Assembly: GCF_900101395.1 (NCBI RefSeq)
Contig: NZ_FMZO01000007.1
Span: forward strand, 124,001-188,000
Origin: Niabella drilacis
Lineage (GTDB): Bacteria; Bacteroidota; Bacteroidia; Chitinophagales; Chitinophagaceae
DNA: 64,000 bases
Reading direction: 5' to 3'
Shown: piece after piece, positions 1-64,000 of the stretch
How the letters are laid out: each line of letters opens with the position of its first letter
Numbering within the stretch: the stretch's first letter is position 1
Program-made: the position numbers and the translations under genes
Notes under the pieces: generated by a model
The model's input: the letters and a program-made list of their open reading frames with translations, nothing else
Told to the model about the DNA's origin: nothing
Databases searched by the model: none

Positions 1-2772
1 TGGACCAATCTTATTGCAACTGCACAGGTAAAACTAACCGATTCGATTCCAGTGGACTCCAGGGTAAAGATCGGCAGGCTTCCCAACGGCTTCACCTACT
101 ATATCCGTCAGAATAAAAAGCCTGAGCATAAGGTGGAATTGCGCCTGGTGTTGAATGCAGGCTCTATCCTGGAGGACGATGATCAGCAGGGGCTGGCCCA
201 TATGGCGGAACATATGGCTTTTAACGGGACCAGGAATTTTAAAAAAAATGATATAGTAAGTTTTCTGCAAAGTATCGGTGTGGGATTTGGTAATGACCTG
301 AATGCGTATACCTCTTTTGATGAAACCGTATATATGCTGCCCATTCCTACGGATAAACCGGGTAACCTTGAAAAAGGGTTCCAGATACTGGAAGACTGGG
401 CACACAATGTGACGTACCAGACCAATGATATCAACGAGGAGCGGAATGTGATCCTCGAGGAAAGCCGCCTGGGAAAAGGTGCTGATGACCGCATGTTTCG
501 CCAGATCTATCCCAGGCTTTTTGCCGGGAGCCGTTATGCAAACCGTTTGCCGATCGGCGTGGATTCGATCATCCGGACCTACAATCCTGAGCTGATCCGC
601 AAATTTTATAAGGACTGGTACCGGCCCAACCTGATGGCTGCCGTTGTGGTTGGAGATGTGGATCCTGCAACGGCCGAAGCCCTGGTAAAAAAACATTTCA
701 GTGGCCTGGTAAACCCTGTCAACCCCCCGGTGCGGACTTATTCCGATGTAAAGCCGTATAACCGGAATGATGGAATGGTGGTGACTGATAAAGAGGCAAC
801 CAATTATTCCGTAGGAATTGCCTACAGTGCATTTCCGTCAAAGGAAGCACAGACCGTAGGGGAGTATGAAGAAGATCTCATAAAGAATATTTTTTCCAGT
901 ATCTTAAATCAGCGCCTGCGCGATCTGACACAGCAGCCCAACCCGCCCTTCCTGTATGGCTATACTTACTTTGGAAGCTATGCCCGTAACTACGACCAGT
1001 TCAATGCCGGGGCCGGGGTGGCCACAGCTGCAGACGCCGGGAAAGGCCTGGAAACCATAGTGGAGGAAATTGAAAAGGCAAAGCGTTTTGGTTTTACCCA
1101 GGCAGAGCTGGACCGCGTTAAGAAGACCATGGAAGCGGGAATGGACAAGGCCTATAATGAACGGGAAAAAACAGAATCCTCTAATTATGTAGACGAGTAT
1201 GTACGCAACTTTTTGACCAACGAACCCATTCCCGGTATTGCAAAGGAGCGGGAATATGTAAAAGAGCTATTGCCCCTGATCACCCTTAAAGAGATCAACG
1301 CTTTTGCTCAGTCCCTGCAACAACAATCCAATTATTTTATAACGCTTACCGGTCCTGCCGCTGCAGAATTGCCGGCGGCCCGGGACCTGGTAGCTGCTGC
1401 AGGCAAAGTGGTTGCCAGAACGGATATCAAAGCCAATGAAGATAAGGCAATTGCCACGGAGCTGCTTGCTACCCGGCCCGAACCGGGGAAGATCCTGAAA
1501 GAGACTGCTGATAGCAAACTGGGCACCCGCACCTGGGAATTGAGCAACGGCACATCCGTAACGTTTAAAAAAACGGATTTTAAGGATGATGAGATCCGGA
1601 TGGGCGCGCGCCGGTATGGGGGTACCAATGCCTATGGTGTTGCAGATAAGTATAATGCACAATATGCACTGAGTGTAGTAGGGGCAATGGGATATGGAAG
1701 CTTTACGCCTACCGACCTGCAAAAAGCACTGGCGGGCAAAACAGCATCGGCAGGTGCTTCGCTGGGTGGTATTACAGATGGGTTTTCCGGCAGCTCCAGT
1801 ATAAAAGACCTGGAGACCATGTTGCAGCTATTGTATCTTAAAGCAACTGATCCGCGACTGGATACCGCCTTGTTCCGTTCTTTTATACAAAAAAATAAAG
1901 CAAGTGTGGCCTATATTCTTTCCAATCCCGAAACTGTGTTTATAGATACCTTGTTCAAGACGCTTTACAGGAACAATCCCCTGGCGCCGGTGGCAGTTCC
2001 GCGTCCCGAGTATTTTGACCAGATCGATATGAACCGGGCAGTCCAGATCTACAGGGAGCATTTTGGGGATGCCAGCGGAATGCAGTTTGTTTTTGTAGGC
2101 AGTATCGATGAAAAGATCCTGAAGCCGCTGGTGGAAACATACATTGGTGGTTTACCGGCAACCAGGAAGAAATTTGTCTTTAAGGACAATGGCGTACGCC
2201 CCGTAAAAGGGAAATTGGACCTTACGGTTTACAAAGGCGAGGCGGAGAAGAGCCTGATCCTTTCCCTGACAACCGGAGACCTGGTGTACAGCCCTGACCT
2301 GGCACTGAATATGCGTGCAGTAAGTGAAGTGCTGAACATCCGCGTAATCGAAGAACTGAGGGAAAAGATCCAGGGGATATATGGCGGGGGCACTTCGGTG
2401 AGCGTCGAGCGCCTTCCCTATGCACATTACAGCTTCTTTACACAGCTGCCAACCGGCCCGGCAAAGGTAGATACCCTGTTAATGGCCATGAAAGCAGAGA
2501 TCAAAAACATTGAAACAACAGGTCCATCGAAAGAAAACCTGGATAAAGTAAAACAGCAATGGATAGAACAGAACAAGGTTGCTATGGAGCAGAACGGCAC
2601 CTGGCTGGAGTATATCCTTTCTGCACGGCTGGAGAAAAAGGACCCGGATCGCTTCTTAAATTCAGTAAAGTACATTAATGCGTTAACACCGGAAAGTGTG
2701 AAAGCGGCGGCGGGGAAGATCTTTTCCAGCGGCAATGTTGTTACGGCCGTGTTACAGCCCGAAAAGAAATAG
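1..2772 (+). CDS. M16 family zinc metallopeptidase (5' partial)
   Basis: This is a pitrilysin/insulinase-type peptidase, probably periplasmic. The first GTG in the window is at 52, but the frame is open from base 1 and reads W-T-N-L-I-A-T-A-Q before it, which looks like the end of a signal peptide, so the true start lies upstream of the window. The inverted zinc motif HxxEH (H-M-A-E-H) is at nt 199-213, and the third ligand is probably a Glu of the N-E-E-R-N-V-I-L-E-E stretch about 75 residues later. The roughly 910 visible residues fit the long two-repeat Bacteroidota form, in which the second M16 half is non-catalytic. It degrades peptides in the family; the substrate is unknown. No clear terminator follows. 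Confidence 0.93.
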   Translation, partial: WTNLIATAQVKLTDSIPVDSRVKIGRLPNGFTYYIRQNKKPEHKVELRLVLNAGSILEDDDQQGLAHMAEHMAFNGTRNFKKNDIVSFLQSIGVGFGNDLNAYTSFDETVYMLPIPTDKPGNLEKGFQILEDWAHNVTYQTNDINEERNVILEESRLGKGADDRMFRQIYPRLFAGSRYANRLPIGVDSIIRTYNPELIRKFYKDWYRPNLMAAVVVGDVDPATAEALVKKHFSGLVNPVNPPVRTYSDVKPYNRNDGMVVTDKEATNYSVGIAYSAFPSKEAQTVGEYEEDLIKNIFSSILNQRLRDLTQQPNPPFLYGYTYFGSYARNYDQFNAGAGVATAADAGKGLETIVEEIEKAKRFGFTQAELDRVKKTMEAGMDKAYNEREKTESSNYVDEYVRNFLTNEPIPGIAKEREYVKELLPLITLKEINAFAQSLQQQSNYFITLTGPAAAELPAARDLVAAAGKVVARTDIKANEDKAIATELLATRPEPGKILKETADSKLGTRTWELSNGTSVTFKKTDFKDDEIRMGARRYGGTNAYGVADKYNAQYALSVVGAMGYGSFTPTDLQKALAGKTASAGASLGGITDGFSGSSSIKDLETMLQLLYLKATDPRLDTALFRSFIQKNKASVAYILSNPETVFIDTLFKTLYRNNPLAPVAVPRPEYFDQIDMNRAVQIYREHFGDASGMQFVFVGSIDEKILKPLVETYIGGLPATRKKFVFKDNGVRPVKGKLDLTVYKGEAEKSLILSLTTGDLVYSPDLALNMRAVSEVLNIRVIEELREKIQGIYGGGTSVSVERLPYAHYSFFTQLPTGPAKVDTLLMAMKAEIKNIETTGPSKENLDKVKQQWIEQNKVAMEQNGTWLEYILSARLEKKDPDRFLNSVKYINALTPESVKAAAGKIFSSGNVVTAVLQPEKK

Positions 2773-6257
<3,485 letters not shown>

Positions 6258-6492
6258 AGGCGATGCGCAAACGGTTGCTCTTTAAAAAAAAGGATGGATT
6301 CTTTCTGGTATGTCCGATTCAGGCTACCTTAGACTGCCGGATCGTATGATCCCGGCGATTGCAGCCGGCCGCAAATGGCCGGAGAATACAGGCCGGATTC
6401 AAAGATAAACCGCATTTCCGCAACAACGAGGAATGATCATGCAAACCCGTTCGACCCCATCATCGCAGGGCGGACACAAATATAAAATACGG

Positions 6493-7848
6493 ATGAAACG
6501 TAAAGATTTTGTAAAAAGCACCGGCCTGGCAATGGCTTCGGTTGCAGTGCTGCCATCAGAAATTGTATTTAAACCTACCGCCGCTACCAAATTAAAGGTA
6601 GCAATTGTAGGCGTGGGCGCCCGTGGTATCTGGCACCTGGACCTTTTATTAAAGCGGGATGATGTGGAGGTTGTGGGCGTTTGTGATATTGATCCCCGGT
6701 GTATTGAAGCCGCAAAAGAGAAAGTATCCAAGGCGGGTAAAAAACAGCCGGTATATTACTCCAACGGGGTAGATGACTGGAAGAATATGTATGCAAAGAA
6801 GGGGATCGAAGCGGTGGTGATCGCTACCCCCTGGGAACTGCATAAACCGATGGTTATCGGCGCGCTGGAAGCCGGCATCAAATACGTAGGTACCGAAGTG
6901 ATCCTGGGTATCTCGCTGCAGGATCACTGGGATGTGGTACGTGCGGCCGAGCGCTACAACGGGCATGTGATGATGCTGGAGAATGTATGTTACCGGCGCG
7001 ATGTGCTGGCGGTATTGAATATGGTACGCCAGAATGTGTTTGGCGAACTGATCCACCTGCAGGGGGGCTATCAGCACGACCTGCGCGGGGTGAAATTCAA
7101 CGATGGTAAATCTCCTTATGGAAAGGGTGCAGAATTTGGTCATACCGACGGGTATTCCGAATCCAGGTGGCGCACGGATCATTCCGTTTGGCGCAACGGG
7201 GACCTCTATCCAACTCATGGTATCGGGCCGGTGGCACAGTATATCAACATCAACAGGGGCAACCGTTTCGTGTCGCTGAATGCGTTCTCTACAAAATCCC
7301 GCGGGCTGCATGAATATATTGTTGAAACAGGCGGGGCCACACATAAGAATGCCAAGGTGAATTTTAAACTGGGCGATATTGTAACCACCCAGATCAGCTG
7401 CGTGAACGGAGAAACAGTGATCCTGCAGCATGACACTAATTTGCCACGCCCTTATTCATTAGGGTTCCGGGTACAGGGAACAAAAGGATTGTGGATGGAT
7501 GTGAATAGCGGTATCTATGTGGAAGGCGTTTCCAAACCTCATACATGGGACAAGGCACAGGAATGGCTGGATAAATACGACCACCCGCTGTGGAAGAAAT
7601 ACGGGAAGGATGCAGAAGGTGCCGGCCATGGCGGGATGGACTTTTTTGTGATCCATTCATTTATTGAATCTGCAAAAAGAAAAGAGCCCACCCAGATGGA
7701 TGTGTACGATGCCGCTACCTGGAGCGCGATTACACCATTGAGCGAGCAGTCGATTGCGTTGGGACACCAGACCGTGGAGTTCCCCGACTTTACCGGCGGC
7801 GACTGGATGTACCGGAAACCGGTATTTGCGCTGAACGACGATTATTAA
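6493..7848 (+). CDS. GH109-type NAD-dependent glycosidase (Gfo/Idh/MocA fold)
   Basis: The Rossmann fold begins with V-A-I-V-G-V-G-A-R-G, the NAD-binding glycine motif. The next parts resemble family GH109 alpha-N-acetylgalactosaminidases rather than sugar dehydrogenases: M-M-L-E-N-V-C-Y-R-R-D, V-L-N-M-V-R-Q-N-V-F-G-E-L, the H-D-L-R segment, and Y-P-T-H-G-I-G-P with its His. The E-K-P lysine motif of oxidoreductases is replaced by T-E-V-I-L. GH109 enzymes hydrolyse GalNAc glycosides through an NAD-mediated oxidation/elimination cycle. Start 6493 gives a Tat/Sec-like leader (M-K-R-K-D-F-V-K-S-T); the ATG at 6433 would add 20 polar residues and is less likely. Exported. A generic Gfo/Idh oxidoreductase is the alternative. 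Confidence 0.82.
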   Translation: MKRKDFVKSTGLAMASVAVLPSEIVFKPTAATKLKVAIVGVGARGIWHLDLLLKRDDVEVVGVCDIDPRCIEAAKEKVSKAGKKQPVYYSNGVDDWKNMYAKKGIEAVVIATPWELHKPMVIGALEAGIKYVGTEVILGISLQDHWDVVRAAERYNGHVMMLENVCYRRDVLAVLNMVRQNVFGELIHLQGGYQHDLRGVKFNDGKSPYGKGAEFGHTDGYSESRWRTDHSVWRNGDLYPTHGIGPVAQYININRGNRFVSLNAFSTKSRGLHEYIVETGGATHKNAKVNFKLGDIVTTQISCVNGETVILQHDTNLPRPYSLGFRVQGTKGLWMDVNSGIYVEGVSKPHTWDKAQEWLDKYDHPLWKKYGKDAEGAGHGGMDFFVIHSFIESAKRKEPTQMDVYDAATWSAITPLSEQSIALGHQTVEFPDFTGGDWMYRKPVFALNDDY

Positions 7849-7867
7849 TACGTAAACTGTTCCATAC

Positions 7868-7902
7868 AAAAATGTCCGCCTTTAAACGCGGGCATTTTTT
7901 TT
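7868..7902. terminator. Bidirectional intrinsic terminator
   Basis: The stem AAAATGTCCGC / GCGGGCATTTT (one G-U pair) is separated by a short TTTAAAC-type loop, preceded by an A-run and followed by eight T residues. It sits between the convergent GH109-type gene and the esterase gene, ending one base before the esterase stop, and can serve both strands. Confidence 0.85.
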
Positions 7903-7903
7903 G

Positions 7904-8743
7904 TTATGGCACTGGTGGTATCTGCCATTGAAGCCCTTTTATGAAACAGGGTAATTGCGTATCCATATGATCTAACGCCGTGTAAGTATCCATCTTTTTT
8001 GTAATGTTGCCGGATGTGAACAGGGATGAAAGCTGCCGGAAAAGGCTGTCCTGTTGCTCCAGCCCGCCATAGGCAATATAAAGGTTAAGGCTGTCAGCAT
8101 TTGGCAGGCTGCTTTTTTTAAGAGCTTCCAATAAAAAATAACGGTTATAATGGAGAGAGGGACTTGCGGCAATAAAGTTTTTGAACCGATGTATTTTTCC
8201 GGATAGCCTTTGTTCTAAAGCATAGCAGGTAAAATAGCCGCCCAGCGAATGTCCCATCAATGTTTGCTGTAGCGTATCTGTCCTGAACCTGCGGTCCATC
8301 ATTGGCGCAAGCTCTTCGTTAATAAAAGATAAAAACCGGTCGGCTCCTCCGCTGACCGGCATTTCGTAATCCGGGATGGCTACCGGGTAAGTATAATCCC
8401 TGTTTCGCAGCGAATCCATTGTTGGAAAATCCCTGTAACCGATACCTGCCAGTATTACCCGGGGTGCAAGCCCTACCTCAGCGTAGCTGTTTAGTACAGT
8501 AGCCATAATATCGAAATAGAGATTGCCATCAAGAAGATACACAACCGGAAAACGTTTATTGCTGTCCAACGTATAATCAGCGGGAAGGTTTATTTGGACG
8601 ATAAAGGAGTCTTTCACATTTTTTGAAAAGACATGCAGGGTATCTTTAGCAGAAGCGGGCTTTTTCAGATCTGCAGAGACGGGATCCGGCATGTTGCAGC
8701 CTGTTATCAATAACGCCATGCCAAGCAGAAAGGGATATTTCAT
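7904..8743 (-). CDS. Esterase D/BesA-type alpha/beta hydrolase lipoprotein
   Basis: This is a 279-aa serine hydrolase of the putative esterase family (PF00756-like), related to enterochelin and bacillibactin esterases. The N-terminus M-K-Y-P-F-L-L-G-M-A-L-L-I-T-G-C is a lipoprotein signal with Cys16 as the lipidation site, so it is probably anchored facing the periplasm or surface. P-V-V-Y-L-L-D-G-N-L-Y precedes the nucleophile elbow G-H-S-L-G-G; the His is likely in the C-terminal L-D-H-M-D segment. No iron-uptake genes are adjacent, so siderophore hydrolysis is not implied. It is convergent with the GH109-type gene across a shared terminator. Confidence 0.85.
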   Translation of the reverse strand: MKYPFLLGMALLITGCNMPDPVSADLKKPASAKDTLHVFSKNVKDSFIVQINLPADYTLDSNKRFPVVYLLDGNLYFDIMATVLNSYAEVGLAPRVILAGIGYRDFPTMDSLRNRDYTYPVAIPDYEMPVSGGADRFLSFINEELAPMMDRRFRTDTLQQTLMGHSLGGYFTCYALEQRLSGKIHRFKNFIAASPSLHYNRYFLLEALKKSSLPNADSLNLYIAYGGLEQQDSLFRQLSSLFTSGNITKKMDTYTALDHMDTQLPCFIKGLQWQIPPVP

Positions 8744-8922
8744 ATAGCGGATATTTTAGTGTTTTGAAATGATGCGGAAAGCATCAAGTTAGCAAAGGTG
8801 TTGCGGAAGCGGCAAAGGTTGTGTTGTTCTCCGGTCATTTTACAGGCATTTTAACAAAGTACTGTAAAAACGAAGGGGACGCTTTGGGCGCCCCTCACCA
8901 GGATCTGTGCTGCTTTCCAGCA

Positions 8923-9333
8923 TTATGAAACCGGAGTATAAGACCGCTTCCTGTTCCCCAGGTAAAGTACCAGTGCAAAAATACCAAACGTTGTTTCAAT
9001 AATTAGCCAGTTGGAGCCAAAAGCACCCAAGGCCCCATCCGCCCAGATAGTGACCAGTCTGGACAGTGCATACAACAGCCAGAACAGGCTCAGGAAAAGC
9101 AATGCATGGGAAAGTTGTTGACGGGTCATATAAAGCAATATGGCAATAACCGAAAAACCAACACCGCCATACACACCTCTTATGGAACTTAAAGCGTCCG
9201 TATTCTTCAGCGTTACCTGCACCAGGTCCATTACGGCTTGCGGGCTGTACCAGGCCATTGCTGAAACCCATGCAAGACTCAGGGCTGAAATACAAACAAA
9301 TCCATAACCTGCATAACTGAATATTTTTTTCAT
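8923..9333 (-). CDS. DUF4345 family four-helix membrane protein
   Basis: This is a 136-aa integral membrane protein with four predicted helices and the conserved family core R-G-V-Y-G-G-V-G near residue 50. The function of DUF4345 proteins is unknown. The start at 9333 (M-K-K-I-F-S-Y-A-G) is preferred over an upstream in-frame ATG at 9435, because a TAnnTTTG element (TATTTTTG at 9353-9360 on this strand) lies 20 bp upstream and would fall inside the longer frame. It seems to be monocistronic. Confidence 0.78.
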   Translation of the reverse strand: MKKIFSYAGYGFVCISALSLAWVSAMAWYSPQAVMDLVQVTLKNTDALSSIRGVYGGVGFSVIAILLYMTRQQLSHALLFLSLFWLLYALSRLVTIWADGALGAFGSNWLIIETTFGIFALVLYLGNRKRSYTPVS

Positions 9334-9352
9334 TGTATTTTTATTTAGAAGG

Positions 9353-9360
9353 CAAAAATA
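9353..9360 (-). promoter_or_regulatory. Candidate -7 promoter element for the DUF4345 gene
   Basis: Read on the minus strand the sequence is TATTTTTG, a perfect match to the Bacteroidota TAnnTTTG consensus, 20 bp before the start codon. A well spaced -33 TTG was not found, so the call rests on the -7 box and its position. Confidence 0.45.
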
Positions 9361-9478
9361 TTCAACGTTATTTTGGTAACTATTGACGAATGTCAACGGT
9401 TTTGTAAGGAGCCGTGAGATGCTGCGCCGGGGCAAAACGGTGTGGATCTGCTGAAGTTCAAATTTTGTATTTTTTCTG

Positions 9479-11656
9479 CTACTGGCCGCCCGGCGGGCAG
9501 TGTGCTTTTAAATAATGGGTATAAAGGGCGGAAAGATGTGCACCCGTACCCTCACCTTCGGAGATAGAGTGGGTGCGGTTAGGGTAGCTCATCAGCTGAA
9601 ATTGTTTTCCCTGGCGGATCAGTTCGTTGATCAGCATCTCAGCATTCTGATAATGTACATTGTCATCGCCGGTACCATGTATATAGAGCAGGTTACCCCG
9701 CAGGTTCCTGGCATAAGTGATCGGCGATCCTTTTACGAAATCTTCATTTGAACTTACCGGCACGCCCATATAACGTTCCTGGTAAATATTGTCATATAAC
9801 AGCTGGTTGGTAACTGCGGCGATCGCAATGCCGGTCTTATAAATCTCCGGATACTGAAAAAGCAGGTTGAGTGTAGAGGAGCCGCCACCACTCCAACCCC
9901 AAACAGCCACCCGGCTGGAATCAATGAAATCCCATTTTAGAATTTCTTTAGCGCCCATGGCCTGATCGCGGATATTGATCCGGCCAATGTTCCGGTAGAT
10001 CGCTTTGCGCCACTGGCTGCCTTTGGGGGCCGGGGCGCCCCGGTTCTCCAGGGAGATATATACATAACCATCATTGGCCATGCTGCCGTTGTACAGGAAG
10101 TTCTTACCGGTGCCGTATTTGTCCAGCACGGTTTGTGATGCGGGCTCTCCATATACATAAAAAACGACCGGGTATTTTTTTTGAGGATCAAAAGGGACCG
10201 GTTTCACCATCCATCCGTCCAGTTCAATGCCATCAGCCGTTTTCAGCTTAAAGAATTCCGTTTTGGGGTCACCGGCATTTGCTGCCAGGACCCTCCGGGC
10301 CTTTGCCAGTTCCCGGTGATCCGGAAGGCTGACAATGGCGCCGTTGGCCAGTTCTGTGGCGCTGCTGTGGTTCAGGATGGCTATCTTTCCATTAGGTGAA
10401 ATGGTGTACTTGTTGGTGCCCTTCAGGCTGGCCGGTGTTACTCTTACGGCTTTACCACCCTTCAGGCTGATCTTATATAAATAGTTTTGAGTGGCATTTT
10501 CAGGAGAAGCTGCAAAATAGATGGTCTGCGTTGGAGCATCAAAGAGGTTGAACTGTATAACGTCGTAGGCTTCCCTGGTGATCAGCGTTTCTTTACCGGT
10601 AAGGTCCAGCTTATAGATCTGCCTCCATCCATTCTTTTCCGAAAGCCACAGGAATTCACCATTCGCATTTACCCAGTCCCACCCGCTCGGGTCGTTATCA
10701 TTCCACCTGCTTTTAATATCGATCCAGGCTGCATCTGTTTCATGATAGATCTGTCTGGCCTTTGCAGAAGCCGCATCCACCAGGAAGATCCGGCTGTCGT
10801 TCTGCTGCCGGTTAAGCTGCTGTAAAATAACCGACTCGCCCCTGGGGGTCCACTCCATGCGGGGAATATAGTGTTGCACCGGGTCTCCCTCAATAGCTGC
10901 CTGGCTGGTTTTTCCGTTGGCAATATCGAACAGCCAGATCGTGCAGGCGCTGGGATTTTGTCCTACCTTAGGATACTCTACGGGTATGGTAAAGGGGTAC
11001 AGGGAATCCGTGTTGTTGATCATCAGGAAATTCCGGATATTGCGTGCATCCAGCTTCCAGTAGGCAATACGGGAGCCATCCGGTGACCAGCGAAAACCAT
11101 CCTGGCATCCGAATTCCTCTTCATAGGCCCAGTCAAAAGTGCCGTTAATGATCCGGTCGGTTCCGTCGCCGGTAACCGCCGTGCGTTTTTGATCCTGCAG
11201 GTCTTCAATATAGATATTGTGTTTGGAAACATATGCCACCTTTTTACCGTCGGGAGAAAATTTGGCAAACATCAATGATGCGGCAGGCAGGCCCCGGCCC
11301 AGTTGTGTAAGCTTTTGAGCGCCCCGGTCAAATATCCAGTAGTCCCCGCGGGTGTTTTCCCGCCATACACGTTGGGTATTGGCAAATAACAGGATCCGTC
11401 CCCCGTCAGGAGAAATGGTAAAACTTTGTACGCTAAGTGCCCCGGTTGCTCCGGCAGGAGTAAGTTCCTTTTGGGTCATGAACACTTTATTATTTTCCGG
11501 GTGTACAGGATCAATGCTGGAAATGCCCTGGTCGGAGAAACTGTAAAAACGATTTCCGTCGGCGGACCATTGCAATTTCTGTGCGATAGCTGTTTGTGCC
11601 CATATGAATAAAACAATAAGGAGCAGGTAACCGGTGGCTCTTGCGGGAAAAAACAT
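9479..11656 (-). CDS. Dipeptidyl peptidase IV-type S9B prolyl peptidase
   Basis: This secreted serine peptidase of 725 aa matches the usual DPP-IV length. It has a signal peptide (M-F-F-P-A-R-A-T-G-Y-L-L-L...A-I-A-Q), an N-terminal beta-propeller with repeated S-P-D-G-x-x/W-S-P-D-G blades, and a C-terminal alpha/beta hydrolase domain. The nucleophile is S589 in G-W-S-G-G-G; the Asp is probably in H-G-T-G-D-D-N-V-H and the His in P-N-R-T-H-S-I. The D-W-A-Y-E-E-E-F segment is the double-Glu motif that anchors substrate N-termini in this family. It cleaves Xaa-Pro dipeptides in the periplasm. The start at 11656 is chosen because the longer frame from 11704 adds a non-signal-like stretch. Confidence 0.92.
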   Translation of the reverse strand: MFFPARATGYLLLIVLFIWAQTAIAQKLQWSADGNRFYSFSDQGISSIDPVHPENNKVFMTQKELTPAGATGALSVQSFTISPDGGRILLFANTQRVWRENTRGDYWIFDRGAQKLTQLGRGLPAASLMFAKFSPDGKKVAYVSKHNIYIEDLQDQKRTAVTGDGTDRIINGTFDWAYEEEFGCQDGFRWSPDGSRIAYWKLDARNIRNFLMINNTDSLYPFTIPVEYPKVGQNPSACTIWLFDIANGKTSQAAIEGDPVQHYIPRMEWTPRGESVILQQLNRQQNDSRIFLVDAASAKARQIYHETDAAWIDIKSRWNDNDPSGWDWVNANGEFLWLSEKNGWRQIYKLDLTGKETLITREAYDVIQFNLFDAPTQTIYFAASPENATQNYLYKISLKGGKAVRVTPASLKGTNKYTISPNGKIAILNHSSATELANGAIVSLPDHRELAKARRVLAANAGDPKTEFFKLKTADGIELDGWMVKPVPFDPQKKYPVVFYVYGEPASQTVLDKYGTGKNFLYNGSMANDGYVYISLENRGAPAPKGSQWRKAIYRNIGRINIRDQAMGAKEILKWDFIDSSRVAVWGWSGGGSSTLNLLFQYPEIYKTGIAIAAVTNQLLYDNIYQERYMGVPVSSNEDFVKGSPITYARNLRGNLLYIHGTGDDNVHYQNAEMLINELIRQGKQFQLMSYPNRTHSISEGEGTGAHLSALYTHYLKAHCPPGGQ

Positions 11657-11837
11657 AAATTGAATATTTGTGCCTAAATTAACGGGCTTTTCCCAGATCT
11701 CCATAAAAAATCGACAGAGGCCTTGCCGGCAGCATAGCGGTTTATTTGCCGCAGCGACCGGAGCTAATGCAATACAAATACCCCAGGTTCCTCACGTGAC
11801 CTTTGCGGTTCATAAGACCTCTTTGGCTGCGATCCGT

Positions 11838-13274
11838 TCATTCCTTCTCCTGCCATTTCTTTATTTTGTCACCCGCCATTTTTACAATTTTAGGAGTGAA
11901 CTTTCCAATCACATCTACCAGGGTCTGCTGGCTTTTCATGACCACTTCAATGTCTTTATAAGCAAACGGCGCTTCATCCAGACCGGCGCTGATCAGTTTT
12001 ACACCATGTTTGGAAAGCTCTTTTTTCAGGTCGGCATCTGTAATGCTTTGCAGCGCCCTGCTGCGGCTCATTTTACGGCCCGCTCCATGAGAAGCCGAGT
12101 TGACGGCTGCTGCGGAGCCCTTACCTTTTACGATAAAGCCTGCAGCCGTCATGCTGCCGGGTATAATGCCCAGCACGTCCCTGCCGGCGGGGGTGGCTCC
12201 CTTGCGATGTACTACCAGCTCTTGCCCCTCCAGCAATTCCTTCCAGGCAAAATTGTGATGGTTTTCTACCATCTTAACAGGCTTACGGCCCAGTTGCCTG
12301 GCTATTTTTGCATGGATGATGTGATGGCAAGCGGATGCATAGTCTCCCGCCAGGTTCATAGCCAGCCAGTACTCCTGTCCCTCTTCCTCATCCAGGTTCA
12401 GCCAGGCCAGGTTTTTGGCATCCTGCGGCAGCCGTCTTTTACTGATGGCGATCTTGGTGTAATGAGTAGCAATAGCCGCACCCAGTGCACGGGAGCCGGA
12501 GTGGGACAATAAGCCAAGGTATAGCCCCGGCGGAACCTGCAGCACTTCATCATGCGCGGGGATCTCCACGATGCCGAACTCCACAAAGTGGTTACCGCTT
12601 CCGCTGCTTCCCAATTGTTTCCAGGCACGGCCATGCAGTTCTTTTAAAAAAGGCAAATGCTGAAAAGCTTCATGATCCATCACCGCATGGTTTTCCGCCT
12701 TTTGAAACTGGGCGCCGCTTCCAAATAAAGTGGCTTCATTGATCTCGCGCACAAAATAGTGCTCGCGGTTGGTGAGCTCTTTGGGGTCAATGTCAAAGAT
12801 GCTTAAGCACATCCGGCAGCCGATATCTACCCCCACACCATAGGGGATCACCGCATTTTTTGTAGCCAGTACACCGCCGATCGGCAGGCCATAGCCCTGG
12901 TGAGCATCCGGCATCAGGGCCCCGGCAACCGATACCGGCAGCTTGGCAGCAGTGTACATCTGTGCCATGGCGCCTTCTTCAATATACGCGCTCCCAAATA
13001 CATTGAAGCCGATACCCGTTTGATTTAAGGATACGGCCATGCCTGCTGTCTCTTTGGGTGGCGGAGGTAACAGCTGCTGTGCAACAGGCGCCAGCACGGC
13101 ATCCGATACAAAATCCGACGGGGCCTGTAATACCGTCCTTAAAATGGCAAGCGCATTTTCCTTTGATTCGTATTTGTAGTGTTTTTGCATTAGGTTCATA
13201 GTAATGCTGATCACCGGACCCTCGGGATAACCCAGTTGTCTTAACTCTTTTCCGGTTATTTTTAATTTGTTCAT
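11838..13274 (-). CDS. rtcB: RtcB family RNA-splicing ligase
   Basis: This 478-aa protein has the full RtcB signature set: G-V-G-V-D-I-G-C-R-M with its metal-binding Cys, S-S-G-S-G-N-H-F-V-E, H-S-G-S-R, the E-N-H-H-N-F-A-W metal site, P-G-S-M-T-A-A-G, and H-G-A-G-R carrying the histidine that is guanylylated. RtcB is a GTP- and Mn-dependent ligase joining 2',3'-cyclic-phosphate or 3'-phosphate ends to 5'-OH RNA ends, used in RNA repair. No RtcA, RtcR, archease or tRNA lies next to it. It is cytoplasmic. The neighbours on both sides are unrelated, so context gives no substrate. Confidence 0.95.
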   Translation of the reverse strand: MNKLKITGKELRQLGYPEGPVISITMNLMQKHYKYESKENALAILRTVLQAPSDFVSDAVLAPVAQQLLPPPPKETAGMAVSLNQTGIGFNVFGSAYIEEGAMAQMYTAAKLPVSVAGALMPDAHQGYGLPIGGVLATKNAVIPYGVGVDIGCRMCLSIFDIDPKELTNREHYFVREINEATLFGSGAQFQKAENHAVMDHEAFQHLPFLKELHGRAWKQLGSSGSGNHFVEFGIVEIPAHDEVLQVPPGLYLGLLSHSGSRALGAAIATHYTKIAISKRRLPQDAKNLAWLNLDEEEGQEYWLAMNLAGDYASACHHIIHAKIARQLGRKPVKMVENHHNFAWKELLEGQELVVHRKGATPAGRDVLGIIPGSMTAAGFIVKGKGSAAAVNSASHGAGRKMSRSRALQSITDADLKKELSKHGVKLISAGLDEAPFAYKDIEVVMKSQQTLVDVIGKFTPKIVKMAGDKIKKWQEKE

Positions 13275-13818
13275 GGTTGTGTTGTTAATATATAACTGAA
13301 ATTTTCAGAACTACAGGATAAGCAAACGAACAGGGATGCTCTGCCAGGCCCGTCCGGGAAATGCCCCCGGTGGCGAAGCGCAGAACAAAATTGATCGGCT
13401 CCTGTGCAATCTATTTGCACCGTTGAAAAAATGATTTGATAAAAATTGTGCTACAGGAAAACTGCTCCGGCAGGAGCAGCGTAAAAGGATGATATGTAAT
13501 TACCGGACACGCATAATGGCAGTTAATACGGAAAACAGAAAATGGTAACCCATTATAAAGAACGACGAAGACTGGCCTGCGCGGAGCGTGCCCGGCAAAT
13601 GTTTTTGAGCAGACAGGCCCGGGACAGGCATTTTTCCTCTGACTTCCTGCTGGTGCCGTCTTTTCCTGTATTCAGCCTTGCGATCTGTTTACCGGGCTGG
13701 CGGGCGGGTTGGCGGAAAATTTAATTCATGTCCTTAATCCCGGATATGCATTGCTTTTATTCTTTTCAAATTCGTGGTAAAGTATCCTATTTTTATAGGG
13801 TTCGTAAATTTGCTGAAG
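13275..13818. other. Intergenic region upstream of rtcB and the alpha/beta hydrolase
   Basis: There is no convincing gene. A 60-codon Arg-rich frame (13542-13724) has no recognisable content. Visible structures are GTGCAA-N5-TTGCAC at 13404-13420, an operator-like palindrome about 130 bp before rtcB, and the hairpin CTGCTCC-GGCA-GGAGCAG at 13462-13479. A TAAATTTG box at 13805-13812 lies only 6 bp from the next start codon, so it would make that transcript almost leaderless. Confidence 0.5.
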
Positions 13819-14661
13819 ATGAAATCGAAAAAGACGGGGATTGGGCTTATGCTGCTGCTGATGGTATCAGGAATATCGGGTTGTGGCCGGTTGCGGGTGT
13901 TCACCTCCGGTTACAATAATGCTGTTGGAAAGTATTATGATATCCGCGGAATCCGCATGTATACCGAAACATATGGTAAGGGCAGGCCCCTGCTGATGAT
14001 CCATGGGAACGGCGGGGATATGAGCGCCTTTGCCAATAATATTCCCTATTTTTCGAAAAAGTACAAAGTGATCCTGGCCGATAGCCGGGCCCACGGACGT
14101 TCGGCGGATGCTTCAGACTCCCTCAGTTTTGAAATGATGGCGGATGATTATGCCGCGTTGCTTACCGCTATGCATATCTCAAGAGCCGATGTTTTGGGAT
14201 GGAGCGATGGGGGTATCATTGCCCTGGAAATGGCCATGCGGTACCCGGAAAAAGTGACCCGGCTGGCAAGCTCGGGGGCAAACCTATGGGCAGACTCCCT
14301 GGGATTGCGTCCGGATGTATGGCTGGATGGGGTAAAAGAGTATAACGCCTGGCAAAAACGGATGCCGCTCACGGATGCAAAGGAAAAGAACGATTACAAG
14401 GTATTTATGCTGGACTACGAGCAGCCCGATATTGCATTGGAGGCCTTGCAAAAGATAAAATGCCCGGCGCTGATCATCGGGGGCGACAATGACCTGATAC
14501 CGGTGGAACATACCCGGCAGATAGCGGCGCATATTCCCAGGGGCCGGTTGTGGATCGTCCCCAATTCCGGGCATGCCACGTTAATCGATCATAGCCGCCA
14601 GTTTAACAGGGAGGTGGATGCGTTTTTCCGCAGGCCGTTGTTCAGGTACAGGCACCGCTGA
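13819..14661 (+). CDS. Alpha/beta hydrolase lipoprotein
   Basis: This 280-aa alpha/beta hydrolase (PF00561/PF12697-like) has an oxyanion segment M-I-H-G-N-G-G, nucleophile elbow G-W-S-D-G-G, acid in G-G-D-N-D-L-I-P, and catalytic His in N-S-G-H-A-T. The leader M-K-S-K-K-T-G-I-G-L-M-L-L-L...G-I-S-G-C-G is a lipoprotein signal. A GTG at 13774 in the same frame would prepend a hydrophobic stretch without improving the signal. A TAAATTTG promoter-like box ends 6 bp before the ATG, so either the transcript is leaderless or that box is not used. The substrate is unknown. It is convergent with the GlxA-type regulator, 3 bp apart. Confidence 0.82.
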   Translation: MKSKKTGIGLMLLLMVSGISGCGRLRVFTSGYNNAVGKYYDIRGIRMYTETYGKGRPLLMIHGNGGDMSAFANNIPYFSKKYKVILADSRAHGRSADASDSLSFEMMADDYAALLTAMHISRADVLGWSDGGIIALEMAMRYPEKVTRLASSGANLWADSLGLRPDVWLDGVKEYNAWQKRMPLTDAKEKNDYKVFMLDYEQPDIALEALQKIKCPALIIGGDNDLIPVEHTRQIAAHIPRGRLWIVPNSGHATLIDHSRQFNREVDAFFRRPLFRYRHR

Positions 14662-14664
14662 CCT

Positions 14665-15639
14665 TTACACCAGTATTTTTTCATATTTGAGTTTATAATC
14701 AACCGGCGTCATCCCGGTTATTTTTTTAAAAACATCGCGGAATGCCTTTACATCGTTGTACCCGACATGGTACATGGCTTCCTGGATGGTTCTGCGCCCC
14801 TGTTCGAGTAGTTTTTTAGCGGCTTCGATCTTTACTTTCTGGATGTATTCCACCACGGTATTGGTTGTCGCTTTTTTAAAACGGCGTTCAAAAGTACGGC
14901 GGCCAACGGAAAACCGCTCACAAAGCGTATCTACGGGCAGGCGTTCGTCAAAATTCTGTTCAATGTAATCCTGGGCCTCTTTGATGGTTTCGTCGCCATG
15001 GTCCTTCATCCCGGAAAAAATGATAAAGGGTGACTGGCTGCTGCGCTGGATATCGATCTGGAAGTACTTGGAGCAATAGACCGCCACTTCACGGCCGGCA
15101 TATTTTTCGATAAGATAAAGTACCAGGTTGGAGGCAGAGAACCCGCCGCTGCTGGTATATACACCGCCCTCATCCGTTAGGATCTTATCCGCCACCAGGT
15201 TTACCTCGGGAAAGAGTTTTGAAAATTCATTGCTCGCCTTCCAGTGGGTTACACAGCTCCTGTTATTAAGCAGGCCGGTGCCGGCCAGTAAAAACGCGCC
15301 CATACAAAGACTGGCAATTTCCGCACCACACCGGTGTTGTTCCTGCAGCCAGGGAATAATGGCCTGGTTTTCCAGGATATGTGCGGCAATAGGCTCCTGC
15401 AGGGCGGGTACCAGGATCAGATCGGCCTGATCGGTTTCGTGCACCAGCCGGTGTGCCTGTACTTCATACAGCCCGTTATTTAATTGAACCCGTGGTTCCG
15501 CAGCAGCCAGCTGTATCTCAAATAATGCGGAGCGGCCGCTTGCCTGCAGGTACCGGTTGGCCTCCTCAAAGCCCTGCCGGGGATTTTCAATGCTGGAGAG
15601 ATTGGCTCCTTTTAGCAAAAGGATGACTACCTTTTTCAT
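14665..15639 (-). CDS. GlxA-type transcriptional regulator (DJ-1/PfpI + AraC HTH)
   Basis: This 324-aa fusion has an N-terminal DJ-1/PfpI-like domain (residues about 1-190) carrying the elbow S-L-C-M-G-A-F-L-L-A, typical of amidase-like AraC regulators, and two C-terminal AraC helix-turn-helix motifs (about 220-320) ending T-G-M-T-P-V-D-Y. The DJ-1 domain probably senses a ligand rather than catalysing. It is divergent from the RibD-like reductase gene with a 143-bp shared intergenic region containing tandem 9-mers, so control of the downstream run and of itself is a reasonable inference. A strong promoter candidate lies 20 bp upstream. Confidence 0.88.
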   Translation of the reverse strand: MKKVVILLLKGANLSSIENPRQGFEEANRYLQASGRSALFEIQLAAAEPRVQLNNGLYEVQAHRLVHETDQADLILVPALQEPIAAHILENQAIIPWLQEQHRCGAEIASLCMGAFLLAGTGLLNNRSCVTHWKASNEFSKLFPEVNLVADKILTDEGGVYTSSGGFSASNLVLYLIEKYAGREVAVYCSKYFQIDIQRSSQSPFIIFSGMKDHGDETIKEAQDYIEQNFDERLPVDTLCERFSVGRRTFERRFKKATTNTVVEYIQKVKIEAAKKLLEQGRRTIQEAMYHVGYNDVKAFRDVFKKITGMTPVDYKLKYEKILV

Positions 15640-15658
15640 ATGTTCCTGTTTTGTCCTG

Positions 15659-15689
15659 CAAATATAAAATAGAAGATTGTCGTAATCAA
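15659..15689 (-). promoter_or_regulatory. Promoter of the GlxA-type regulator
   Basis: On the minus strand TTG (15687-15689), a 20-bp spacer and TATATTTG (15659-15666) match the Bacteroidota -33/-7 pattern TTG-N17-23-TAnnTTTG. The -7 box ends 19 bp before the ATG at 15639. Confidence 0.6.
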
Positions 15690-15706
15690 CCCCAGATATT
15701 GTCGTA
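15676..15706. promoter_or_regulatory. Tandem 9-mer direct repeats, likely AraC-type half-sites
   Basis: ATTGTCGTA occurs at 15676-15684 and again at 15698-15706, start to start 22 bp, about two helical turns on the same DNA face. The first copy lies within the spacer of the regulator's promoter. AraC-family proteins commonly bind such same-orientation repeats. Binding by the adjacent GlxA-type regulator is inferred. Confidence 0.5.
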
Positions 15707-15782
15707 TTTGCGTATTAACATTAAGTGTTCTGCGTTGTAGGTTTGTAACAGCATTGTTGGTATCATCTGAAAATAGAAAATT

Positions 15783-16337
15783 ATGAACAGGATCGTTGTT
15801 GTGAACTGGGTAGCTGTTGACGGCATTTTTTCCGGTCCGGATGGGGAAACGGACTGGTTTACCCCGGATGAGGAGTTGGCCAGCGAAAATTTACAGAACC
15901 TTCCCAAAGCTTCCACAATTTTATTTGGACGGGTTACGTTTAAGATGATGGAAGCATTCTGGCCAACACAGGAGGCCAGGAGCCGGTTCCCGGAGATCGC
16001 GGCATATATGAACGGAGCCGAAAAACACACTTTCTCCACTACAGTCAACAGCAGCTCCTGGCAGAACAGTTATTTTCATAAAGAGATAAGCCGCGAAACG
16101 GTTACGGCAATAAAGGAAACGGCAAAAGGAGATATCGTGATCCTGGGGAGCGGCGATGTAAGTATGGCCTTACACCGGCTGGGGCTGATCGATGAGTATT
16201 CCCTGATCCTGGACCCCCAGTTGCTTGGGGCCGGAAAACCGTTTTTCAGGAACATCAACAGAACGGCCCTCCAGCTGCTGGATGCAAGGGTATTTCCATC
16301 GGGAACGGTATGCCTGAATTATAAGGTGATAAAATAG
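15783..16337 (+). CDS. Dihydrofolate reductase/RibD C-terminal family protein
   Basis: This 184-aa protein belongs to the RibD_C/DHFR-like family (YyaP/YwjB type): N-terminal V-V-N-W-V-A-V-D-G-I-F-S-G-P-D-G, then T-I-L-F-G-R-V-T-F for cofactor binding, and I-V-I-L-G-S-G-D-V-S near the middle, the usual NADPH-loop region. Members are presumed NADPH-dependent reductases of unknown substrate. It is the first gene of a same-strand run of small proteins and faces the GlxA-type regulator, which may control it. Confidence 0.87.
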   Translation: MNRIVVVNWVAVDGIFSGPDGETDWFTPDEELASENLQNLPKASTILFGRVTFKMMEAFWPTQEARSRFPEIAAYMNGAEKHTFSTTVNSSSWQNSYFHKEISRETVTAIKETAKGDIVILGSGDVSMALHRLGLIDEYSLILDPQLLGAGKPFFRNINRTALQLLDARVFPSGTVCLNYKVIK

Positions 16338-16363
16338 TTGATTGCAGGATCTAAACAAAAAGG

Positions 16364-16582
16364 ATGAAACTGATCGAGGTCTTTAAAACAAATGTGCTGG
16401 ATAAAGCTGCCGCAAGGGAGCTGGCTAAAAGTTTAAGAAGGCTTTTCCCGGGATCAAAGATCAGCTTTGACCTTGATGATTGCGATAGGATCCTGCGCAT
16501 AGAATCGCCTGCCCCCATCGACGTACGGCAGGTTACTTTTTCTTTAAAAACAGAGGGCTATCGTGCAGACGTTTTGCATTGA
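16364..16582 (+). CDS. Small conserved-looking protein, 72 aa
   Basis: This is a 72-aa acidic/basic mixed protein with no signal peptide or membrane segment. The pattern of an N-terminal beta strand (M-K-L-I-E-V-F-K-T-N-V), a helix over residues 14-28 and two later strands suggests a ferredoxin-like beta-alpha-beta fold such as metallochaperone-like proteins have, but the CxxC motif is absent. It lies 26 bp after the reductase gene and 54 bp before the DinB gene. Family and function are not recognised. Confidence 0.62.
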   Translation: MKLIEVFKTNVLDKAAARELAKSLRRLFPGSKISFDLDDCDRILRIESPAPIDVRQVTFSLKTEGYRADVLH

Positions 16583-16636
16583 TAGGGTGGGTCAGTGTCA
16601 TCAGGAAAAGAGATTTTTTATTAATAAACCAGTTTT

Positions 16637-17164
16637 ATGCAAACAGTAGTGGTTCAGGAAGCGATGCTGCTTCCGGGGTTTACGGCTTCAGCGGATGCAT
16701 TTATAGAACGGTTGAAAACGGTTCCCGGCACCGCTTTTAACCGGGTACCCTTTGATGGCAGCTGGTCGCCGGCACAGGTGGGCGATCATGTACATAAATT
16801 CCTGGGAGGGATCGATGCGGCACTCCGGATGCCGAGGGCGGAGCCGGACCGTGCACCGGATGCCCATGAGCCCCTGCTACGGGAGATATTCCTGAATTTT
16901 GACCGGAAGTCAAAGGCTCCAGCCATTGTGGAACCTTCGAAAGACCGGATCGGAAAAGAGGAACTTATTACTGCATTGGCGCAGATAACCGGGACGCTCT
17001 GCATCAGGATAAGTGAAGGCAACCTCCTGGCGCGCTGTGTGGGATTGCCGTTCCCGACCATTGGAGATATGACCGGTATGGAATGGGTATTATTCGGGGA
17101 CTATCATTTGCAGCGTCATACGCACCAGCTGGAGCAGATGCAGCCGTTCTTCAATAAAGTATAA
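16637..17164 (+). CDS. DinB-like four-helix protein
   Basis: This 175-aa protein is of the DinB/DUF664-like superfamily. The typical first helix ends W-S-P-A-Q-V-G-D-H-V-H-K, supplying a His, and the last helix contains D-Y-H-L-Q-R-H-T-H-Q-L-E-Q-M. Those histidines form the metal site that in relatives supports thiol-dependent (bacillithiol/mycothiol-type) transferase chemistry. The substrate is unknown. It is in the run of detoxification-type small proteins and 9 bp from the next gene. Confidence 0.82.
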   Translation: MQTVVVQEAMLLPGFTASADAFIERLKTVPGTAFNRVPFDGSWSPAQVGDHVHKFLGGIDAALRMPRAEPDRAPDAHEPLLREIFLNFDRKSKAPAIVEPSKDRIGKEELITALAQITGTLCIRISEGNLLARCVGLPFPTIGDMTGMEWVLFGDYHLQRHTHQLEQMQPFFNKV

Positions 17165-17173
17165 CCAGGAGCT

Positions 17174-17461
17174 ATGAGCAAGGGAACATTCCGGGTTTGT
17201 GCAAAGGGGCATAAATATTATAAAAGCAGCGACTGTCCCTCCTGTCCCGTATGTGAGCAGGAAAGGAAGCCGCAAACCGGTTTCCTTTCTTTGCTGGGTG
17301 CGCCGGCACGAAGGGCGCTGGAAGGCGCGGGTATCAGCAGTGTTGAGGCGCTGGCACAACATTCAGAAGCGGCAATCATGAAACTGCATGGCATGGGGCC
17401 GGCATCTTTACCGGTTTTAAAAATGGCGCTGGAGGCTTCCGGGTTAACATTCAAAGATTGA
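17174..17461 (+). CDS. Zinc-ribbon plus RpoA-CTD-like helix-hairpin-helix protein
   Basis: This 95-aa protein has two parts. Residues 1-30 carry C9, C21, C24 and C27 (C-P-S-C-P-V-C), which look like a small zinc ribbon, with K-G-H-K-Y-Y before them. Residues 40-95 read like the C-terminal domain of RNA polymerase alpha: A-R-R-A-L-E-G-A-G-I-S-S-V-E-A-L-A followed by the hairpin L-H-G-M-G-P-A-S. Helix-hairpin-helix domains of this type contact DNA or protein. It is too short to be a polymerase subunit. An AGGAG sequence precedes the ATG. Role is unknown; DNA or transcription-complex binding is inference. Confidence 0.72.
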   Translation: MSKGTFRVCAKGHKYYKSSDCPSCPVCEQERKPQTGFLSLLGAPARRALEGAGISSVEALAQHSEAAIMKLHGMGPASLPVLKMALEASGLTFKD

Positions 17462-17475
17462 TCAAATAAAATAAT

Positions 17476-17910
17476 ATGGATACTACATCAACAATGATCC
17501 GCGTAGCGGTTACTGTGCATAAACCGGCGCCGATGGTTTGGGATGCCTGGACAAGTCCGGCGGCGATTGCTGCCTGGAATATTCCTTTTGACCATTGGTG
17601 GGTTCCAAAAGCAGAAACGGATTTGCGGGAAGGCGGTGCGTTCTGCTATCGCATGGAAGCGCGGGACGGCAGCGAGGGATTTGATCACAAAGGAGTATAT
17701 GACCAGGTGATCCCCTGTGAAAAGATTGCCTACACCTTAACAGATGGCCGCAAGGCGGTGGTCCGGTTTTTAGAAAATGGCGCTACAACTACTGTGGTTG
17801 AACAGTTTGAACCCGAGGTAAACCTGGCTGAAGCGTTACAGCATGATTTTTGCCGGTCCGTTTTAAACAGGTTTAAAGCATACACAGAAAGTATAAAATT
17901 CCCGGAATGA
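17476..17910 (+). CDS. SRPBCC/AHSA1-type domain protein
   Basis: This 144-aa START-like beta-barrel protein has the family features V-H-K-P-A-P-M-V-W-D-A-W-T-S-P, a F-C-Y-R-M-E turn and a C-terminal long helix. Members bind hydrophobic ligands or act as Hsp90-activator-like domains. No catalytic residues can be assigned. Its stop overlaps the next start in ATGA (17907-17910), implying translational coupling with the DUF1801 gene. Confidence 0.82.
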   Translation: MDTTSTMIRVAVTVHKPAPMVWDAWTSPAAIAAWNIPFDHWWVPKAETDLREGGAFCYRMEARDGSEGFDHKGVYDQVIPCEKIAYTLTDGRKAVVRFLENGATTTVVEQFEPEVNLAEALQHDFCRSVLNRFKAYTESIKFPE

Positions 17911-18344
17911 ATGCTGCAAAATTTACAACGGTAGATGCCTACATCGACACGTTCTCCGGTATTCAGAAAAAAAAGCTGGAAGAGATGCGGAAGATCGTAA
18001 AGCAGGCCGCTCCTAAAGAAGCCGTAGAGGTCATCAGTTACAATATGCCGGCGGTAAAAACAACAGCGGTGCTGGTGTATTATGCCGCTTACGAAAAGCA
18101 TATCGGTTTTTATCCAACCGGTTCACCGGTAATGGTATTTGCCGACCGGCTAAGGGAATACAAAACCTCAAAGGGTGCGGTACAGTTTCCTTTGGATGCA
18201 ACATTGCCCAAAAAGCTGATCGGGGAAATGATCGCATACCGGGTATGGGCGGAAGCTGAAAAAGCACAAAAGAAAAAAACAGCAGGCAGCAAAAAGAGAA
18301 CGGTAACAAAAAAACAACTCCTTACTAAAACGAAGAACTCATGA
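17907..18344 (+). CDS. DUF1801 (YdhG-like) protein
   Basis: This 145-aa cytoplasmic protein matches DUF1801: Y-I-D-T-F-S-G-I-Q-K-K-K-L-E-E-M-R at the N-terminus, V-I-S-Y-N-M-P-A in the centre, and H-I-G-F-Y-P-T-G. The fold resembles frataxin/YjbR-type alpha-beta proteins, and function is unknown. The C-terminal 30 residues form a Lys/Thr-rich tail. The gene overlaps both neighbours by four bases (ATGA at each end), so it is co-translated with the SRPBCC and VOC genes. Confidence 0.82.
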   Translation: MNAAKFTTVDAYIDTFSGIQKKKLEEMRKIVKQAAPKEAVEVISYNMPAVKTTAVLVYYAAYEKHIGFYPTGSPVMVFADRLREYKTSKGAVQFPLDATLPKKLIGEMIAYRVWAEAEKAQKKKTAGSKKRTVTKKQLLTKTKNS

Positions 18345-19207
18345 TTCAGTCAATTTACCCTTGTGTTTGGTTCGATGCAAACGGCAAAGAAGCAGCCGCA
18401 TTTTATGCCGGTATTTTTCCGGATACAAAGATCAGTGCAGACTCCGGTATGGTGGTGACCATTGAATGCAGTGGTCAAAAACTGATGTTCCTGAACGGCG
18501 GACCTGTATTTACCCCCAATCCCTCCGTTTCATTCCTGGTTGCCAGTGAAGATGAAAAGGAAACCGAGCGGTTATACCACGAGTTGATAAAAGGAGGAAT
18601 GGCCCTGATGCCCCTGGAAGTGTATCCTTTTAGTAAAAAGTACGGCTGGGTGCAGGATCAATACGGCGTGTCCTGGCAGCTCTATACCGGAGAACGGGGA
18701 AACACCCAGCAATACTTTACTCCTACGCTGATGTTTGTCAATAAACAGAACGGACGTGCAAAGGAAGCGATCGGCTTTTACACGGGGCTGTTCCCGGGTT
18801 CGGGGACTGAGGGCATTATGGAGTATCCGGAAGGGGGCGGGGACACCGCCGGCAATGTGCAGCATGCGCAGTTTCATATCAGCGGGTACACGCTTGCGGC
18901 TATGGACAGCTCGCTGGCGCATCCGTTTCATTTCAATGAAGGCATTTCCCTGGTGGTGGAATGTGATACGCAGGAGGAGATCGACCGTTATTGGGACGCG
19001 CTGATTGCAGCCGGCGGCGCGGAAAGCCAGTGTGGCTGGCTGAAGGACCGCTTCGGCCTTAGCTGGCAGATCATTCCTGCTCAATTGGGCAGACTGATGG
19101 CTGCCGGAAACCGGGAAGCATCCGGGCGAATGATGCAGGCACTGATGAAAATGAAGAAGCTGAACATTGCAGCACTGGAAGCAGCTTACAACAGCAATAA
19201 CGGGTGA
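18341..19207 (+). CDS. Double VOC/PhnB-like domain protein
   Basis: This 288-aa protein consists of two glyoxalase/PhnB-type modules. The first begins S-I-Y-P-C-V-W-F-D-A-N-G-K-E-A-A and ends with G-W-V-Q-D-Q-Y-G-V-S-W-Q-L; the second begins T-L-M-F-V-N-K-Q-N-G-R-A-K-E-A and ends C-G-W-L-K-D-R-F-G-L-S-W-Q-I. The D-x-x-G-x-x-W-Q endings are the hallmark of the 3-demethylubiquinone-methyltransferase-like VOC family. Function is unproven; relatives include resistance and isomerase proteins. It is coupled to the DUF1801 gene by ATGA overlap. Confidence 0.85.
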   Translation: MIQSIYPCVWFDANGKEAAAFYAGIFPDTKISADSGMVVTIECSGQKLMFLNGGPVFTPNPSVSFLVASEDEKETERLYHELIKGGMALMPLEVYPFSKKYGWVQDQYGVSWQLYTGERGNTQQYFTPTLMFVNKQNGRAKEAIGFYTGLFPGSGTEGIMEYPEGGGDTAGNVQHAQFHISGYTLAAMDSSLAHPFHFNEGISLVVECDTQEEIDRYWDALIAAGGAESQCGWLKDRFGLSWQIIPAQLGRLMAAGNREASGRMMQALMKMKKLNIAALEAAYNSNNG

Positions 19208-19247
19208 GCCGTTGTGGCCTCATTTAATAACAGTTAATCAAAGAAAT

Positions 19248-19685
19248 ATGGAAACCTATTCTTATCAACAACAGATCAACGCACCCGCACAAAAAGTATG
19301 GAACATACTCTGGAACACGGATACCTACCGGCAATGGACGGCTGCCTTTGCACCCGGCTCTACAATAGCGTCTGACTGGAAAGTACAGGGGCGTACCCGT
19401 TTCCTGGATGGGAAAGGGAACGGTATGGTCAGTACCATCCGCAGCATCCGGGAACCGGAAGAATTGGTGTTTGAACACCTGGGCTTCATTGAGAACGGGG
19501 TTGAAGATACCACCAGCGATGCCATAAAAGAATGGGCCGGCGCCCTGGAACGGTACTACCTGAAGGAAGAAGGGGGCGTTACCACACTTGAGGTATTGGT
19601 AGACGTCGATCCGAAATATAAAGAAATGATGGATAACGGATTTATCAAAGGACTTGAAACGGTAAAGACGCTGGCGGAAAAATAA
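19248..19685 (+). CDS. SRPBCC domain protein
   Basis: This 145-aa START-like protein carries the N-terminal motif I-N-A-P-A-Q-K-V-W-N-I-L-W and the usual G-x-G-N-G-M-V-S-T-I-R-S turn. Start 19248 is preferred, because the longer frame from 19167 overlaps the VOC gene and adds 27 residues with no family match. It is the second SRPBCC gene in this run. Ligand unknown. Confidence 0.8.
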   Translation: METYSYQQQINAPAQKVWNILWNTDTYRQWTAAFAPGSTIASDWKVQGRTRFLDGKGNGMVSTIRSIREPEELVFEHLGFIENGVEDTTSDAIKEWAGALERYYLKEEGGVTTLEVLVDVDPKYKEMMDNGFIKGLETVKTLAEK

Positions 19686-19690
19686 CGCTC

Positions 19691-19740
19691 CAACATCTCA
19701 CTCCTCAACATCACATCTCACTCCCCAACATTTCACTTCT
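19691..19740. repeat. Three imperfect tandem pyrimidine-rich units
   Basis: Units at 19691-19705, 19706-19725 and 19726-19740 each follow CAACAT(N)TCACTYCY, with a 5-nt insertion in the middle unit. The strand is almost free of G. It fills the gap between the SRPBCC and VOC genes. It could be an expanded leader repeat or a chance low-complexity tract. Confidence 0.5.
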
Positions 19741-19762
19741 CTTAACTATAAATCAAAATAAA

Positions 19763-20200
19763 ATGGCAAAATTAAACCCTTACTTGAATTTTGATGGCAA
19801 GGCCGAAGAAGCATTCAATTTTTACAGATCCGTTTTTGGCGGCGAATTCCTGGGCGGGGTGATGCGCATGAGCGATGCCCCGGGTACTGAAAACCTGCCG
19901 GAAGACGAGAAAAAACGGGTGATGCATATCGCGCTCCCCATTGGCGAAGATGTGCTGATGGCCTCGGATATTGTGCCTTCCATGGGGCATAAACTGAACG
20001 TTGGCAATAACAATTATATCAGCGTTTTTCCCGAAAGCAGGGAAGAAGCCGACCGGTTGTTTGGCGCGCTATCCGCCGGCGGAACAGTAGAAATGCCCAT
20101 GGCGGATCAGTTCTGGGGCGACTATTTCGGCAGCTTTGTTGATCAATTCGGGATACACTGGATGATTAATTACGCTGCCCGGCAGGGACATAATAAGTAA
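19763..20200 (+). CDS. VOC/PhnB-like protein
   Basis: This 145-aa single glyoxalase-fold protein has the PhnB-type start L-N-P-Y-L-N-F-D-G-K-A-E-E-A-F-N-F-Y and the closing D-Y-F-G-S-F-V-D-Q-F-G-I-H-W-M-I. Members of this group are often annotated as antibiotic-resistance or methyltransferase-like, but their chemistry is not established. It belongs to the same-strand run starting at 15783. Confidence 0.86.
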   Translation: MAKLNPYLNFDGKAEEAFNFYRSVFGGEFLGGVMRMSDAPGTENLPEDEKKRVMHIALPIGEDVLMASDIVPSMGHKLNVGNNNYISVFPESREEADRLFGALSAGGTVEMPMADQFWGDYFGSFVDQFGIHWMINYAARQGHNK

Positions 20201-20323
20201 GACAGGACCTTGGGGAAGGAAGCCGCGTCGGCTGTTGGCAGTTCAGTAGTCCGTGTCCGGACCCCGGTAGCTGATACCTGATCGCTGATCCCTTCCGTTC
20301 TTTCAATATTAAAAAATAAAAAC

Positions 20324-20845
20324 ATGGAAACAACAGTTAGCCGGTTGCAGCTGATCATTCCAGCCTACCGGATGCATACCCAGCAATTCAATAATGCAAT
20401 TGCGGATATCAATGAAACCGATGCTTTAAAACGGATCGAAGGCCGCACCAATCATATTGTATGGATGGCCGGTAACCTGGTCAACTGCCGGTATTGGCTG
20501 GCCAGTGTGCTGGGGCTGGCCGATAAGGACCCGAACGAACAGCTGTTTAAAGATGCAAAGGCGCTGGATCCGGCGGCAACCTATCCCACGCTTACCGCGT
20601 TAAAAGCAGAATGGCATAAAATATCACCCATGGTTTTTCAGAAACTGCATACCATAACCGATGAGGAGTTAAATGAAGCGTATCCTTTTGGAATGGGTGT
20701 TGGGTTTGTTGAAGAAAATAAGCTGAATATGGTAGGCATGTGTATCGGGCGTGAGGATTATCTCTTTGGTCAGATCGGGCTGATGCGCCGGATCCTGGAT
20801 TACCCCGGTATGAAATACGATATCGACGAAAGTATTAACTATTAA
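20324..20845 (+). CDS. DinB-like four-helix protein
   Basis: This is a 173-aa DinB-superfamily protein. Helix 2 holds G-R-T-N-H-I-V-W-M-A-G-N-L-V-N-C with the first likely metal His. The usual C-terminal H-x-x-H is less clear here: the last helix reads R-E-D-Y-L-F-G-Q-I-G-L-M-R-R, lacking both histidines, so the metal site may be incomplete. It is the last gene of the small-protein run, convergent with the ThuA gene. Confidence 0.75.
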   Translation: METTVSRLQLIIPAYRMHTQQFNNAIADINETDALKRIEGRTNHIVWMAGNLVNCRYWLASVLGLADKDPNEQLFKDAKALDPAATYPTLTALKAEWHKISPMVFQKLHTITDEELNEAYPFGMGVGFVEENKLNMVGMCIGREDYLFGQIGLMRRILDYPGMKYDIDESINY

Positions 20846-20918
20846 CCGGCCGTTATCCCGGTACCGGGTGACCCCGGGGGGCAGACCATCCGGTAAGCAG
20901 GCTGCGGCAGCACGCCGG

Positions 20919-21770
20919 TTATTGGGCTTTGCCTCCTTGGTTGCCTTGGCCACCCAGCCAAAGCAGCGTATTCAGCACCAGCTGATTTTGTACGGGGTTT
21001 GTAAATGTAAACGATAATTCCTGGTTGGTATGGTGTTCATAATCGATATCGTTATGTCCCATGTTAAAGTACACCATACGATATTTTTTATTGCTCCATA
21101 CCGCCGGGTAATATCCGCAGTGCCATATCTCCTGCGGTTTGGGACCCGTGCCCAGCGGAAAGCTGCTGGAATCGATGGACAAGAGGATATCAATGTCCGG
21201 ATTTTTCCGGAGGTCGTGTTGCCAGCGGTACCATTCATTGGGCGCGGTGCGGAATGAGGCCGGTATTCCCTTTAACGCGGGGTGTTTTTTCAATTCCGTT
21301 TTTAAAACGGCGGCAGTCGGGCGCCAGGTATTGCTTACATAGTTGCCGGAACCCAGGAACTGGTTGTGGTACCAGGGCCAGTTATCGGGAACGGCTGATC
21401 CCGGCAGGGCAAATGCGGCAAAATGAAAACCCATCCAGCCGCCTCCCCGCTGCATATAGGCTTCAAATGCTTTTCGCTGCTCCGGCGTTTCGGGCCGGGT
21501 ATCGAGGAAGAGTACAACATGATACCGGGCAAGAAATGTATCATTGAGGTTATTCCAGTTATTGGTGGAATCGTACCGGAAATGATATTTCAGTGCCATT
21601 GCCGGGAACCACTTGTTGGCCTCGTGCACAAAACTGATATGTGCCGGGTCATTCCGGGCCGTAAAAAAAGCGATTACCTTAAATGCAGGCTGATCTTTTT
21701 GTGCCGGGCATTGATGAATAACCCCCAGGGTCGCAAAAAGAAAGAGAAAAAGTCTTTGAATCGTTTTCAT
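20919..21770 (-). CDS. ThuA-like domain protein, secreted
   Basis: This 283-aa ThuA-like (PF06283) class-I-glutamine-amidotransferase-fold protein has a signal peptide M-K-T-I-Q-R-L-F-L-F-L-F...P-A-Q. The family marks are V-I-A-F-F-T-A-R-N-D, H-V-V-L-F-L-D-T-R-P, G-G-G-W-M-G-F-H-F-A and the C-terminal N-M-G-H-N-D-I-D-Y. Named for trehalose utilisation, such proteins are widespread in sugar-catabolic clusters, but the activity is not settled. The C-terminus ends in a Gly/Gln-rich tail. No trehalose genes are nearby. Confidence 0.85.
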   Translation of the reverse strand: MKTIQRLFLFLFATLGVIHQCPAQKDQPAFKVIAFFTARNDPAHISFVHEANKWFPAMALKYHFRYDSTNNWNNLNDTFLARYHVVLFLDTRPETPEQRKAFEAYMQRGGGWMGFHFAAFALPGSAVPDNWPWYHNQFLGSGNYVSNTWRPTAAVLKTELKKHPALKGIPASFRTAPNEWYRWQHDLRKNPDIDILLSIDSSSFPLGTGPKPQEIWHCGYYPAVWSNKKYRMVYFNMGHNDIDYEHHTNQELSFTFTNPVQNQLVLNTLLWLGGQGNQGGKAQ

Positions 21771-21871
21771 TTGTTCCGGGCAATCGCGGGGAAATAAAAC
21801 CAGCAGGATGCCGGCTATAAACGCGGAGCTGATCCCCCAGGTCCTGCGTTTCCTATCTCATATCCGGTATC

Positions 21872-22285
21872 TCAAGCCCAGGCGCCCCAGTCGATATTTA
21901 TTTCAATATCCGGGTGCAGGCTTTTGGCAACCGGGCAGGTATAGCCGGTCCGTTTCAGGATGTCGATGGTTTTAGCATCGATCACGGCCAGGTTTTCCGG
22001 GATATGTACCTTCAGGTCGATACCGCTTACCCGCCGGGGATCGGCAGCCATCTTCTTCAGTACTTCTATCTTTACATCGTTCAGGTCAAAGTCCATGGTA
22101 CGGGCTTTGATGCCCATTACGGTGATCATACAGGCGGCAAGGCTGGTCGCCAGGAGGTCGGTAGGGGAAAACCGTTCACCTTTTCCCTTATTGTCAACAG
22201 GGGCATCGGTTTCAAAATGCGATCCGCTTTTTAAGTGGGTACAGGTGGTGCGCAGATCGCCGTTGTATAGAACTTCTGAGGTCAT
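21872..22285 (-). CDS. OsmC family peroxiredoxin-like protein
   Basis: This 137-aa protein matches OsmC/YhfA: P-T-D-L-L-A-T-S-L-A-A-C-M-I-T-V-M-G with the first reactive Cys, and G-Y-T-C-P-V-A-K-S-L with the second. OsmC proteins reduce organic hydroperoxides using this Cys pair. A TATCTTTA -7-like box (22305-22312 on this strand) is 20 bp upstream. The first copy of the palindromic repeat starts at 22322, just beyond the promoter. Confidence 0.9.
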   Translation of the reverse strand: MTSEVLYNGDLRTTCTHLKSGSHFETDAPVDNKGKGERFSPTDLLATSLAACMITVMGIKARTMDFDLNDVKIEVLKKMAADPRRVSGIDLKVHIPENLAVIDAKTIDILKRTGYTCPVAKSLHPDIEINIDWGAWA

Positions 22286-22321
22286 TGTGAATTTGTTTAG
22301 GGTCTAAAGATAGTTTTTTTG

Positions 22322-22375
22322 CGATCGCCGCGGGCGATAAAATAATCGTGTGCGACTGCAAGTCGCACACAGCGG
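22322..22375. repeat. Bipartite palindromic repeat, copy 1
   Basis: The element has two adjacent hairpins: ATCGCC-GCG-GGCGAT (22324-22338) and a perfect 10-bp stem GTGTGCGACT-GCA-AGTCGCACAC (22348-22370). A related direct copy is at 24231-24283, with the first 18 bp identical. It resembles REP-type intergenic palindromes. The two copies bracket the region 22.4-24.2 kb. Confidence 0.7.
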
Positions 22376-22398
22376 GGATAACAGAAGTTTTGACTTAG

Positions 22399-23181
22399 TT
22401 ATTTTTTCAATAATATGTTGTTGATAATATTAGAATAACTTGATTTTATATCATCGTGTTTGGTACTCTCTTTCTGTCCTTCATCGGTAAGGAATTTTAG
22501 CAGAATATTAGGTCTTGCCGATGGATGTTTTAGGTTCTTATAGGCTATGTCGGTCTGTTTAATGATTGATTTAAAAAAGAAATCTGCGAGATGCCCCAAA
22601 CTAATAATTAAGTCGGGATTTATAATCTCTAATTCTTTTAAGAGAATCAATCTGAAATGATTTTTTTCTTCAGAAAATATATCGTAGCTTCTTCTCGCAC
22701 CTTTGTCTAACTTGAAATAGATTTTGAAAATGTCTGTTAAGTATATAAAATTTTTTTCAGAGAGTTGCTTGGCGAATGCATACTTTTTGACTTTTGGAGT
22801 AGCAGAGTTATGGAACCCGTAGGGTGTACCTATGATTACATTGTTTTTCTTGTCTGAATTTTTAAATGCAACCTCATTGCGAAGTGGATCAATACCTACT
22901 ATCATGATCCTTTTACCAGAATTGTAATCTCCAAACCAAGAAGGAAAGTCAATTCCAAACAAGGAGCCATTCGATCGGTTTTTTTCAGTAAGAATGCTGG
23001 GATTTATTCGATCGACATCCAAAACTTTATCATTGTGTTTTTCATTATTGTCGTAGTTATTGGACCATGTACTATAAATTGCTTTAACTTCTTCTGGATT
23101 CATTGTTATTATTTTCTCTTGGATTAGATTAAAGAGTTCGATAGATTTAGGGAAGTCCTTGCAGAATTGGGTTGTAATCAT
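22399..23181 (-). CDS. Uracil-DNA-glycosylase-superfamily-like protein
   Basis: This 260-aa cytoplasmic protein has features reminiscent of the UDG fold: R-I-M-I-V-G-I-D-P-L-R-N in the place of the first UDG motif, L-I-I-S-L-G-H-L-A-D in the middle, and L-K-H-P-S-A-R-P-N, resembling the H-P-S second motif. It is unusually Lys/Asn/Ile-rich and its DNA is markedly more AT-rich than the neighbours, which suggests recent acquisition. A second Met at codon 27 (23103) could be the start. UDG-like activity is inference; it could be an inactive or differently targeted relative. Confidence 0.6.
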   Translation of the reverse strand: MITTQFCKDFPKSIELFNLIQEKIITMNPEEVKAIYSTWSNNYDNNEKHNDKVLDVDRINPSILTEKNRSNGSLFGIDFPSWFGDYNSGKRIMIVGIDPLRNEVAFKNSDKKNNVIIGTPYGFHNSATPKVKKYAFAKQLSEKNFIYLTDIFKIYFKLDKGARRSYDIFSEEKNHFRLILLKELEIINPDLIISLGHLADFFFKSIIKQTDIAYKNLKHPSARPNILLKFLTDEGQKESTKHDDIKSSYSNIINNILLKK

Positions 23182-23538
23182 AAATTTTTAGAAAGTATTA
23201 GTAGGTAAAAGTGAAATGAAGTACATAGATCGTTTCTCCATAGATTATTGCGATCAATGTCGCTCCCGTTTTTCTCCTGTTCAAGAAGCAGCCCGTGCAA
23301 TATCTTTGAGAAGCTGTTTTGAAATTAAGGTGCGAAGAATAATTGATGGTCGCAGTTATTAAGGAATTATAACGTTCTTAATGTTGAATGTATATATATT
23401 ATTGATTAAGATTTCAAATTGTTATTTTGGTTGTTTTAGAATTCAGACGCATTTAATTTTCCCTCAAAGTAGTCATAATAAAGATAAAAAGAAACTTTTG
23501 GTTGTACAAAAAGTTCATGAAGTTATTTAGAATGGTGC
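23182..23538. other. AT-rich intergenic region in the island
   Basis: The stretch is strongly AT-rich, including a TATATATATT run near 23390. It holds one small frame (23216-23362, listed separately) and otherwise no gene was recognised. It is the likely promoter region for the UDG-like gene. Confidence 0.5.
23216..23362 (+). CDS. Possible 48-aa protein, unrecognised
   Basis: An ATG frame of 48 codons is divergent from the UDG-like gene, 34 bp away. The peptide has a C-x-x-C pair (Y-C-D-Q-C-R) near residue 12, a helix-like middle (P-V-Q-E-A-A-R-A-I-S-L-R) and a basic end. It could be a short Cys-containing protein or a remnant of a longer one. Nothing beyond the frame and its position supports it. 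Confidence 0.25.
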   Translation: MKYIDRFSIDYCDQCRSRFSPVQEAARAISLRSCFEIKVRRIIDGRSY

Positions 23539-24144
23539 CTAATACATCCTTTCAAACTCAGCAGCCCCCTTTGGTTTATAAAAGGCAAAACCTTCTGTTG
23601 TATACACCAGCTCAGCGCCAAGAGTCCCCAGGGGCCTGAATGAATCGTCTGTTATCAGCTTGTTTTTCAGCTTCGGGTTATTAGCAATAAGCCCGGCCAG
23701 CAGGTTTCTTAAAGGGAGCATAGAACCGCAGACCAGGAATATTTTATATGCCGGCGCCATGGTAAGCAGGCGGGCAAGGCGCTGGCTGTATTTCTTTTTA
23801 TTGGTCAGCCGTACCCAGCTCCAGATGTCTTCAATCAGTACAAAGATGGCGCTCGGGGTATTGGGGTACTCCCGTTTTTGCCTGGTGATAAGCTTTCTGT
23901 GGATCATTTCTATCAATACTGCCTCGTTTTCCGTTATCGCATTTTTGCAATACCTGGAAAGCTGCATTTTTAATGCCTCCGATGCTGATAAAAATAGTTG
24001 TACAGAATGATCCGGACTTTTTGCCATATCAGCAAAGAGACCGCCTATTTGATGCTCTTCTGTATACGAAACAAATAAATGGGTGCCCTCCAGATGAATG
24101 GTTACAGCATTGCCATTGCTTCGCCTTCCGATCACGATTTTCAT
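23539..24144 (-). CDS. FtsK/HerA-like protein with degenerate P-loop
   Basis: The 201 residues align by eye, in order, with the FtsK motor domain. G-R-R-S-N-G-N-A-V-T-I-H-L matches the G-K-D-x-x-G-x-P-V-x-x-D-L lead-in, and T-H-L-F-V-S-Y-T matches P-H-L-L-V-A-G-T. A-I-F-V-L-I-E-D-I-W matches Walker B. N-L-L-A-G-L-I-A-N-N-P matches the V-I-T-G-L-I-K-A-N-I-P segment, and L-G-T-L-G-A-E-L-V-Y-T-T-E-G-F-A-F-Y matches G-G-A-E-x-L-L-G-x-G-D-M-L-Y. The Walker A G-x-x-G-x-G-K-S is absent (E-E-H-Q-I-G-G instead) and about 250 residues of a full motor are missing or shortened. An ATPase-dead relative is likely. Base composition resembles the host genome, unlike the adjacent UDG-like gene. Confidence 0.6.
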   Translation of the reverse strand: MKIVIGRRSNGNAVTIHLEGTHLFVSYTEEHQIGGLFADMAKSPDHSVQLFLSASEALKMQLSRYCKNAITENEAVLIEMIHRKLITRQKREYPNTPSAIFVLIEDIWSWVRLTNKKKYSQRLARLLTMAPAYKIFLVCGSMLPLRNLLAGLIANNPKLKNKLITDDSFRPLGTLGAELVYTTEGFAFYKPKGAAEFERMY

Positions 24145-24230
24145 ATGGACAGTATAATACTGCGCGCCGGGGCAATTGTTTCATTTTTGGGGCTGAATTT
24201 TAAAAAAAGTTGACGGCAAAGCTGGTTTTA

Positions 24231-24283
24231 CGATCGCCGCGGGCGATAGACAGTCAGACGCGGCTGCAAATCGCATGCAGCGG
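24231..24283. repeat. Bipartite palindromic repeat, copy 2
   Basis: This is the same orientation as copy 1 at 22322. The first 18 bases (CGATCGCCGCGGGCGATA) are identical and the second hairpin is diverged (GCGGCTGCAAATCGC against GCGACTGCAAGTCGC), with similar spacing and a shared AGCGG end. Together the copies bracket about 1.85 kb containing the UDG-like and FtsK-like genes. Confidence 0.65.
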
Positions 24284-24369
24284 CGTAGTGACCCGGCCAC
24301 AGTTGCAGGGAGGAAACAGTACTTTGTTGTTAAGGACGAACAAATTGCTGCCACCTGTTGTTAGTAGAT

Positions 24370-24420
24370 GGGCTGCCCGATGCGCAGGGTTTAGCCACGC
24401 AAAAGGCGTGGCCGCAGCCC
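24370..24420. promoter_or_regulatory. Nested hairpin element upstream of lipA
   Basis: The outer arms GGGCTGC (24370-24376) and GCAGCCC (24414-24420) enclose an inner perfect hairpin GCCACGC-AAAAG-GCGTGGC (24394-24412). It lies about 90 bp before the lipA start. A cis-regulatory RNA, or a further degenerate palindromic repeat, are both possible. Confidence 0.4.
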
Positions 24421-24510
24421 GGAGCAGCGGGAACTGCAGCCGGGGCCTGTGCTGCCGCCCACAGCCCCAAAATGAAAGATAGTGATGATAAATTGTAGTA
24501 TTTTCGCACC

Positions 24511-25422
24511 ATGATCGAATTACCGGTAACAACGAAGATAAAGAAGCCCGACTGGCTGCGCGTAAAACTGCCCATTGGCGAAAGCTATAAGCATGTGCGT
24601 GGCCTGGTGGATCAGCATAAACTGCATACGATCTGTGAAAGCGGCAACTGCCCCAATATGGGTGAGTGCTGGGGGGAAGGGACCGCCACTTTTATGATCC
24701 TGGGAAATATCTGCACCCGCAGCTGCGGATTTTGTGCAGTGGCCACCGGCCGCCCCGAAGCGGTGGACTATGACGAGCCGCAACGGGTGGCGGAAGCGAT
24801 TTACCTCATGAAGGTAAAACATGCCGTGATCACATCGGTAGACCGGGATGAACTGAAGGACGGAGGTGCGGGGATCTGGTTTAATACCATCCGTGCCGTA
24901 AAAGCACTGAATCCCCAAACGACCCTGGAAACCCTGATCCCCGATTTTAAAGGGAAAAAAGAAGATATTCAAACGGTGATGGAAGCCGCACCGGAAGTGA
25001 TCTCCCATAATATTGAAACGGTGGAGCGGCTCACCAGGCAGGTACGCATCCAGGCTAAATACTGGCGCAGTATGGAAGTGATCCGGACCCTGAAAGAAGG
25101 CGGCGCCCGCACCAAAAGCGGCATCATGCTGGGGTTGGGCGAAAGCCGGGAGGAAGTGCTGCAAACCCTGCGGAACCTGAAAGACAATGGCTGCGATGTG
25201 GTCACCATTGGCCAATACCTGCAACCTACGCCCAAACACCTGCCGGTACAGCGCTTCGTGCATCCGGACGAATTTGCGTTTTATAAGGATGCCGGTTATG
25301 AAATGGGACTGGACTATGTGGAAAGCGGGCCCCTGGTGCGTTCTTCTTACCATAGTGACCGGCATGTACATCCGGGCCTGGGCCGGATACAGTGGGAGGA
25401 AAGCAAGCGGATGGTGGGATAG
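24511..25422 (+). CDS. lipA: Lipoyl synthase
   Basis: This 303-aa radical-SAM enzyme inserts two sulfurs into octanoyl groups on lipoyl-dependent enzyme subunits. The auxiliary cluster cysteines are C42, C47 and C53 ([12 protein letters not shown]), and the radical-SAM cluster is C68, C72 and C75 (C-T-R-S-C-G-F-C). The C-terminal G-P-L-V-R-S-S-Y-H supplies the conserved Ser ligand. Length is standard. No lipB or 2-oxoacid dehydrogenase gene is adjacent. A clean terminator follows, so it is probably monocistronic. Confidence 0.97.
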
Positions 25423-25443
25423 CCGTTCGGTAATATAATTGAC

Positions 25444-25473
25444 AAAGCCACCGGGAGTCCTGGTGGCTTTTTT
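25444..25473 (+). terminator. Intrinsic terminator of lipA
   Basis: A 12-bp stem AAAGCCACCGGG / CCTGGTGGCTTT (one G-U pair) with an AGT loop is followed by six or more T residues, 22 bp after the lipA stop. Confidence 0.9.
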
Positions 25474-25687
25474 ATTACAATGAATCTCCAATCTGCGCAT
25501 CTGTGGCTGGAATGATTTATTAGCCGCTGATTCGCTGATTATTTATATAATAGTTAACGTTCCGGCCAACGCTTTCCGCACCCTGTAAACCGCCACTTAA
25601 TCTAGGTTATTTTTTAAGACCAGCACTTGTGGTTGCTTTGCACCTGCATTTGTAAAGCAGTATATGTTCTTAAAAAATTATCAACAG

Positions 25688-26260
25688 ATGAAAAAAATTT
25701 TCTTATTCCTCGGGCTTTCAATATTCAGTATCCAGTTATTGGCCCAAACCACCTGGTCGGCCGACCCCATGCACTCTTCGGTCAATTTTACCATTAAACA
25801 TATGGGGATCAGTTTTGTGACAGGCAAATTTGATCAGTTCCGGGGGACCCTCGAAACATCAAAAGCAGATTTTTCCGATGCAAAGATCCATTTTACGGTA
25901 GCTACAGCCAGCATCAATACCGGCGTGGCTCCCCGCGATAAGCACCTGAAAACCGCGGATTTTTTTGAGGTGGAAAAGTTCCCGGAAATGAAATTTGTAA
26001 GCACAGGGTTTCAAAAGAAAACGGGCAACCGGTATGCCCTTAAAGGCAATCTTACTATTAAAGATGTTACAAAACCCGTTGTTCTGGAGGCAATTTATGG
26101 CGGAAAAACAAAGAACCAGATGGGTAAAGAAGTGATCGGTTTTCAGACTTCACTGAAGATCAATCGGTTTGACTATCATATCCTTTTTGATCCGACAGGC
26201 CAGGCAGTGGCAAGGGACGTGGAGGTAAGGATCTACCTGGAGCTGCAGCCACAGCAATAG
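25688..26260 (+). CDS. YceI family lipocalin-like protein, periplasmic
   Basis: This 190-aa YceI-like beta-barrel protein carries a signal peptide (M-K-K-I-F-L-F-L-G...L-L-A-Q). The diagnostic segments are W-S-A-D-P-M-H-S-S-V-N-F-T-I-K-H-M, the F-R-G-T-L pattern, and the H-L-K-T-A-D-F-F-E-V-E-K-F-P-E-M-K-F motif. YceI proteins bind isoprenoid or other lipophilic ligands in the periplasm. The start at 25688 is preferred to the in-frame ATG at 25664, which adds eight residues before the signal peptide. Confidence 0.92.
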   Translation: MKKIFLFLGLSIFSIQLLAQTTWSADPMHSSVNFTIKHMGISFVTGKFDQFRGTLETSKADFSDAKIHFTVATASINTGVAPRDKHLKTADFFEVEKFPEMKFVSTGFQKKTGNRYALKGNLTIKDVTKPVVLEAIYGGKTKNQMGKEVIGFQTSLKINRFDYHILFDPTGQAVARDVEVRIYLELQPQQ

Positions 26261-26321
26261 GAGCTTGCCTTTGTGGCATGGATGTTTTTTATTTTTTTAA
26301 ATGATTTTCAAATACAGGACT

Positions 26322-26954
26322 ATGAAAATAATCGAACAACTCAACTGGCGGTATGCCACCAAGGCGATGGACGGGAGGCGCATTCCGGAGGACAAGATCG
26401 GGAGGATTTTAGAGGCAGCCCGGCTGGCACCTTCTTCCAACGGGTTGCAGCCGTTTGAGATTATTGTGATCAGCAACCAGGAGTTAAAGGAAAAGATCCG
26501 ACCGGCGGCGTTCGATCAGCAGCAAATTACCGGCTGCTCGCATCTTTTGGTATTTGCGGCCTGGGATCAGTATACGCCCGGAAGGATCGATGCATTTATT
26601 GAGCATACAGCCAGGGAAAGAGGGGGCGACCCGGAGCGGCTGGAGCGACACCGGCAATCATTGCTTAACAACTTCGGAAGCATGGATAAAGACAGGGGCT
26701 ACGCTCATGCTGCCCGGCAGGCTTACCTCTCACTGGGAGTAACGATCGTTGCGGCGGCAGCGGAAGGCGTGGATGGCACTCCTATGGAAGGATTTGATCC
26801 GGTACAACTGGATGAGATCCTGGGGCTGAAACAAAAAGGATTGCGGAGCGCAGTGATCATCGCCCTGGGATACAGAGATACAGAAAAAGACTGGCTGGTC
26901 AATCTTAAGAAAGTCAGGAAACATAAGGACCAGTTCATTACAGAATTGAACTAA
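26322..26954 (+). CDS. NAD(P)H-dependent nitroreductase family oxidoreductase
   Basis: This 210-aa FMN protein is of the NfsB/YfkO type. R-Y-A-T-K-A-M-D-G-R-R-I begins the phosphate-binding region, A-A-R-L-A-P-S-S-N-G-L-Q-P-F binds FMN, and R-Q-A-Y-L-S-L-G-V-T-I-V-A-A-A-A-E-G-V-D-G-T-P-M-E-G-F is the core helix. The closing I-I-A-L-G-Y-R-D segment is conserved. Such enzymes reduce nitro or quinone compounds using NAD(P)H. It is cytoplasmic, 61 bp after the YceI gene. Confidence 0.9.
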   Translation: MKIIEQLNWRYATKAMDGRRIPEDKIGRILEAARLAPSSNGLQPFEIIVISNQELKEKIRPAAFDQQQITGCSHLLVFAAWDQYTPGRIDAFIEHTARERGGDPERLERHRQSLLNNFGSMDKDRGYAHAARQAYLSLGVTIVAAAAEGVDGTPMEGFDPVQLDEILGLKQKGLRSAVIIALGYRDTEKDWLVNLKKVRKHKDQFITELN

Positions 26955-26977
26955 GTTGTAAGTGTTGGTTGTGGTTA

Positions 26978-27014
26978 AAGCCTGGCCCGGTTATTCCGGT
27001 GCCAGGCTTGTTTT
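26978..27014. terminator. Intrinsic terminator of the nitroreductase gene
   Basis: A stem AAGCCTGGC / GCCAGGCTT with an inner CCGG pair is followed by GTTTT. It lies between convergent genes. Confidence 0.7.
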
Positions 27015-27033
27015 ATGGCGGGCAAGGTCCGTT

Positions 27034-28260
27034 TTACGGGTAGCCCAGCACCGAACGGGCAGCCCGGCCGGCCTTGCTCAATGCCCTTAAACAGCCTTCA
27101 AACCGGGTTTTGCTGGTAAGATCCCAGTAAGGTAACAGTACCACCACAGATACATCGGCAGCAGGGTCGTAAGCCATCATCGAAAGATAGCCTACGGTGG
27201 CGCCGTTATGGCCATATCCCAGGCCTTCGATATGAGAGCAGCCTAAGGAATACCGGCTCCCATCCGTTGGTTTGGCCGGGCCCTCACTGTTTTGCATCAG
27301 TGTAACGGTTTCCGGTTTCAGCACATTACGCCCCTGCATCAGGCTCCGGATATACCTGTTAAGATCCGTCATGGTTCCAATCCCGTTACCTTCAGCTATA
27401 TGACCCGATGCATTTTCCTGGTCCGTAATGATGGTCGTATCCGGAAGCCGGATCATACCCGTAAGATAGGGCGCCGGTAATTGCTTATCGGCAGCGCTTT
27501 CTATAAACCGCACTCCAAGCGGGATCTTAGCGGCCACCCCGGTGATCTTCTCATGCATGTAATCGGCATAGGTCTTGGTTTTACCGGAATGAAAGGAATA
27601 TATTCTTGCAATGATCTCTCCCAGGATGGAGTAGCCGGTATTGGAATAGTGATAGACCGTATTGGGAGGGCCATAGGTAAGATGGTGCTGGGTAAGCACA
27701 TTGATATACTCGGGGGTCGTAAACGGGTGATCCGGATCCAGGGTCATGGCGTGCTCCAGGTAGGTATCCCCGTTAACCGCGTACTGGGTGGTATCATTGG
27801 TAAGATCGTAAACCCCGGCATTGTGCTGTAGCAGCTGCCGGATAGTGATCTCATTCCTGTGCGGAAAATTCCAGGCGGGGTCTGAAGGTACATAAGAAAG
27901 TCCGCTGCCGGGGATCGTTGCGGTGATCTTATCGTCAATATGCAGCCAGCCTTCCTGTTGCATGTTCAGGATAGCCGTAGCGGTGAAATTTTTTGTGTTG
28001 CTTGCAAACCGGAACCAGGTGGTTTCTTTCACCGGTTTCCCGTTCTTTCCCGTGGAAGAGGCGAAGTAGCGGCCGTTGGGCGTCTCGACGAGCACACTGA
28101 TGGAAGGAACCGGAGCGTCCAATGCTTTCTCCAGCGACCGTCGTTCCTGTTCGATGACTGCATTGAGTTTCGATTGAAGAGAAGGGTCTGATTTGCCGCA
28201 GGAAGCTAATGTTTGCAGGCCTATCCAGCAGCTTAAAAATAGTAAGCGGAATGGTTTCAT
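27034..28260 (-). CDS. Class C beta-lactamase-fold serine hydrolase, lipoprotein
   Basis: This 408-aa beta-lactamase/D-Ala-D-Ala carboxypeptidase-like protein (PF00144) has S-N-T-K in A-S-N-T-K-N-F-T as the S-x-x-K nucleophile motif and Y-S-N in Y-H-Y-S-N-T-G-Y as the Y-x-N motif. G-H-N-G-A-T-V-G-Y is in place of the K-T/H-x-G motif. The leader ends L-A-S-C-G, a lipoprotein signal with Cys21. Family members are mostly esterases or peptidases; an antibiotic-resistance role should not be assumed. Confidence 0.9.
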   Translation of the reverse strand: MKPFRLLFLSCWIGLQTLASCGKSDPSLQSKLNAVIEQERRSLEKALDAPVPSISVLVETPNGRYFASSTGKNGKPVKETTWFRFASNTKNFTATAILNMQQEGWLHIDDKITATIPGSGLSYVPSDPAWNFPHRNEITIRQLLQHNAGVYDLTNDTTQYAVNGDTYLEHAMTLDPDHPFTTPEYINVLTQHHLTYGPPNTVYHYSNTGYSILGEIIARIYSFHSGKTKTYADYMHEKITGVAAKIPLGVRFIESAADKQLPAPYLTGMIRLPDTTIITDQENASGHIAEGNGIGTMTDLNRYIRSLMQGRNVLKPETVTLMQNSEGPAKPTDGSRYSLGCSHIEGLGYGHNGATVGYLSMMAYDPAADVSVVVLLPYWDLTSKTRFEGCLRALSKAGRAARSVLGYP

Positions 28261-28627
28261 AAACAGGGTATTTTGAGGTGATGGGCATAATACGGTTTGT
28301 TATGGAGCATTGCAGATATCCGCCCGGGCAGGACCAACCTGATCATCAGGGACTAAAAGCAGCCCGGGACCTGGTCGTATCCTGCGGAACAGTCTTCCGG
28401 TTTATCTGGTAGTACAAATATACAAAGAATTGCAGGTGATCGATCCCCGGGGGGCGGGCAAGTCAGGGTAAACGCATCTAATTACAGCAATGATCAGCTC
28501 CGGAGGGGCGTTGTGTCTGATGGGGCCTGACAATTTTATGCGGAACCGTTTTTTTCTCATTAATGCCTGGCTGCAAACACGGGGCACTTAAGCGCCGGGT
28601 TGTATAAGTTGCTGCTTAAAAGCGGCG

Positions 28628-28696
28628 CTACTTGTTACGTTGGGTATAACCTCCAACAATTAGGAAAATAAGGATAATGAGTATTATTGTAAGCAT
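28628..28696 (-). CDS. Possible 22-aa hydrophobic peptide
   Basis: The frame reads M-L-T-I-I-L-I-I-L-I-F-L-I-V-G-G-Y-T-Q-R-N-K: one transmembrane helix followed by a basic tail. It resembles the N-terminus of small DUF3309-type membrane proteins but stops after 22 residues, where those have about 50. It may be a real mini-protein or the stub of a decayed gene. No promoter box was located. Confidence 0.3.
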   Translation of the reverse strand: MLTIILIILIFLIVGGYTQRNK

Positions 28697-28930
28697 GGCA
28701 GATACATAAAGAGGGATTCACTGACCGGGCAGGTTGGGGTCAGGCTTTCGTTTTTTTAATGAACATCACAACGGAGGCTGTGCCGGTTGCGGAGAAAGTA
28801 ATCTTATACAGCAGATCAGGAAAATCCCACATAAAGATATTTTTTTAAAGATAGGGATTTATCGCGACGAAATGGTCCCGCAGAGCAGGAGCAGGGCTAA
28901 CGCATCTGGATCTTATAAGGGCGTATTTTT

Positions 28931-29293
28931 ATGATTAAGGCGGCATATATTGCTGTGCTTCAGCGTTCCGGACCTTTGAATGGCTGCTCCTTTGCCCAGG
29001 AGATGCTGAAAGCACAGAAAAAGGTTTTCAATTTTGGCCAGATCAATCGGCAAACGGTCTTAAAGGGGATTAGCCCCGGTGCGCGTACCGTAGCAGTATA
29101 CCGGTATGGCTGTCCGGCTAAAACGGGGTATTCGCAAAATGCCCTGCAGAATGTCGTATCCACCCTTGTTCAAAGCCGGTATTTACCTTCATCTTTGATA
29201 AAAGAAACGGAAGCCGGCAAGCGGCAAATGGTGGAGCAGCTACCACCTCAAAAACGGGCGGAACCGAAAAGCCAGACGAGTAGGGACTTATAA
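28931..29293 (+). CDS. Doubtful 120-aa reading frame
   Basis: This is an ATG frame of 120 codons ending 11 bp before the SRPBCC gene. The product is basic, with a Lys/Gln-rich C-terminus and no signal, membrane segment or familiar motif. Its position would suit a gene co-transcribed with the next one, but the composition does not distinguish it from chance. Confidence 0.2.
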   Translation: MIKAAYIAVLQRSGPLNGCSFAQEMLKAQKKVFNFGQINRQTVLKGISPGARTVAVYRYGCPAKTGYSQNALQNVVSTLVQSRYLPSSLIKETEAGKRQMVEQLPPQKRAEPKSQTSRDL

Positions 29294-29303
29294 AACTATT
29301 TTT

Positions 29304-29753
29304 ATGTCAGACAACAAAGTTTCATTGCACCGGGTGCTTAAAGCGTCTCCCGAAAAAGTATATCGTGCTTTTACCGAAGCCCTGGCAATCGCTTCATGGT
29401 TGCCTCCCTGGGGTTTTCTTTGTACCGTGCACGAAATGAACGTGAAAGTAGGCTGCTCCTTTAGGATGTCGTTCCAGAATTTTACAACCGGGAACAGCCA
29501 TTCCTTTGGCGGAGATTACCTGGCGCTTGAACCGAACGCATTCCTGAAGTATACCGACAAATTTGAAGACCCGAATATGCCGGATGTTATGACCACCTCC
29601 GTATGGCTTCAAAAAACTTCTGTTGGTACGGAATTGAAGGTCTTGCAGGAGAATATACCTGCAATGATACCCGCAGAAATGTGCTACCTGGGCTGGCAGG
29701 AGTCGCTGGAAAAGCTGGCGAAGCTGGTGGAGCCTGAGATACCGGATGCATAG
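29304..29753 (+). CDS. SRPBCC/AHSA1-type domain protein
   Basis: This 149-aa START-like protein has H-R-V-L-K-A-S-P-E-K-V-Y-R-A-F-T at the N-terminus, W-L-P-P-W-G-F next, and C-Y-L-G-W-Q-E-S-L-E-K-L-A in the last helix. It is the AHSA1-related SRPBCC subgroup seen with stress-type small proteins. Ligand is unknown. It ends before a strong terminator. Confidence 0.85.
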   Translation: MSDNKVSLHRVLKASPEKVYRAFTEALAIASWLPPWGFLCTVHEMNVKVGCSFRMSFQNFTTGNSHSFGGDYLALEPNAFLKYTDKFEDPNMPDVMTTSVWLQKTSVGTELKVLQENIPAMIPAEMCYLGWQESLEKLAKLVEPEIPDA

Positions 29754-29847
29754 CAGGGCAGCAGAAGACTCCGTTTTGCCTGTGCCGGTCTGCACGATCC
29801 GCAGGAAACCGGTCCTCTGCTTTTTAATCAAGACAGGCATCTGATTT

Positions 29848-29897
29848 ATTTTGCCGGGTCTGTGTTGTAACAACACGGGCCCGGCAAAATTTTTTTG
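29848..29897 (+). terminator. Intrinsic terminator of the SRPBCC gene
   Basis: Outer arms ATTTTGCCGGG and CCCGGCAAAAT enclose an inner hairpin TGTTG-TAA-CAACA, followed by a run of T residues. This is about 95 bp past the stop codon. Confidence 0.8.
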
Positions 29898-29986
29898 TAC
29901 AAACCGGTCTTATGTTTTTTCACCCTTTTGCCGTGCCATATGCGGGCCTGTTTTATTGCTGCCGGACCGGCTAAAAAAAAATAATG

Positions 29987-30014
29987 ACGCCGACCCCTAC
30001 CACCGGCGTTTTTT
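29987..30014 (+). terminator. Terminator-like hairpin directly upstream of fecR
   Basis: ACGCCG (29987-29992), an 11-nt loop, and CGGCGT (30004-30009) are followed by six T residues. It ends 16 bp before the FecR start codon, too far from the SRPBCC gene to be its only terminator. It could attenuate fecR transcription or stop leakage into it. Confidence 0.5.
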
Positions 30015-30030
30015 CGGATATATTATGTAG

Positions 30031-31080
30031 ATGGAAAATAAAGAAATATTGCTGCTGATCGGGAAGCTGAAATCAAAACAGATTGATGCAGAGGAACTTT
30101 CCCGGTTAAAACGACTGTTGTCGGAGACCGGAACTGCGAAGGAACTTCTCGCTGATATGCAGCAGGCTTTTAGTGACCTGGAACTCAGGGAGGATAAACT
30201 CCCGGGATTTTCCCGGCAGGACCAGGTAAAAGCACAGCTGCTGAGCAAGCTGCAGGCAGGAACGCGCTCTTCAGGAAAATGGAGAAGATTATGGCCGGCG
30301 GTTGCTATAGCAGCTTCTGTACTCCTTGTGGCCGGTTTCCTGATGCTATATAAAAAACAGGAACCGGCTCCCCCTGCCATCGTTTGGCAAACCGTTGAAA
30401 CAAAACACGGGGAACATAAGCGGGTAATCCTGGGCGACGGAAGCTCGATTTTGCTGAACGGGAATTCGAGGCTTCAATATCCCGCAGGCAATTTAAAATA
30501 TATCCGGATCGTGAAGCTCGACGGGGAAGGCTTTTTTGAGGTGGCGAAAGACGCGGCCCGGCCATTCTATGTAGCGGCATCCGATTTTGTAACGCGGGTA
30601 GTGGGTACGTCGTTTAATATTGATTCCAAAATTGAAAAGACCATAGAAGTGAATACCGGGAAGGTGAATGTTTTTTCACTCAGCGCCATGCAATTTCAAT
30701 CCTGTCTCGCAAATATGCAGGCCAATCAGCAACGCTTTCAGCAGCAAATTGAGCAGATCAGTTTTAACAAGGCGGTCCTGGAAAAAGGACAGAAAGCCCG
30801 GCTTACAGGAAACGCCTGGACCGTGTTCCGCTTTAACACCAAGAACTGGCACGACAATGAGCTGGTTTATCTCAATGAGCCGCTATGGCAGGTTGCTGAA
30901 AAAGCCTACCGGTTTTACGGGGATTCCATCTATGTAAGTCCCAGGCTTTCCTCAGCCCAGATAACCATCACTTTCCGCAATAAAAACGTGGAACAGGTAG
31001 TGAAGACACTTAGTGAAATTACCAATTCGAAATTAATAAAAGATAAAAAAGACAATATATGGAAGATCCTGAATAAATAA
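30031..31080 (+). CDS. FecR family anti-sigma factor
   Basis: This 349-aa inner-membrane protein has an N-terminal cytoplasmic sigma-binding part (residues 1-90), one transmembrane helix (about 90-108, V-A-I-A-A-S-V-L-L-V-A-G-F), a FecR domain (V-E-T-K-H-G-E-H-K-R-V-I-L-G-D-G...G-E-G-F-F-E-V-A-K) and a C-terminal DUF4974-like domain. It relays the signal from the STN domain of the following SusC to an ECF sigma factor. Unusually, a Gln-rich stretch of about 35 residues is inserted between the FecR domain and the K-G-Q-K-A segment. The usual sigma gene does not precede it; the nearest is at 38368-38976. Confidence 0.9.
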   Translation: MENKEILLLIGKLKSKQIDAEELSRLKRLLSETGTAKELLADMQQAFSDLELREDKLPGFSRQDQVKAQLLSKLQAGTRSSGKWRRLWPAVAIAASVLLVAGFLMLYKKQEPAPPAIVWQTVETKHGEHKRVILGDGSSILLNGNSRLQYPAGNLKYIRIVKLDGEGFFEVAKDAARPFYVAASDFVTRVVGTSFNIDSKIEKTIEVNTGKVNVFSLSAMQFQSCLANMQANQQRFQQQIEQISFNKAVLEKGQKARLTGNAWTVFRFNTKNWHDNELVYLNEPLWQVAEKAYRFYGDSIYVSPRLSSAQITITFRNKNVEQVVKTLSEITNSKLIKDKKDNIWKILNK

Positions 31081-31096
31081 CCCATTCCAAAAAAAG

Positions 31097-31119
31097 CCAG
31101 AAGTGCATGGCACTTCTGG
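31097..31119 (+). promoter_or_regulatory. Perfect hairpin between fecR and susC
   Basis: CCAGAAGTGC-ATG-GCACTTCTGG forms a 10-bp perfect stem with a 3-nt loop, 16 bp after the FecR stop and without a T-run. A smaller pair, GTGTCT/AGACAC, follows. It may set relative expression or mRNA stability between the genes. Confidence 0.5.
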
Positions 31120-31211
31120 AGCTGTTCAAGCGTGTCTGCAGTCGGCCTGAGAAACTTCCTGAGACACAGCTGATTTATTAACAAAGTATCACCTTTATTA
31201 ACAATGCAAAG

Positions 31212-34200
31212 ATGCAAAAAAAAAGACTTACTTACTGTATCCAAAATCTCAAACAGATTATGCGCATTTCTTTTATGCTATGGGCGTTTCTTTTGACCAC
31301 CTGTATCGTTTTTGCCAGTAACAGCAGCTATGGGCAGAAGGAGCTGGAGCGAACCATTCATGTCAGTTTCAACAATATCAGTCTGCAGCAGGCACTTGAA
31401 AAGTTGCAGACGGATTATCAAATACCGCTGGCTTATAATAATGACGAGGTTTTCCTGAGGGCCCGGGTAAACTATACGGCAACCAAACAGGCAAAAGTTA
31501 TTCTTACGGACCTTTTAAAGAGTCATAATATGACTTTTGAATTGCGCCACGATTTTGTTCGCATCGTACGTCGCCAGGTGCCGGACAGGCCGGTGATTTT
31601 CCGGGAGCGCGAAATTACCGGAACGGTTGTTAATAAAGCCGGCGAGCCGCTGGCGGGAGTTTCTGTTTTTGTAAAAGATAAACCTGGCATCGGAACAACT
31701 ACGGATATCAACGGTAAATTTGTACTGGTAGTACCGTCTTCAGCAACGCTTGTGTTCCAAAATGTTTCCTATAAACCCGTGGAGATGGCCGTTGGAACGC
31801 AGCAGACCTTACAGGTAACAATGGAGCTGACGGAAAAGGGGTTAGATGAAGTAGTGGTAGTGGGCTTTGGAACACAGAAGAAAATAAGCCTTGTAGGGGC
31901 GCAGTCTACCGTAAAAGCCAGGGATCTCCAAATTCCTGTAGCCAATCTTTCCAACGCGCTCTCCGGCCGTATTGCGGGCGTGGTTTCTGTACAACGGACC
32001 GGGGAGCCGGGCTTTGATGATGCCAGTATCTGGATCCGTGGTATCTCCACTTTCAGCCAGGGCCTCAGCGAGCCATTGGTGCTGGTTGATGGTACTCCAC
32101 GCAAAATGGCCAATGTTGACCCCGAAGATATTGAGAGCTTCACTGTTTTAAAGGATGCGTCGGCAACCGCAGTTTACGGGGTAAGGGGCGCCAACGGGGT
32201 GGTGATCATTAAAACGAAAAGCGGTCGCACGGGACGCCCGAGGTTTAACTTTCGCTACTACGAAGGGATCACCGAATTTACCAGGCTGCCCGAGTTTGCA
32301 GATGGCATCACTTATATGCGCATGTCTAACGAAGCACTCACCAACCGTGGCGCCAGCCCCCTGTACAGCGAGGAACGTATTCAGAAAACAGCCAGCGGTG
32401 AGGACCCGTATCTTTACCCGAACGTGGATTGGATGGGCACCCTGTTTAACCGGCACGGCTACCAGCGACGTGGCAATCTTAATATCAACGGAGGGTCTGA
32501 TCTGACAACTTATTATGTCGGCATCAGCTACTTTGATGAAAAAGGGTTGTATAAGCAGGATGATCTGGTCAAGTACAACCAGCAGGTTGGCTATAAGCGC
32601 TATAATCTTACCTCCAACCTTACGGTTAAGCCATCGCCGCTTTCAAAAATAGAGTTGGGGATACAGGGATACCTTGCGAATGCCAACTACCCGGCAGCCG
32701 GGCAGGGGGATATCTTTGAAGGAGCCTGGTATATGACGCCGGTGGTGCATCCCCCGATGTATGAGAATGGAACCGTACCGGACCAGCGCTCGGGTTCGCT
32801 GCAAAACCCCTACGCGATGCTTACGCAAACGGGTTATGCCAACCAGTGGCGCAACCAGCTTTTTTCCAACTTACGGGCAACCCATGACCTTCCTTTTATA
32901 ACAAAGGGGCTGTCGGCCACTGCCATGTTCTCGTTTGATGTATACAACTACACCAGTATGCGGCGTACCAAACGGCCGGATGCTTTCCTTGCTACCGGCA
33001 GGGATGAAAACGGGGAAATGCAATATGAGCAAACCTATGTAGGAGAGCGCTTTTTAACGTTCAGCCGCAACAGTATCGGGGAGCGTACGATGTATGTGGA
33101 AGCGGCGCTGAACTATAACCGCTCTTTCAGCAAGCATAATACCTCGGGAATGCTGTTGTTTAATAAGAGTGACCGGCTGGATGCGCAGGCAACTAATTTT
33201 ATCAACTCGCTGCCGTACCGTTACCTGGGACTTTCCGGCCGTGCTACCTATAACTATGACAGCCGCTATTTTGGCGAATTTAATTTTGGATATAACGGAT
33301 CTGAAAACTTCGCTCCGGAAAGCCGGTTTGGGTTTTTCCCCTCTGTGGGGCTGGCCTGGGTCATCAGCGAGGAATCCTTTTTCGGTAGTTTAAAAGATCA
33401 TCTCACACTGGCCAAGATCCGTTTTTCACACGGTAAAGTGGGCAATAGTAATATAGAGGGCGACCGCAGGTTTGCTTATATTTCTACAGTGGAGGCAACT
33501 ACCGGGTACGATTTCGGAAAGGACCGGAGCAACACTTTTAAAGGGTATAATATTGGCGAGTATGGCGTTAATGTTACCTGGGAAACAGCCACCAAAACCA
33601 ACCTGGGTATTGATCTTCAAACGAAGAACAACGCCCTCGTTTTCCAGTTTGATGTATTTAAAGAGCACCGGGAAGGTATTTTCCTCCGCCGGGGCAATGT
33701 GCCCGGTTACGTAGGATTGCAGAAAGCGCCTTACGGGAACCTGGGTATTATCGAAAACAAGGGGATTGACGGCTCGCTCACCTACTCAAAAAAGATCGGT
33801 GAATTTTCCTTCCAGGTGCTTGGGAACCTCACTTACAACAGGAATAATATTATCGAAAATGACCAGCCGGCTCCTTTATATCCCTGGCTGGATCAGCGCG
33901 GGCATAAAGTAGGCCAGCGCTGGGGACTGAACGCGCTGGGCCTGTTTGAATCGGATAACGAGATCGCCAATGGGCCGTTGCACCCGGGCCTGGTGAAACC
34001 AGGGGATATCAGGTTCCAGGATGTGAACGGCGATGGAAAAATAGATGACTTTGATAAAATACCCATTGGGTATGGTACGATCCCCGAACTTGTTTACGGG
34101 TTCGGTCTTTCGGTTTCGTACGGGAGTTTTTCCGTGTCTTCCCTCTTTCAGGGCGTTGGTAATGTTGATATCATGATGAATGGTGAAGGACTCATGCCTT

Positions 34201-34568
34201 TCTCGGTTTCCATGAGCCGGGGTAACCTGCTGAGTAATATTGAAGACCGCTGGACCATCGAAAATCCCCGGCAGGATGCATTTTATCCCCGGTTATCCGA
34301 TGGGAGCCCCAATGGAAATTATAATACCAGTACCTGGTGGCTGAAAAACGGCCGTTACCTGCGTTTAAAAGACCTTCAGGCTTCCTATAAGCTGCCCGAG
34401 CGGATCATTAAACCGGTTGGCTTATCCGGCGCCAATATCTTTTTTGCCGGGTACAACCTGGTTACCTGGAGCCCGTTCCGGTTCTGGGACGTGGAATTGG
34501 GCGATGGCCGTGGCACGCGGTATCCGAATTTAAAAACCTACTCTGTTGGTGTTAATGTTAACTTTTAA
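31212..34568 (+). CDS. SusC/RagA TonB-dependent transporter with STN domain
   Basis: This 1118-aa outer-membrane transporter has a signal peptide (ending near S-Y-G-Q), then an STN domain (about 45-110; H-V-S-F-N-N-I-S-L-Q-Q-A-L-E-K-L), a carboxypeptidase-regulatory-like domain (I-T-G-T-V-V-N-K-A-G-E-P-L-A-G), a TonB-box-like V-V-V-G-F-G-T-Q-K, a plug (A-V-Y-G-V-R-G-A-N-G-V-V-I-I-K-T) and the barrel. It imports oligosaccharides or similar nutrients with its SusD partner. The STN domain signals through FecR, fitting the gene just upstream. It ends in the usual aromatic K-T-Y-S-V-G-V-N-V-N-F. Confidence 0.95.
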   Translation: MQKKRLTYCIQNLKQIMRISFMLWAFLLTTCIVFASNSSYGQKELERTIHVSFNNISLQQALEKLQTDYQIPLAYNNDEVFLRARVNYTATKQAKVILTDLLKSHNMTFELRHDFVRIVRRQVPDRPVIFREREITGTVVNKAGEPLAGVSVFVKDKPGIGTTTDINGKFVLVVPSSATLVFQNVSYKPVEMAVGTQQTLQVTMELTEKGLDEVVVVGFGTQKKISLVGAQSTVKARDLQIPVANLSNALSGRIAGVVSVQRTGEPGFDDASIWIRGISTFSQGLSEPLVLVDGTPRKMANVDPEDIESFTVLKDASATAVYGVRGANGVVIIKTKSGRTGRPRFNFRYYEGITEFTRLPEFADGITYMRMSNEALTNRGASPLYSEERIQKTASGEDPYLYPNVDWMGTLFNRHGYQRRGNLNINGGSDLTTYYVGISYFDEKGLYKQDDLVKYNQQVGYKRYNLTSNLTVKPSPLSKIELGIQGYLANANYPAAGQGDIFEGAWYMTPVVHPPMYENGTVPDQRSGSLQNPYAMLTQTGYANQWRNQLFSNLRATHDLPFITKGLSATAMFSFDVYNYTSMRRTKRPDAFLATGRDENGEMQYEQTYVGERFLTFSRNSIGERTMYVEAALNYNRSFSKHNTSGMLLFNKSDRLDAQATNFINSLPYRYLGLSGRATYNYDSRYFGEFNFGYNGSENFAPESRFGFFPSVGLAWVISEESFFGSLKDHLTLAKIRFSHGKVGNSNIEGDRRFAYISTVEATTGYDFGKDRSNTFKGYNIGEYGVNVTWETATKTNLGIDLQTKNNALVFQFDVFKEHREGIFLRRGNVPGYVGLQKAPYGNLGIIENKGIDGSLTYSKKIGEFSFQVLGNLTYNRNNIIENDQPAPLYPWLDQRGHKVGQRWGLNALGLFESDNEIANGPLHPGLVKPGDIRFQDVNGDGKIDDFDKIPIGYGTIPELVYGFGLSVSYGSFSVSSLFQGVGNVDIMMNGEGLMPFSVSMSRGNLLSNIEDRWTIENPRQDAFYPRLSDGSPNGNYNTSTWWLKNGRYLRLKDLQASYKLPERIIKPVGLSGANIFFAGYNLVTWSPFRFWDVELGDGRGTRYPNLKTYSVGVNVNF

Positions 34569-34579
34569 GTATTACAAAT

Positions 34580-36445
34580 ATGAGCTCACTATATAATTAT
34601 TTTCTGAAATTCCTGATCGTAACGGGCGCTGTTATCCTAAGCGCCGGCTGCTCAAAAAAATTCCTGGATCAGGTGCCGGATGACATGTTAACGGTGGATG
34701 AAGTATTTAACCGCCGGGACCTGTCTGAAGCCTGGCTGGCCAACGCGTATAACTATATACGGGACGAAGCGCACCGTACCAATGATACTCCCTGGGATGT
34801 ACTGTCTGATGATTGCGATGTATCGCAGCGCAACGCTCCGTACAGGGTAAACCTGGGCAACTGGAACGCGTCCTCCAACTACTGGAACTTTTGGGATCAT
34901 TATTATAAAGGGATCCGTACTGCGACCACGTTCATCAATCATATAGAGGGCAACCAGGAGATATTAAAGGAGCGGGAGGGCGCAGCGCTGATCAAGCGGA
35001 GAAAGGCGGAAGCCCGCTTCCTGAGAGCCTTTTTTTATTCCGAGATCCTGAAACAATATGGTCCGTTTATTATCCTGGGCGATGAAGAAATAGATCCGGA
35101 TCTGCCATTGACGGACCCCGCAATGCAGATGCCCCGGTCGTCCTATGATGAGTGCGTTGATTACATTATCGCTGAACTGAACCAGGCGGAAGCTGATCTG
35201 GATATTGAGCACTATTACAATGGCGATGCCGTACTGGAGAACGATATGGGCCGGGCCAGTAAACTCCTTTGCAAGGCGGTAAAAAGTAAAGTGCTGCTGT
35301 ATGCTGCCAGTCCGCTGGTGAATGGCAACACCGAGTACGCCAACTTTAAAAACCATGATGGTAAAGCCCTTATCAGTACCACTTACGATGTGGGCAAATG
35401 GACCAGGGCTGCCGAAGCAGCAAAAGCGATCATCGATTATGCAGAAACTTCAGGAAAACTGGGGCTCTATAAGAAATATACCAGTGGTGTGCTGGATCCG
35501 TATCTTTCTTACAGGGATGCTTTCCTGGATTCGTGGAATATAGAATGGATCCTGGCAAGGGGCAAAAATAACCTTAGCAGCTACCAGCGGTCGTCTACAC
35601 CCCGTTTAGCAAACGGGTATGCTTCTATGGGGCCTACACAGCAATTGATTGATGCTTACAGGATGGCGAATGGCGAGAGCCCTGTGGAGGGGTACAATAG
35701 CGACGGAAGCCCTGTTGTCAACAGCGCCAGCGGCTATTCCGAAACAGGATTTTCCAGCTTCCGCGCACCGGGATCAACACGGGCCAAGAACACCTTTAAT
35801 ATGTATATTAACCGGGAACCGCGTTTTTATGCCACGGTTACCTACAGCGGCAGCGACTGGATCAATACGACTTCGAGCCTGGGCGTAAGGGAGATCGAAT
35901 TGTACTATACCGGTGAATCAGGGAAAGGCGGCTCGCATGATTATTCGGAAACAGGCTATATTTTCCGGAAAAATATTTCACCCACCTATCACCCCACGCA
36001 AAATAATGTGGCCCGCCCGTTTGTGATGATGCGCTATGCAGAAATACTGCTGAACTATGTTGAAGCGCTCAATGAATCGCAGCCATCTAATCCTGATGTA
36101 CTGAAATATCTTAACCAGGTACGCGAGCGGGGAGGTTTACCGGCATTGACAGCCGGTCTGGGTCAATCGGAAATGCGCCGGCATATCCGCACGGAAAGAC
36201 GTATTGAGTTAACCATGGAGCAGCTCCGGTACTTCGATACAAGGCGCTGGAAAATTGCAGAGCAAACCGATGGCGGATCTTTTTATGGTATGAATGTAGA
36301 GGGGGGTACCTCCAATACAGACCTGAACTTTTTTAAGAGGACCCGGTTTGAGACCAGAGTGTTCCGGAAGAGTTTCTATTTCTTCCCGATCCCGCAAACA
36401 GAAGTTCAACGTAATCAAAACCTCGTGCAAAATCCCGGCTGGTAA
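34580..36445 (+). CDS. SusD/RagB surface nutrient-binding lipoprotein
   Basis: This 621-aa SusD-family lipoprotein lies 11 bp after its SusC. The leader ends I-L-S-A-G-C-S-K-K. SusD-like N-terminal residues (F-L-D-Q-V-P-D-D-M-L-T-V-D-E-V-F), the TPR-like helical body (R-R-K-A-E-A-R-F-L-R-A-F-F-Y) and the C-terminal R-H-I-R-T-E-R-R-I-E-L-T-M-E...R-Y-F-D-T-R-R-W are all present. It caps the SusC barrel and delivers the ligand. The ligand is unknown. Confidence 0.95.
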   Translation: MSSLYNYFLKFLIVTGAVILSAGCSKKFLDQVPDDMLTVDEVFNRRDLSEAWLANAYNYIRDEAHRTNDTPWDVLSDDCDVSQRNAPYRVNLGNWNASSNYWNFWDHYYKGIRTATTFINHIEGNQEILKEREGAALIKRRKAEARFLRAFFYSEILKQYGPFIILGDEEIDPDLPLTDPAMQMPRSSYDECVDYIIAELNQAEADLDIEHYYNGDAVLENDMGRASKLLCKAVKSKVLLYAASPLVNGNTEYANFKNHDGKALISTTYDVGKWTRAAEAAKAIIDYAETSGKLGLYKKYTSGVLDPYLSYRDAFLDSWNIEWILARGKNNLSSYQRSSTPRLANGYASMGPTQQLIDAYRMANGESPVEGYNSDGSPVVNSASGYSETGFSSFRAPGSTRAKNTFNMYINREPRFYATVTYSGSDWINTTSSLGVREIELYYTGESGKGGSHDYSETGYIFRKNISPTYHPTQNNVARPFVMMRYAEILLNYVEALNESQPSNPDVLKYLNQVRERGGLPALTAGLGQSEMRRHIRTERRIELTMEQLRYFDTRRWKIAEQTDGGSFYGMNVEGGTSNTDLNFFKRTRFETRVFRKSFYFFPIPQTEVQRNQNLVQNPGW

Positions 36446-36476
36446 TCTTTTACCGTCCACTTAATGTAATTATACA

Positions 36477-37469
36477 ATGACAAATAAAATCATAACAACG
36501 CCCCGGCTTATTACCACCGGCAGTTTATTGGTACTATGCCTGTTATTTCAGAACTGTAAGAAGCCCGCCTTTAAGGTGGAGGATCCTGAATCTTATGCGC
36601 ATGTGTTTATGCCGCTGGCAAGTAACGGGGCTATCACAAAAGCACTCCCCATTAAAGATGAGTGGATCAGCAGCTCCCTGGGTGTGGGCTATGGCGGTCC
36701 TGCAGAACTGAGCCAGGCAATTGATATTACCCTGGAGATCGACCCGGCATCGATCGCGACCTACAATGAGCAAAACAATACCAGTTATGAACTGCCGCCG
36801 GCCGGAAGTTACCGGCTGAGCGGGGACCAGGTCCAGATCGCATCCGGAAAGAACGGGAGTAACTCCGTTTCGCTGGATATAAACCCGCTGAAACTGGGTG
36901 GTACCCGGGCGTATCTTGTTCCCGTAAGCATTAAAACAGTAAGCTCCACCCTCACAGTAGCGGCGGGGCTGAAGACTACTTATTTTATTGTGAACGGGTT
37001 TTATGAAACCAATCCCTTTGCTCCTTACCCGATCAGCGACTGGAAGATACATGATTATTCGGATGATGACTACGACGCTATTGGCGGCCGGGCGCCTTAT
37101 TGCATTGATGGAGATGTAAATACCTGCTGGCTGTCTACCTACCGGCGGGTCAATGGCTGGCGGCCGGGCCATCCGCACTACGTAACGATCGATATGCAAA
37201 AGAGCCAGGTATTGCATGGTATTAAACTGTATGGCCGCCGTGGTGCTTCAAATGCTTATCTGTTCCCCAAGACTGTACAGATAGAAACAAGCGAGGACGC
37301 TGTAACCTGGAGCACAGCCGGTATTTTTACAATTGCAGCATCTTCTGATGAAACTGCAGCCACCATGTATCTTGAGAAAAGCGTCGCCGGCCGTTATATG
37401 AAGGTGACGGTACTGAGCAGTGCCACGGGCGGCGAAACAACCGCGGTGGCAGAAATTGAAGCCTTCTGA
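36477..37469 (+). CDS. DUF1735 plus discoidin (F5/8 C) lipoprotein
   Basis: This 330-aa surface lipoprotein (leader ends L-L-F-Q-N-C) has an N-terminal DUF1735-type beta domain (about 40-175) as found in SusE-like binding proteins. A C-terminal F5/8 type C/discoidin domain (about 195-330; A-P-Y-C-I-D-G-D-V-N-T-C-W-L-S-T-Y, H-Y-V-T-I-D-M-Q-K-S-Q) binds sugar or lipid headgroups in relatives. No catalytic domain is present. It follows SusD and precedes the phosphatase-fold gene, so it likely helps capture the same substrate. Confidence 0.85.
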   Translation: MTNKIITTPRLITTGSLLVLCLLFQNCKKPAFKVEDPESYAHVFMPLASNGAITKALPIKDEWISSSLGVGYGGPAELSQAIDITLEIDPASIATYNEQNNTSYELPPAGSYRLSGDQVQIASGKNGSNSVSLDINPLKLGGTRAYLVPVSIKTVSSTLTVAAGLKTTYFIVNGFYETNPFAPYPISDWKIHDYSDDDYDAIGGRAPYCIDGDVNTCWLSTYRRVNGWRPGHPHYVTIDMQKSQVLHGIKLYGRRGASNAYLFPKTVQIETSEDAVTWSTAGIFTIAASSDETAATMYLEKSVAGRYMKVTVLSSATGGETTAVAEIEAF

Positions 37470-37488
37470 TAATCTGTATTATTTCAAT

Positions 37489-38316
37489 ATGAATATGTTT
37501 GGAAAACGATATATGTATGCTTTTTTTTTCCTCTTCTGCGCTTGCAGCAAGGGGAAAAAAGAAGCTCCGAAAACAGATCCTCCCCTGCAAAAAGAGGTTA
37601 CGGTAAAAACGATGACCTACAATATTTATGGTGCGCGCAGCGGGGGGATTCCGGACCTGCAGGCCATTGCGGATGTCATTAAACGCGTAGATCCGGAACT
37701 GGTGGCCCTTCAGGAAGTTGATAAGTTCACGACCCGCAATGCGAACAACGGGGATATTGCCAAAGAGCTGGCCCGGCTCACCAATATGGATTATTTTTTT
37801 GCCAAAGCCATAGATACCTATGGCGGGGAATACGGCGATGCGGTGCTGTCTAAATTGCCGGTGAAGGAAAAAAAAGCCTATAACCTGGAGGTAGACCCGG
37901 CCCTTGGCGGGGAGCGGAGATCCGTTGCCCGGATCCTGGTAGAAAAAGAAGGGAAACCATTCTATTTCATCAGCACCCACTTTGATCATCTGGGCGATGA
38001 ACGCAACCGTATCAGGCAGGCACAGGACTTTGTAGCACTTGTTAAAACGTTTGACAAGCCGGTTATTGTGGGGGCCGATTTCAATGCGCTTCCTGCTTCC
38101 AATACTATTGAGTTACTGCGCGGGCATTTTTCATTGGGCTGCTTAAATGGCGACTGCAAGCAGTTCACCTTTTCAACTGCGGCTCCTAACCGGACCATAG
38201 ATTATCTCATCTATGCGCCGCTGAATGCGTTTACGACGAAGTTGTACAGTGTTTACGACTGGGCAAACAGGGAGTCGGACCATTTTCCTGTGCAGGCTAC
38301 ATTTACCGTCCGGTAA
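37489..38316 (+). CDS. Endonuclease/exonuclease/phosphatase family lipoprotein
   Basis: This 275-aa metal-dependent phosphoesterase-fold protein is secreted with a lipoprotein leader (F-F-F-L-F-C-A-C-S-K). The EEP motifs are visible: N-I-Y-G-A-R, L-Q-E-V-D with the metal Glu, T-H-F-D-H-L-G-D, G-A-D-F-N-A-L-P, and S-D-H-F-P-V with the final His. The fold includes nucleases, sphingomyelinases and inositol phosphatases; the substrate here is unknown. The start at 37489 gives the leader; an in-frame ATG at 37420 overlaps the previous gene. As the last gene of a SusCD unit, it suggests a phosphate-ester-containing substrate. Confidence 0.85.
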   Translation: MNMFGKRYMYAFFFLFCACSKGKKEAPKTDPPLQKEVTVKTMTYNIYGARSGGIPDLQAIADVIKRVDPELVALQEVDKFTTRNANNGDIAKELARLTNMDYFFAKAIDTYGGEYGDAVLSKLPVKEKKAYNLEVDPALGGERRSVARILVEKEGKPFYFISTHFDHLGDERNRIRQAQDFVALVKTFDKPVIVGADFNALPASNTIELLRGHFSLGCLNGDCKQFTFSTAAPNRTIDYLIYAPLNAFTTKLYSVYDWANRESDHFPVQATFTVR

Positions 38317-38367
38317 AACACCCGCTATAAGCGCTCGGGTTGTGTTGAGCGCGTGCTGCACCGGCGG

Positions 38368-38976
38368 CTATGTACCAAAACATACATAAAGAATGATCAG
38401 CCGCATAACAATATCATGCTCCCTGGCCAGGTAATCTTTCATCGATTTCATGGCCAGGGACATATGTTCTTTTACCGTATTGGGCGAGATTTCCAGGAAC
38501 CGCGCAATTTCTTTATGACTTAGGCCCTCTTCCCTGCAAAGCTGAAATATGCGTTTCCGCTGAGGGGGAAGCTGCGCCAGAGCCTGCTCATACAGGGTCC
38601 GGTATGCCCCGCCCAGGTGGTCCACCGGTGTAGTGGCAACGCGTAAGGTTTCCTGGCGCTGCAGGTTCGCAAGGGCATCCGCTGTTTTAACCTGTTTTTC
38701 TAATTCCTTGAATACAACGTTACGGGCGATCCGGTACAGGTAATTTTTGATCGGGTATTCAGCCTTAACACGTTCTCTTGATCTCCACAGGTTGTAAAAG
38801 GTATCATGGACCATGTCGGCAACTGTGTCCTGGTCCTGGATATATTTCCTCACAAAATTGTAGAGCAGCGCCGAGTGGCGTTCATAGATCTCCAAAAATG
38901 CTTCATGGTCACCATTGCGCAGCCGGACATTAATTTGATATATCAGTTTGGATGGCATTTCAACTTGTTCATTCAT
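38368..38976 (-). CDS. ECF RNA polymerase sigma factor
   Basis: This 202-aa ECF sigma factor has sigma-2 (F-V-R-K-Y-I-Q-D-Q-D-T-V-A-D-M-V-H-D-T-F-Y-N-L-W) and sigma-4 (L-P-P-Q-R-K-R-I-F-Q-L-C-R-E-E-G-L-S-H-K-E-I-A) regions of the Bacteroidota FecR-coupled type. It is convergent with the EEP gene, separated by 51 bp. No FecR lies beside it on its own strand, so the partner is probably FecR at 30031. The promoter candidate TTG-N17-TACCTTTA (38984-39011) sits just upstream. Confidence 0.93.
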   Translation of the reverse strand: MNEQVEMPSKLIYQINVRLRNGDHEAFLEIYERHSALLYNFVRKYIQDQDTVADMVHDTFYNLWRSRERVKAEYPIKNYLYRIARNVVFKELEKQVKTADALANLQRQETLRVATTPVDHLGGAYRTLYEQALAQLPPQRKRIFQLCREEGLSHKEIARFLEISPNTVKEHMSLAMKSMKDYLAREHDIVMRLIILYVCFGT

Positions 38977-39829
38977 TCATTGATAAAGGTAAAATCCGCT
39001 TGTTAACTCAATATTAAGGCGTCTCTGAAATACAACACATCAATGGCCATTTGCATGCTGATCCCAGGTTGATTTGTCTTTGAATCTTCCGCCACCGCCC
39101 GGTTAGAAATACGTTTTTCCTTAATCCAGATAATGCTGAATCACGATATCCTGCGATCATTACGCTAACATTGGTGCACTATAAATGGCAATTCCGTTAA
39201 TAGTCCCGAAGGTACGGTATCTGCCGTAAAATTTAATAAATTCATACAGAAACGAGCCCTGTTGCTTAAGTACGGAAACACAGCGGACCTGCGGCGCATT
39301 ATCTGGGGCGCTTGCCGATTACCGGCCAGGTAACTAAAGGCTACCCGGGTAAAATTGATCATAGCGATCCTGCTTTTATAAATATTTAGCAATCAAATAT
39401 TAATAATTTAGCGATTCTTTGTTTATAAAGCCGGTAACTTCATAGAGCAGCCTGCAGTATTTTTTACGGGAGTGTAAAGATGCACTGCCCGGGTATGGTT
39501 TCCCGGGTGCCACAGGCAGGTCTCCGGGCCTGGCAGGCCCTTCGCAAAGGCGCTTTTTGTGGCGTAATCCCCGGCAGAGAACGGTTATGGAAGAGGGCTC
39601 TGGCAAGACCCCCGTATGCCGGCTTCTCCGGGTATTTTGCGGCGGGCGGCATTTAACCCGGAATTAATTTTATTCTTGGCGCAGGTTATGCTACATTCAC
39701 CATCAAAACAGCAGTTGTGTTGGCAATGTATGCGCAACAGGAGGAGCCGCCCGGTGCTGACAGAGCCGGAGCGGATACCCGGATTGTATCGTAAACCCGG
39801 CCGCAATTTGCTAAAATTAAAACCTGGCA
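38977..39829. other. Large intergenic region without a supported gene
   Basis: About 850 bp. Only short GC-rich palindromes are visible, such as GGGCCT-GGC-AGGCCC at 39526-39540 and paired CCCGGG sites near 39490. Frames of 60-110 codons on both strands overlap each other and show no recognisable protein. It should contain the mlaE promoter. Confidence 0.5.
38984..39011 (-). promoter_or_regulatory. Promoter of the ECF sigma gene
   Basis: On the minus strand TTG (39009-39011), 17 bp, and TACCTTTA (38984-38991) nearly match TTG/TAnnTTTG; the last G is replaced by A. Confidence 0.45.
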
Positions 39830-40621
39830 ATGGAACCTATCGGACAATCAGGCAAACCTGTTATTTCGAAGCGCATCGATCATTTCTTTATTACCGTATA
39901 CGCGATATTCGGGTTTATCGGCCGGTTCCTTCGCGAAGTTGTACGCCCCCCTTTTGAAACCCGGGAATTCATCCGCCAGTGTTTTCATATCGGCAACAAG
40001 TCGTTGCCGCTGATCAGTCTCACCGGCTTCATTACCGGGCTGGTATTTACCAAGCAGTCCCGGCCCTCCCTGGCTGAGTTCGGAGCTACATCCTGGCTGC
40101 CCTCGCTGATATCCATTGCCATTGTGCGGGCGCTGGCCCCGCTGGTAACAGCGCTGATCTGTGCCGGCCGTGTGGGATCGAGCATGGGTGCAGAGCTGGC
40201 TTCTATGAAAGTGACCGAGCAGATAGATGCCATGGAGGTTTCGGCTATTAATCCCTTCAAATACCTGGTTGTAACAAGGGTGCTGGCCTGTGTGGTATGC
40301 CTGCCGTTGCTGATGTGCTACAACGGGTTGATAGCGCTTGCCGGCGCTTTCGTCGACATCCACCTGAACGAGCAGACCAGCATGGATACATTTATACAGA
40401 ATGCATTTACCAATATTTCATTCCTGGATCTTATGTCCTCGCTTGTAAAGGTGCTCATATATGGGTTTACAATTGGCATCGTTAGTTGCTACCAGGGATT
40501 TCATGCTACCCAGGGTACAGAAGGCGTTGGCAAATCTGCCAATGTATCCGTGGTGGCATCCATGTTCCTGATCTTTATAGAAGAGGTGATTATTGTTCAG
40601 CTGGTGAATATGATACGATAA
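39830..40621 (+). CDS. mlaE: MlaE-type phospholipid ABC transporter permease
   Basis: This 263-aa MlaE/YrbE permease (PF02405) has five or so membrane helices. The family core I-R-A-L-A-P-L-V-T-A-L-I-C-A-G-R-V-G-S-S-M-G-A-E-L-A-S-M-K-V-T-E-Q-I-D-A-M-E-V is intact. It moves lipids across the inner membrane with MlaF and MlaD. It is the first gene of a compact three-gene operon (2-3 bp gaps). MlaB and MlaC genes are absent, as is common in Bacteroidota. Confidence 0.95.
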   Translation: MEPIGQSGKPVISKRIDHFFITVYAIFGFIGRFLREVVRPPFETREFIRQCFHIGNKSLPLISLTGFITGLVFTKQSRPSLAEFGATSWLPSLISIAIVRALAPLVTALICAGRVGSSMGAELASMKVTEQIDAMEVSAINPFKYLVVTRVLACVVCLPLLMCYNGLIALAGAFVDIHLNEQTSMDTFIQNAFTNISFLDLMSSLVKVLIYGFTIGIVSCYQGFHATQGTEGVGKSANVSVVASMFLIFIEEVIIVQLVNMIR

Positions 40622-40623
40622 CT

Positions 40624-41397
40624 ATGAAATCTTTTATCCCCGATATCAACAGGCAGGAAACGGTGATCTCGATCCGGGATCTGTATAAATCATTTGGCGG
40701 TAATCATGTACTGCGCGGGGTAAACCTGGATCTGCACAGCGGGGAGAATATTGTTGTGTTAGGCCGCTCCGGTACAGGAAAGTCTGTGCTGATAAAAGTA
40801 ATCGTTGGATTGCTGTACCCGGATGCCGGTACCGTTAATGTACTGGGGCAGGAAGTGCCGGAACTGGGGGTTCATGCACTGCGCGCGCTGCGCCTGAAAG
40901 TTGGTTTCTGCTTTCAGAACGGTGCGTTATACGACAGCATGACGGTAGGCGAAAACCTCGCCTTTCCCCTGAGGCGGAATGAGCCGGGGATGAGCCGTAA
41001 GGAGCGCGACAAGCGCATCGAAATGGTGCTGGAGGCCATCGGGCTTTCTCATACCATCGGCCAGATGCCGGCCGAGTTATCCGGCGGGCAAAAGAAGCGT
41101 ATCGGTATCGGCCGCACCTTGATACTTCGCCCTGCAATCATGCTGTATGACGAGCCTACGGCAGGGCTTGACCCGATAACCTGCACGGAAATCAATGATC
41201 TTATCAATGAAGTGCAGCACCGGTTCAAAACCAGTTCTATCATTATTACACATGATCTTACCTGCGCCAAATCGACCGGTGACACGATCGCTGTGCTGAA
41301 AGAAGGCCGGTTTATACGGCGGGGAAACTTTAATGAAGTGTTCAGCTCTGAGGATGAGCTGATCCGGGAATTTTATGAGTATAATTTTATTCAATAG
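40624..41397 (+). CDS. mlaF: MlaF-type ABC transporter ATPase
   Basis: This 257-aa ABC ATPase has Walker A G-R-S-G-T-G-K-S, signature L-S-G-G-Q-K-K-R, Walker B I-M-L-Y-D-E-P-T-A-G-L-D-P, and the switch His in I-I-I-T-H-D-L-T. The closest family is MlaF/MKL of phospholipid transport. The start at 40624 is chosen because the earlier in-frame codon at 40486 lies inside mlaE and adds no family residues. It energises lipid movement through MlaE. Confidence 0.96.
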   Translation: MKSFIPDINRQETVISIRDLYKSFGGNHVLRGVNLDLHSGENIVVLGRSGTGKSVLIKVIVGLLYPDAGTVNVLGQEVPELGVHALRALRLKVGFCFQNGALYDSMTVGENLAFPLRRNEPGMSRKERDKRIEMVLEAIGLSHTIGQMPAELSGGQKKRIGIGRTLILRPAIMLYDEPTAGLDPITCTEINDLINEVQHRFKTSSIIITHDLTCAKSTGDTIAVLKEGRFIRRGNFNEVFSSEDELIREFYEYNFIQ

Positions 41398-41400
41398 CGC

Positions 41401-42414
41401 ATGAAAACAACTGATTCAAGAAGGGCCACCACTGTGGGTATATTTATCGTTTTGGGATTGATCATTTTTGCTGCGGCGATCCTGGTTTTGGGCGGACAAA
41501 AGAAATCATTTATGCAATCTATACAGATCAAAGGCATTTTTCATAATGTGGGAGGCCTCTCCAGGGGCAATAATGTCTGGTACTCCGGTGTGAAGGTAGG
41601 CACGATTAAAAAGATCACTTTTATGGATCATAGCCGGATAGAAGTGCTGATGAACATTGATAAGAACGCCCGTCCTTTTATTCACAAGGATGTCAGGGCC
41701 CGGATCAGTTCCGATGGGCTCGTCGGTAACAAGATCATTGCCCTGGATGGAGGCACTGCGCAGGCGGCTCCCATCGAAGATGGCGATGTGATCATCGTGG
41801 AAGCCAGCGTCAGCACGGAGGAGATGATGGATACGCTCCAGGTGAATAACAAGAACCTGGTTGCTGTTACCGGTAACCTCAGGGTCATTATGGAAAATAT
41901 TACAGCCGGCAGGGGCACGCTGGGTAAACTGATCACTGATCCCTCTGTTTACGAGCAGCTGAACCGTACCCTGGCCCTGCTGCATAAAACAGCCGGTAAT
42001 ACGCAGCAGCTTACAGAAGGCCTTGCGGGTTACGCTGCCAGGTTACAGAAGCCCGGCGTGCTGGCCAGCGACCTCGTAAGTGATACCGTGGTGTTCAATA
42101 AACTAAGGGGTACGGCTACCCAGCTGCAGGAAGCGGCGGTGCAGGCTAATAAGGTAGCGCACGATCTTCAGGCCGTAAGCGCAAATGTCAATAGCCGGCT
42201 CAACACTAATGAATCGCCCGCCGGCGTATTGCTGAACGATTCCGCTACGGCCCGCCAGCTGCAGCAGACGATCCGGAACCTCGAAAGCAGTACGGGCAAA
42301 CTGGATACCAATATGGAAGCCCTGCGGCATAATTTCCTTTTCAGAGGCTATTTCAGAAAACAGGAAAAGCTGCGCAGGAAACAGGAAAAGCAGCAAAAGG
42401 CAGAACTGCAGTAA
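41401..42414 (+). CDS. mlaD: MlaD-type MCE domain protein
   Basis: This 337-aa inner-membrane-anchored MCE protein has a transmembrane helix (about 13-30, V-G-I-F-I-V-L-G-L-I-I-F-A-A-A-I-L-V-L). A single MCE domain (about 38-120; I-F-H-N-V-G-G-L-S-R-G-N-N-V-W-Y-S-G-V-K-V-G) follows, then a long helical periplasmic tail of Gln/Leu-rich repeats ending in a Lys/Gln-rich segment. MCE rings or tubes carry lipids across the periplasm. It is co-transcribed with mlaE and mlaF; the next gene starts 28 bp later. Confidence 0.95.
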   Translation: MKTTDSRRATTVGIFIVLGLIIFAAAILVLGGQKKSFMQSIQIKGIFHNVGGLSRGNNVWYSGVKVGTIKKITFMDHSRIEVLMNIDKNARPFIHKDVRARISSDGLVGNKIIALDGGTAQAAPIEDGDVIIVEASVSTEEMMDTLQVNNKNLVAVTGNLRVIMENITAGRGTLGKLITDPSVYEQLNRTLALLHKTAGNTQQLTEGLAGYAARLQKPGVLASDLVSDTVVFNKLRGTATQLQEAAVQANKVAHDLQAVSANVNSRLNTNESPAGVLLNDSATARQLQQTIRNLESSTGKLDTNMEALRHNFLFRGYFRKQEKLRRKQEKQQKAELQ

Positions 42415-42442
42415 GCACGCAAACCGGTGTTTTAAAAAGGAT

Positions 42443-43807
42443 ATGATGAAACTCAAATGGATAGCATATGCAGGAGCCTCTTTATCCGTGGTTGCTTTAT
42501 GGATCGCCATTGCTAAAGGGCAGGCCTCACCGGCAAATAGGATACCGCCTGTAACCGCAGTACCTGTCCGTGCCTTCCTGGCAAGTATCGGTGTGAATTC
42601 GTCGATATCAAAGCGCGGTGAAAGTCTTGAAAAGACCAGGGATGCGCTTCTGTATACGGGCATCTCCTGGATCAGGACCGGTTACGAAGGGGAGGTACCG
42701 GTTGAAGATCTTATAACACTTCACCGGCAAACAGGTGTCAGGTTTAGCTATGGACTTCTGAGCGGGGGAACTGATATCGCCCGGTTATTAAGCGGCGGCA
42801 AGAAGATCGCAGCGGCGGGAGCCCTCCTGGCATTTGAGGGACCCAATGAACCGAATAACTGGGGGATCGTTTACAAAGGAGAAAAGGGCGGGCGTGATGA
42901 AAGCTGGCTGCCCGTGGCCCGGTTACAGCGCGATTTGTATGCTGCGGTAAAAGCGGACCCCGTCTTGAAGGAATACCCGGTGTGGAGCCTTTCTGAAAAT
43001 GGGGCGCAGACGGATCATACCGGGCTGCAGTTCCTGGAAATTCCGAAGGGCGCGCCAACACTTTTACCGGCAGGCACCCGGTTTGCTGATTTTGCTAATT
43101 GCCATAATTATATCGTTCACCCGGGATGGCCGGGCCTGCATGATAACCAGACCTGGATCGCTGCCAGTCCCGGTTTCGACAGCAGGGTAGACGGGCTGGC
43201 AGGAAACTATGGTATCACCTGGGCTAAACAGTTTAAGGGGTACACCGCTGTGCAACTGGAAACGCTGCCCCGGGTTACCACAGAGACCGGTTTAACAATG
43301 GGGCCGGGCATCACAGAAACACAGCATGCCGCGCTTTTGCTCAATATGTATTTAGCACAGTTTAAACGGGGTTGGAGTTATACCGCGGTTTATTTACTTC
43401 GCGACCGGAGTGATGAGGCCGGTAACCAGCAGTTTGGATTCTATCGCCCGGATTATACACCCAGGGCCGCCGCAATATATTTGCATAACATGACCACCAT
43501 CCTGGAGGACAGGGTGGCTCCCAAAAACAGGCTGCGGCCCTTTGCTTACCGCATACAGGACAGCATACCTACAGTGCACGACCTGCTGCTCCAAAGATCC
43601 GACGGCACCTATTACCTGGTTGTATGGGGTGAAAAACTGAAGGGCAGCGATGCCGTAACCATCCGGTTCAACGGGAAACAACGGCAGCTTGATATTTATG
43701 ACCCGGCAGTGGGAACGCAGGCAGTGCGTGTGGTCAAAAATACGGCAGAAGTGCAGTTGGTGCTCAGCGATCATCCACTGATTATAGCGATAAAAAGCCT
43801 GGAGTAA
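42443..43807 (+). CDS. Secreted clan GH-A-like TIM-barrel protein
   Basis: This 454-aa protein has a hydrophobic leader (residues 1-27) and a TIM-barrel pattern like GH5/GH39-type proteins. F-E-G-P-N-E-P-N-N-W-G carries the probable N-E acid/base, F-A-N-C-H-N-Y is the following strand, and T-T-E-T-G-L-T carries the probable nucleophile Glu. A C-terminal beta domain follows (about 365-454, L-L-Q-R-S-D-G-T-Y-Y-L-V-V-W-G-E). It sits 28 bp after mlaD but likely belongs functionally to the glycan locus. The exact GH family is not certain, and both Glu assignments are inferred. Confidence 0.7.
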   Translation: MMKLKWIAYAGASLSVVALWIAIAKGQASPANRIPPVTAVPVRAFLASIGVNSSISKRGESLEKTRDALLYTGISWIRTGYEGEVPVEDLITLHRQTGVRFSYGLLSGGTDIARLLSGGKKIAAAGALLAFEGPNEPNNWGIVYKGEKGGRDESWLPVARLQRDLYAAVKADPVLKEYPVWSLSENGAQTDHTGLQFLEIPKGAPTLLPAGTRFADFANCHNYIVHPGWPGLHDNQTWIAASPGFDSRVDGLAGNYGITWAKQFKGYTAVQLETLPRVTTETGLTMGPGITETQHAALLLNMYLAQFKRGWSYTAVYLLRDRSDEAGNQQFGFYRPDYTPRAAAIYLHNMTTILEDRVAPKNRLRPFAYRIQDSIPTVHDLLLQRSDGTYYLVVWGEKLKGSDAVTIRFNGKQRQLDIYDPAVGTQAVRVVKNTAEVQLVLSDHPLIIAIKSLE

Positions 43808-43944
43808 CAGACGCGGTCATGCAGGAGCCATGGCGATGCCGGGATGTTGCCCGGAGCCTCTTTGTTTAAAGAAGGTTTCTCTTTCGTTTTTTTACCTGTG
43901 AAATCCGTAAGTCTGCAGGTGCTAACTATTTCGTTTTCGTAAAA

Positions 43945-43964
43945 AAATGCAATCGATTGCATTT
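43945..43964. promoter_or_regulatory. LacI-family-type operator 1 (20-bp perfect palindrome)
   Basis: AAATGCAATC|GATTGCATTT is a perfect 20-bp palindrome with a central CG, the arrangement typical of LacI/GalR operators. Its core also appears at 2898-2910. No LacI-type gene is in the window, so the regulator is elsewhere. Confidence 0.65.
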
Positions 43965-44078
43965 CTGGTTGCAAAAAAGGCTACCTTGCATCAGGGCCAT
44001 AATTGCCATGATAACGAGGACGATACCCATTGAAACGCAGGAACAATACCGCTGTTTTAGATGGGTAAGTGTTTGTTT

Positions 44079-44098
44079 TAATGCAATCGTTTACATTA
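44079..44098. promoter_or_regulatory. LacI-family-type operator 2
   Basis: TAATGCAATC|GTTTACATTA is palindromic at 8 of 10 pairs with the same TGCAATC half and central CG as operator 1, centre to centre 134 bp away. Paired operators at this distance allow loop formation. Confidence 0.6.
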
Positions 44099-44339
44099 AT
44101 TGCCGGACCTGTGCCCAGGGACACGGATAAAGGCGGATGGAAGGTTTGTTATTGCTTAAGAAGATTGTTTTGACTGCAGGAAATTGACGGCTCAGCATCT
44201 GTATAGCATGAAATGATTCCGGATGAAATGATGAATGGCAGGTAGTACGCTATCGGGTACTGCTGCAGGCTTTGGCCAGAGAAATTGTTCTTCAACAGGG
44301 AGCATGAAACCCGTTATGCAAAAAATAAAACAGTAAATA

Positions 44340-45761
44340 ATGTTATTGAACAGAATGCTTGTGCTTGTTATTGGAATAGTGCTGCTTCAAAGCTGCCAGA
44401 GAGAGTTGTCTACCGGTATCAGGGATGTGGTAACTGACCCGCGGGTAGATGATACCACTGCTTTTGTATTGCCCTCCACGATCACTTTTGATCTTAGGCG
44501 AACCGGCAACGAAAAGAACGGGTTGGTTGGCTTTTTGGGCTCCGTAACCACTGCAGCCCCAGCCGATGAGCTGATAACGCCGCTAAAGCCGGCGTTGTGG
44601 CGTACCGGCCGGCAGGGCGATGCCTTTGCCCTGTACCCGAGACTGAACCGGCTGGGTGTCAAAAGACAGCTATTGCTGGTGAGCGACTACAGGAATTATA
44701 ACAGCTTTTATACGGATATTTTTCAGCGGAACGGCTACGGCGCGCTTACAGATACGCTTGCCCGGAGAGCAAAGGAAGCGGGCTATAATTTTGAATGGGA
44801 CCTGTTTAACGAGCCCAACGACTCATTAAAGACCGATTTTAGCCGGTTTATGGCCGAATACTGGAACCCGGCTTATCATGCGGTAAAAAAGTATTTTCCT
44901 GAGGCGGCCATACATGGGCCCTCTGCCACCATCAATAATACGGCAAATGCCCGCGCCGATTCTATGCTGGTATACCAGTTCATCGATTCCGCTATTGCTT
45001 ATAATACCTTACCCGATTATATCAACTGGCATTTCCAGATCGGGTATAATATTTCCGATTGGCATAACGGCTACCGCAATTCCATCGTGAACTATATCAA
45101 CGGCAAAGGGAAAACAATTAAAGGCGTATTTGCGGGTGAAACGATCAGGCCCGGCGATGAGCGTAATACCAGCCCGGGGGTAGCGATAGATGTTTTTGCT
45201 GCTGCCGAAGTTTATGGCATTCCCCAGGTAAGGGCCTCCTGGACATCGCAAACCGTTTATGGTGTAGGCACCTACCCGCTGCCGGTATTGGGCGGATTGT
45301 TTAATAATACCAATGGAACAGGGCCAAGGGGCGTTTGGTGGGCACATGCATTTTACGCCGCAATGAGTGGGAAACGGGTGTTGTGTGCCAATACGCCTAC
45401 GGGTACAGACCTGGTGACCGGCATTGCATTCAGGGATGATGCCGCTAAGCGCGTTACTGCCATGCTTGGAGCGCGGGATGGGCTGTCTGCAGCGCAGCTA
45501 AACCCATTGCAAAGCAGGGGCTATACCCTGCTGCTGGCCAATATGAGCGAGCTGAGTGGGTTGGTGGTCAACGGGAAAGTACATGTTAAAGTTTGGCGTA
45601 ACCGGCAGACAAGGGATGCGGTAACAGGTTACGGAAGCGCAATGCTGCCGCTGATCATCGACGCTGATTTACGGGTAGATAAGAATAAGTTGCAGATCCC
45701 CTTTGTAGTAACCGGACAATGGGATGCCCTGTTGGTAACCATAACACCACCGGTGTCTTAA
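44340..45761 (+). CDS. GH39-like glycosidase lipoprotein
   Basis: This 473-aa lipoprotein (leader ends L-L-Q-S-C-Q) has a TIM barrel of clan GH-A type. The acid/base motif is F-E-W-D-L-F-N-E-P-N-D, the middle strand is D-Y-I-N-W-H-F-Q, and the nucleophile candidate is G-V-F-A-G-E-T-I-R. A C-terminal beta-sandwich follows (V-H-V-K-V-W-R-N-R-Q-T). It resembles the protein at 42443 in layout but is not a close copy. It is the first gene after the LacI-type operators, suggesting an initial surface cleavage role. Family assignment is moderate. Confidence 0.72.
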   Translation: MLLNRMLVLVIGIVLLQSCQRELSTGIRDVVTDPRVDDTTAFVLPSTITFDLRRTGNEKNGLVGFLGSVTTAAPADELITPLKPALWRTGRQGDAFALYPRLNRLGVKRQLLLVSDYRNYNSFYTDIFQRNGYGALTDTLARRAKEAGYNFEWDLFNEPNDSLKTDFSRFMAEYWNPAYHAVKKYFPEAAIHGPSATINNTANARADSMLVYQFIDSAIAYNTLPDYINWHFQIGYNISDWHNGYRNSIVNYINGKGKTIKGVFAGETIRPGDERNTSPGVAIDVFAAAEVYGIPQVRASWTSQTVYGVGTYPLPVLGGLFNNTNGTGPRGVWWAHAFYAAMSGKRVLCANTPTGTDLVTGIAFRDDAAKRVTAMLGARDGLSAAQLNPLQSRGYTLLLANMSELSGLVVNGKVHVKVWRNRQTRDAVTGYGSAMLPLIIDADLRVDKNKLQIPFVVTGQWDALLVTITPPVS

Positions 45762-45827
45762 CCACCGGACCGATCAGCGTTTTTAAACTTCATTAAAACA
45801 TTATTGACCAGAATAAAGGATTACCGT

Positions 45828-47342
45828 ATGAAAGTATTTTTTTCCGTTTGTTTTGCCCTGCTCTTGGTAGCATCGGGGTGCAAAAAAGAAAAGGACTATA
45901 ACCTGCCGGCAGGACCCGTGATATTGATGGATAGTACTGCTTATGTGCTCGATTTTAATAAAGATACCCGGCCCGTTGTAGAGGGCTCCATTACATCGGG
46001 AGTGGGGTTACAGAAGGTGCAGTTCTTTTTAGCCAATAACGCCAATACACCGGTAAAGACGATCACGAAATTTGCAGACAGCTACTCCTATGATTTTTCG
46101 GAGGCGTTTGATTATAAAGAGGGGTTCCCCCAATTACGTATTATCGCAATCGATAAAAATGGAGAAAGCAATGCGCAGTGGGTTACGTTCAGAACGATCC
46201 AGAAGCGGGTTGCCCCGGTCATCACGTTCCCCTCGGATACGCTTACATTTAACCCGGCGGCTATGACCAATACAAAGTTTGCCGTAACCTCAAATGCAGG
46301 GTTAACAAACATTACTTATGTTGTATTGCGAAACGACGGTACTACCGGTACCCCGGTATCGATGGATGTTTCCGATACCACCATGCAGTATAAATTTGAT
46401 GCATTGATCAATTACAACTTTGCATTGGATACCGCCTTGCAGGTTACCGCTACGGATTTTGAAGATCGTGTCACCATCGTTAAAAGGCGCATCCGGTCGC
46501 TGATAGATCTTCCGGTAATACGGATCAACAGCCTGTTTGTGCAGGCAGATGTGGCAGGCAATGTGAACATACCCATTGTTAGCCATGCCGATGGCGGCAT
46601 CAAATCGATCGTGTTTTACGGTATTGGCGCCAATGGTGAAACGGTGGTAAAGACCACTTCCTATAACGGTGAAAAAGACCGGAATGTTTCGGAGCCGGTT
46701 CCGTTAACAACTGCTTACTATGCAGTAAAAGTGGTAGTGACGGACCAGGTAGGACAGACCGCGTCTGCCCGGGTAAATACGGCGATCGGTTTAAAGTATA
46801 CGCAAAACTATATTGCCGGTACACAGCATTTTGCAGCAGGTAATGCCGCCAGCCCGGGTACTTATACCCTCTTTTCCGTAAAAGACCTGCGTACCTATAA
46901 CCTGAACGATGTCATCGGGGTATCGGAGAATAATATAGATATGAAATTTTATATGTTCGGCGGGGCGGCTACTCCAAGGATCCTTACGCTGGACGGAAGC
47001 AGCACAGATAATAAGAATACCGAATATACCGGAGCTAATGGCAGAAATGCAGATCAGTTTGCGGTAAAGAACGCCACCCGCTTTTTAAAACTTCCGGCCG
47101 GCTTCGATTTTGATAAGGCCACGGTTACGGAAATACAGGCCCTGTCCAAATCCGGCATCACGGTTTCCAATATGAATCCGGCAAATGCGGGAGATGTGAT
47201 CGCCTTTAAAACCGGTGCCACATCAGCTGCCGGCGGGGATAAAGTGGGCATTATTAAGGTGGTTAAAACAGAAGTGATCGATCCGGCCGCCAGCGCTAAC
47301 CGGGGATTGTTCACCATATCGGTCAAATTTTTAAATCAATAA
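45828..47342 (+). CDS. Surface lipoprotein with repeated beta domains
   Basis: This 504-aa lipoprotein (leader ends V-A-S-G-C-K-K) is made of Ig-like beta repeats, for example P-V-V-E-G-S-I-T-S-G-V-G-L-Q-K-V-Q-F-F at about 50-70 and I-P-I-V-S-H-A-D-G-G-I-K-S-I-V-F-Y. No catalytic residues were seen. Its place between a glycosidase and the SusC/SusD pair matches a SusE/F-type surface glycan-binding protein. The start at 45828 is better than TTG at 45804, because it begins the leader directly. Ligand unknown. Confidence 0.65.
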   Translation: MKVFFSVCFALLLVASGCKKEKDYNLPAGPVILMDSTAYVLDFNKDTRPVVEGSITSGVGLQKVQFFLANNANTPVKTITKFADSYSYDFSEAFDYKEGFPQLRIIAIDKNGESNAQWVTFRTIQKRVAPVITFPSDTLTFNPAAMTNTKFAVTSNAGLTNITYVVLRNDGTTGTPVSMDVSDTTMQYKFDALINYNFALDTALQVTATDFEDRVTIVKRRIRSLIDLPVIRINSLFVQADVAGNVNIPIVSHADGGIKSIVFYGIGANGETVVKTTSYNGEKDRNVSEPVPLTTAYYAVKVVVTDQVGQTASARVNTAIGLKYTQNYIAGTQHFAAGNAASPGTYTLFSVKDLRTYNLNDVIGVSENNIDMKFYMFGGAATPRILTLDGSSTDNKNTEYTGANGRNADQFAVKNATRFLKLPAGFDFDKATVTEIQALSKSGITVSNMNPANAGDVIAFKTGATSAAGGDKVGIIKVVKTEVIDPAASANRGLFTISVKFLNQ

Positions 47343-47391
47343 GGTTTATAAAGACGACGGGTATAATATAATTAATGATAAATAAGCTGAA

Positions 47392-50300
47392 ATGAAAATG
47401 ACGAAAAAGATGCCCTTTGTTAAAGCTGTGGTGCTCCTGCTGATCATGGCAATAACATTTCAGGCGCAAGCACAAAATGGAATGATCGTTCAGGGCTCAG
47501 TAATGAACGATAAGGGGGAGCGGCTATCTTCCGCTACAATATCTGTGAAGAATGAGGGAGCTGTGACCGTTGCGGACAGCGCCGGGTATTTTTCAATTAA
47601 AGTAAAGGACAGGAATTCGGTCCTGGTTGCAGAACATATAGGATATAAAAGCTATGAACAAAAAATAGGGGAAGACAGGAACCCGACTATTGTGCTGACA
47701 CCCGTTGCCGGTGACCTGGATAATGTGGTGGTGATCGGTTACGGAACCACTACAAGAAAATCTGTGTCAACATCCATATCCTCCGTAACGGCAAAGGATA
47801 TTGCCGAAAAGCCCGTCACCAATGCCTTACAGGCGGTGCAGGGTAAAATGGCGGGCGTTAATATTCAGCAGGGCAGCGGCGCCCCCGGCGATGACCCGCA
47901 GGTTAAGATCCGGGGCGTTGGATCCATTGGCGCGGGCAATGCTCCCTTATATGTTGTTGATGGAGTACCGCTGGATGACGCCAATAGCTTTGGCCAGATC
48001 AACCCGGCCGATATTGCAACAATTGATGTATTAAAAGATGCCGCCGCTGCTGCTATTTACGGATCGCGTGCGGGTAATGGTGTGGTACTGGTAACAACCA
48101 AAAAAGGGAGGTCCGGCGATGCCCGGTTCCAGGTAAGTTCCTATGTTGGAATGCAGGAAGTCAGCAAATATATTAAGGTCTTGAACAAGGAGCAGTATAT
48201 AGACTATGTGAAGGATGCTTACAATAATGCCGGCCGGGCCTATCCCGCTATATTTGACTACCCGGATTCAATGGCCAATGTTGACTGGCAGCGTGAGATC
48301 TTCGGAAAAGCGCCCATTTCCAATTTGGAGATCAATGCTTCGGGAGGGAATGATAAAACTAAATATTTTGTTTCCGGTTATATTTTGAACCAGGACGGGA
48401 TCTTAAAAGGTACGGGGTTTAAACGGGGTGGTTTCAGAACAAATCTCGAACTTAATTTAAAGCCGTGGTTGAAAATGGGAGTGAACCTGGCCCCGTCCTA
48501 TGGCATTACACAGGTGCGGCCCGCACAGGGAGCCGTAAACAGCGCAACCTTCAGTGTTAACTATGCCAATACTTCAGCGGCCAATCCTTCTTTGGGATCG
48601 CCCATTACTTTAGCGATCATGATGCCTCCCGTGCTGCCGGTTTATTTGCCGAATGGCGACTATGCTACCACGAATAACTGGCCGGGCCCGGGCGGTATGG
48701 GATTGCTGTTTAACGGGCAGCACTATAACCCGGTGCAAACGCTGGATCTATACCAGGACGAACATAAATCCTTCAAAGGCATCGGTAGTATGTACCTGCA
48801 GGTGGAACCCGTAAAAGGGCTGGTATTGAAAACCAACCTGGGCGGGGAGATGCGCTCTGATGAACGAGCCTGGACGATTCCGCCAACCCTGGCTTATGCC
48901 AGTGCCAATGCCGCCAACCTGAGCACGCCTATACAAACAGGATTGCAAAGCTCCCTGATAAAAGGGAACGGCTATAGCTGGACCTGGGAAAATACAGCCA
49001 ATTACAAAGTAACATTGAACGGGATGCATAACCTGGACTTCTTACTGGGTTATGCCGCACAAAAGAGCCATTCCGAAGGTATCATGATACAGAACCAGGC
49101 AGGAACGGCAACCACCCTGTTTCTTTACTATCCTACAAATGGTACGGCCGTTCTTGGCTCAAGACCTGTATATAATGAGAATACAATGATCTCCAGTTTT
49201 GGACGTATCCAATATAACTATGATTACAGGTATCTATTCTCTGCAGCGATACGCCGGGACGGTTCTTCCCGCTTCGGCCTTCAAAACCGGTATGGTATTT
49301 TCCCGTCAGCCTCTGCTGCATGGAATATTTATGAAGAAGATTTTTTTAAGAACGGGCGTATAAAATCAATAATCCGTGATTTAAAAATAAGAGCAAGCTG
49401 GGGCCGGACCGGTAACTATAGTATCGGTGATTTTACCCGGTTGGGAGCGATGAACATTGCCAACTACGCTTTCGGAACCGGTACGGGTACTGCGGTATCC
49501 GGCGGGTTTGGACGGGGATCCTTTGACCTGGCTACTTTGGGCTGGGAAACGAATGAGCAATTTGATCTCGGTCTTGAATTTTCATTGCTAAAGAACCGGA
49601 TCGTGTTTGCAACAGATTTTTACAACCGTATTTCAAAGGATCTTTTGCTGAATGCCAATGTTCCCGCTATATCAGGAGTGACGAATAGCGCGTATAAAAA
49701 TATCGGCAATGTAAATAACCAGGGGCTGGAGTTTACATTAAACACGCGCAATTTAACAGGTGCGTTTAAGTGGAACAGTAATTTCAATATCTCGTTTAAT
49801 AAAAATAAAATTACAGCGCTGGTTAGCACAGATCCTATTACCAGCAATATAACCGGCAATGCAGGTTATACGGGTACGATCCGCCAGGTGGTTGGTGGCT
49901 CGATCGGTGATTTTTACGGCCTGAAACAGATAGGAATATACAGCGCTGAAGACATGGCAGATCCCGGTGTTGCCAAATGGACCGGCGGAACAACACCTTC
50001 CCGTGAGGGCGATATTAAATATGCAGATATTAACGGGGATGGGAAAATTGATGGGACCGATATAACAAAGATAGGAACCGCCCAGCCTAAATTTACCTAC
50101 GGCTTCAGCAATAATTTCAGCTATCATAATTTTGATCTGAATATCGTCCTGCAGGGTGTTTACGGCGGGCAGATCGCGAACGCACTGGTCCGGTATTCCA
50201 ACACATTCGTAGGTGGCGACAATCCGTTTAGCTACGCCCTGGATCGGTGGAGAAGCCCGGATAATCCCGGAAACGGATGGATACCCAGGGCCGTGGCCTA

Positions 50301-50607
50301 CAGCGGAAATGCGAACCCCGATCCGTTAGCGCAGTTCTCTACCTATAACCTGTTTAGTGCCTCTTACCTGCGGATCAACAATGTAACAATGGGTTATAAC
50401 TTTTCCAACCTCCTGTTTCAGCGCGATAAACAGAAAACAGCGCGGTTATATTTTACCGTAATGAACGCTTATACATTCAGCAGCTACCCCGGTTATAACC
50501 CGGATGTAAATATGTTTGGCCGGAATGACGATGCCCGTTTTAATGTGGATATGGGCACCTATCCTTTGGCGCGCAGCTATGTGTTTGGTTTAAACATTGG
50601 ATTTTAA
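47392..50607 (+). CDS. SusC/RagA TonB-dependent transporter, no STN domain
   Basis: This 1071-aa outer-membrane transporter has a signal peptide ending F-Q-A-Q-A-Q and begins directly with the carboxypeptidase-regulatory-like domain (V-Q-G-S-V-M-N-D-K-G-E-R-L-S-S). Next are the TonB-box-like V-V-V-I-G-Y-G-T, the plug (Y-G-S-R-A-G-N-G-V-V-L-V-T-T-K-K) and the barrel. Without an STN domain it should not signal to an anti-sigma factor, so locus 2 is probably regulated by other means, fitting the LacI-type operators. It pairs with the SusD 14 bp downstream. Confidence 0.95.
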   Translation: MKMTKKMPFVKAVVLLLIMAITFQAQAQNGMIVQGSVMNDKGERLSSATISVKNEGAVTVADSAGYFSIKVKDRNSVLVAEHIGYKSYEQKIGEDRNPTIVLTPVAGDLDNVVVIGYGTTTRKSVSTSISSVTAKDIAEKPVTNALQAVQGKMAGVNIQQGSGAPGDDPQVKIRGVGSIGAGNAPLYVVDGVPLDDANSFGQINPADIATIDVLKDAAAAAIYGSRAGNGVVLVTTKKGRSGDARFQVSSYVGMQEVSKYIKVLNKEQYIDYVKDAYNNAGRAYPAIFDYPDSMANVDWQREIFGKAPISNLEINASGGNDKTKYFVSGYILNQDGILKGTGFKRGGFRTNLELNLKPWLKMGVNLAPSYGITQVRPAQGAVNSATFSVNYANTSAANPSLGSPITLAIMMPPVLPVYLPNGDYATTNNWPGPGGMGLLFNGQHYNPVQTLDLYQDEHKSFKGIGSMYLQVEPVKGLVLKTNLGGEMRSDERAWTIPPTLAYASANAANLSTPIQTGLQSSLIKGNGYSWTWENTANYKVTLNGMHNLDFLLGYAAQKSHSEGIMIQNQAGTATTLFLYYPTNGTAVLGSRPVYNENTMISSFGRIQYNYDYRYLFSAAIRRDGSSRFGLQNRYGIFPSASAAWNIYEEDFFKNGRIKSIIRDLKIRASWGRTGNYSIGDFTRLGAMNIANYAFGTGTGTAVSGGFGRGSFDLATLGWETNEQFDLGLEFSLLKNRIVFATDFYNRISKDLLLNANVPAISGVTNSAYKNIGNVNNQGLEFTLNTRNLTGAFKWNSNFNISFNKNKITALVSTDPITSNITGNAGYTGTIRQVVGGSIGDFYGLKQIGIYSAEDMADPGVAKWTGGTTPSREGDIKYADINGDGKIDGTDITKIGTAQPKFTYGFSNNFSYHNFDLNIVLQGVYGGQIANALVRYSNTFVGGDNPFSYALDRWRSPDNPGNGWIPRAVAYSGNANPDPLAQFSTYNLFSASYLRINNVTMGYNFSNLLFQRDKQKTARLYFTVMNAYTFSSYPGYNPDVNMFGRNDDARFNVDMGTYPLARSYVFGLNIGF

Positions 50608-50621
50608 ATAAAAAATAACAG

Positions 50622-52115
50622 ATGAAACAATATATAATTATCGCCGCTTTAGCAATAGGCAGCCTGCTTGCGGGAGGCTGCAGCAAGTCGTTCCTGGATG
50701 TGAACCAGCCCTCCTTAATACCGGCTACGGGATTTTATAAAGATTCCGCAAGTCTGGCCTCAGGCGTTACCGGTGTTTACAGCGCGATGCAGACCCTTTA
50801 TGGTACCGGCACGAATGGTATCTTTATATTAGGAGACCTGGCCACCGACAATAGCTGGTCCATACAAACTTCCACGATCAACTGGAATGGACTTTTTATT
50901 ACTTCATCAGACCTGGCGGTGGCAGCATTCTGGACCAATATTTACCGGGTTATCGGCCGGAGCAATGCCATAATAGAAGCGGCCCCCGGCATTGCAATGA
51001 ATGAAACGGTTAAACAGCGTCTTGCAGGGGAAGCTAAATTTTTGAGGGCGCTGAGTTATTTTTATGCTGTAAGGATCTGGGGGAAGGTACCGTTGGTAAC
51101 CAAACCTTTTGATGCGCCTGAAGATGCTTTTGTTGAAGGCCGTAATGATATCGGGGATATATATAGCCTCATTCTCCGGGATGTTTCCGATGCCTATAAC
51201 GCACTGCCTGCTTACTACCCGCAGGCTGATGCCAATGCAGGAAGGGCTACCAGGGCCGCGGCCATAGCGCTGTGGGGAGAGGTACTGCTGACCCAGAAAA
51301 AGTACGAAGAAGCAGCCGTAAAGCTTGCGGAGATCGTAAATAATGAAAGCACCTACGGAGTGGCGCTCCTGCCGGACTACTCCGGTATTTTTACCGTGAA
51401 TAATGAAATGAACAGCGAAATTATTTTTGCGATACGGTACCTTGCCGGGCAAAAGCCTTCCATCGGCAGCTCTTTCAACAACCAGTTTATGCCACGTAAT
51501 TCCGAGAAAGTAACAACAGCGGATAAACTGTCCTTAACAACGGCTTATGGAGGCAATAGCATTCATCCCGATTTGCTGGAGGCATTTGAAGAAGGCGACA
51601 GGCGCAAAGCTGCTTCAATAGACTCAAGTACGGTGGATCTTATTAACGGTCATCCGGTGATGTATTCAAAAAAGTATTTGAATGCCGGCAATACAGCACT
51701 GAACGACGGCAACAACGACTGGATCGAATACCGGTATGCAGATGTATTGCTCATGTATGCAGAGGCTTTAAATGAAAATGGCAAAAGCGCAGAAGCCAAT
51801 AAAATGATTACAAGAGTTCGTCAACGGGCCGGATTGGACGAGCTGGACTATACGGATCAGGCCGATTTGCGTGCCAGGTTATTGCATGAGAGAAGGGTAG
51901 AGCTGAATATGGAAGGGAAACGGTGGTTTGATCTGTTGAGGAACGGCAATCTGATCCCCACATTAAACACCTTTATGACAAAAGACTATGGCGCTTACGG
52001 CGTGGCAAGGCCCCAGGGCCCTGCATTAGAATCTTACCGGCTGTTACTGCCTGTGCCGTTAGCGGAAATACGTACCAATCCCCGGCTGGCCCCCAATAAC
52101 GACGGGTATAACTAA
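50622..52115 (+). CDS. SusD/RagB nutrient-binding lipoprotein
   Basis: This 497-aa SusD-family lipoprotein has a leader ending L-A-G-G-C-S-K and then F-L-D-V-N-Q-P-S. The TPR-like body includes R-L-A-G-E-A-K-F-L-R-A-L-S-Y-F-Y, and the C-terminus has L-L-H-E-R-R-V-E-L-N-M-E-G-K-R-W-F-D-L. It is shorter than the SusD of locus 1 by about 120 residues. It binds the locus 2 glycan and forms the outer-membrane importer with the SusC just upstream. Confidence 0.95.
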   Translation: MKQYIIIAALAIGSLLAGGCSKSFLDVNQPSLIPATGFYKDSASLASGVTGVYSAMQTLYGTGTNGIFILGDLATDNSWSIQTSTINWNGLFITSSDLAVAAFWTNIYRVIGRSNAIIEAAPGIAMNETVKQRLAGEAKFLRALSYFYAVRIWGKVPLVTKPFDAPEDAFVEGRNDIGDIYSLILRDVSDAYNALPAYYPQADANAGRATRAAAIALWGEVLLTQKKYEEAAVKLAEIVNNESTYGVALLPDYSGIFTVNNEMNSEIIFAIRYLAGQKPSIGSSFNNQFMPRNSEKVTTADKLSLTTAYGGNSIHPDLLEAFEEGDRRKAASIDSSTVDLINGHPVMYSKKYLNAGNTALNDGNNDWIEYRYADVLLMYAEALNENGKSAEANKMITRVRQRAGLDELDYTDQADLRARLLHERRVELNMEGKRWFDLLRNGNLIPTLNTFMTKDYGAYGVARPQGPALESYRLLLPVPLAEIRTNPRLAPNNDGYN

Positions 52116-52187
52116 CCGGATAAATGCCGGGAGCCGGGGATGGCAGCAGTCTGCGTCATCCGGGTCCTGTAATAAAATGTTTGAATA

Positions 52188-54845
52188 ATGAGTCCTGCAA
52201 AATTTTTCTTTCTCTTTTTGCTATCAGGCGCGGTACTGGTAGCCCGTGCGCAGCGGGCTGTTGAAAGTTTTAATGATGGCTGGTATTTTTACAGGGGAGA
52301 TATGGCTGGAGCCCCCGGGAAAAACGGGGATGAAGCGCAGTGGAAGCCGGTTCATTTACCACATAGCTGGAATAGTGAAGATGCATATCAAACAAAAAAT
52401 TACTATCGGGGAGTTGGCTGGTACCGCAAGCGCATCTTTATTCCGGAAACGCCGGATGGGAAACGGGTTTATTTAAAATTTGACGGCGCTCTGCTCAGTG
52501 CAGCAGTATATGTGAATGGAAAGCCGGTAACAAAGCATGAAGGAGGATATACGGCCTTCCAGGCAGAAATTACGCCCTACCTCCATGCGGGTGAAAACCT
52601 TGTTGCCGTAAAAGTGGATAACAGCCCGCAGCAGATTGCCCCGCTATCCGGTGACTTTACGCTGTTTGGCGGCATTTACAGGGATGCATGGAAAATAACA
52701 ACAGCTGCCGTTCATTTTGATATGAACAATAGCGGTTCTAAAGGGGTGTTTATTCAAACGCCTGTTGTTTCCGAAAAGCGGGCCGTTACCATTGTTACGG
52801 GGGCTGTTCAGAATGATGGAACAAAAAATAAAAAAGTAAAAATATCAAACGCCGTGATCAGCCCCTCGGGTACTGTTGTTTCTGTTAAGTCAGAAACGGT
52901 CAGTATTCCGTCGAAGCAAATGGTCCGTTTTTCCATTAAAAATCCACCGGTGACGGATCCGCTTCTGTGGTCGCCGGAAACGCCCCGGCTCTATACCTGT
53001 AAAACAACCATTGCAGATGCAGTTACCGGAGAACTGTTGGATGCGCTGACGAACAGGATCGGTTATCGCTGGTATCGGTTTGATGGCGGGGAGGGATTCT
53101 TTCTCAATGGCCGGCCCTATAAATTATTGGGAGTGTCCCGTCACCAGGACCAGGCGGGCTTTGGCAACGCGCTGAGTGCGGAGCAGCATCGTCGTGATGT
53201 ACAGTTGATAAAAGACCTGGGCGCTAATTTTTTACGTATCTCCCATTACCCGCAAAGCGATGTTGTACTGGAAGAATGCGACCGGCTGGGGATCCTGGCC
53301 TGGGAAGAAATTCCGGTAGTGGATATGATCTCGCTTGCCCCGGAGTTCGCAAAAACAACCGAAACCCAGCTGCGGGAGATGATCCGTCAGCATTATAACC
53401 ACCCTGCTGTTATCGTTTGGGGATATATGAATGAGATCATGCTGGGAACCCTCAGGAAGATCCCGCCGGAGCAATACAGGCGCTATTTTGACGCCACTGT
53501 AAAAATGGCCCGGCATTTAAACGCAGTCGTAAAAGAAGAAGATCCCCACAGGTTTACGGCAACCGCGCAGCATGAAAACCTGCCGGCTTATGATAGTATC
53601 GGGCTCTCACCGGTGCCGGATGTTTTGGGATGGAATTTATACCAGGGCTGGTATGGCGGGGATGTGAAGGCTTTTGGAACCTTTATGGATGACCAGCACC
53701 GGCTGCATCCCGGGCGGGCGCATATCATCAGCGAGTATGGGGCTGGTGCCGACCGGCGTATTCATAGCTTACGGCCCCAATGCTTCGATTTTAGTATCGA
53801 GTATGCCGAATCCTATCATGAAGCTATGTGGCCGATGATCCGGGACCGTAAATATATTGCGGGGTCCAGCTTATGGAACCTCATCGATTTTGGATCGGCC
53901 AACCGGGAAGAGACCATGCCGCATGTCAATAACAAGGGAATTGTTTATGCAGACCGGAGCCCTAAGGATATGTTCTACTATTATAAGGCCAGCTTCAATA
54001 AGGAACCGGTTGTACATATTGCCTCCCGTGATTGGGATAACAGGGCGGGCCTGCAATTAAAGCCGGAAGACAGTACCGTTATACAACCCCTCAAAGTATA
54101 TTCCAACCTGGACAGGATCGAGCTTTTTGCAAATGGCAGATCATTGGGCGTAAAAGAAGTGCATAATTGCATGGCCATTTGGGACCTGCCTTTTACCCGG
54201 GGTGTCAATGAGCTGGAAGCACGCGGACAAAAAAACGGAATTGTTTTCAAAGATAGATCCCAGGTCCGGTTTGCTTTTCAGCCCAATCATGTAAGCCATG
54301 TCGATAATGCATTTGACCTGGGTGTAAATGTAGGCAGCAATTGTTTTTTTACAGAGCAGGCGTCCGGTTTTACATGGTTGCCCGACCAGGAATACCGGCC
54401 GGGTAGCTGGGGGTATATCGGCGGCCAGGAGTTTACCAATACGCCCGGCAGGATCGGTATTCAAACGGAAATAAAAGGTACGCATAATATCCCGCTGTAT
54501 CAGACGATGCGTGCCGGGTTAAAAGCATACCGGTTTGATGTGCCGGACGGTCAATACGAAGTAACGCTGGGCTTTGCAGAGCCGGGCGCCAAGCCGGAGT
54601 TTATCATCAATGACATCGGCTACGATCCCAACCGGACGAAAGATAATAGTGTGTTTAATATATCCATAAACGGTGTTGAAAAATTGAACCATTTTAACCT
54701 GCTGGAAAGTTACGGTGCAGCAACCGCCGTTGACAGGAAGTATATGGTCGATGTAAAAAATAACGAGGGCATAACGGTGGATTTTCAACCGGTGAAGGGC
54801 GCAACCTTGTTAAGTGTTATTAAAGTGAAAAGAAAAAGCTACTGA
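52188..54845 (+). CDS. GH2 family glycosidase with C-terminal malectin-like domain
   Basis: This 885-aa secreted enzyme has a signal peptide ending V-A-R-A-Q. The order is jelly-roll, Ig-like domain, TIM barrel (starting G-V-S-R-H-Q-D-Q-A-G-F-G), a middle beta domain and a C-terminal malectin-like carbohydrate-binding domain (Y-R-F-D-V-P-D-G-Q-Y-E-V-T-L-G-F-A-E). The acid/base is E416 in G-Y-M-N-E-I and the nucleophile is E516 in I-S-E-Y-G-A-G. GH2 covers beta-galactosidase, beta-mannosidase and beta-glucuronidase; the G-V-S-R-H-Q-D type is most often annotated beta-galactosidase. It is 4 bp from the following gene. Confidence 0.9.
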   Translation: MSPAKFFFLFLLSGAVLVARAQRAVESFNDGWYFYRGDMAGAPGKNGDEAQWKPVHLPHSWNSEDAYQTKNYYRGVGWYRKRIFIPETPDGKRVYLKFDGALLSAAVYVNGKPVTKHEGGYTAFQAEITPYLHAGENLVAVKVDNSPQQIAPLSGDFTLFGGIYRDAWKITTAAVHFDMNNSGSKGVFIQTPVVSEKRAVTIVTGAVQNDGTKNKKVKISNAVISPSGTVVSVKSETVSIPSKQMVRFSIKNPPVTDPLLWSPETPRLYTCKTTIADAVTGELLDALTNRIGYRWYRFDGGEGFFLNGRPYKLLGVSRHQDQAGFGNALSAEQHRRDVQLIKDLGANFLRISHYPQSDVVLEECDRLGILAWEEIPVVDMISLAPEFAKTTETQLREMIRQHYNHPAVIVWGYMNEIMLGTLRKIPPEQYRRYFDATVKMARHLNAVVKEEDPHRFTATAQHENLPAYDSIGLSPVPDVLGWNLYQGWYGGDVKAFGTFMDDQHRLHPGRAHIISEYGAGADRRIHSLRPQCFDFSIEYAESYHEAMWPMIRDRKYIAGSSLWNLIDFGSANREETMPHVNNKGIVYADRSPKDMFYYYKASFNKEPVVHIASRDWDNRAGLQLKPEDSTVIQPLKVYSNLDRIELFANGRSLGVKEVHNCMAIWDLPFTRGVNELEARGQKNGIVFKDRSQVRFAFQPNHVSHVDNAFDLGVNVGSNCFFTEQASGFTWLPDQEYRPGSWGYIGGQEFTNTPGRIGIQTEIKGTHNIPLYQTMRAGLKAYRFDVPDGQYEVTLGFAEPGAKPEFIINDIGYDPNRTKDNSVFNISINGVEKLNHFNLLESYGAATAVDRKYMVDVKNNEGITVDFQPVKGATLLSVIKVKRKSY

Positions 54846-54849
54846 TTCA

Positions 54850-56748
54850 ATGAAAGGATTCAGGCAAACTGAAATCGTTAAGACCGGGTTCCTGCTGCTC
54901 ATACTGTTCCTTGTTTTCAATGCAGGCGCTCAGCAGACAGGGAACGGAAAAAAAGTGTACGTGGATTACCATGGCACCCGTTACTCCCGCGAGCATGACG
55001 GGATGCTGGGCCGCTGGTCTTTTTATGGCCTTTCCGGGAAATCGGAAACGCCTTTAAAGCTGATGTGCTATAACGGGGACAATATCCTGGAAAACGGGAA
55101 GCACCAGATCGCGGCGGTTCATTATCCTTTAACGGGGATACAATCCAACCTGGATCCCGACTTTATTGAGTACCAGATCCTGTCTGCCAGGACAGCAAAA
55201 ATCGATGGCATTTTTATTGAATGGGGATTCCCCGAACATGAATCTACCTGGCTGCTGGATGCCTTCAGGAAAGTAGCGGCCAAATATCATTTTGAAATAG
55301 GGGTAAACTGGTGTGATGGCTGGCTGTATTATGACTGGATCACAAAACTGCGGCCGGAAATAAAAACAAGGGAAGAAAAGACCGCGCATTTTATAACATC
55401 CTTACAATATTTAACGGATAGCGTATTTTCAACGCCAACAGCTCCAAAAGTGAAAGGGGTGCCGGTTTATTATTTGTTTGGCGGCGGCATCAGGAGCGGT
55501 GAATACGACAGCGTGGTAACAAAGCATTCATTCCGTTTGCCGGGCGCGGCCGGTTCACCGCAGGGGTTGCGCAGGGTGGCGGAATGGGGGGAGCTCGTGA
55601 ACGGCCGGTATGAATCGCCTCCGCTGGATACCGAATTCGCCACCTGGGAACGATTGGGCATGTCGCCAACGGCATGGATACCGCCGCGGGTGCGCAGGAT
55701 AGATGCCGGGCATCCCTATTGGGACAACTACGCAACACGCGAAGATGTGCTCCGTTCCATGGAGCCTTTTAAAGCCAAAGTCTGGGATCAGCCCCGGGAT
55801 TCCGGGGGATCCGCTCTTATCCGGTCCGGGTTTGTGACGCCGGGTATGGACAACCGGGGATGCGGCGGCTGGGGGCGCGGCCATTTCTTTTATATTTCGA
55901 GAGAGGGCGGCCAATTATATGATGACCTGTGGAAATACAACCTTGCATCCGGGGACAACCTGGATATGATGTTTATTGCATCATGGAGCGATTATACAGA
56001 GGGACATGAAATAGAACCGACTGTTGAAAACGGGTACAGGGAACTGCAGACCACTTTACGCAGGGCCGCCGAATTTAAAGAGGAATCCTATACGGAAAAA
56101 GGAATCCGTCTCCCCCTGGAATTATTCCGGCTGAGAAAAGCGAGCCGGTTTTTAAGTGATCTGGACTATGAACAGCATTTTGAAAACAAACGGCTGGATC
56201 AGATTGCCCGGCTCATCAGCGATGGTGCATACAAAGAGGCCGCAAGGCGCTTAAAAAAAGAGGCAAAGCATTATAAGCGGGCAACAAAATATTGGGTCAC
56301 TGCCAAAAAATACAGCCTGGGGGCAACCCTCTTGATCAATGGTCAGCAACAAAGGTCCGGTGTTGTTTTGGAAGCGGGCAAAAAGCATTACATAACCATT
56401 GATGAGGCATTGCGTAAAAAGTTTGCAGGCACTTATTATGAAGGGTATATCAATTTTGAGTACCTGGACAGCGGGAAATTAAATCAAACGGTTGTTTACA
56501 GTAACACCACGCGTGTAAAAGATCCTGTTGTTCATACCGGCGACTTTTCGGTTGTCGGCGAGATCAGAACCGCAAACTCAGGCCAGTGGAAAAAAGCAAA
56601 GATTAAGCTGATCAAAGCGAACATCGATTTTCTACATACTTACGATAAAGCCGCGTCCTTTAAAATAGCCGGCAATGTGCCGGTGCGGAATGTGACGATG
56701 GATTTTACGGTATTTGAGCAGCGCAACATCATTACAGGACGCCGGTAA
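54850..56748 (+). CDS. GH99/GH71-like secreted protein
   Basis: This 632-aa secreted protein has a leader ending N-A-G-A-Q. The core reads like GH71/GH99-type barrels: an early strand with D-G-I-F-I-E-W-G, and a late S-W-S-D-Y-T-E-G-H-E-I-E-P-T resembling the S-W-N-E-W-x-E-G motif. A long basic helical stretch at about residues 410-500 and a beta-rich C-terminus follow. GH99 members act on alpha-mannans and GH71 on alpha-1,3-glucan; which chemistry applies is unclear. It is placed between GH2 and GH31 in one operon. Confidence 0.62.
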   Translation: MKGFRQTEIVKTGFLLLILFLVFNAGAQQTGNGKKVYVDYHGTRYSREHDGMLGRWSFYGLSGKSETPLKLMCYNGDNILENGKHQIAAVHYPLTGIQSNLDPDFIEYQILSARTAKIDGIFIEWGFPEHESTWLLDAFRKVAAKYHFEIGVNWCDGWLYYDWITKLRPEIKTREEKTAHFITSLQYLTDSVFSTPTAPKVKGVPVYYLFGGGIRSGEYDSVVTKHSFRLPGAAGSPQGLRRVAEWGELVNGRYESPPLDTEFATWERLGMSPTAWIPPRVRRIDAGHPYWDNYATREDVLRSMEPFKAKVWDQPRDSGGSALIRSGFVTPGMDNRGCGGWGRGHFFYISREGGQLYDDLWKYNLASGDNLDMMFIASWSDYTEGHEIEPTVENGYRELQTTLRRAAEFKEESYTEKGIRLPLELFRLRKASRFLSDLDYEQHFENKRLDQIARLISDGAYKEAARRLKKEAKHYKRATKYWVTAKKYSLGATLLINGQQQRSGVVLEAGKKHYITIDEALRKKFAGTYYEGYINFEYLDSGKLNQTVVYSNTTRVKDPVVHTGDFSVVGEIRTANSGQWKKAKIKLIKANIDFLHTYDKAASFKIAGNVPVRNVTMDFTVFEQRNIITGRR

Positions 56749-56781
56749 AATCATGCTTCGGCCTTATTCATATCCATTGTT

Positions 56782-59163
56782 ATGAAACATAGAATACTTT
56801 TTTTACTGTTCCCGGTCTTTATTGCGGCAACCTTTACTGCGGGCGCCCGGCAGATTGCTAAAGACGGGTTTACAGCCAGTATGCATGATATTACAACCAA
56901 AGTGGTTTTTATAACAGACGATATCGTACGTGTATACAAATACCCCAAAGGAGGCGTGGATGAAAGGAAAAGCCGGGTGGTGAATCGTCCGCTATCCCAC
57001 GGACCAATAACCATGGGAGACGGGCCGGTAGCGATAACGGCTGCCAGCAGATCGCTCAAAGTCCGTTACGACAAAGTTTCGGGTACGCTGACTTTTTACA
57101 GGGCCAATACCTTACTGGCGGCAGAAGCCCCGGGAACCGTTTCTTTTGTTCCTGTTGATGATGATGGCAAACCTGCATGGCAGGTAACACAGGGCTTTGC
57201 CTTTCAAAAGGATGAAGCGGTTTATGGATTTGGTCAGCATCAGAACGGGAAATTGAATCAGCGTTTTGAAGAGCTGCTGCTGCGCCAGCGTAATATGAGT
57301 ATAGCCATCCCCTTTTTTCAGTCGGTAAAAGGTTATGGCATTTACTGGGATAATTATTCGCTTAGCAGGTATATCCCGGGAGCAGAAGGAGGAACGCTCA
57401 CCTCTGAGGTCGGAGATGGTGTCGCGTATTATTTTATTGCGGCAAAAAATGCGGATGGTGTTATTAGTAACTACCGTTTGCTGACGGGGTCCGTTCCTAT
57501 GCTGCCTCTGTGGAGCTTGGGATATGTTCAAAGCCGGGAACGGTACCGGAGCCAGTACGAGCTGGTGGATGTGGTAAAAAAATACCGGGAGCTGGAAGTG
57601 CCGTTGGATGCGGTGATACAGGACTGGCAATACTGGGGCTCGAATGACAGTAACTGGAACGCAGTGGGTTTCAATAACCCGGGATTCCCTGATCCCGGAA
57701 GGGCCATTGATTCTATACACCGGATGCATGCGAAAGTGCTGATCTCCGTGTGGCCCTCTTTTGGTGCAGGCACCGGCATTTATAAGGAGCTGGAAAAAAA
57801 AGGAATGCTGTATCATTTCTATACCTTCCCGGTAAAGAATTATGTAAAAGTATACGATGCGTTTAACCCGGCAGCCAGGAATATTTATTGGGACTATATG
57901 AATAAAAACCTGTTCTCATTGGGTATTGATGGCTGGTGGCTGGATGCAACGGAGCCTGTGCAAAAAAGTGTAACAGGAAATACGGACCGGAAAGCCAATG
58001 AGCATGAAATAGCCGTCAAAGACCTGTTAACGAGCGTTGAAGGAGTATCAACGCATATTGGCAGTTTTAAACGGTATGGGAACCTGTATCCATATGAAGC
58101 GGTGAAAGGGGTTTATGAAGGACAACGGAATACGAACACCGGCAAGCGTGCTTATATTCTTACCCGTTCGGCATTTGCGGGGCAGCAGCAAACGGGCAGT
58201 ATGCTTTGGTCTGGCGATGTAACGGCAAGCTGGGAAGTGCTGAAAGCACAAATACCGGCAGCGTTGAACCTGACCATGTCCGGTATGCCTTACTGGAATT
58301 CAGATATCGGTGGTTTTTTTGTAAGAAATTACCCGGGAGGGATCCGGAATCTCCATTACCGGGAACTGTATATAAGATGGCTGCAGTTTGCTGCCTTTAC
58401 CGCCCTCATGCGATCGCATGGTACCAATACGCCGCGGGAAATTTATCAGCTTGGAAAAAGGGGCGATATCGCTTTTGATGTTGCCGAAAAATTTATCCGT
58501 CTGCGCTACCGCCTGCAGCCTTACATTTATTCAGCCATGTGGGCCGTTACCCGTAATAACGCCAGTCTTATGCGCCCGTTAGTAATGGATTATCCGGAGG
58601 ATCCGATGGTCTGGAATAACAACAATACATATTTATTCGGAGAAAGTATTTTAGTGAACCCGGTAACCGATTCAATTTTTAAAACCGGCGTAACAGCTTT
58701 GAATGATAAAGAAACGATTGCGGTGGATACCCGTTTGCCGGCAGGGTGGTGGTATGATTTCTGGAGTGACGCAAAGCACAGGGGAGGAACAGCTATTGCA
58801 CAAAAGATCAGCTTATCCGGTATGCCCGTTTTTATCAGGGCCGGTACTATTCTTCCTTTGGCAGCTGTTCCGCAGTATTCAGCGATCAGCAATTTTAAAG
58901 ACCTGGAAATTAAAATATACCCCGGGAAGAGTGGAACTTTTGAATTATATGAAGATGAAGGAAATGATTATAGCTATGAAAAGGGACAATGCTCGTTGAT
59001 CCGGTTCAGCTGGAATGATAAGACCCGGGTACTGACCGTTGAGCCACGCAGGGGAGCTTTTAACGGAATGTCCGGAACACGTGGCTTTACAATAAGAATT
59101 GCAGGAACTAAAGCTGTTAAACAGGTTACTTATTCAGGCGCGCGGGTCTTAGTGCGGATGTAG
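56782..59163 (+). CDS. GH31 alpha-glycosidase
   Basis: This 793-aa family 31 glycosidase has an N-terminal beta domain with signal peptide (leader M-K-H-R-I-L-F-L-L-F-P-V). In the barrel the nucleophile is D388 in G-W-W-L-D-A-T-E-P and the acid/base is D479 in W-S-G-D-V-T-A-S-W. The V-Y-G-F-G-Q-H and Q-D-W-Q-Y-W-G segments and the C-terminal beta domains are typical. GH31 includes alpha-glucosidases and alpha-xylosidases; the exact specificity cannot be read. It is the last gene of locus 2. Confidence 0.93.
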   Translation: MKHRILFLLFPVFIAATFTAGARQIAKDGFTASMHDITTKVVFITDDIVRVYKYPKGGVDERKSRVVNRPLSHGPITMGDGPVAITAASRSLKVRYDKVSGTLTFYRANTLLAAEAPGTVSFVPVDDDGKPAWQVTQGFAFQKDEAVYGFGQHQNGKLNQRFEELLLRQRNMSIAIPFFQSVKGYGIYWDNYSLSRYIPGAEGGTLTSEVGDGVAYYFIAAKNADGVISNYRLLTGSVPMLPLWSLGYVQSRERYRSQYELVDVVKKYRELEVPLDAVIQDWQYWGSNDSNWNAVGFNNPGFPDPGRAIDSIHRMHAKVLISVWPSFGAGTGIYKELEKKGMLYHFYTFPVKNYVKVYDAFNPAARNIYWDYMNKNLFSLGIDGWWLDATEPVQKSVTGNTDRKANEHEIAVKDLLTSVEGVSTHIGSFKRYGNLYPYEAVKGVYEGQRNTNTGKRAYILTRSAFAGQQQTGSMLWSGDVTASWEVLKAQIPAALNLTMSGMPYWNSDIGGFFVRNYPGGIRNLHYRELYIRWLQFAAFTALMRSHGTNTPREIYQLGKRGDIAFDVAEKFIRLRYRLQPYIYSAMWAVTRNNASLMRPLVMDYPEDPMVWNNNNTYLFGESILVNPVTDSIFKTGVTALNDKETIAVDTRLPAGWWYDFWSDAKHRGGTAIAQKISLSGMPVFIRAGTILPLAAVPQYSAISNFKDLEIKIYPGKSGTFELYEDEGNDYSYEKGQCSLIRFSWNDKTRVLTVEPRRGAFNGMSGTRGFTIRIAGTKAVKQVTYSGARVLVRM

Positions 59164-59345
59164 CCGGGCGCCCGGGCAAAAGAGACGATCACATGTTTTT
59201 TTGAAACGCGCCGGATTCCCCGGTTGCTCCGGACGGAACCGTAAATGATGGATATGTTTGTTCGCTAATCCTTTCACCGGTTGTTTTAAAGATGAAAGCA
59301 ACCCGATGAATTGTTATTCGTTTGGGAGTTGAACATAACCGGTGA

Positions 59346-59944
59346 TCAGTAAGCACCATGTATTTCATTGATGAAGATCTGCTTATGCAGGGTTTCTTTC
59401 ATATTGACCCAAACTACAATGCCGGATAAAAATGTAACAATGCCCGCGATGTGTACTGCCCATACCAGCCTCTGTAGACCGGCTATGAGGCCGGAGAGCA
59501 CAGCTCCCACGGCATACCCGATATCCCGCCAGAAGCGATACACGCCTAAGGAGGACGCCCGCCAGGAAGGATGCGCCGCATCACTTACGGCCGCCAGCAA
59601 AGCGGGGTAAACCATGGCCGTGCCCATACCCAGGAGCACCGATCCAACGATACCGGACGTGAAGGGACTAAAGAGTTCCAGGCCGATAACAATATGCCCC
59701 AATACCTGCACAAACATGCCCCATACGATCAACGGCTCCCTGCCGATCTTATCTGCCAGGGGGGCTGTAATGATTTGTCCAACACCCCAAACAACCGGGT
59801 ATATCGCCTTGATCCATCCCACGCCTTCGAGGCCTACACCCGCGGATATAAAAAGCAATCCACCAGCATATTTACCAGTACCAGTACCGTAAATTGCTGC
59901 CCGTTTTTTTGAGTCCCAGTGCAGTGCCGGTCATGGATGATCAT
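59346..59944 (-). pseudogene. MFS transporter remnant (internal deletion and frameshift)
   Basis: The N-terminal piece (start 59944) reads M-I-I-H-D-R-H-C-T-G-T-Q-K-N-G-Q-Q-F-T-V-L-V-L-V-N-M-L-V, then leaves frame and stops at 59834-59836. A second frame, open across the same region, carries G-G-L-L-F-I-S-A-G-V-G-L-E-G-V-G-W-I-K-A-I-Y-P, the conserved start of transmembrane helices 7-12 of a major-facilitator protein. So about 200 residues covering most of the first half appear to be lost, with the join out of frame near the N-M-L-V codons. The promoter and operator upstream look intact. The intact family member may have exported a sulfur- or metal-related compound, but that is inference. Confidence 0.75.
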
Positions 59945-59963
59945 TTTTAGTAAGTACAATGTG

Positions 59964-60007
59964 CAAAGATAACAAAAATTTTACTATTCAATAGATTTAT
60001 TGAATAG
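59964..60007 (-). promoter_or_regulatory. Promoter and ArsR-type operator of the MFS remnant
   Basis: On the minus strand the -7 box is TATCTTTG (59964-59971), a perfect TAnnTTTG. Twelve bp further upstream is the inverted repeat CTATTCAAT-N6-ATTGAATAG (59984-60007), perfect at 9+9. The operator covers the -33 position. The start codon is 20 bp from the -7 box. Confidence 0.7.
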
Positions 60008-60355
60008 TTATTATTGCAGATGCCCGGTATTTGCCCCGGCAACGTACTATACCGGAGGTCGGGAGCCTGAACCCGGCGAGGTGCCCGCACAGTGGTTTTT
60101 GGTTGGGCTATCAAAAGCTTAGTGTTTTGGTGATCTCCGGGGCTGTTGAATGGCCCTTACGGGTAATGAAACAGGTTCGGCATGACCATCGTATAATTGA
60201 TCTTCAGGAGGTAGCGTGATCGGGATCCGGCTTTGGCAACCTGTTCGAGTACCTGATGAGCGTGATCCCATAGAACCCTGAACAACTCCGGGCCTTCGGC
60301 GCAGGACGCCAATGCGATTTTTGCTATATCATTTTTATAAATGACAACCGGTGTA
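60008..60355. other. Intergenic region with a possible coding remnant
   Basis: No intact gene. On the minus strand the codons from about 60360 to 60157 form a stop-free stretch of 67 codons with protein-like composition but no plausible start (first ATG near the end), so it may be a decayed fragment or chance. Confidence 0.35.
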
Positions 60356-61024
60356 TTAACTTACCTGCGCTACGGGGTACCCTTTCTGCCTCCATTCAGG
60401 AAACCCTTCTTCCATACGTGCGGCTTTGTATCCGTTTTCCTTTAGCAGGGCAACCGCCTCATCGGCATACACGCAGAAAGGCCCCCGGCAATAAGCCACG
60501 ATCAGCTTTCTTTTGGGCAGTTTTTTTAAATAAGCGGCAAGGCTTTCCAGCGGTACAGACAACGCCCGGTGTATATGCCCCCGGTTATATTCTTCTTCCG
60601 GACGTACATCCAGTATCACAGCCTGCTCTTTTTGGAGCAGCCGGGCCAGGGTTTCCGCATCGATCAGGTCCGTATCACGGCTCTTTCCTTTGCGGAAATC
60701 GCTGATCACTTTTGCAGCTTCTGCGTTGTGAGCAAGCCCCAGGTTGCGAAGCTCCACCCAGGTGTCAAAAACGTTTTCACCGGCCAGGGAATAGTGGATG
60801 AAATTTCCATTCCGGGCCACCGTTACCAGCCGGGCATTTTTTAGTGTTTGCAGGTGCTGCGAGGCATTGGCGACCGACATTCCTGTGTAAGCAGCGATCT
60901 GTTCTACCGAAAAAGGCCCCTGGGCCAGCAGGTCAATGACCTCCAGCCGGTGCGGATTGGCCAGGGCTTTAACCAGCTTTGCTAATTCGGTATACACCTT
61001 ATCTTTAAATAGCCGTTTATTCAT
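60356..61024 (-). CDS. ArsR family regulator fused to rhodanese domain
   Basis: This 222-aa protein has a winged-helix ArsR domain (1-95; L-V-K-A-L-A-N-P-H-R-L-E-V-I-D-L-L, recognition region S-V-A-N-A-S-Q-H-L-Q-T-L) and a C-terminal rhodanese domain (about 120-218; V-I-L-D-V-R-P-E-E-E-Y, C-R-G-P-F-C in the active loop). The only cysteines are the two of C-R-G-P-F-C; the ArsR half has no metal-binding Cys box. Sensing of persulfide or similar sulfur species by the rhodanese half is therefore plausible. It is the last gene of the operon starting at 62014, overlapping the TlpA gene by 8 bp. Confidence 0.93.
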   Translation of the reverse strand: MNKRLFKDKVYTELAKLVKALANPHRLEVIDLLAQGPFSVEQIAAYTGMSVANASQHLQTLKNARLVTVARNGNFIHYSLAGENVFDTWVELRNLGLAHNAEAAKVISDFRKGKSRDTDLIDAETLARLLQKEQAVILDVRPEEEYNRGHIHRALSVPLESLAAYLKKLPKRKLIVAYCRGPFCVYADEAVALLKENGYKAARMEEGFPEWRQKGYPVAQVS

Positions 61025-61577
61025 GTTTGCTATTGTTCAATGTTGCTGCTTTTATTGATCTGGGCTGTTCCCTCGTGGCGCCCAAACGGCGCTGTATAAG
61101 GTTTTCCAGCTCTTTTTCATGAAGATTAATGGCAATGATCTTGTTTTGTTCATCCACCAGTACATTAAAGGGCAGTTCTTCTATACCATAATCCTTTGCA
61201 ACCGGGCTTCTCCAGAATTTGAGGTCGCTGACCTGCACCCAGTTTATTTTAAGGCGATCCACTGTTTTTTTCCAGGTGCTTTTGTCTTTGTCAAGAGAAA
61301 CGCCAATGATTTCAAATTTCCCTTCTTTGACCTCAGGTGCAAATTTTTCGTACAGGGCTTTCAGTTGCGGTTGTTCCTTTACGCAGGGAGCGCACCAGGT
61401 GGCCCAAAAATCAATGAGCACCAACCGGCCTTTTAAAGAGGAAAGCGCAAACATACTTCCATCCATACGGGGTAGCGTAATTTCAGGGGCAATGCTGCCT
61501 GTTTTTAGCGGGGTACTTTGAGCAGCAGTAGTAACTGCAAAAAGAAGACTGATGAGCGTACAAAGGATCCGGTTCAT
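61017..61577 (-). CDS. TlpA-type thiol-disulfide oxidoreductase, periplasmic
   Basis: This 186-aa AhpC/TSA-redoxin-fold protein has a signal peptide (M-N-R-I-L-C-T-L-I-S...T-A-A-Q) and active site W-C-A-P-C in F-W-A-T-W-C-A-P-C. The I-E-E-L-P-F cis-Pro loop is retained. It reduces disulfides or persulfides in the periplasm. Its start overlaps the stop of the rhodanese-like gene (ATGA), and its stop overlaps the ArsR-rhodanese start, so the three are translated together. Confidence 0.92.
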   Translation of the reverse strand: MNRILCTLISLLFAVTTAAQSTPLKTGSIAPEITLPRMDGSMFALSSLKGRLVLIDFWATWCAPCVKEQPQLKALYEKFAPEVKEGKFEIIGVSLDKDKSTWKKTVDRLKINWVQVSDLKFWRSPVAKDYGIEELPFNVLVDEQNKIIAINLHEKELENLIQRRLGATREQPRSIKAATLNNSKHE

Positions 61578-62014
61578 TCATTATCATTTGTCGGATAATC
61601 TTTATCCAGCCAATCTGCCTTAATATTTTTGGGTATGTTAAGCAGCCGGGCCTTTTTAAATCCCATACCCGTCAGTGTCTTAAACGCAGGGCGAATATTG
61701 GGGCATTTATCAAAAGGACAGCAGCCGCAATAAATAATTACCTCCTTGTTCCTGGAAACGTTTTTGAGATAACTTTTTAGCTTAGCGAAGTGTTCCGGCT
61801 CATGAGCAGGCCCCATGTCAACAGATCCCCTGATAACAGCATCCGGTCCCACTGATAGAATAAGGATATTGCCCGTTTGTTTTTTATCGATCTGTTCGGC
61901 AAGTGCCCGCGGGGCGATCAATTGCTGTTCCTTCCAGGGCTCTTTTGCACTTTGTGCCACCAGGCCGCTTTTAAATAACAGGAGCAGGACTAACAAAAAA
62001 ACGGGATACTTCAT
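61574..62014 (-). CDS. Periplasmic rhodanese-like protein
   Basis: This 146-aa protein has a signal peptide (M-K-Y-P-V-F-L-L-V-L...L-V-A-Q). The body follows a rhodanese layout: A-L-A-E-Q-I-D-K-K-Q-T, G-S-V-D-M-G-P-A, and an active loop I-Y-C-G-C-C-P-F-D-K-C-P-N with four cysteines, more than usual. Start 62014 is supported by the promoter at 62029-62036; an ATG at 62041 would lie inside that promoter. It heads the operon with TlpA and ArsR-rhodanese. Confidence 0.82.
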   Translation of the reverse strand: MKYPVFLLVLLLLFKSGLVAQSAKEPWKEQQLIAPRALAEQIDKKQTGNILILSVGPDAVIRGSVDMGPAHEPEHFAKLKSYLKNVSRNKEVIIYCGCCPFDKCPNIRPAFKTLTGMGFKKARLLNIPKNIKADWLDKDYPTNDNE

Positions 62015-62028
62015 AATTGTTCTTTCCG

Positions 62029-62073
62029 TAAAGATACGCATTGATAACTGTTATTCAATGAAATCATTGAATA
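62029..62073 (-). promoter_or_regulatory. Promoter and ArsR-type operator of the rhodanese-TlpA-ArsR operon
   Basis: On the minus strand the -7-like box is TATCTTTA (62029-62036) and, 15 bp further upstream, TATTCAAT-N6-ATTGAATA (62052-62073), an 8+8 perfect inverted repeat. It is the same operator as that at 59984-60007 and lies 37 bp from the start at 62014, against 39 bp for the other. Confidence 0.7.
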
Positions 62074-62155
62074 GGAGGTTGGTGGGCAGGCAGTGCTGTC
62101 TTTATGCTGCTAAAAAACGTTCCGGCGGGATGGTATTTTGTTGCCGGTTTAGTGG

Positions 62156-62183
62156 TTTGGGATGGACCTTTATACTAAATTTG
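62156..62183 (+). promoter_or_regulatory. Promoter of the Cys-rich protein/TonB receptor pair
   Basis: TTTG (62156-62159), a 16-bp gap and TAAATTTG (62176-62183), a perfect TAnnTTTG match, precede the TTG start at 62190 by 6 bp. The spacing is a little short. If used, the transcript is nearly leaderless. Confidence 0.5.
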
Positions 62184-62189
62184 CGGATC

Positions 62190-62495
62190 TTGATAAAGTG
62201 CCTTGGGTATATATTGATCTTTTGGGTATTGTTCAGCAGCATGCTGCCTTGCTCCGTCCTGGATGGATGTGAGGACGAGCATACAATGGAGCAATCTTCT
62301 CGCCCGGAAAAGCACAATGATTGCAGCAACTGTTCGCCTTTTTCAATCTGTTCTGTATATCACGGTTGTGTGATCAACCCGGCAAACATCGGTTTAACAG
62401 TACCCGGGACGTATATCGTACAGGCTTATCCTGATTTTTATATCGGAACCCGGTCAGACTATCACGCCCGCCTGTTCCAGCCTCCCAGGGTTTAA
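62190..62495 (+). CDS. Small Cys-rich protein, DUF6660-like
   Basis: From TTG at 62190 the frame gives 101 residues: a hydrophobic leader (I-K-C-L-G-Y-I-L-I-F-W-V-L-F-S-S), then Cys-rich C-S-V-L-D-G-C-E-D-E-H, D-C-S-N-C-S-P-F-S-I-C, and a C-terminus ending L-F-Q-P-P-R-V. Similar small proteins commonly precede TonB receptors in metal-related Bacteroidota loci, and the W/F-Q-P-P ending matches. An ATG at 62241 would remove the leader. Longer frames reach back across the divergent promoter and are unlikely. It may bind a metal or redox partner; function is not known. Confidence 0.68.
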   Translation: MIKCLGYILIFWVLFSSMLPCSVLDGCEDEHTMEQSSRPEKHNDCSNCSPFSICSVYHGCVINPANIGLTVPGTYIVQAYPDFYIGTRSDYHARLFQPPRV

Positions 62496-62552
62496 GCAGT
62501 CATTTTTAATAACTGTAATTCTATTTGTTAATTTTTATTTTACTATAATAAA

Positions 62553-64000
62553 ATGAAGAAATTGCTATTGCTGAGCATGGTAATGTTAGGTGCTTATGTA
62601 TCGTATGCTCAAAATCATTTAACCCTGTCCATAAAAAATAAAGAAGATAAAAGCCCGCTGCCGGGTGCAACCGTTGTCATTGAAACACCCGGGAAATCAG
62701 CGGTAGCGGATAGTTTGGGCCGGGCGACTATTGAAAATCTCCCTGACGGCAGCTATGCCGTTGCGGTAAGCTTTGCAGGTTTTAAAGAGGAGAAAATCAC
62801 TATTACACTTCCACAAGCAGATGCCGCCGGTAGTGAGGTATTGCTGGAACATGATGAGGCGGGGCATGAAGATGAGGAAGAAGTAGTGGTAACCAGCACC
62901 CGTATCAGTCGCACCATTGCCAATACGCCCACCCGTACAGAAGTGATCTCCGGGGAGGAGCTGGAAGAAAAAGGGAATATGAAGCCGGGCGATATCCGGA
63001 TGATGCTGAATGAAAGCACGGGTATCCAGACCCAGCAAACCTCGGCCACGTCGTTTAATTCAGGTATAAGAATACAGGGACTGGACGGCCGTTATACTCA
63101 AATGCTGAGGGATGGTTATCCGCTGTATTCCGGGTTTTCAGGCGGTCTTTCCCTATTGCAGATCGCGCCGCTGGATCTGAAGCAGGTAGAAGTGATCAAG
63201 GGATCTGCATCCACGCTTTATGGCGGTGGTGCCATTGCCGGGCTCGTTAACCTCATCTCCAAAACACCGGGAGCACACCGGGAGTTGAATTTCCTGGCGA
63301 ACGGGACTACTGCCGGTGGACTTGACCTGAGCGGTTTTTACAGCCGGCGGTATGGAAAAGCAGGAGTAACTGTATTTGCTTCCCGGAACAGTAATAGGGC
63401 ATACGATCCGGCTGATATTGGTCTGTCCGCTATTCCCAAATTTGAGCGCTATACCATCAATCCCCGTTTATTCCTGTATGGAAAAAGAACGACTGCTCAT
63501 TTTGGAGTTACCTATATTACCGAAGACCGTACCGGGGGAAGTATGGATTATATCAAAAAAGGGAATCCCGGATTTTTTGAAAAGAACAATACGGACCGGG
63601 TCACTACCCAGCTGGGCATAGCACATAAGCTTTCTGAAAATTCAACCTTACAGCTAAAGAACAGCTATAGTCGCTTTGACCGGCTGATCGCCATTCCTGA
63701 TTACCAGTTTGATGGTCTGCAGCAATCCTCCTTTTCTGAACTGACCTGGAACCGGTCAGGTGAAAAGGCTGATTGGGTAATTGGAGCAAATGTTTTAACG
63801 GAAGATCTGAAAGAGCGCAAACAGACGGACTTCCCTTTGAGGAATTATTCGTATGTAACTTATGGATTGTTTGCTCAAAATGCCTGGACGGTTTCGGACC
63901 TGCTGGTTTTGGAAACCGGGCTGCGGGGCGATTATGTAACCCATTACGGGTTTGAGCTGATGCCCCGTGTGTCGGCCATGTTTAAAATTGCACCTGCGCT
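62553..64000 (+). CDS. TonB-dependent receptor (3' partial)
   Basis: The frame runs from ATG 62553 off the window edge without a stop (482 codons seen). It starts with a signal peptide (M-K-K-L-L-L-L-S-M-V-M-L-G...S-Y-A-Q), a carboxypeptidase-regulatory-like domain (S-P-L-P-G-A-T-V-V-I-E), a His/Glu-rich linker, the TonB box region (E-E-V-V-V-T-S-T-R-I-S), and the plug (R-I-Q-G-L-D-G-R-Y-T-Q-M-L-R-D-G, V-I-K-G-S-A-S-T-L-Y-G-G-G-A-I-A-G-L-V-N). It is an FepA/BtuB-type receptor rather than SusC, so a metal complex or vitamin is the likely cargo. It lies 57 bp after the Cys-rich gene. Confidence 0.93.
   Translation, partial: MKKLLLLSMVMLGAYVSYAQNHLTLSIKNKEDKSPLPGATVVIETPGKSAVADSLGRATIENLPDGSYAVAVSFAGFKEEKITITLPQADAAGSEVLLEHDEAGHEDEEEVVVTSTRISRTIANTPTRTEVISGEELEEKGNMKPGDIRMMLNESTGIQTQQTSATSFNSGIRIQGLDGRYTQMLRDGYPLYSGFSGGLSLLQIAPLDLKQVEVIKGSASTLYGGGAIAGLVNLISKTPGAHRELNFLANGTTAGGLDLSGFYSRRYGKAGVTVFASRNSNRAYDPADIGLSAIPKFERYTINPRLFLYGKRTTAHFGVTYITEDRTGGSMDYIKKGNPGFFEKNNTDRVTTQLGIAHKLSENSTLQLKNSYSRFDRLIAIPDYQFDGLQQSSFSELTWNRSGEKADWVIGANVLTEDLKERKQTDFPLRNYSYVTYGLFAQNAWTVSDLLVLETGLRGDYVTHYGFELMPRVSAMFKIAPA

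Follow-up and report, generated by a model that had tools for sequence, protein, structure and literature searches.

A palindromic repeat as the predicted operator of an ArsR-rhodanese regulator in Niabella drilacis

Introduction

Which protein recognizes the palindrome that occurs twice at this locus of Niabella drilacis, and which genes does it control? One copy stands ahead of an operon whose last gene encodes a protein with an ArsR-type DNA-binding part and a rhodanese domain. From the two copies and their promoters alone, the original prediction had read the palindrome as a functional operator for autoregulated repression by this ArsR-rhodanese protein. We followed this reading in the window, by which we mean the whole stretch of DNA analysed (64,000 nucleotides; contig NZ_FMZO01000007.1, positions 124,001 to 188,000), as well as in the rest of the host genome and in related bacteria. 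All coordinates below are those of the window.

Results

The palindrome TATTCAAT-N6-ATTGAATA is a perfect 8-6-8 arrangement, and the window indeed contains two exact copies of it, as the original prediction had stated. Operator 1 (59985..60006, minus strand; TATTCAATAGATTTATTGAATA in plus-strand letters) covers the -33 element in the promoter of a former MFS transporter gene. Operator 2 (62052..62073, minus strand; TATTCAATGAAATCATTGAATA in plus-strand letters) occupies the -33 region ahead of an operon for a rhodanese-like protein, a TlpA-like protein and the ArsR-rhodanese regulator. Allowing up to three mismatches, we counted 3 matches in the window alone versus 0.47 expected, and 3 of 100 shuffles also reached 3, so the strength of the in-window case comes from the two exact matches and not from this count.

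A genome scan had been proposed as a check, in which occurrence of the motif at many unrelated promoters would speak against an operator. In the host genome (6,099,002 bases in 45 contigs) the 16 specified bases of the palindrome have exactly two copies, and both are at this locus. With up to two mismatches, 8 places were found, compared with 3 for the reversed pattern. Chance palindromes were rejected as an explanation on the basis of this genome-wide rarity and of the controls with the reversed pattern and with control windows. We also rejected a larger regulon in the host genome, because the six inexact sites (one or two mismatches) have no sulfur genes beside them among the open frames that we read.

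Promoters of the Bacteroidota follow the consensus TTTG, about 19 bp, TAnnTTTG. On the minus strand, a -7 box (TATCTTTG, 59964..59971) is located 13 bp past operator 1, and a second one (TATCTTTA, 62029..62036), one base off the strict TAnnTTTG, is located 15 bp past operator 2. The distance from operator 1 to the start codon is 40 bp for the ATG at 59944 and 50 bp for the next ATG at 59934, and operator 2 is 37 bp from the ATG at 62014 (all on the minus strand). Compared with these measurements, the predicted ranges (12-15 bp to the -7 box, 37-39 bp to the start codon) are slightly off. What had been called spacing identity between the two promoters is similarity (13 versus 15 bp, and 40 versus 37 bp). 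In both operators bases 16-18 are TTG, at a distance of 17 bp (site 1) or 19 bp (site 2) from the -7 box; this spacing, together with the Bacteroidota consensus, places the operator over the -33 region. The predicted overlap of a palindrome with the core promoter of the regulator's own operon is a mark of ArsR/SmtB-type regulation.

The same arrangement was found in relatives. We examined 55 sites with at most one mismatch in related loci that were grouped as Bacteroidota by record title, and 34 of them are followed on the gene side by a strict TAnnTTTG starting 8-22 bp past the site, most commonly at 15 bp. The box occurs at 2/55 sites on the other flank and in 42/2750 shuffled flanks (Fisher p 9.9e-12).

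Operator 2 is followed by three overlapping genes on the minus strand, the last of which is the regulator gene, and the claim that one site precedes an operon ending in this gene was confirmed. The first gene (61574..62014) encodes a Cys-rich rhodanese-like protein of 146 aa (CGCCPFDKCPN), whose match to the Pfam rhodanese model is only E 0.099, below the cutoff; from a reading of its N-terminus, the protein looks secreted. We set its start at the ATG at 62014 because the -7 box falls inside the longer reading from 62041. The second gene (61017..61577), identified by its open frame and domain matches, encodes a TlpA/ResA-like thioredoxin-fold protein of 186 aa with a WCAPC motif and overlaps both neighbours (61574-61577 and 61017-61024). 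The third (60356..61024) encodes the 222-aa regulator, with HTH_5 at residues 23-68, rhodanese at residues 123-213 and the loop C179-R-G-P-F-C184.

The gene behind operator 1 is not intact; it is an internally deleted remnant, which the original prediction had missed. The remnant (59346..59944, minus strand) corresponds to codons ~6-24 and ~255-413 of MFS relatives of ~411-433 aa, in two frames; about 230 codons were lost internally and the frame changes. In this comparison 51 MFS queries match, one of them being the window's own, and the codon ranges are those among the matches listed. Operator 1 is thus a well-kept site ahead of a broken gene. We found no second close copy of the MFS transporter in the host genome, where the other matches have 24-25% identity, and an intact second copy elsewhere in this genome was therefore rejected. 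Since the second target is a broken remnant here, the self-regulated operon is likely the sole working target in this genome.

The two-site layout is preserved in two relatives, which belong to two other genera of the family and whose second unit contains an intact MFS gene. In Chitinophaga silvatica (genome G177; locus L022, on the same contig as locus L030), a site with one mismatch precedes genes for a rhodanese-like protein (144 aa), TlpA (168 aa) and the ArsR-rhodanese protein, and an exact site then precedes an MFS gene (415 aa). In genome G162 (locus L024), an exact site is followed by the rhodanese-like, TlpA and ArsR-rhodanese genes, and a second exact site is followed by genes for an MBL-rhodanese protein (367 aa) and an MFS transporter (429 aa). 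A third relative (G143, locus L023) has an exact site and the three-gene operon, with no second site at up to one mismatch within 19 kb.

To describe the wider neighbourhood, we counted genes within six genes of the regulator in 81 loci, the window included. An MFS gene is present in 54 loci, a count that includes the window's remnant. DsrE-like proteins and sulfide:quinone-oxidoreductase-like flavoproteins occur in 16 loci each, cysteine desulfurases and phosphorylase-superfamily proteins in 10 each, and TlpA and RND-type efflux proteins in 7 each. Nearly all recurrent neighbours are on the regulator's strand. The names are based on Pfam matches of cluster representatives, and the labels oxidoreductase, desulfurase and RND come from a reading of the sequence only. 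Elsewhere in the host genome, a sulfide:quinone oxidoreductase of this type has only a 30% match over 106 residues, so that an intact one was rejected as well, and the MBL/rhodanese protein has only partial matches (29-38%).

We then compared the occurrence of site and gene in two samples of genomes, which share some members, among them the window's own genome. The phylum sample comprised 395 genomes, with the ArsR-rhodanese gene called at E <= 1e-40. The gene was found in 24 genomes and the exact site in 6, all of them gene-positive and with the site beside the gene; in the five genomes other than the window's, it is located 20-24 bp upstream of the gene. For the remaining 18 genomes with the gene, we scored the best site in the 250 bp upstream of it; this site has one mismatch in 3, two in 9, three in 4 and four in 2. 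The family sample comprised 195 genomes, with the gene called at E <= 1e-20; the gene was found in 6, the exact site in 7, and both in 5. The sixth gene-positive genome has a site with one mismatch just upstream of the gene. The two genomes with an exact site and no ArsR-rhodanese gene (G051 and G137) belong to one genus, and the site is located there ahead of a 372-aa non-ArsR gene. The exact reversed pattern was absent from both samples (0/195 family, 0/395 phylum). Because the genomes are related, the Fisher p values for an exact site in gene-positive versus gene-negative genomes (6/24 versus 0/371, p 2.7e-8, in the phylum sample; 5/6 versus 2/189, p 5.6e-8, in the family sample) are a guide only. 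Together with the -7 box after 34 of the 55 sites, the co-occurrence in both samples supports the functional autoregulatory operator that the original prediction had deduced from two sites, as far as comparison of sequences can tell.

From at least 576 relatives we took the best 80 loci to examine conservation around the gene; some of them coincide with places in the family sample. Over the whole of these loci, we identified 39, 22, 16 and 25 sites with 0, 1, 2 and 3 mismatches, whereas the reversed control gave 0, 0, 1 and 2. Counting only the 300 bp upstream of the regulator gene, 56/80 loci have a site with at most two mismatches. The best site in this interval has no mismatch in 27 loci, one in 15, two in 14, three in 6 and four in 6, and 12 loci have none. 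As a control, we sampled windows of these loci at a distance from the gene, 20 times in each locus that offered the space; 0/1480 of them contained a site at up to two mismatches, 5 at three and 26 at four.

In 24/80 loci, the 300 bp upstream of the gene contain no site with at most two mismatches, and 12 of these 24 have none even at four mismatches. In 10 of the 24, a site with at most one mismatch is located further off, for example ahead of the operon's first gene or of the next unit; the other 14 have no such site elsewhere in the locus either. By record title, 16/80 loci are outside the Bacteroidota, although these labels may be wrong because most of the 16 are metagenome bins. A site with at most two mismatches is near the gene in 7 of the 16 and not in 9. 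The seven are from Actinobacteria, Acidobacteria, Chloroflexi and Paenibacillus, and the Paenibacillus record is a complete chromosome.

We also examined the symmetry of 68 sites, taken as the best one (up to four mismatches) upstream of each gene, a choice that favours the pattern. At each pair of the core TCAA/TTGA, 62 to 68 of the 68 sites are conserved, and the six central bases vary between the two conserved halves. The outer base pair is T:A in 55 sites, C:G in 8 and another pair in 5; it is palindromic in 63/68 sites versus 49.0 expected if the halves were independent. Its two bases change together, as expected for a symmetric dimer site.

The regulator protein matches HTH_5 (PF01022) with 48.3 bits (cutoff 22) and HTH_metalloreg (NF033788) with 85.1 bits (cutoff 55), which indicates an ArsR/SmtB winged helix. 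Residues 123-213 match rhodanese (PF00581) with 58 bits (cutoff 22.2) and, with the loop cysteine, point to a rhodanese domain. Judged by these matches, the protein belongs to the ArsR/SmtB superfamily. C179 and C184 are its sole cysteines, and both are in the rhodanese loop. We then counted cysteines in 81 proteins, namely the window's protein and 80 relatives, one of which was counted up to an in-frame stop near its C-terminus. The C179/C184 loop CRG[PR]xC is kept in 81/81 proteins. In the ArsR part, 62 of them lack cysteine altogether, 15 have one, 3 have two and 1 has three.

The best PDB match is 2kko (residues 11-87, E 4.3e-15). Among 34 PDB sequences at E <= 1e-4, none has a match that spans both domains; their best stretches cover the ArsR or the rhodanese part. 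We take 2kko (the N-terminal domain, 2kko/3gw2) to be the M. bovis ortholog of Mycobacterium tuberculosis Rv0324, which presumably carries a rhodanese domain and may be a known distant relative of the ArsR-rhodanese protein. Interest in Rv0324 concerns bedaquiline tolerance and hypoxia, and two papers searched for the word rhodanese (PMC9480834, PMC4916473) do not contain it.

Discussion

The palindrome recurs beside the ArsR-rhodanese gene in many other bacteria and is thus very probably the repressor's own binding site. We propose that an ArsR-rhodanese homodimer would bind it via the winged-helix domain, and that the bound dimer would cover the -33 element of the Bacteroidota promoter and block transcription. 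The first repressed unit would be the operon of the regulator itself, with the genes for the rhodanese-like protein and the TlpA-like thioredoxin. The second would be the MFS transporter gene, in some relatives after a gene for a metallo-beta-lactamase/rhodanese protein of the persulfide-dioxygenase type. Sulfane sulfur (persulfide, polysulfide or thiosulfate-derived) would most likely load C179 of the rhodanese loop, and C184 may then form a bridge. The dimer would change shape and leave the DNA, so that the sulfur-handling genes are expressed.

The analysis shows the sequence, position and co-conservation of operator, promoter and gene; binding, repression, inducer and the C179/C184 switch are inferred, and our confidence differs between the parts. 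That the palindrome serves as the ArsR-rhodanese operator and is used for autorepression appears very likely. On a sulfane-sulfur switch through the rhodanese loop, our judgement is evenly divided. In the known persulfide sensors of the ArsR family, the two cysteines used belong to the ArsR domain, and the ArsR part here mostly has no cysteine; hence a sulfane-sulfur signal would require the switch to be in the rhodanese domain.

The signal could also be a metal, a metalloid or an oxidant, with the regulator binding DNA as proposed. The HTH_metalloreg score is above its cutoff (85.1 versus 55 bits), the two thiols of the rhodanese domain could coordinate soft metals or undergo oxidation, and RND-type efflux genes are within six genes in 7/81 loci by our own reading. 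A metal or another thiol-reactive inducer would also fit the 19/81 proteins with a cysteine in the ArsR part. However, classical thiolate metal sites are unlikely in the 62/81 proteins that have no cysteine there, and the commoner neighbours besides MFS are sulfur genes (DsrE 16, oxidoreductase 16 and desulfurase 10 of 81). We consider a signal of this kind, in place of sulfane sulfur, unlikely.

An operator role for the palindrome under another regulator, one with ArsR-rhodanese clusters among its targets by coincidence, is very improbable. Such a regulator would fit the one genus (G051 and G137) that has the exact site and lacks the gene, and our reading of the 30 largest clusters listed gave an ECF sigma factor near 5/81 loci, a response regulator near 4/81 and an AraC-like protein near 3/81. 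But none of these clusters places another regulator in more than 5/81 loci, both genome samples show site and gene together, and loci of other phyla also have the site beside the ArsR-rhodanese gene. Finally, inverted repeats of this size can form hairpins, but a transcription terminator or a mobile-element repeat that lies near promoters by chance is hardly credible given the variable six bases between conserved halves, the constrained distance to the -7 box, the just two copies in the genome and the 0/1480 control windows.

Taken as the operator of the ArsR-rhodanese protein, the palindrome would have a wider meaning. We suggest a widespread class of one-component repressors whose sensor is an enzyme-like rhodanese domain. 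The catalytic cysteine would take up sulfane sulfur and the second cysteine of CRGPxC would capture it. The state would be passed to a mostly Cys-less ArsR domain, which would recognize TATTCAAT-N6-ATTGAATA as its dedicated operator. At up to two mismatches, this pattern is conserved in Bacteroidota and also in Acidobacteria, Actinobacteria, Chloroflexi and Paenibacillus. For this class as a whole, we see the chances for and against as about equal.

The literature searched, outside which most subscription papers lie, yielded no account of an ArsR-rhodanese fusion and none of this operator, and the locus offers a concrete, testable operator and regulon for the architecture. It also suggests that ArsR repressors may sense sulfane sulfur in two places: the DNA-binding domain, by a cysteine pair (SqrR type), or a sulfurtransferase fused to it. 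The operator pattern can serve as a probe for sulfur-stress genes, including the MFS transporter gene in 54/81 loci (the window's remnant counted). A classification of 168,163 ArsR sequences into clusters names rhodanese once, for neighbouring genes (PMC10509353).

The closest known systems are the persulfide-responsive repressors SqrR of Rhodobacter capsulatus, YgaV of E. coli and BigR of Xylella and Agrobacterium. The ArsR-rhodanese protein has in common with them the ArsR fold and, as predicted here, an operator over the promoter, an ATTC/GAAT half-site core and sulfur-handling targets that include rhodanese and sulfur/persulfide dioxygenase genes. The differences concern the sensor and the operator. 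According to the respective papers, BigR senses through Cys42 and Cys108 of its ArsR domain (PMC5823870), SqrR forms a tetrasulfide between two cysteines (PMC9995734), and YgaV also forms a tetrasulfide (PMC9774250). These known sensors use two cysteines of the ArsR domain, whereas the window's protein has none there and its only pair is in the rhodanese domain. The SqrR site, as deduced in PMC9774250, is ATTC-N8-GAAT, whereas the operator here is ATTC-N12-GAAT, with the same half-sites 12 bases apart instead of 8.

The NCBIfam BigR model scored 42.4 bits against a cutoff of 155. TsoR (NF045707), also of the ArsR/SmtB type, is the third-best NCBIfam match, but its 56.8 bits are far below the cutoff of 115 and cover residues 11-96 only. 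Membership in SqrR/BigR or TsoR was rejected on these scores and on the lack of the two conserved ArsR-domain cysteines that mark SqrR, BigR and YgaV. The ArsR-rhodanese protein probably works like the SqrR group, yet by these tests it falls outside that group.

We found that the operator at 59985-60006, an 8-6-8 inverted repeat, is perfectly preserved ahead of a broken MFS transporter gene (59346-59944, minus strand). This gene carries a big internal deletion and a frame change in the window, whereas it is intact in relatives.

Across the second operator (62052-62073) from the rhodanese-like/TlpA/ArsR-rhodanese operon, an open frame with an extent of 112 codons (62157-62492, plus strand) immediately precedes a TonB-dependent-receptor-like gene (from 62553). 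Its DUF6660 match scored 26.8 bits, narrowly under the cutoff of 27.

Exact copies of the palindrome were also identified in two genomes of a single genus that lack the ArsR-rhodanese gene, at loci L027 (9609-9630) and L028 (8843-8864), and each adjoins a gene encoding a 372-aa protein. These copies may reflect chance or the site of a different regulator.

Among loci with a related regulator, L069 and L072 each carry a pair of palindromes upstream of the regulator gene; these have 2-3 mismatches, are separated by 45 bp and may be cooperative sites. In the upstream regions of the non-Bacteroidota loci L071, L078 and L079, inspected by eye, the operator sequence appears to cover the -10 region of a sigma-70-like promoter rather than the -33 region.
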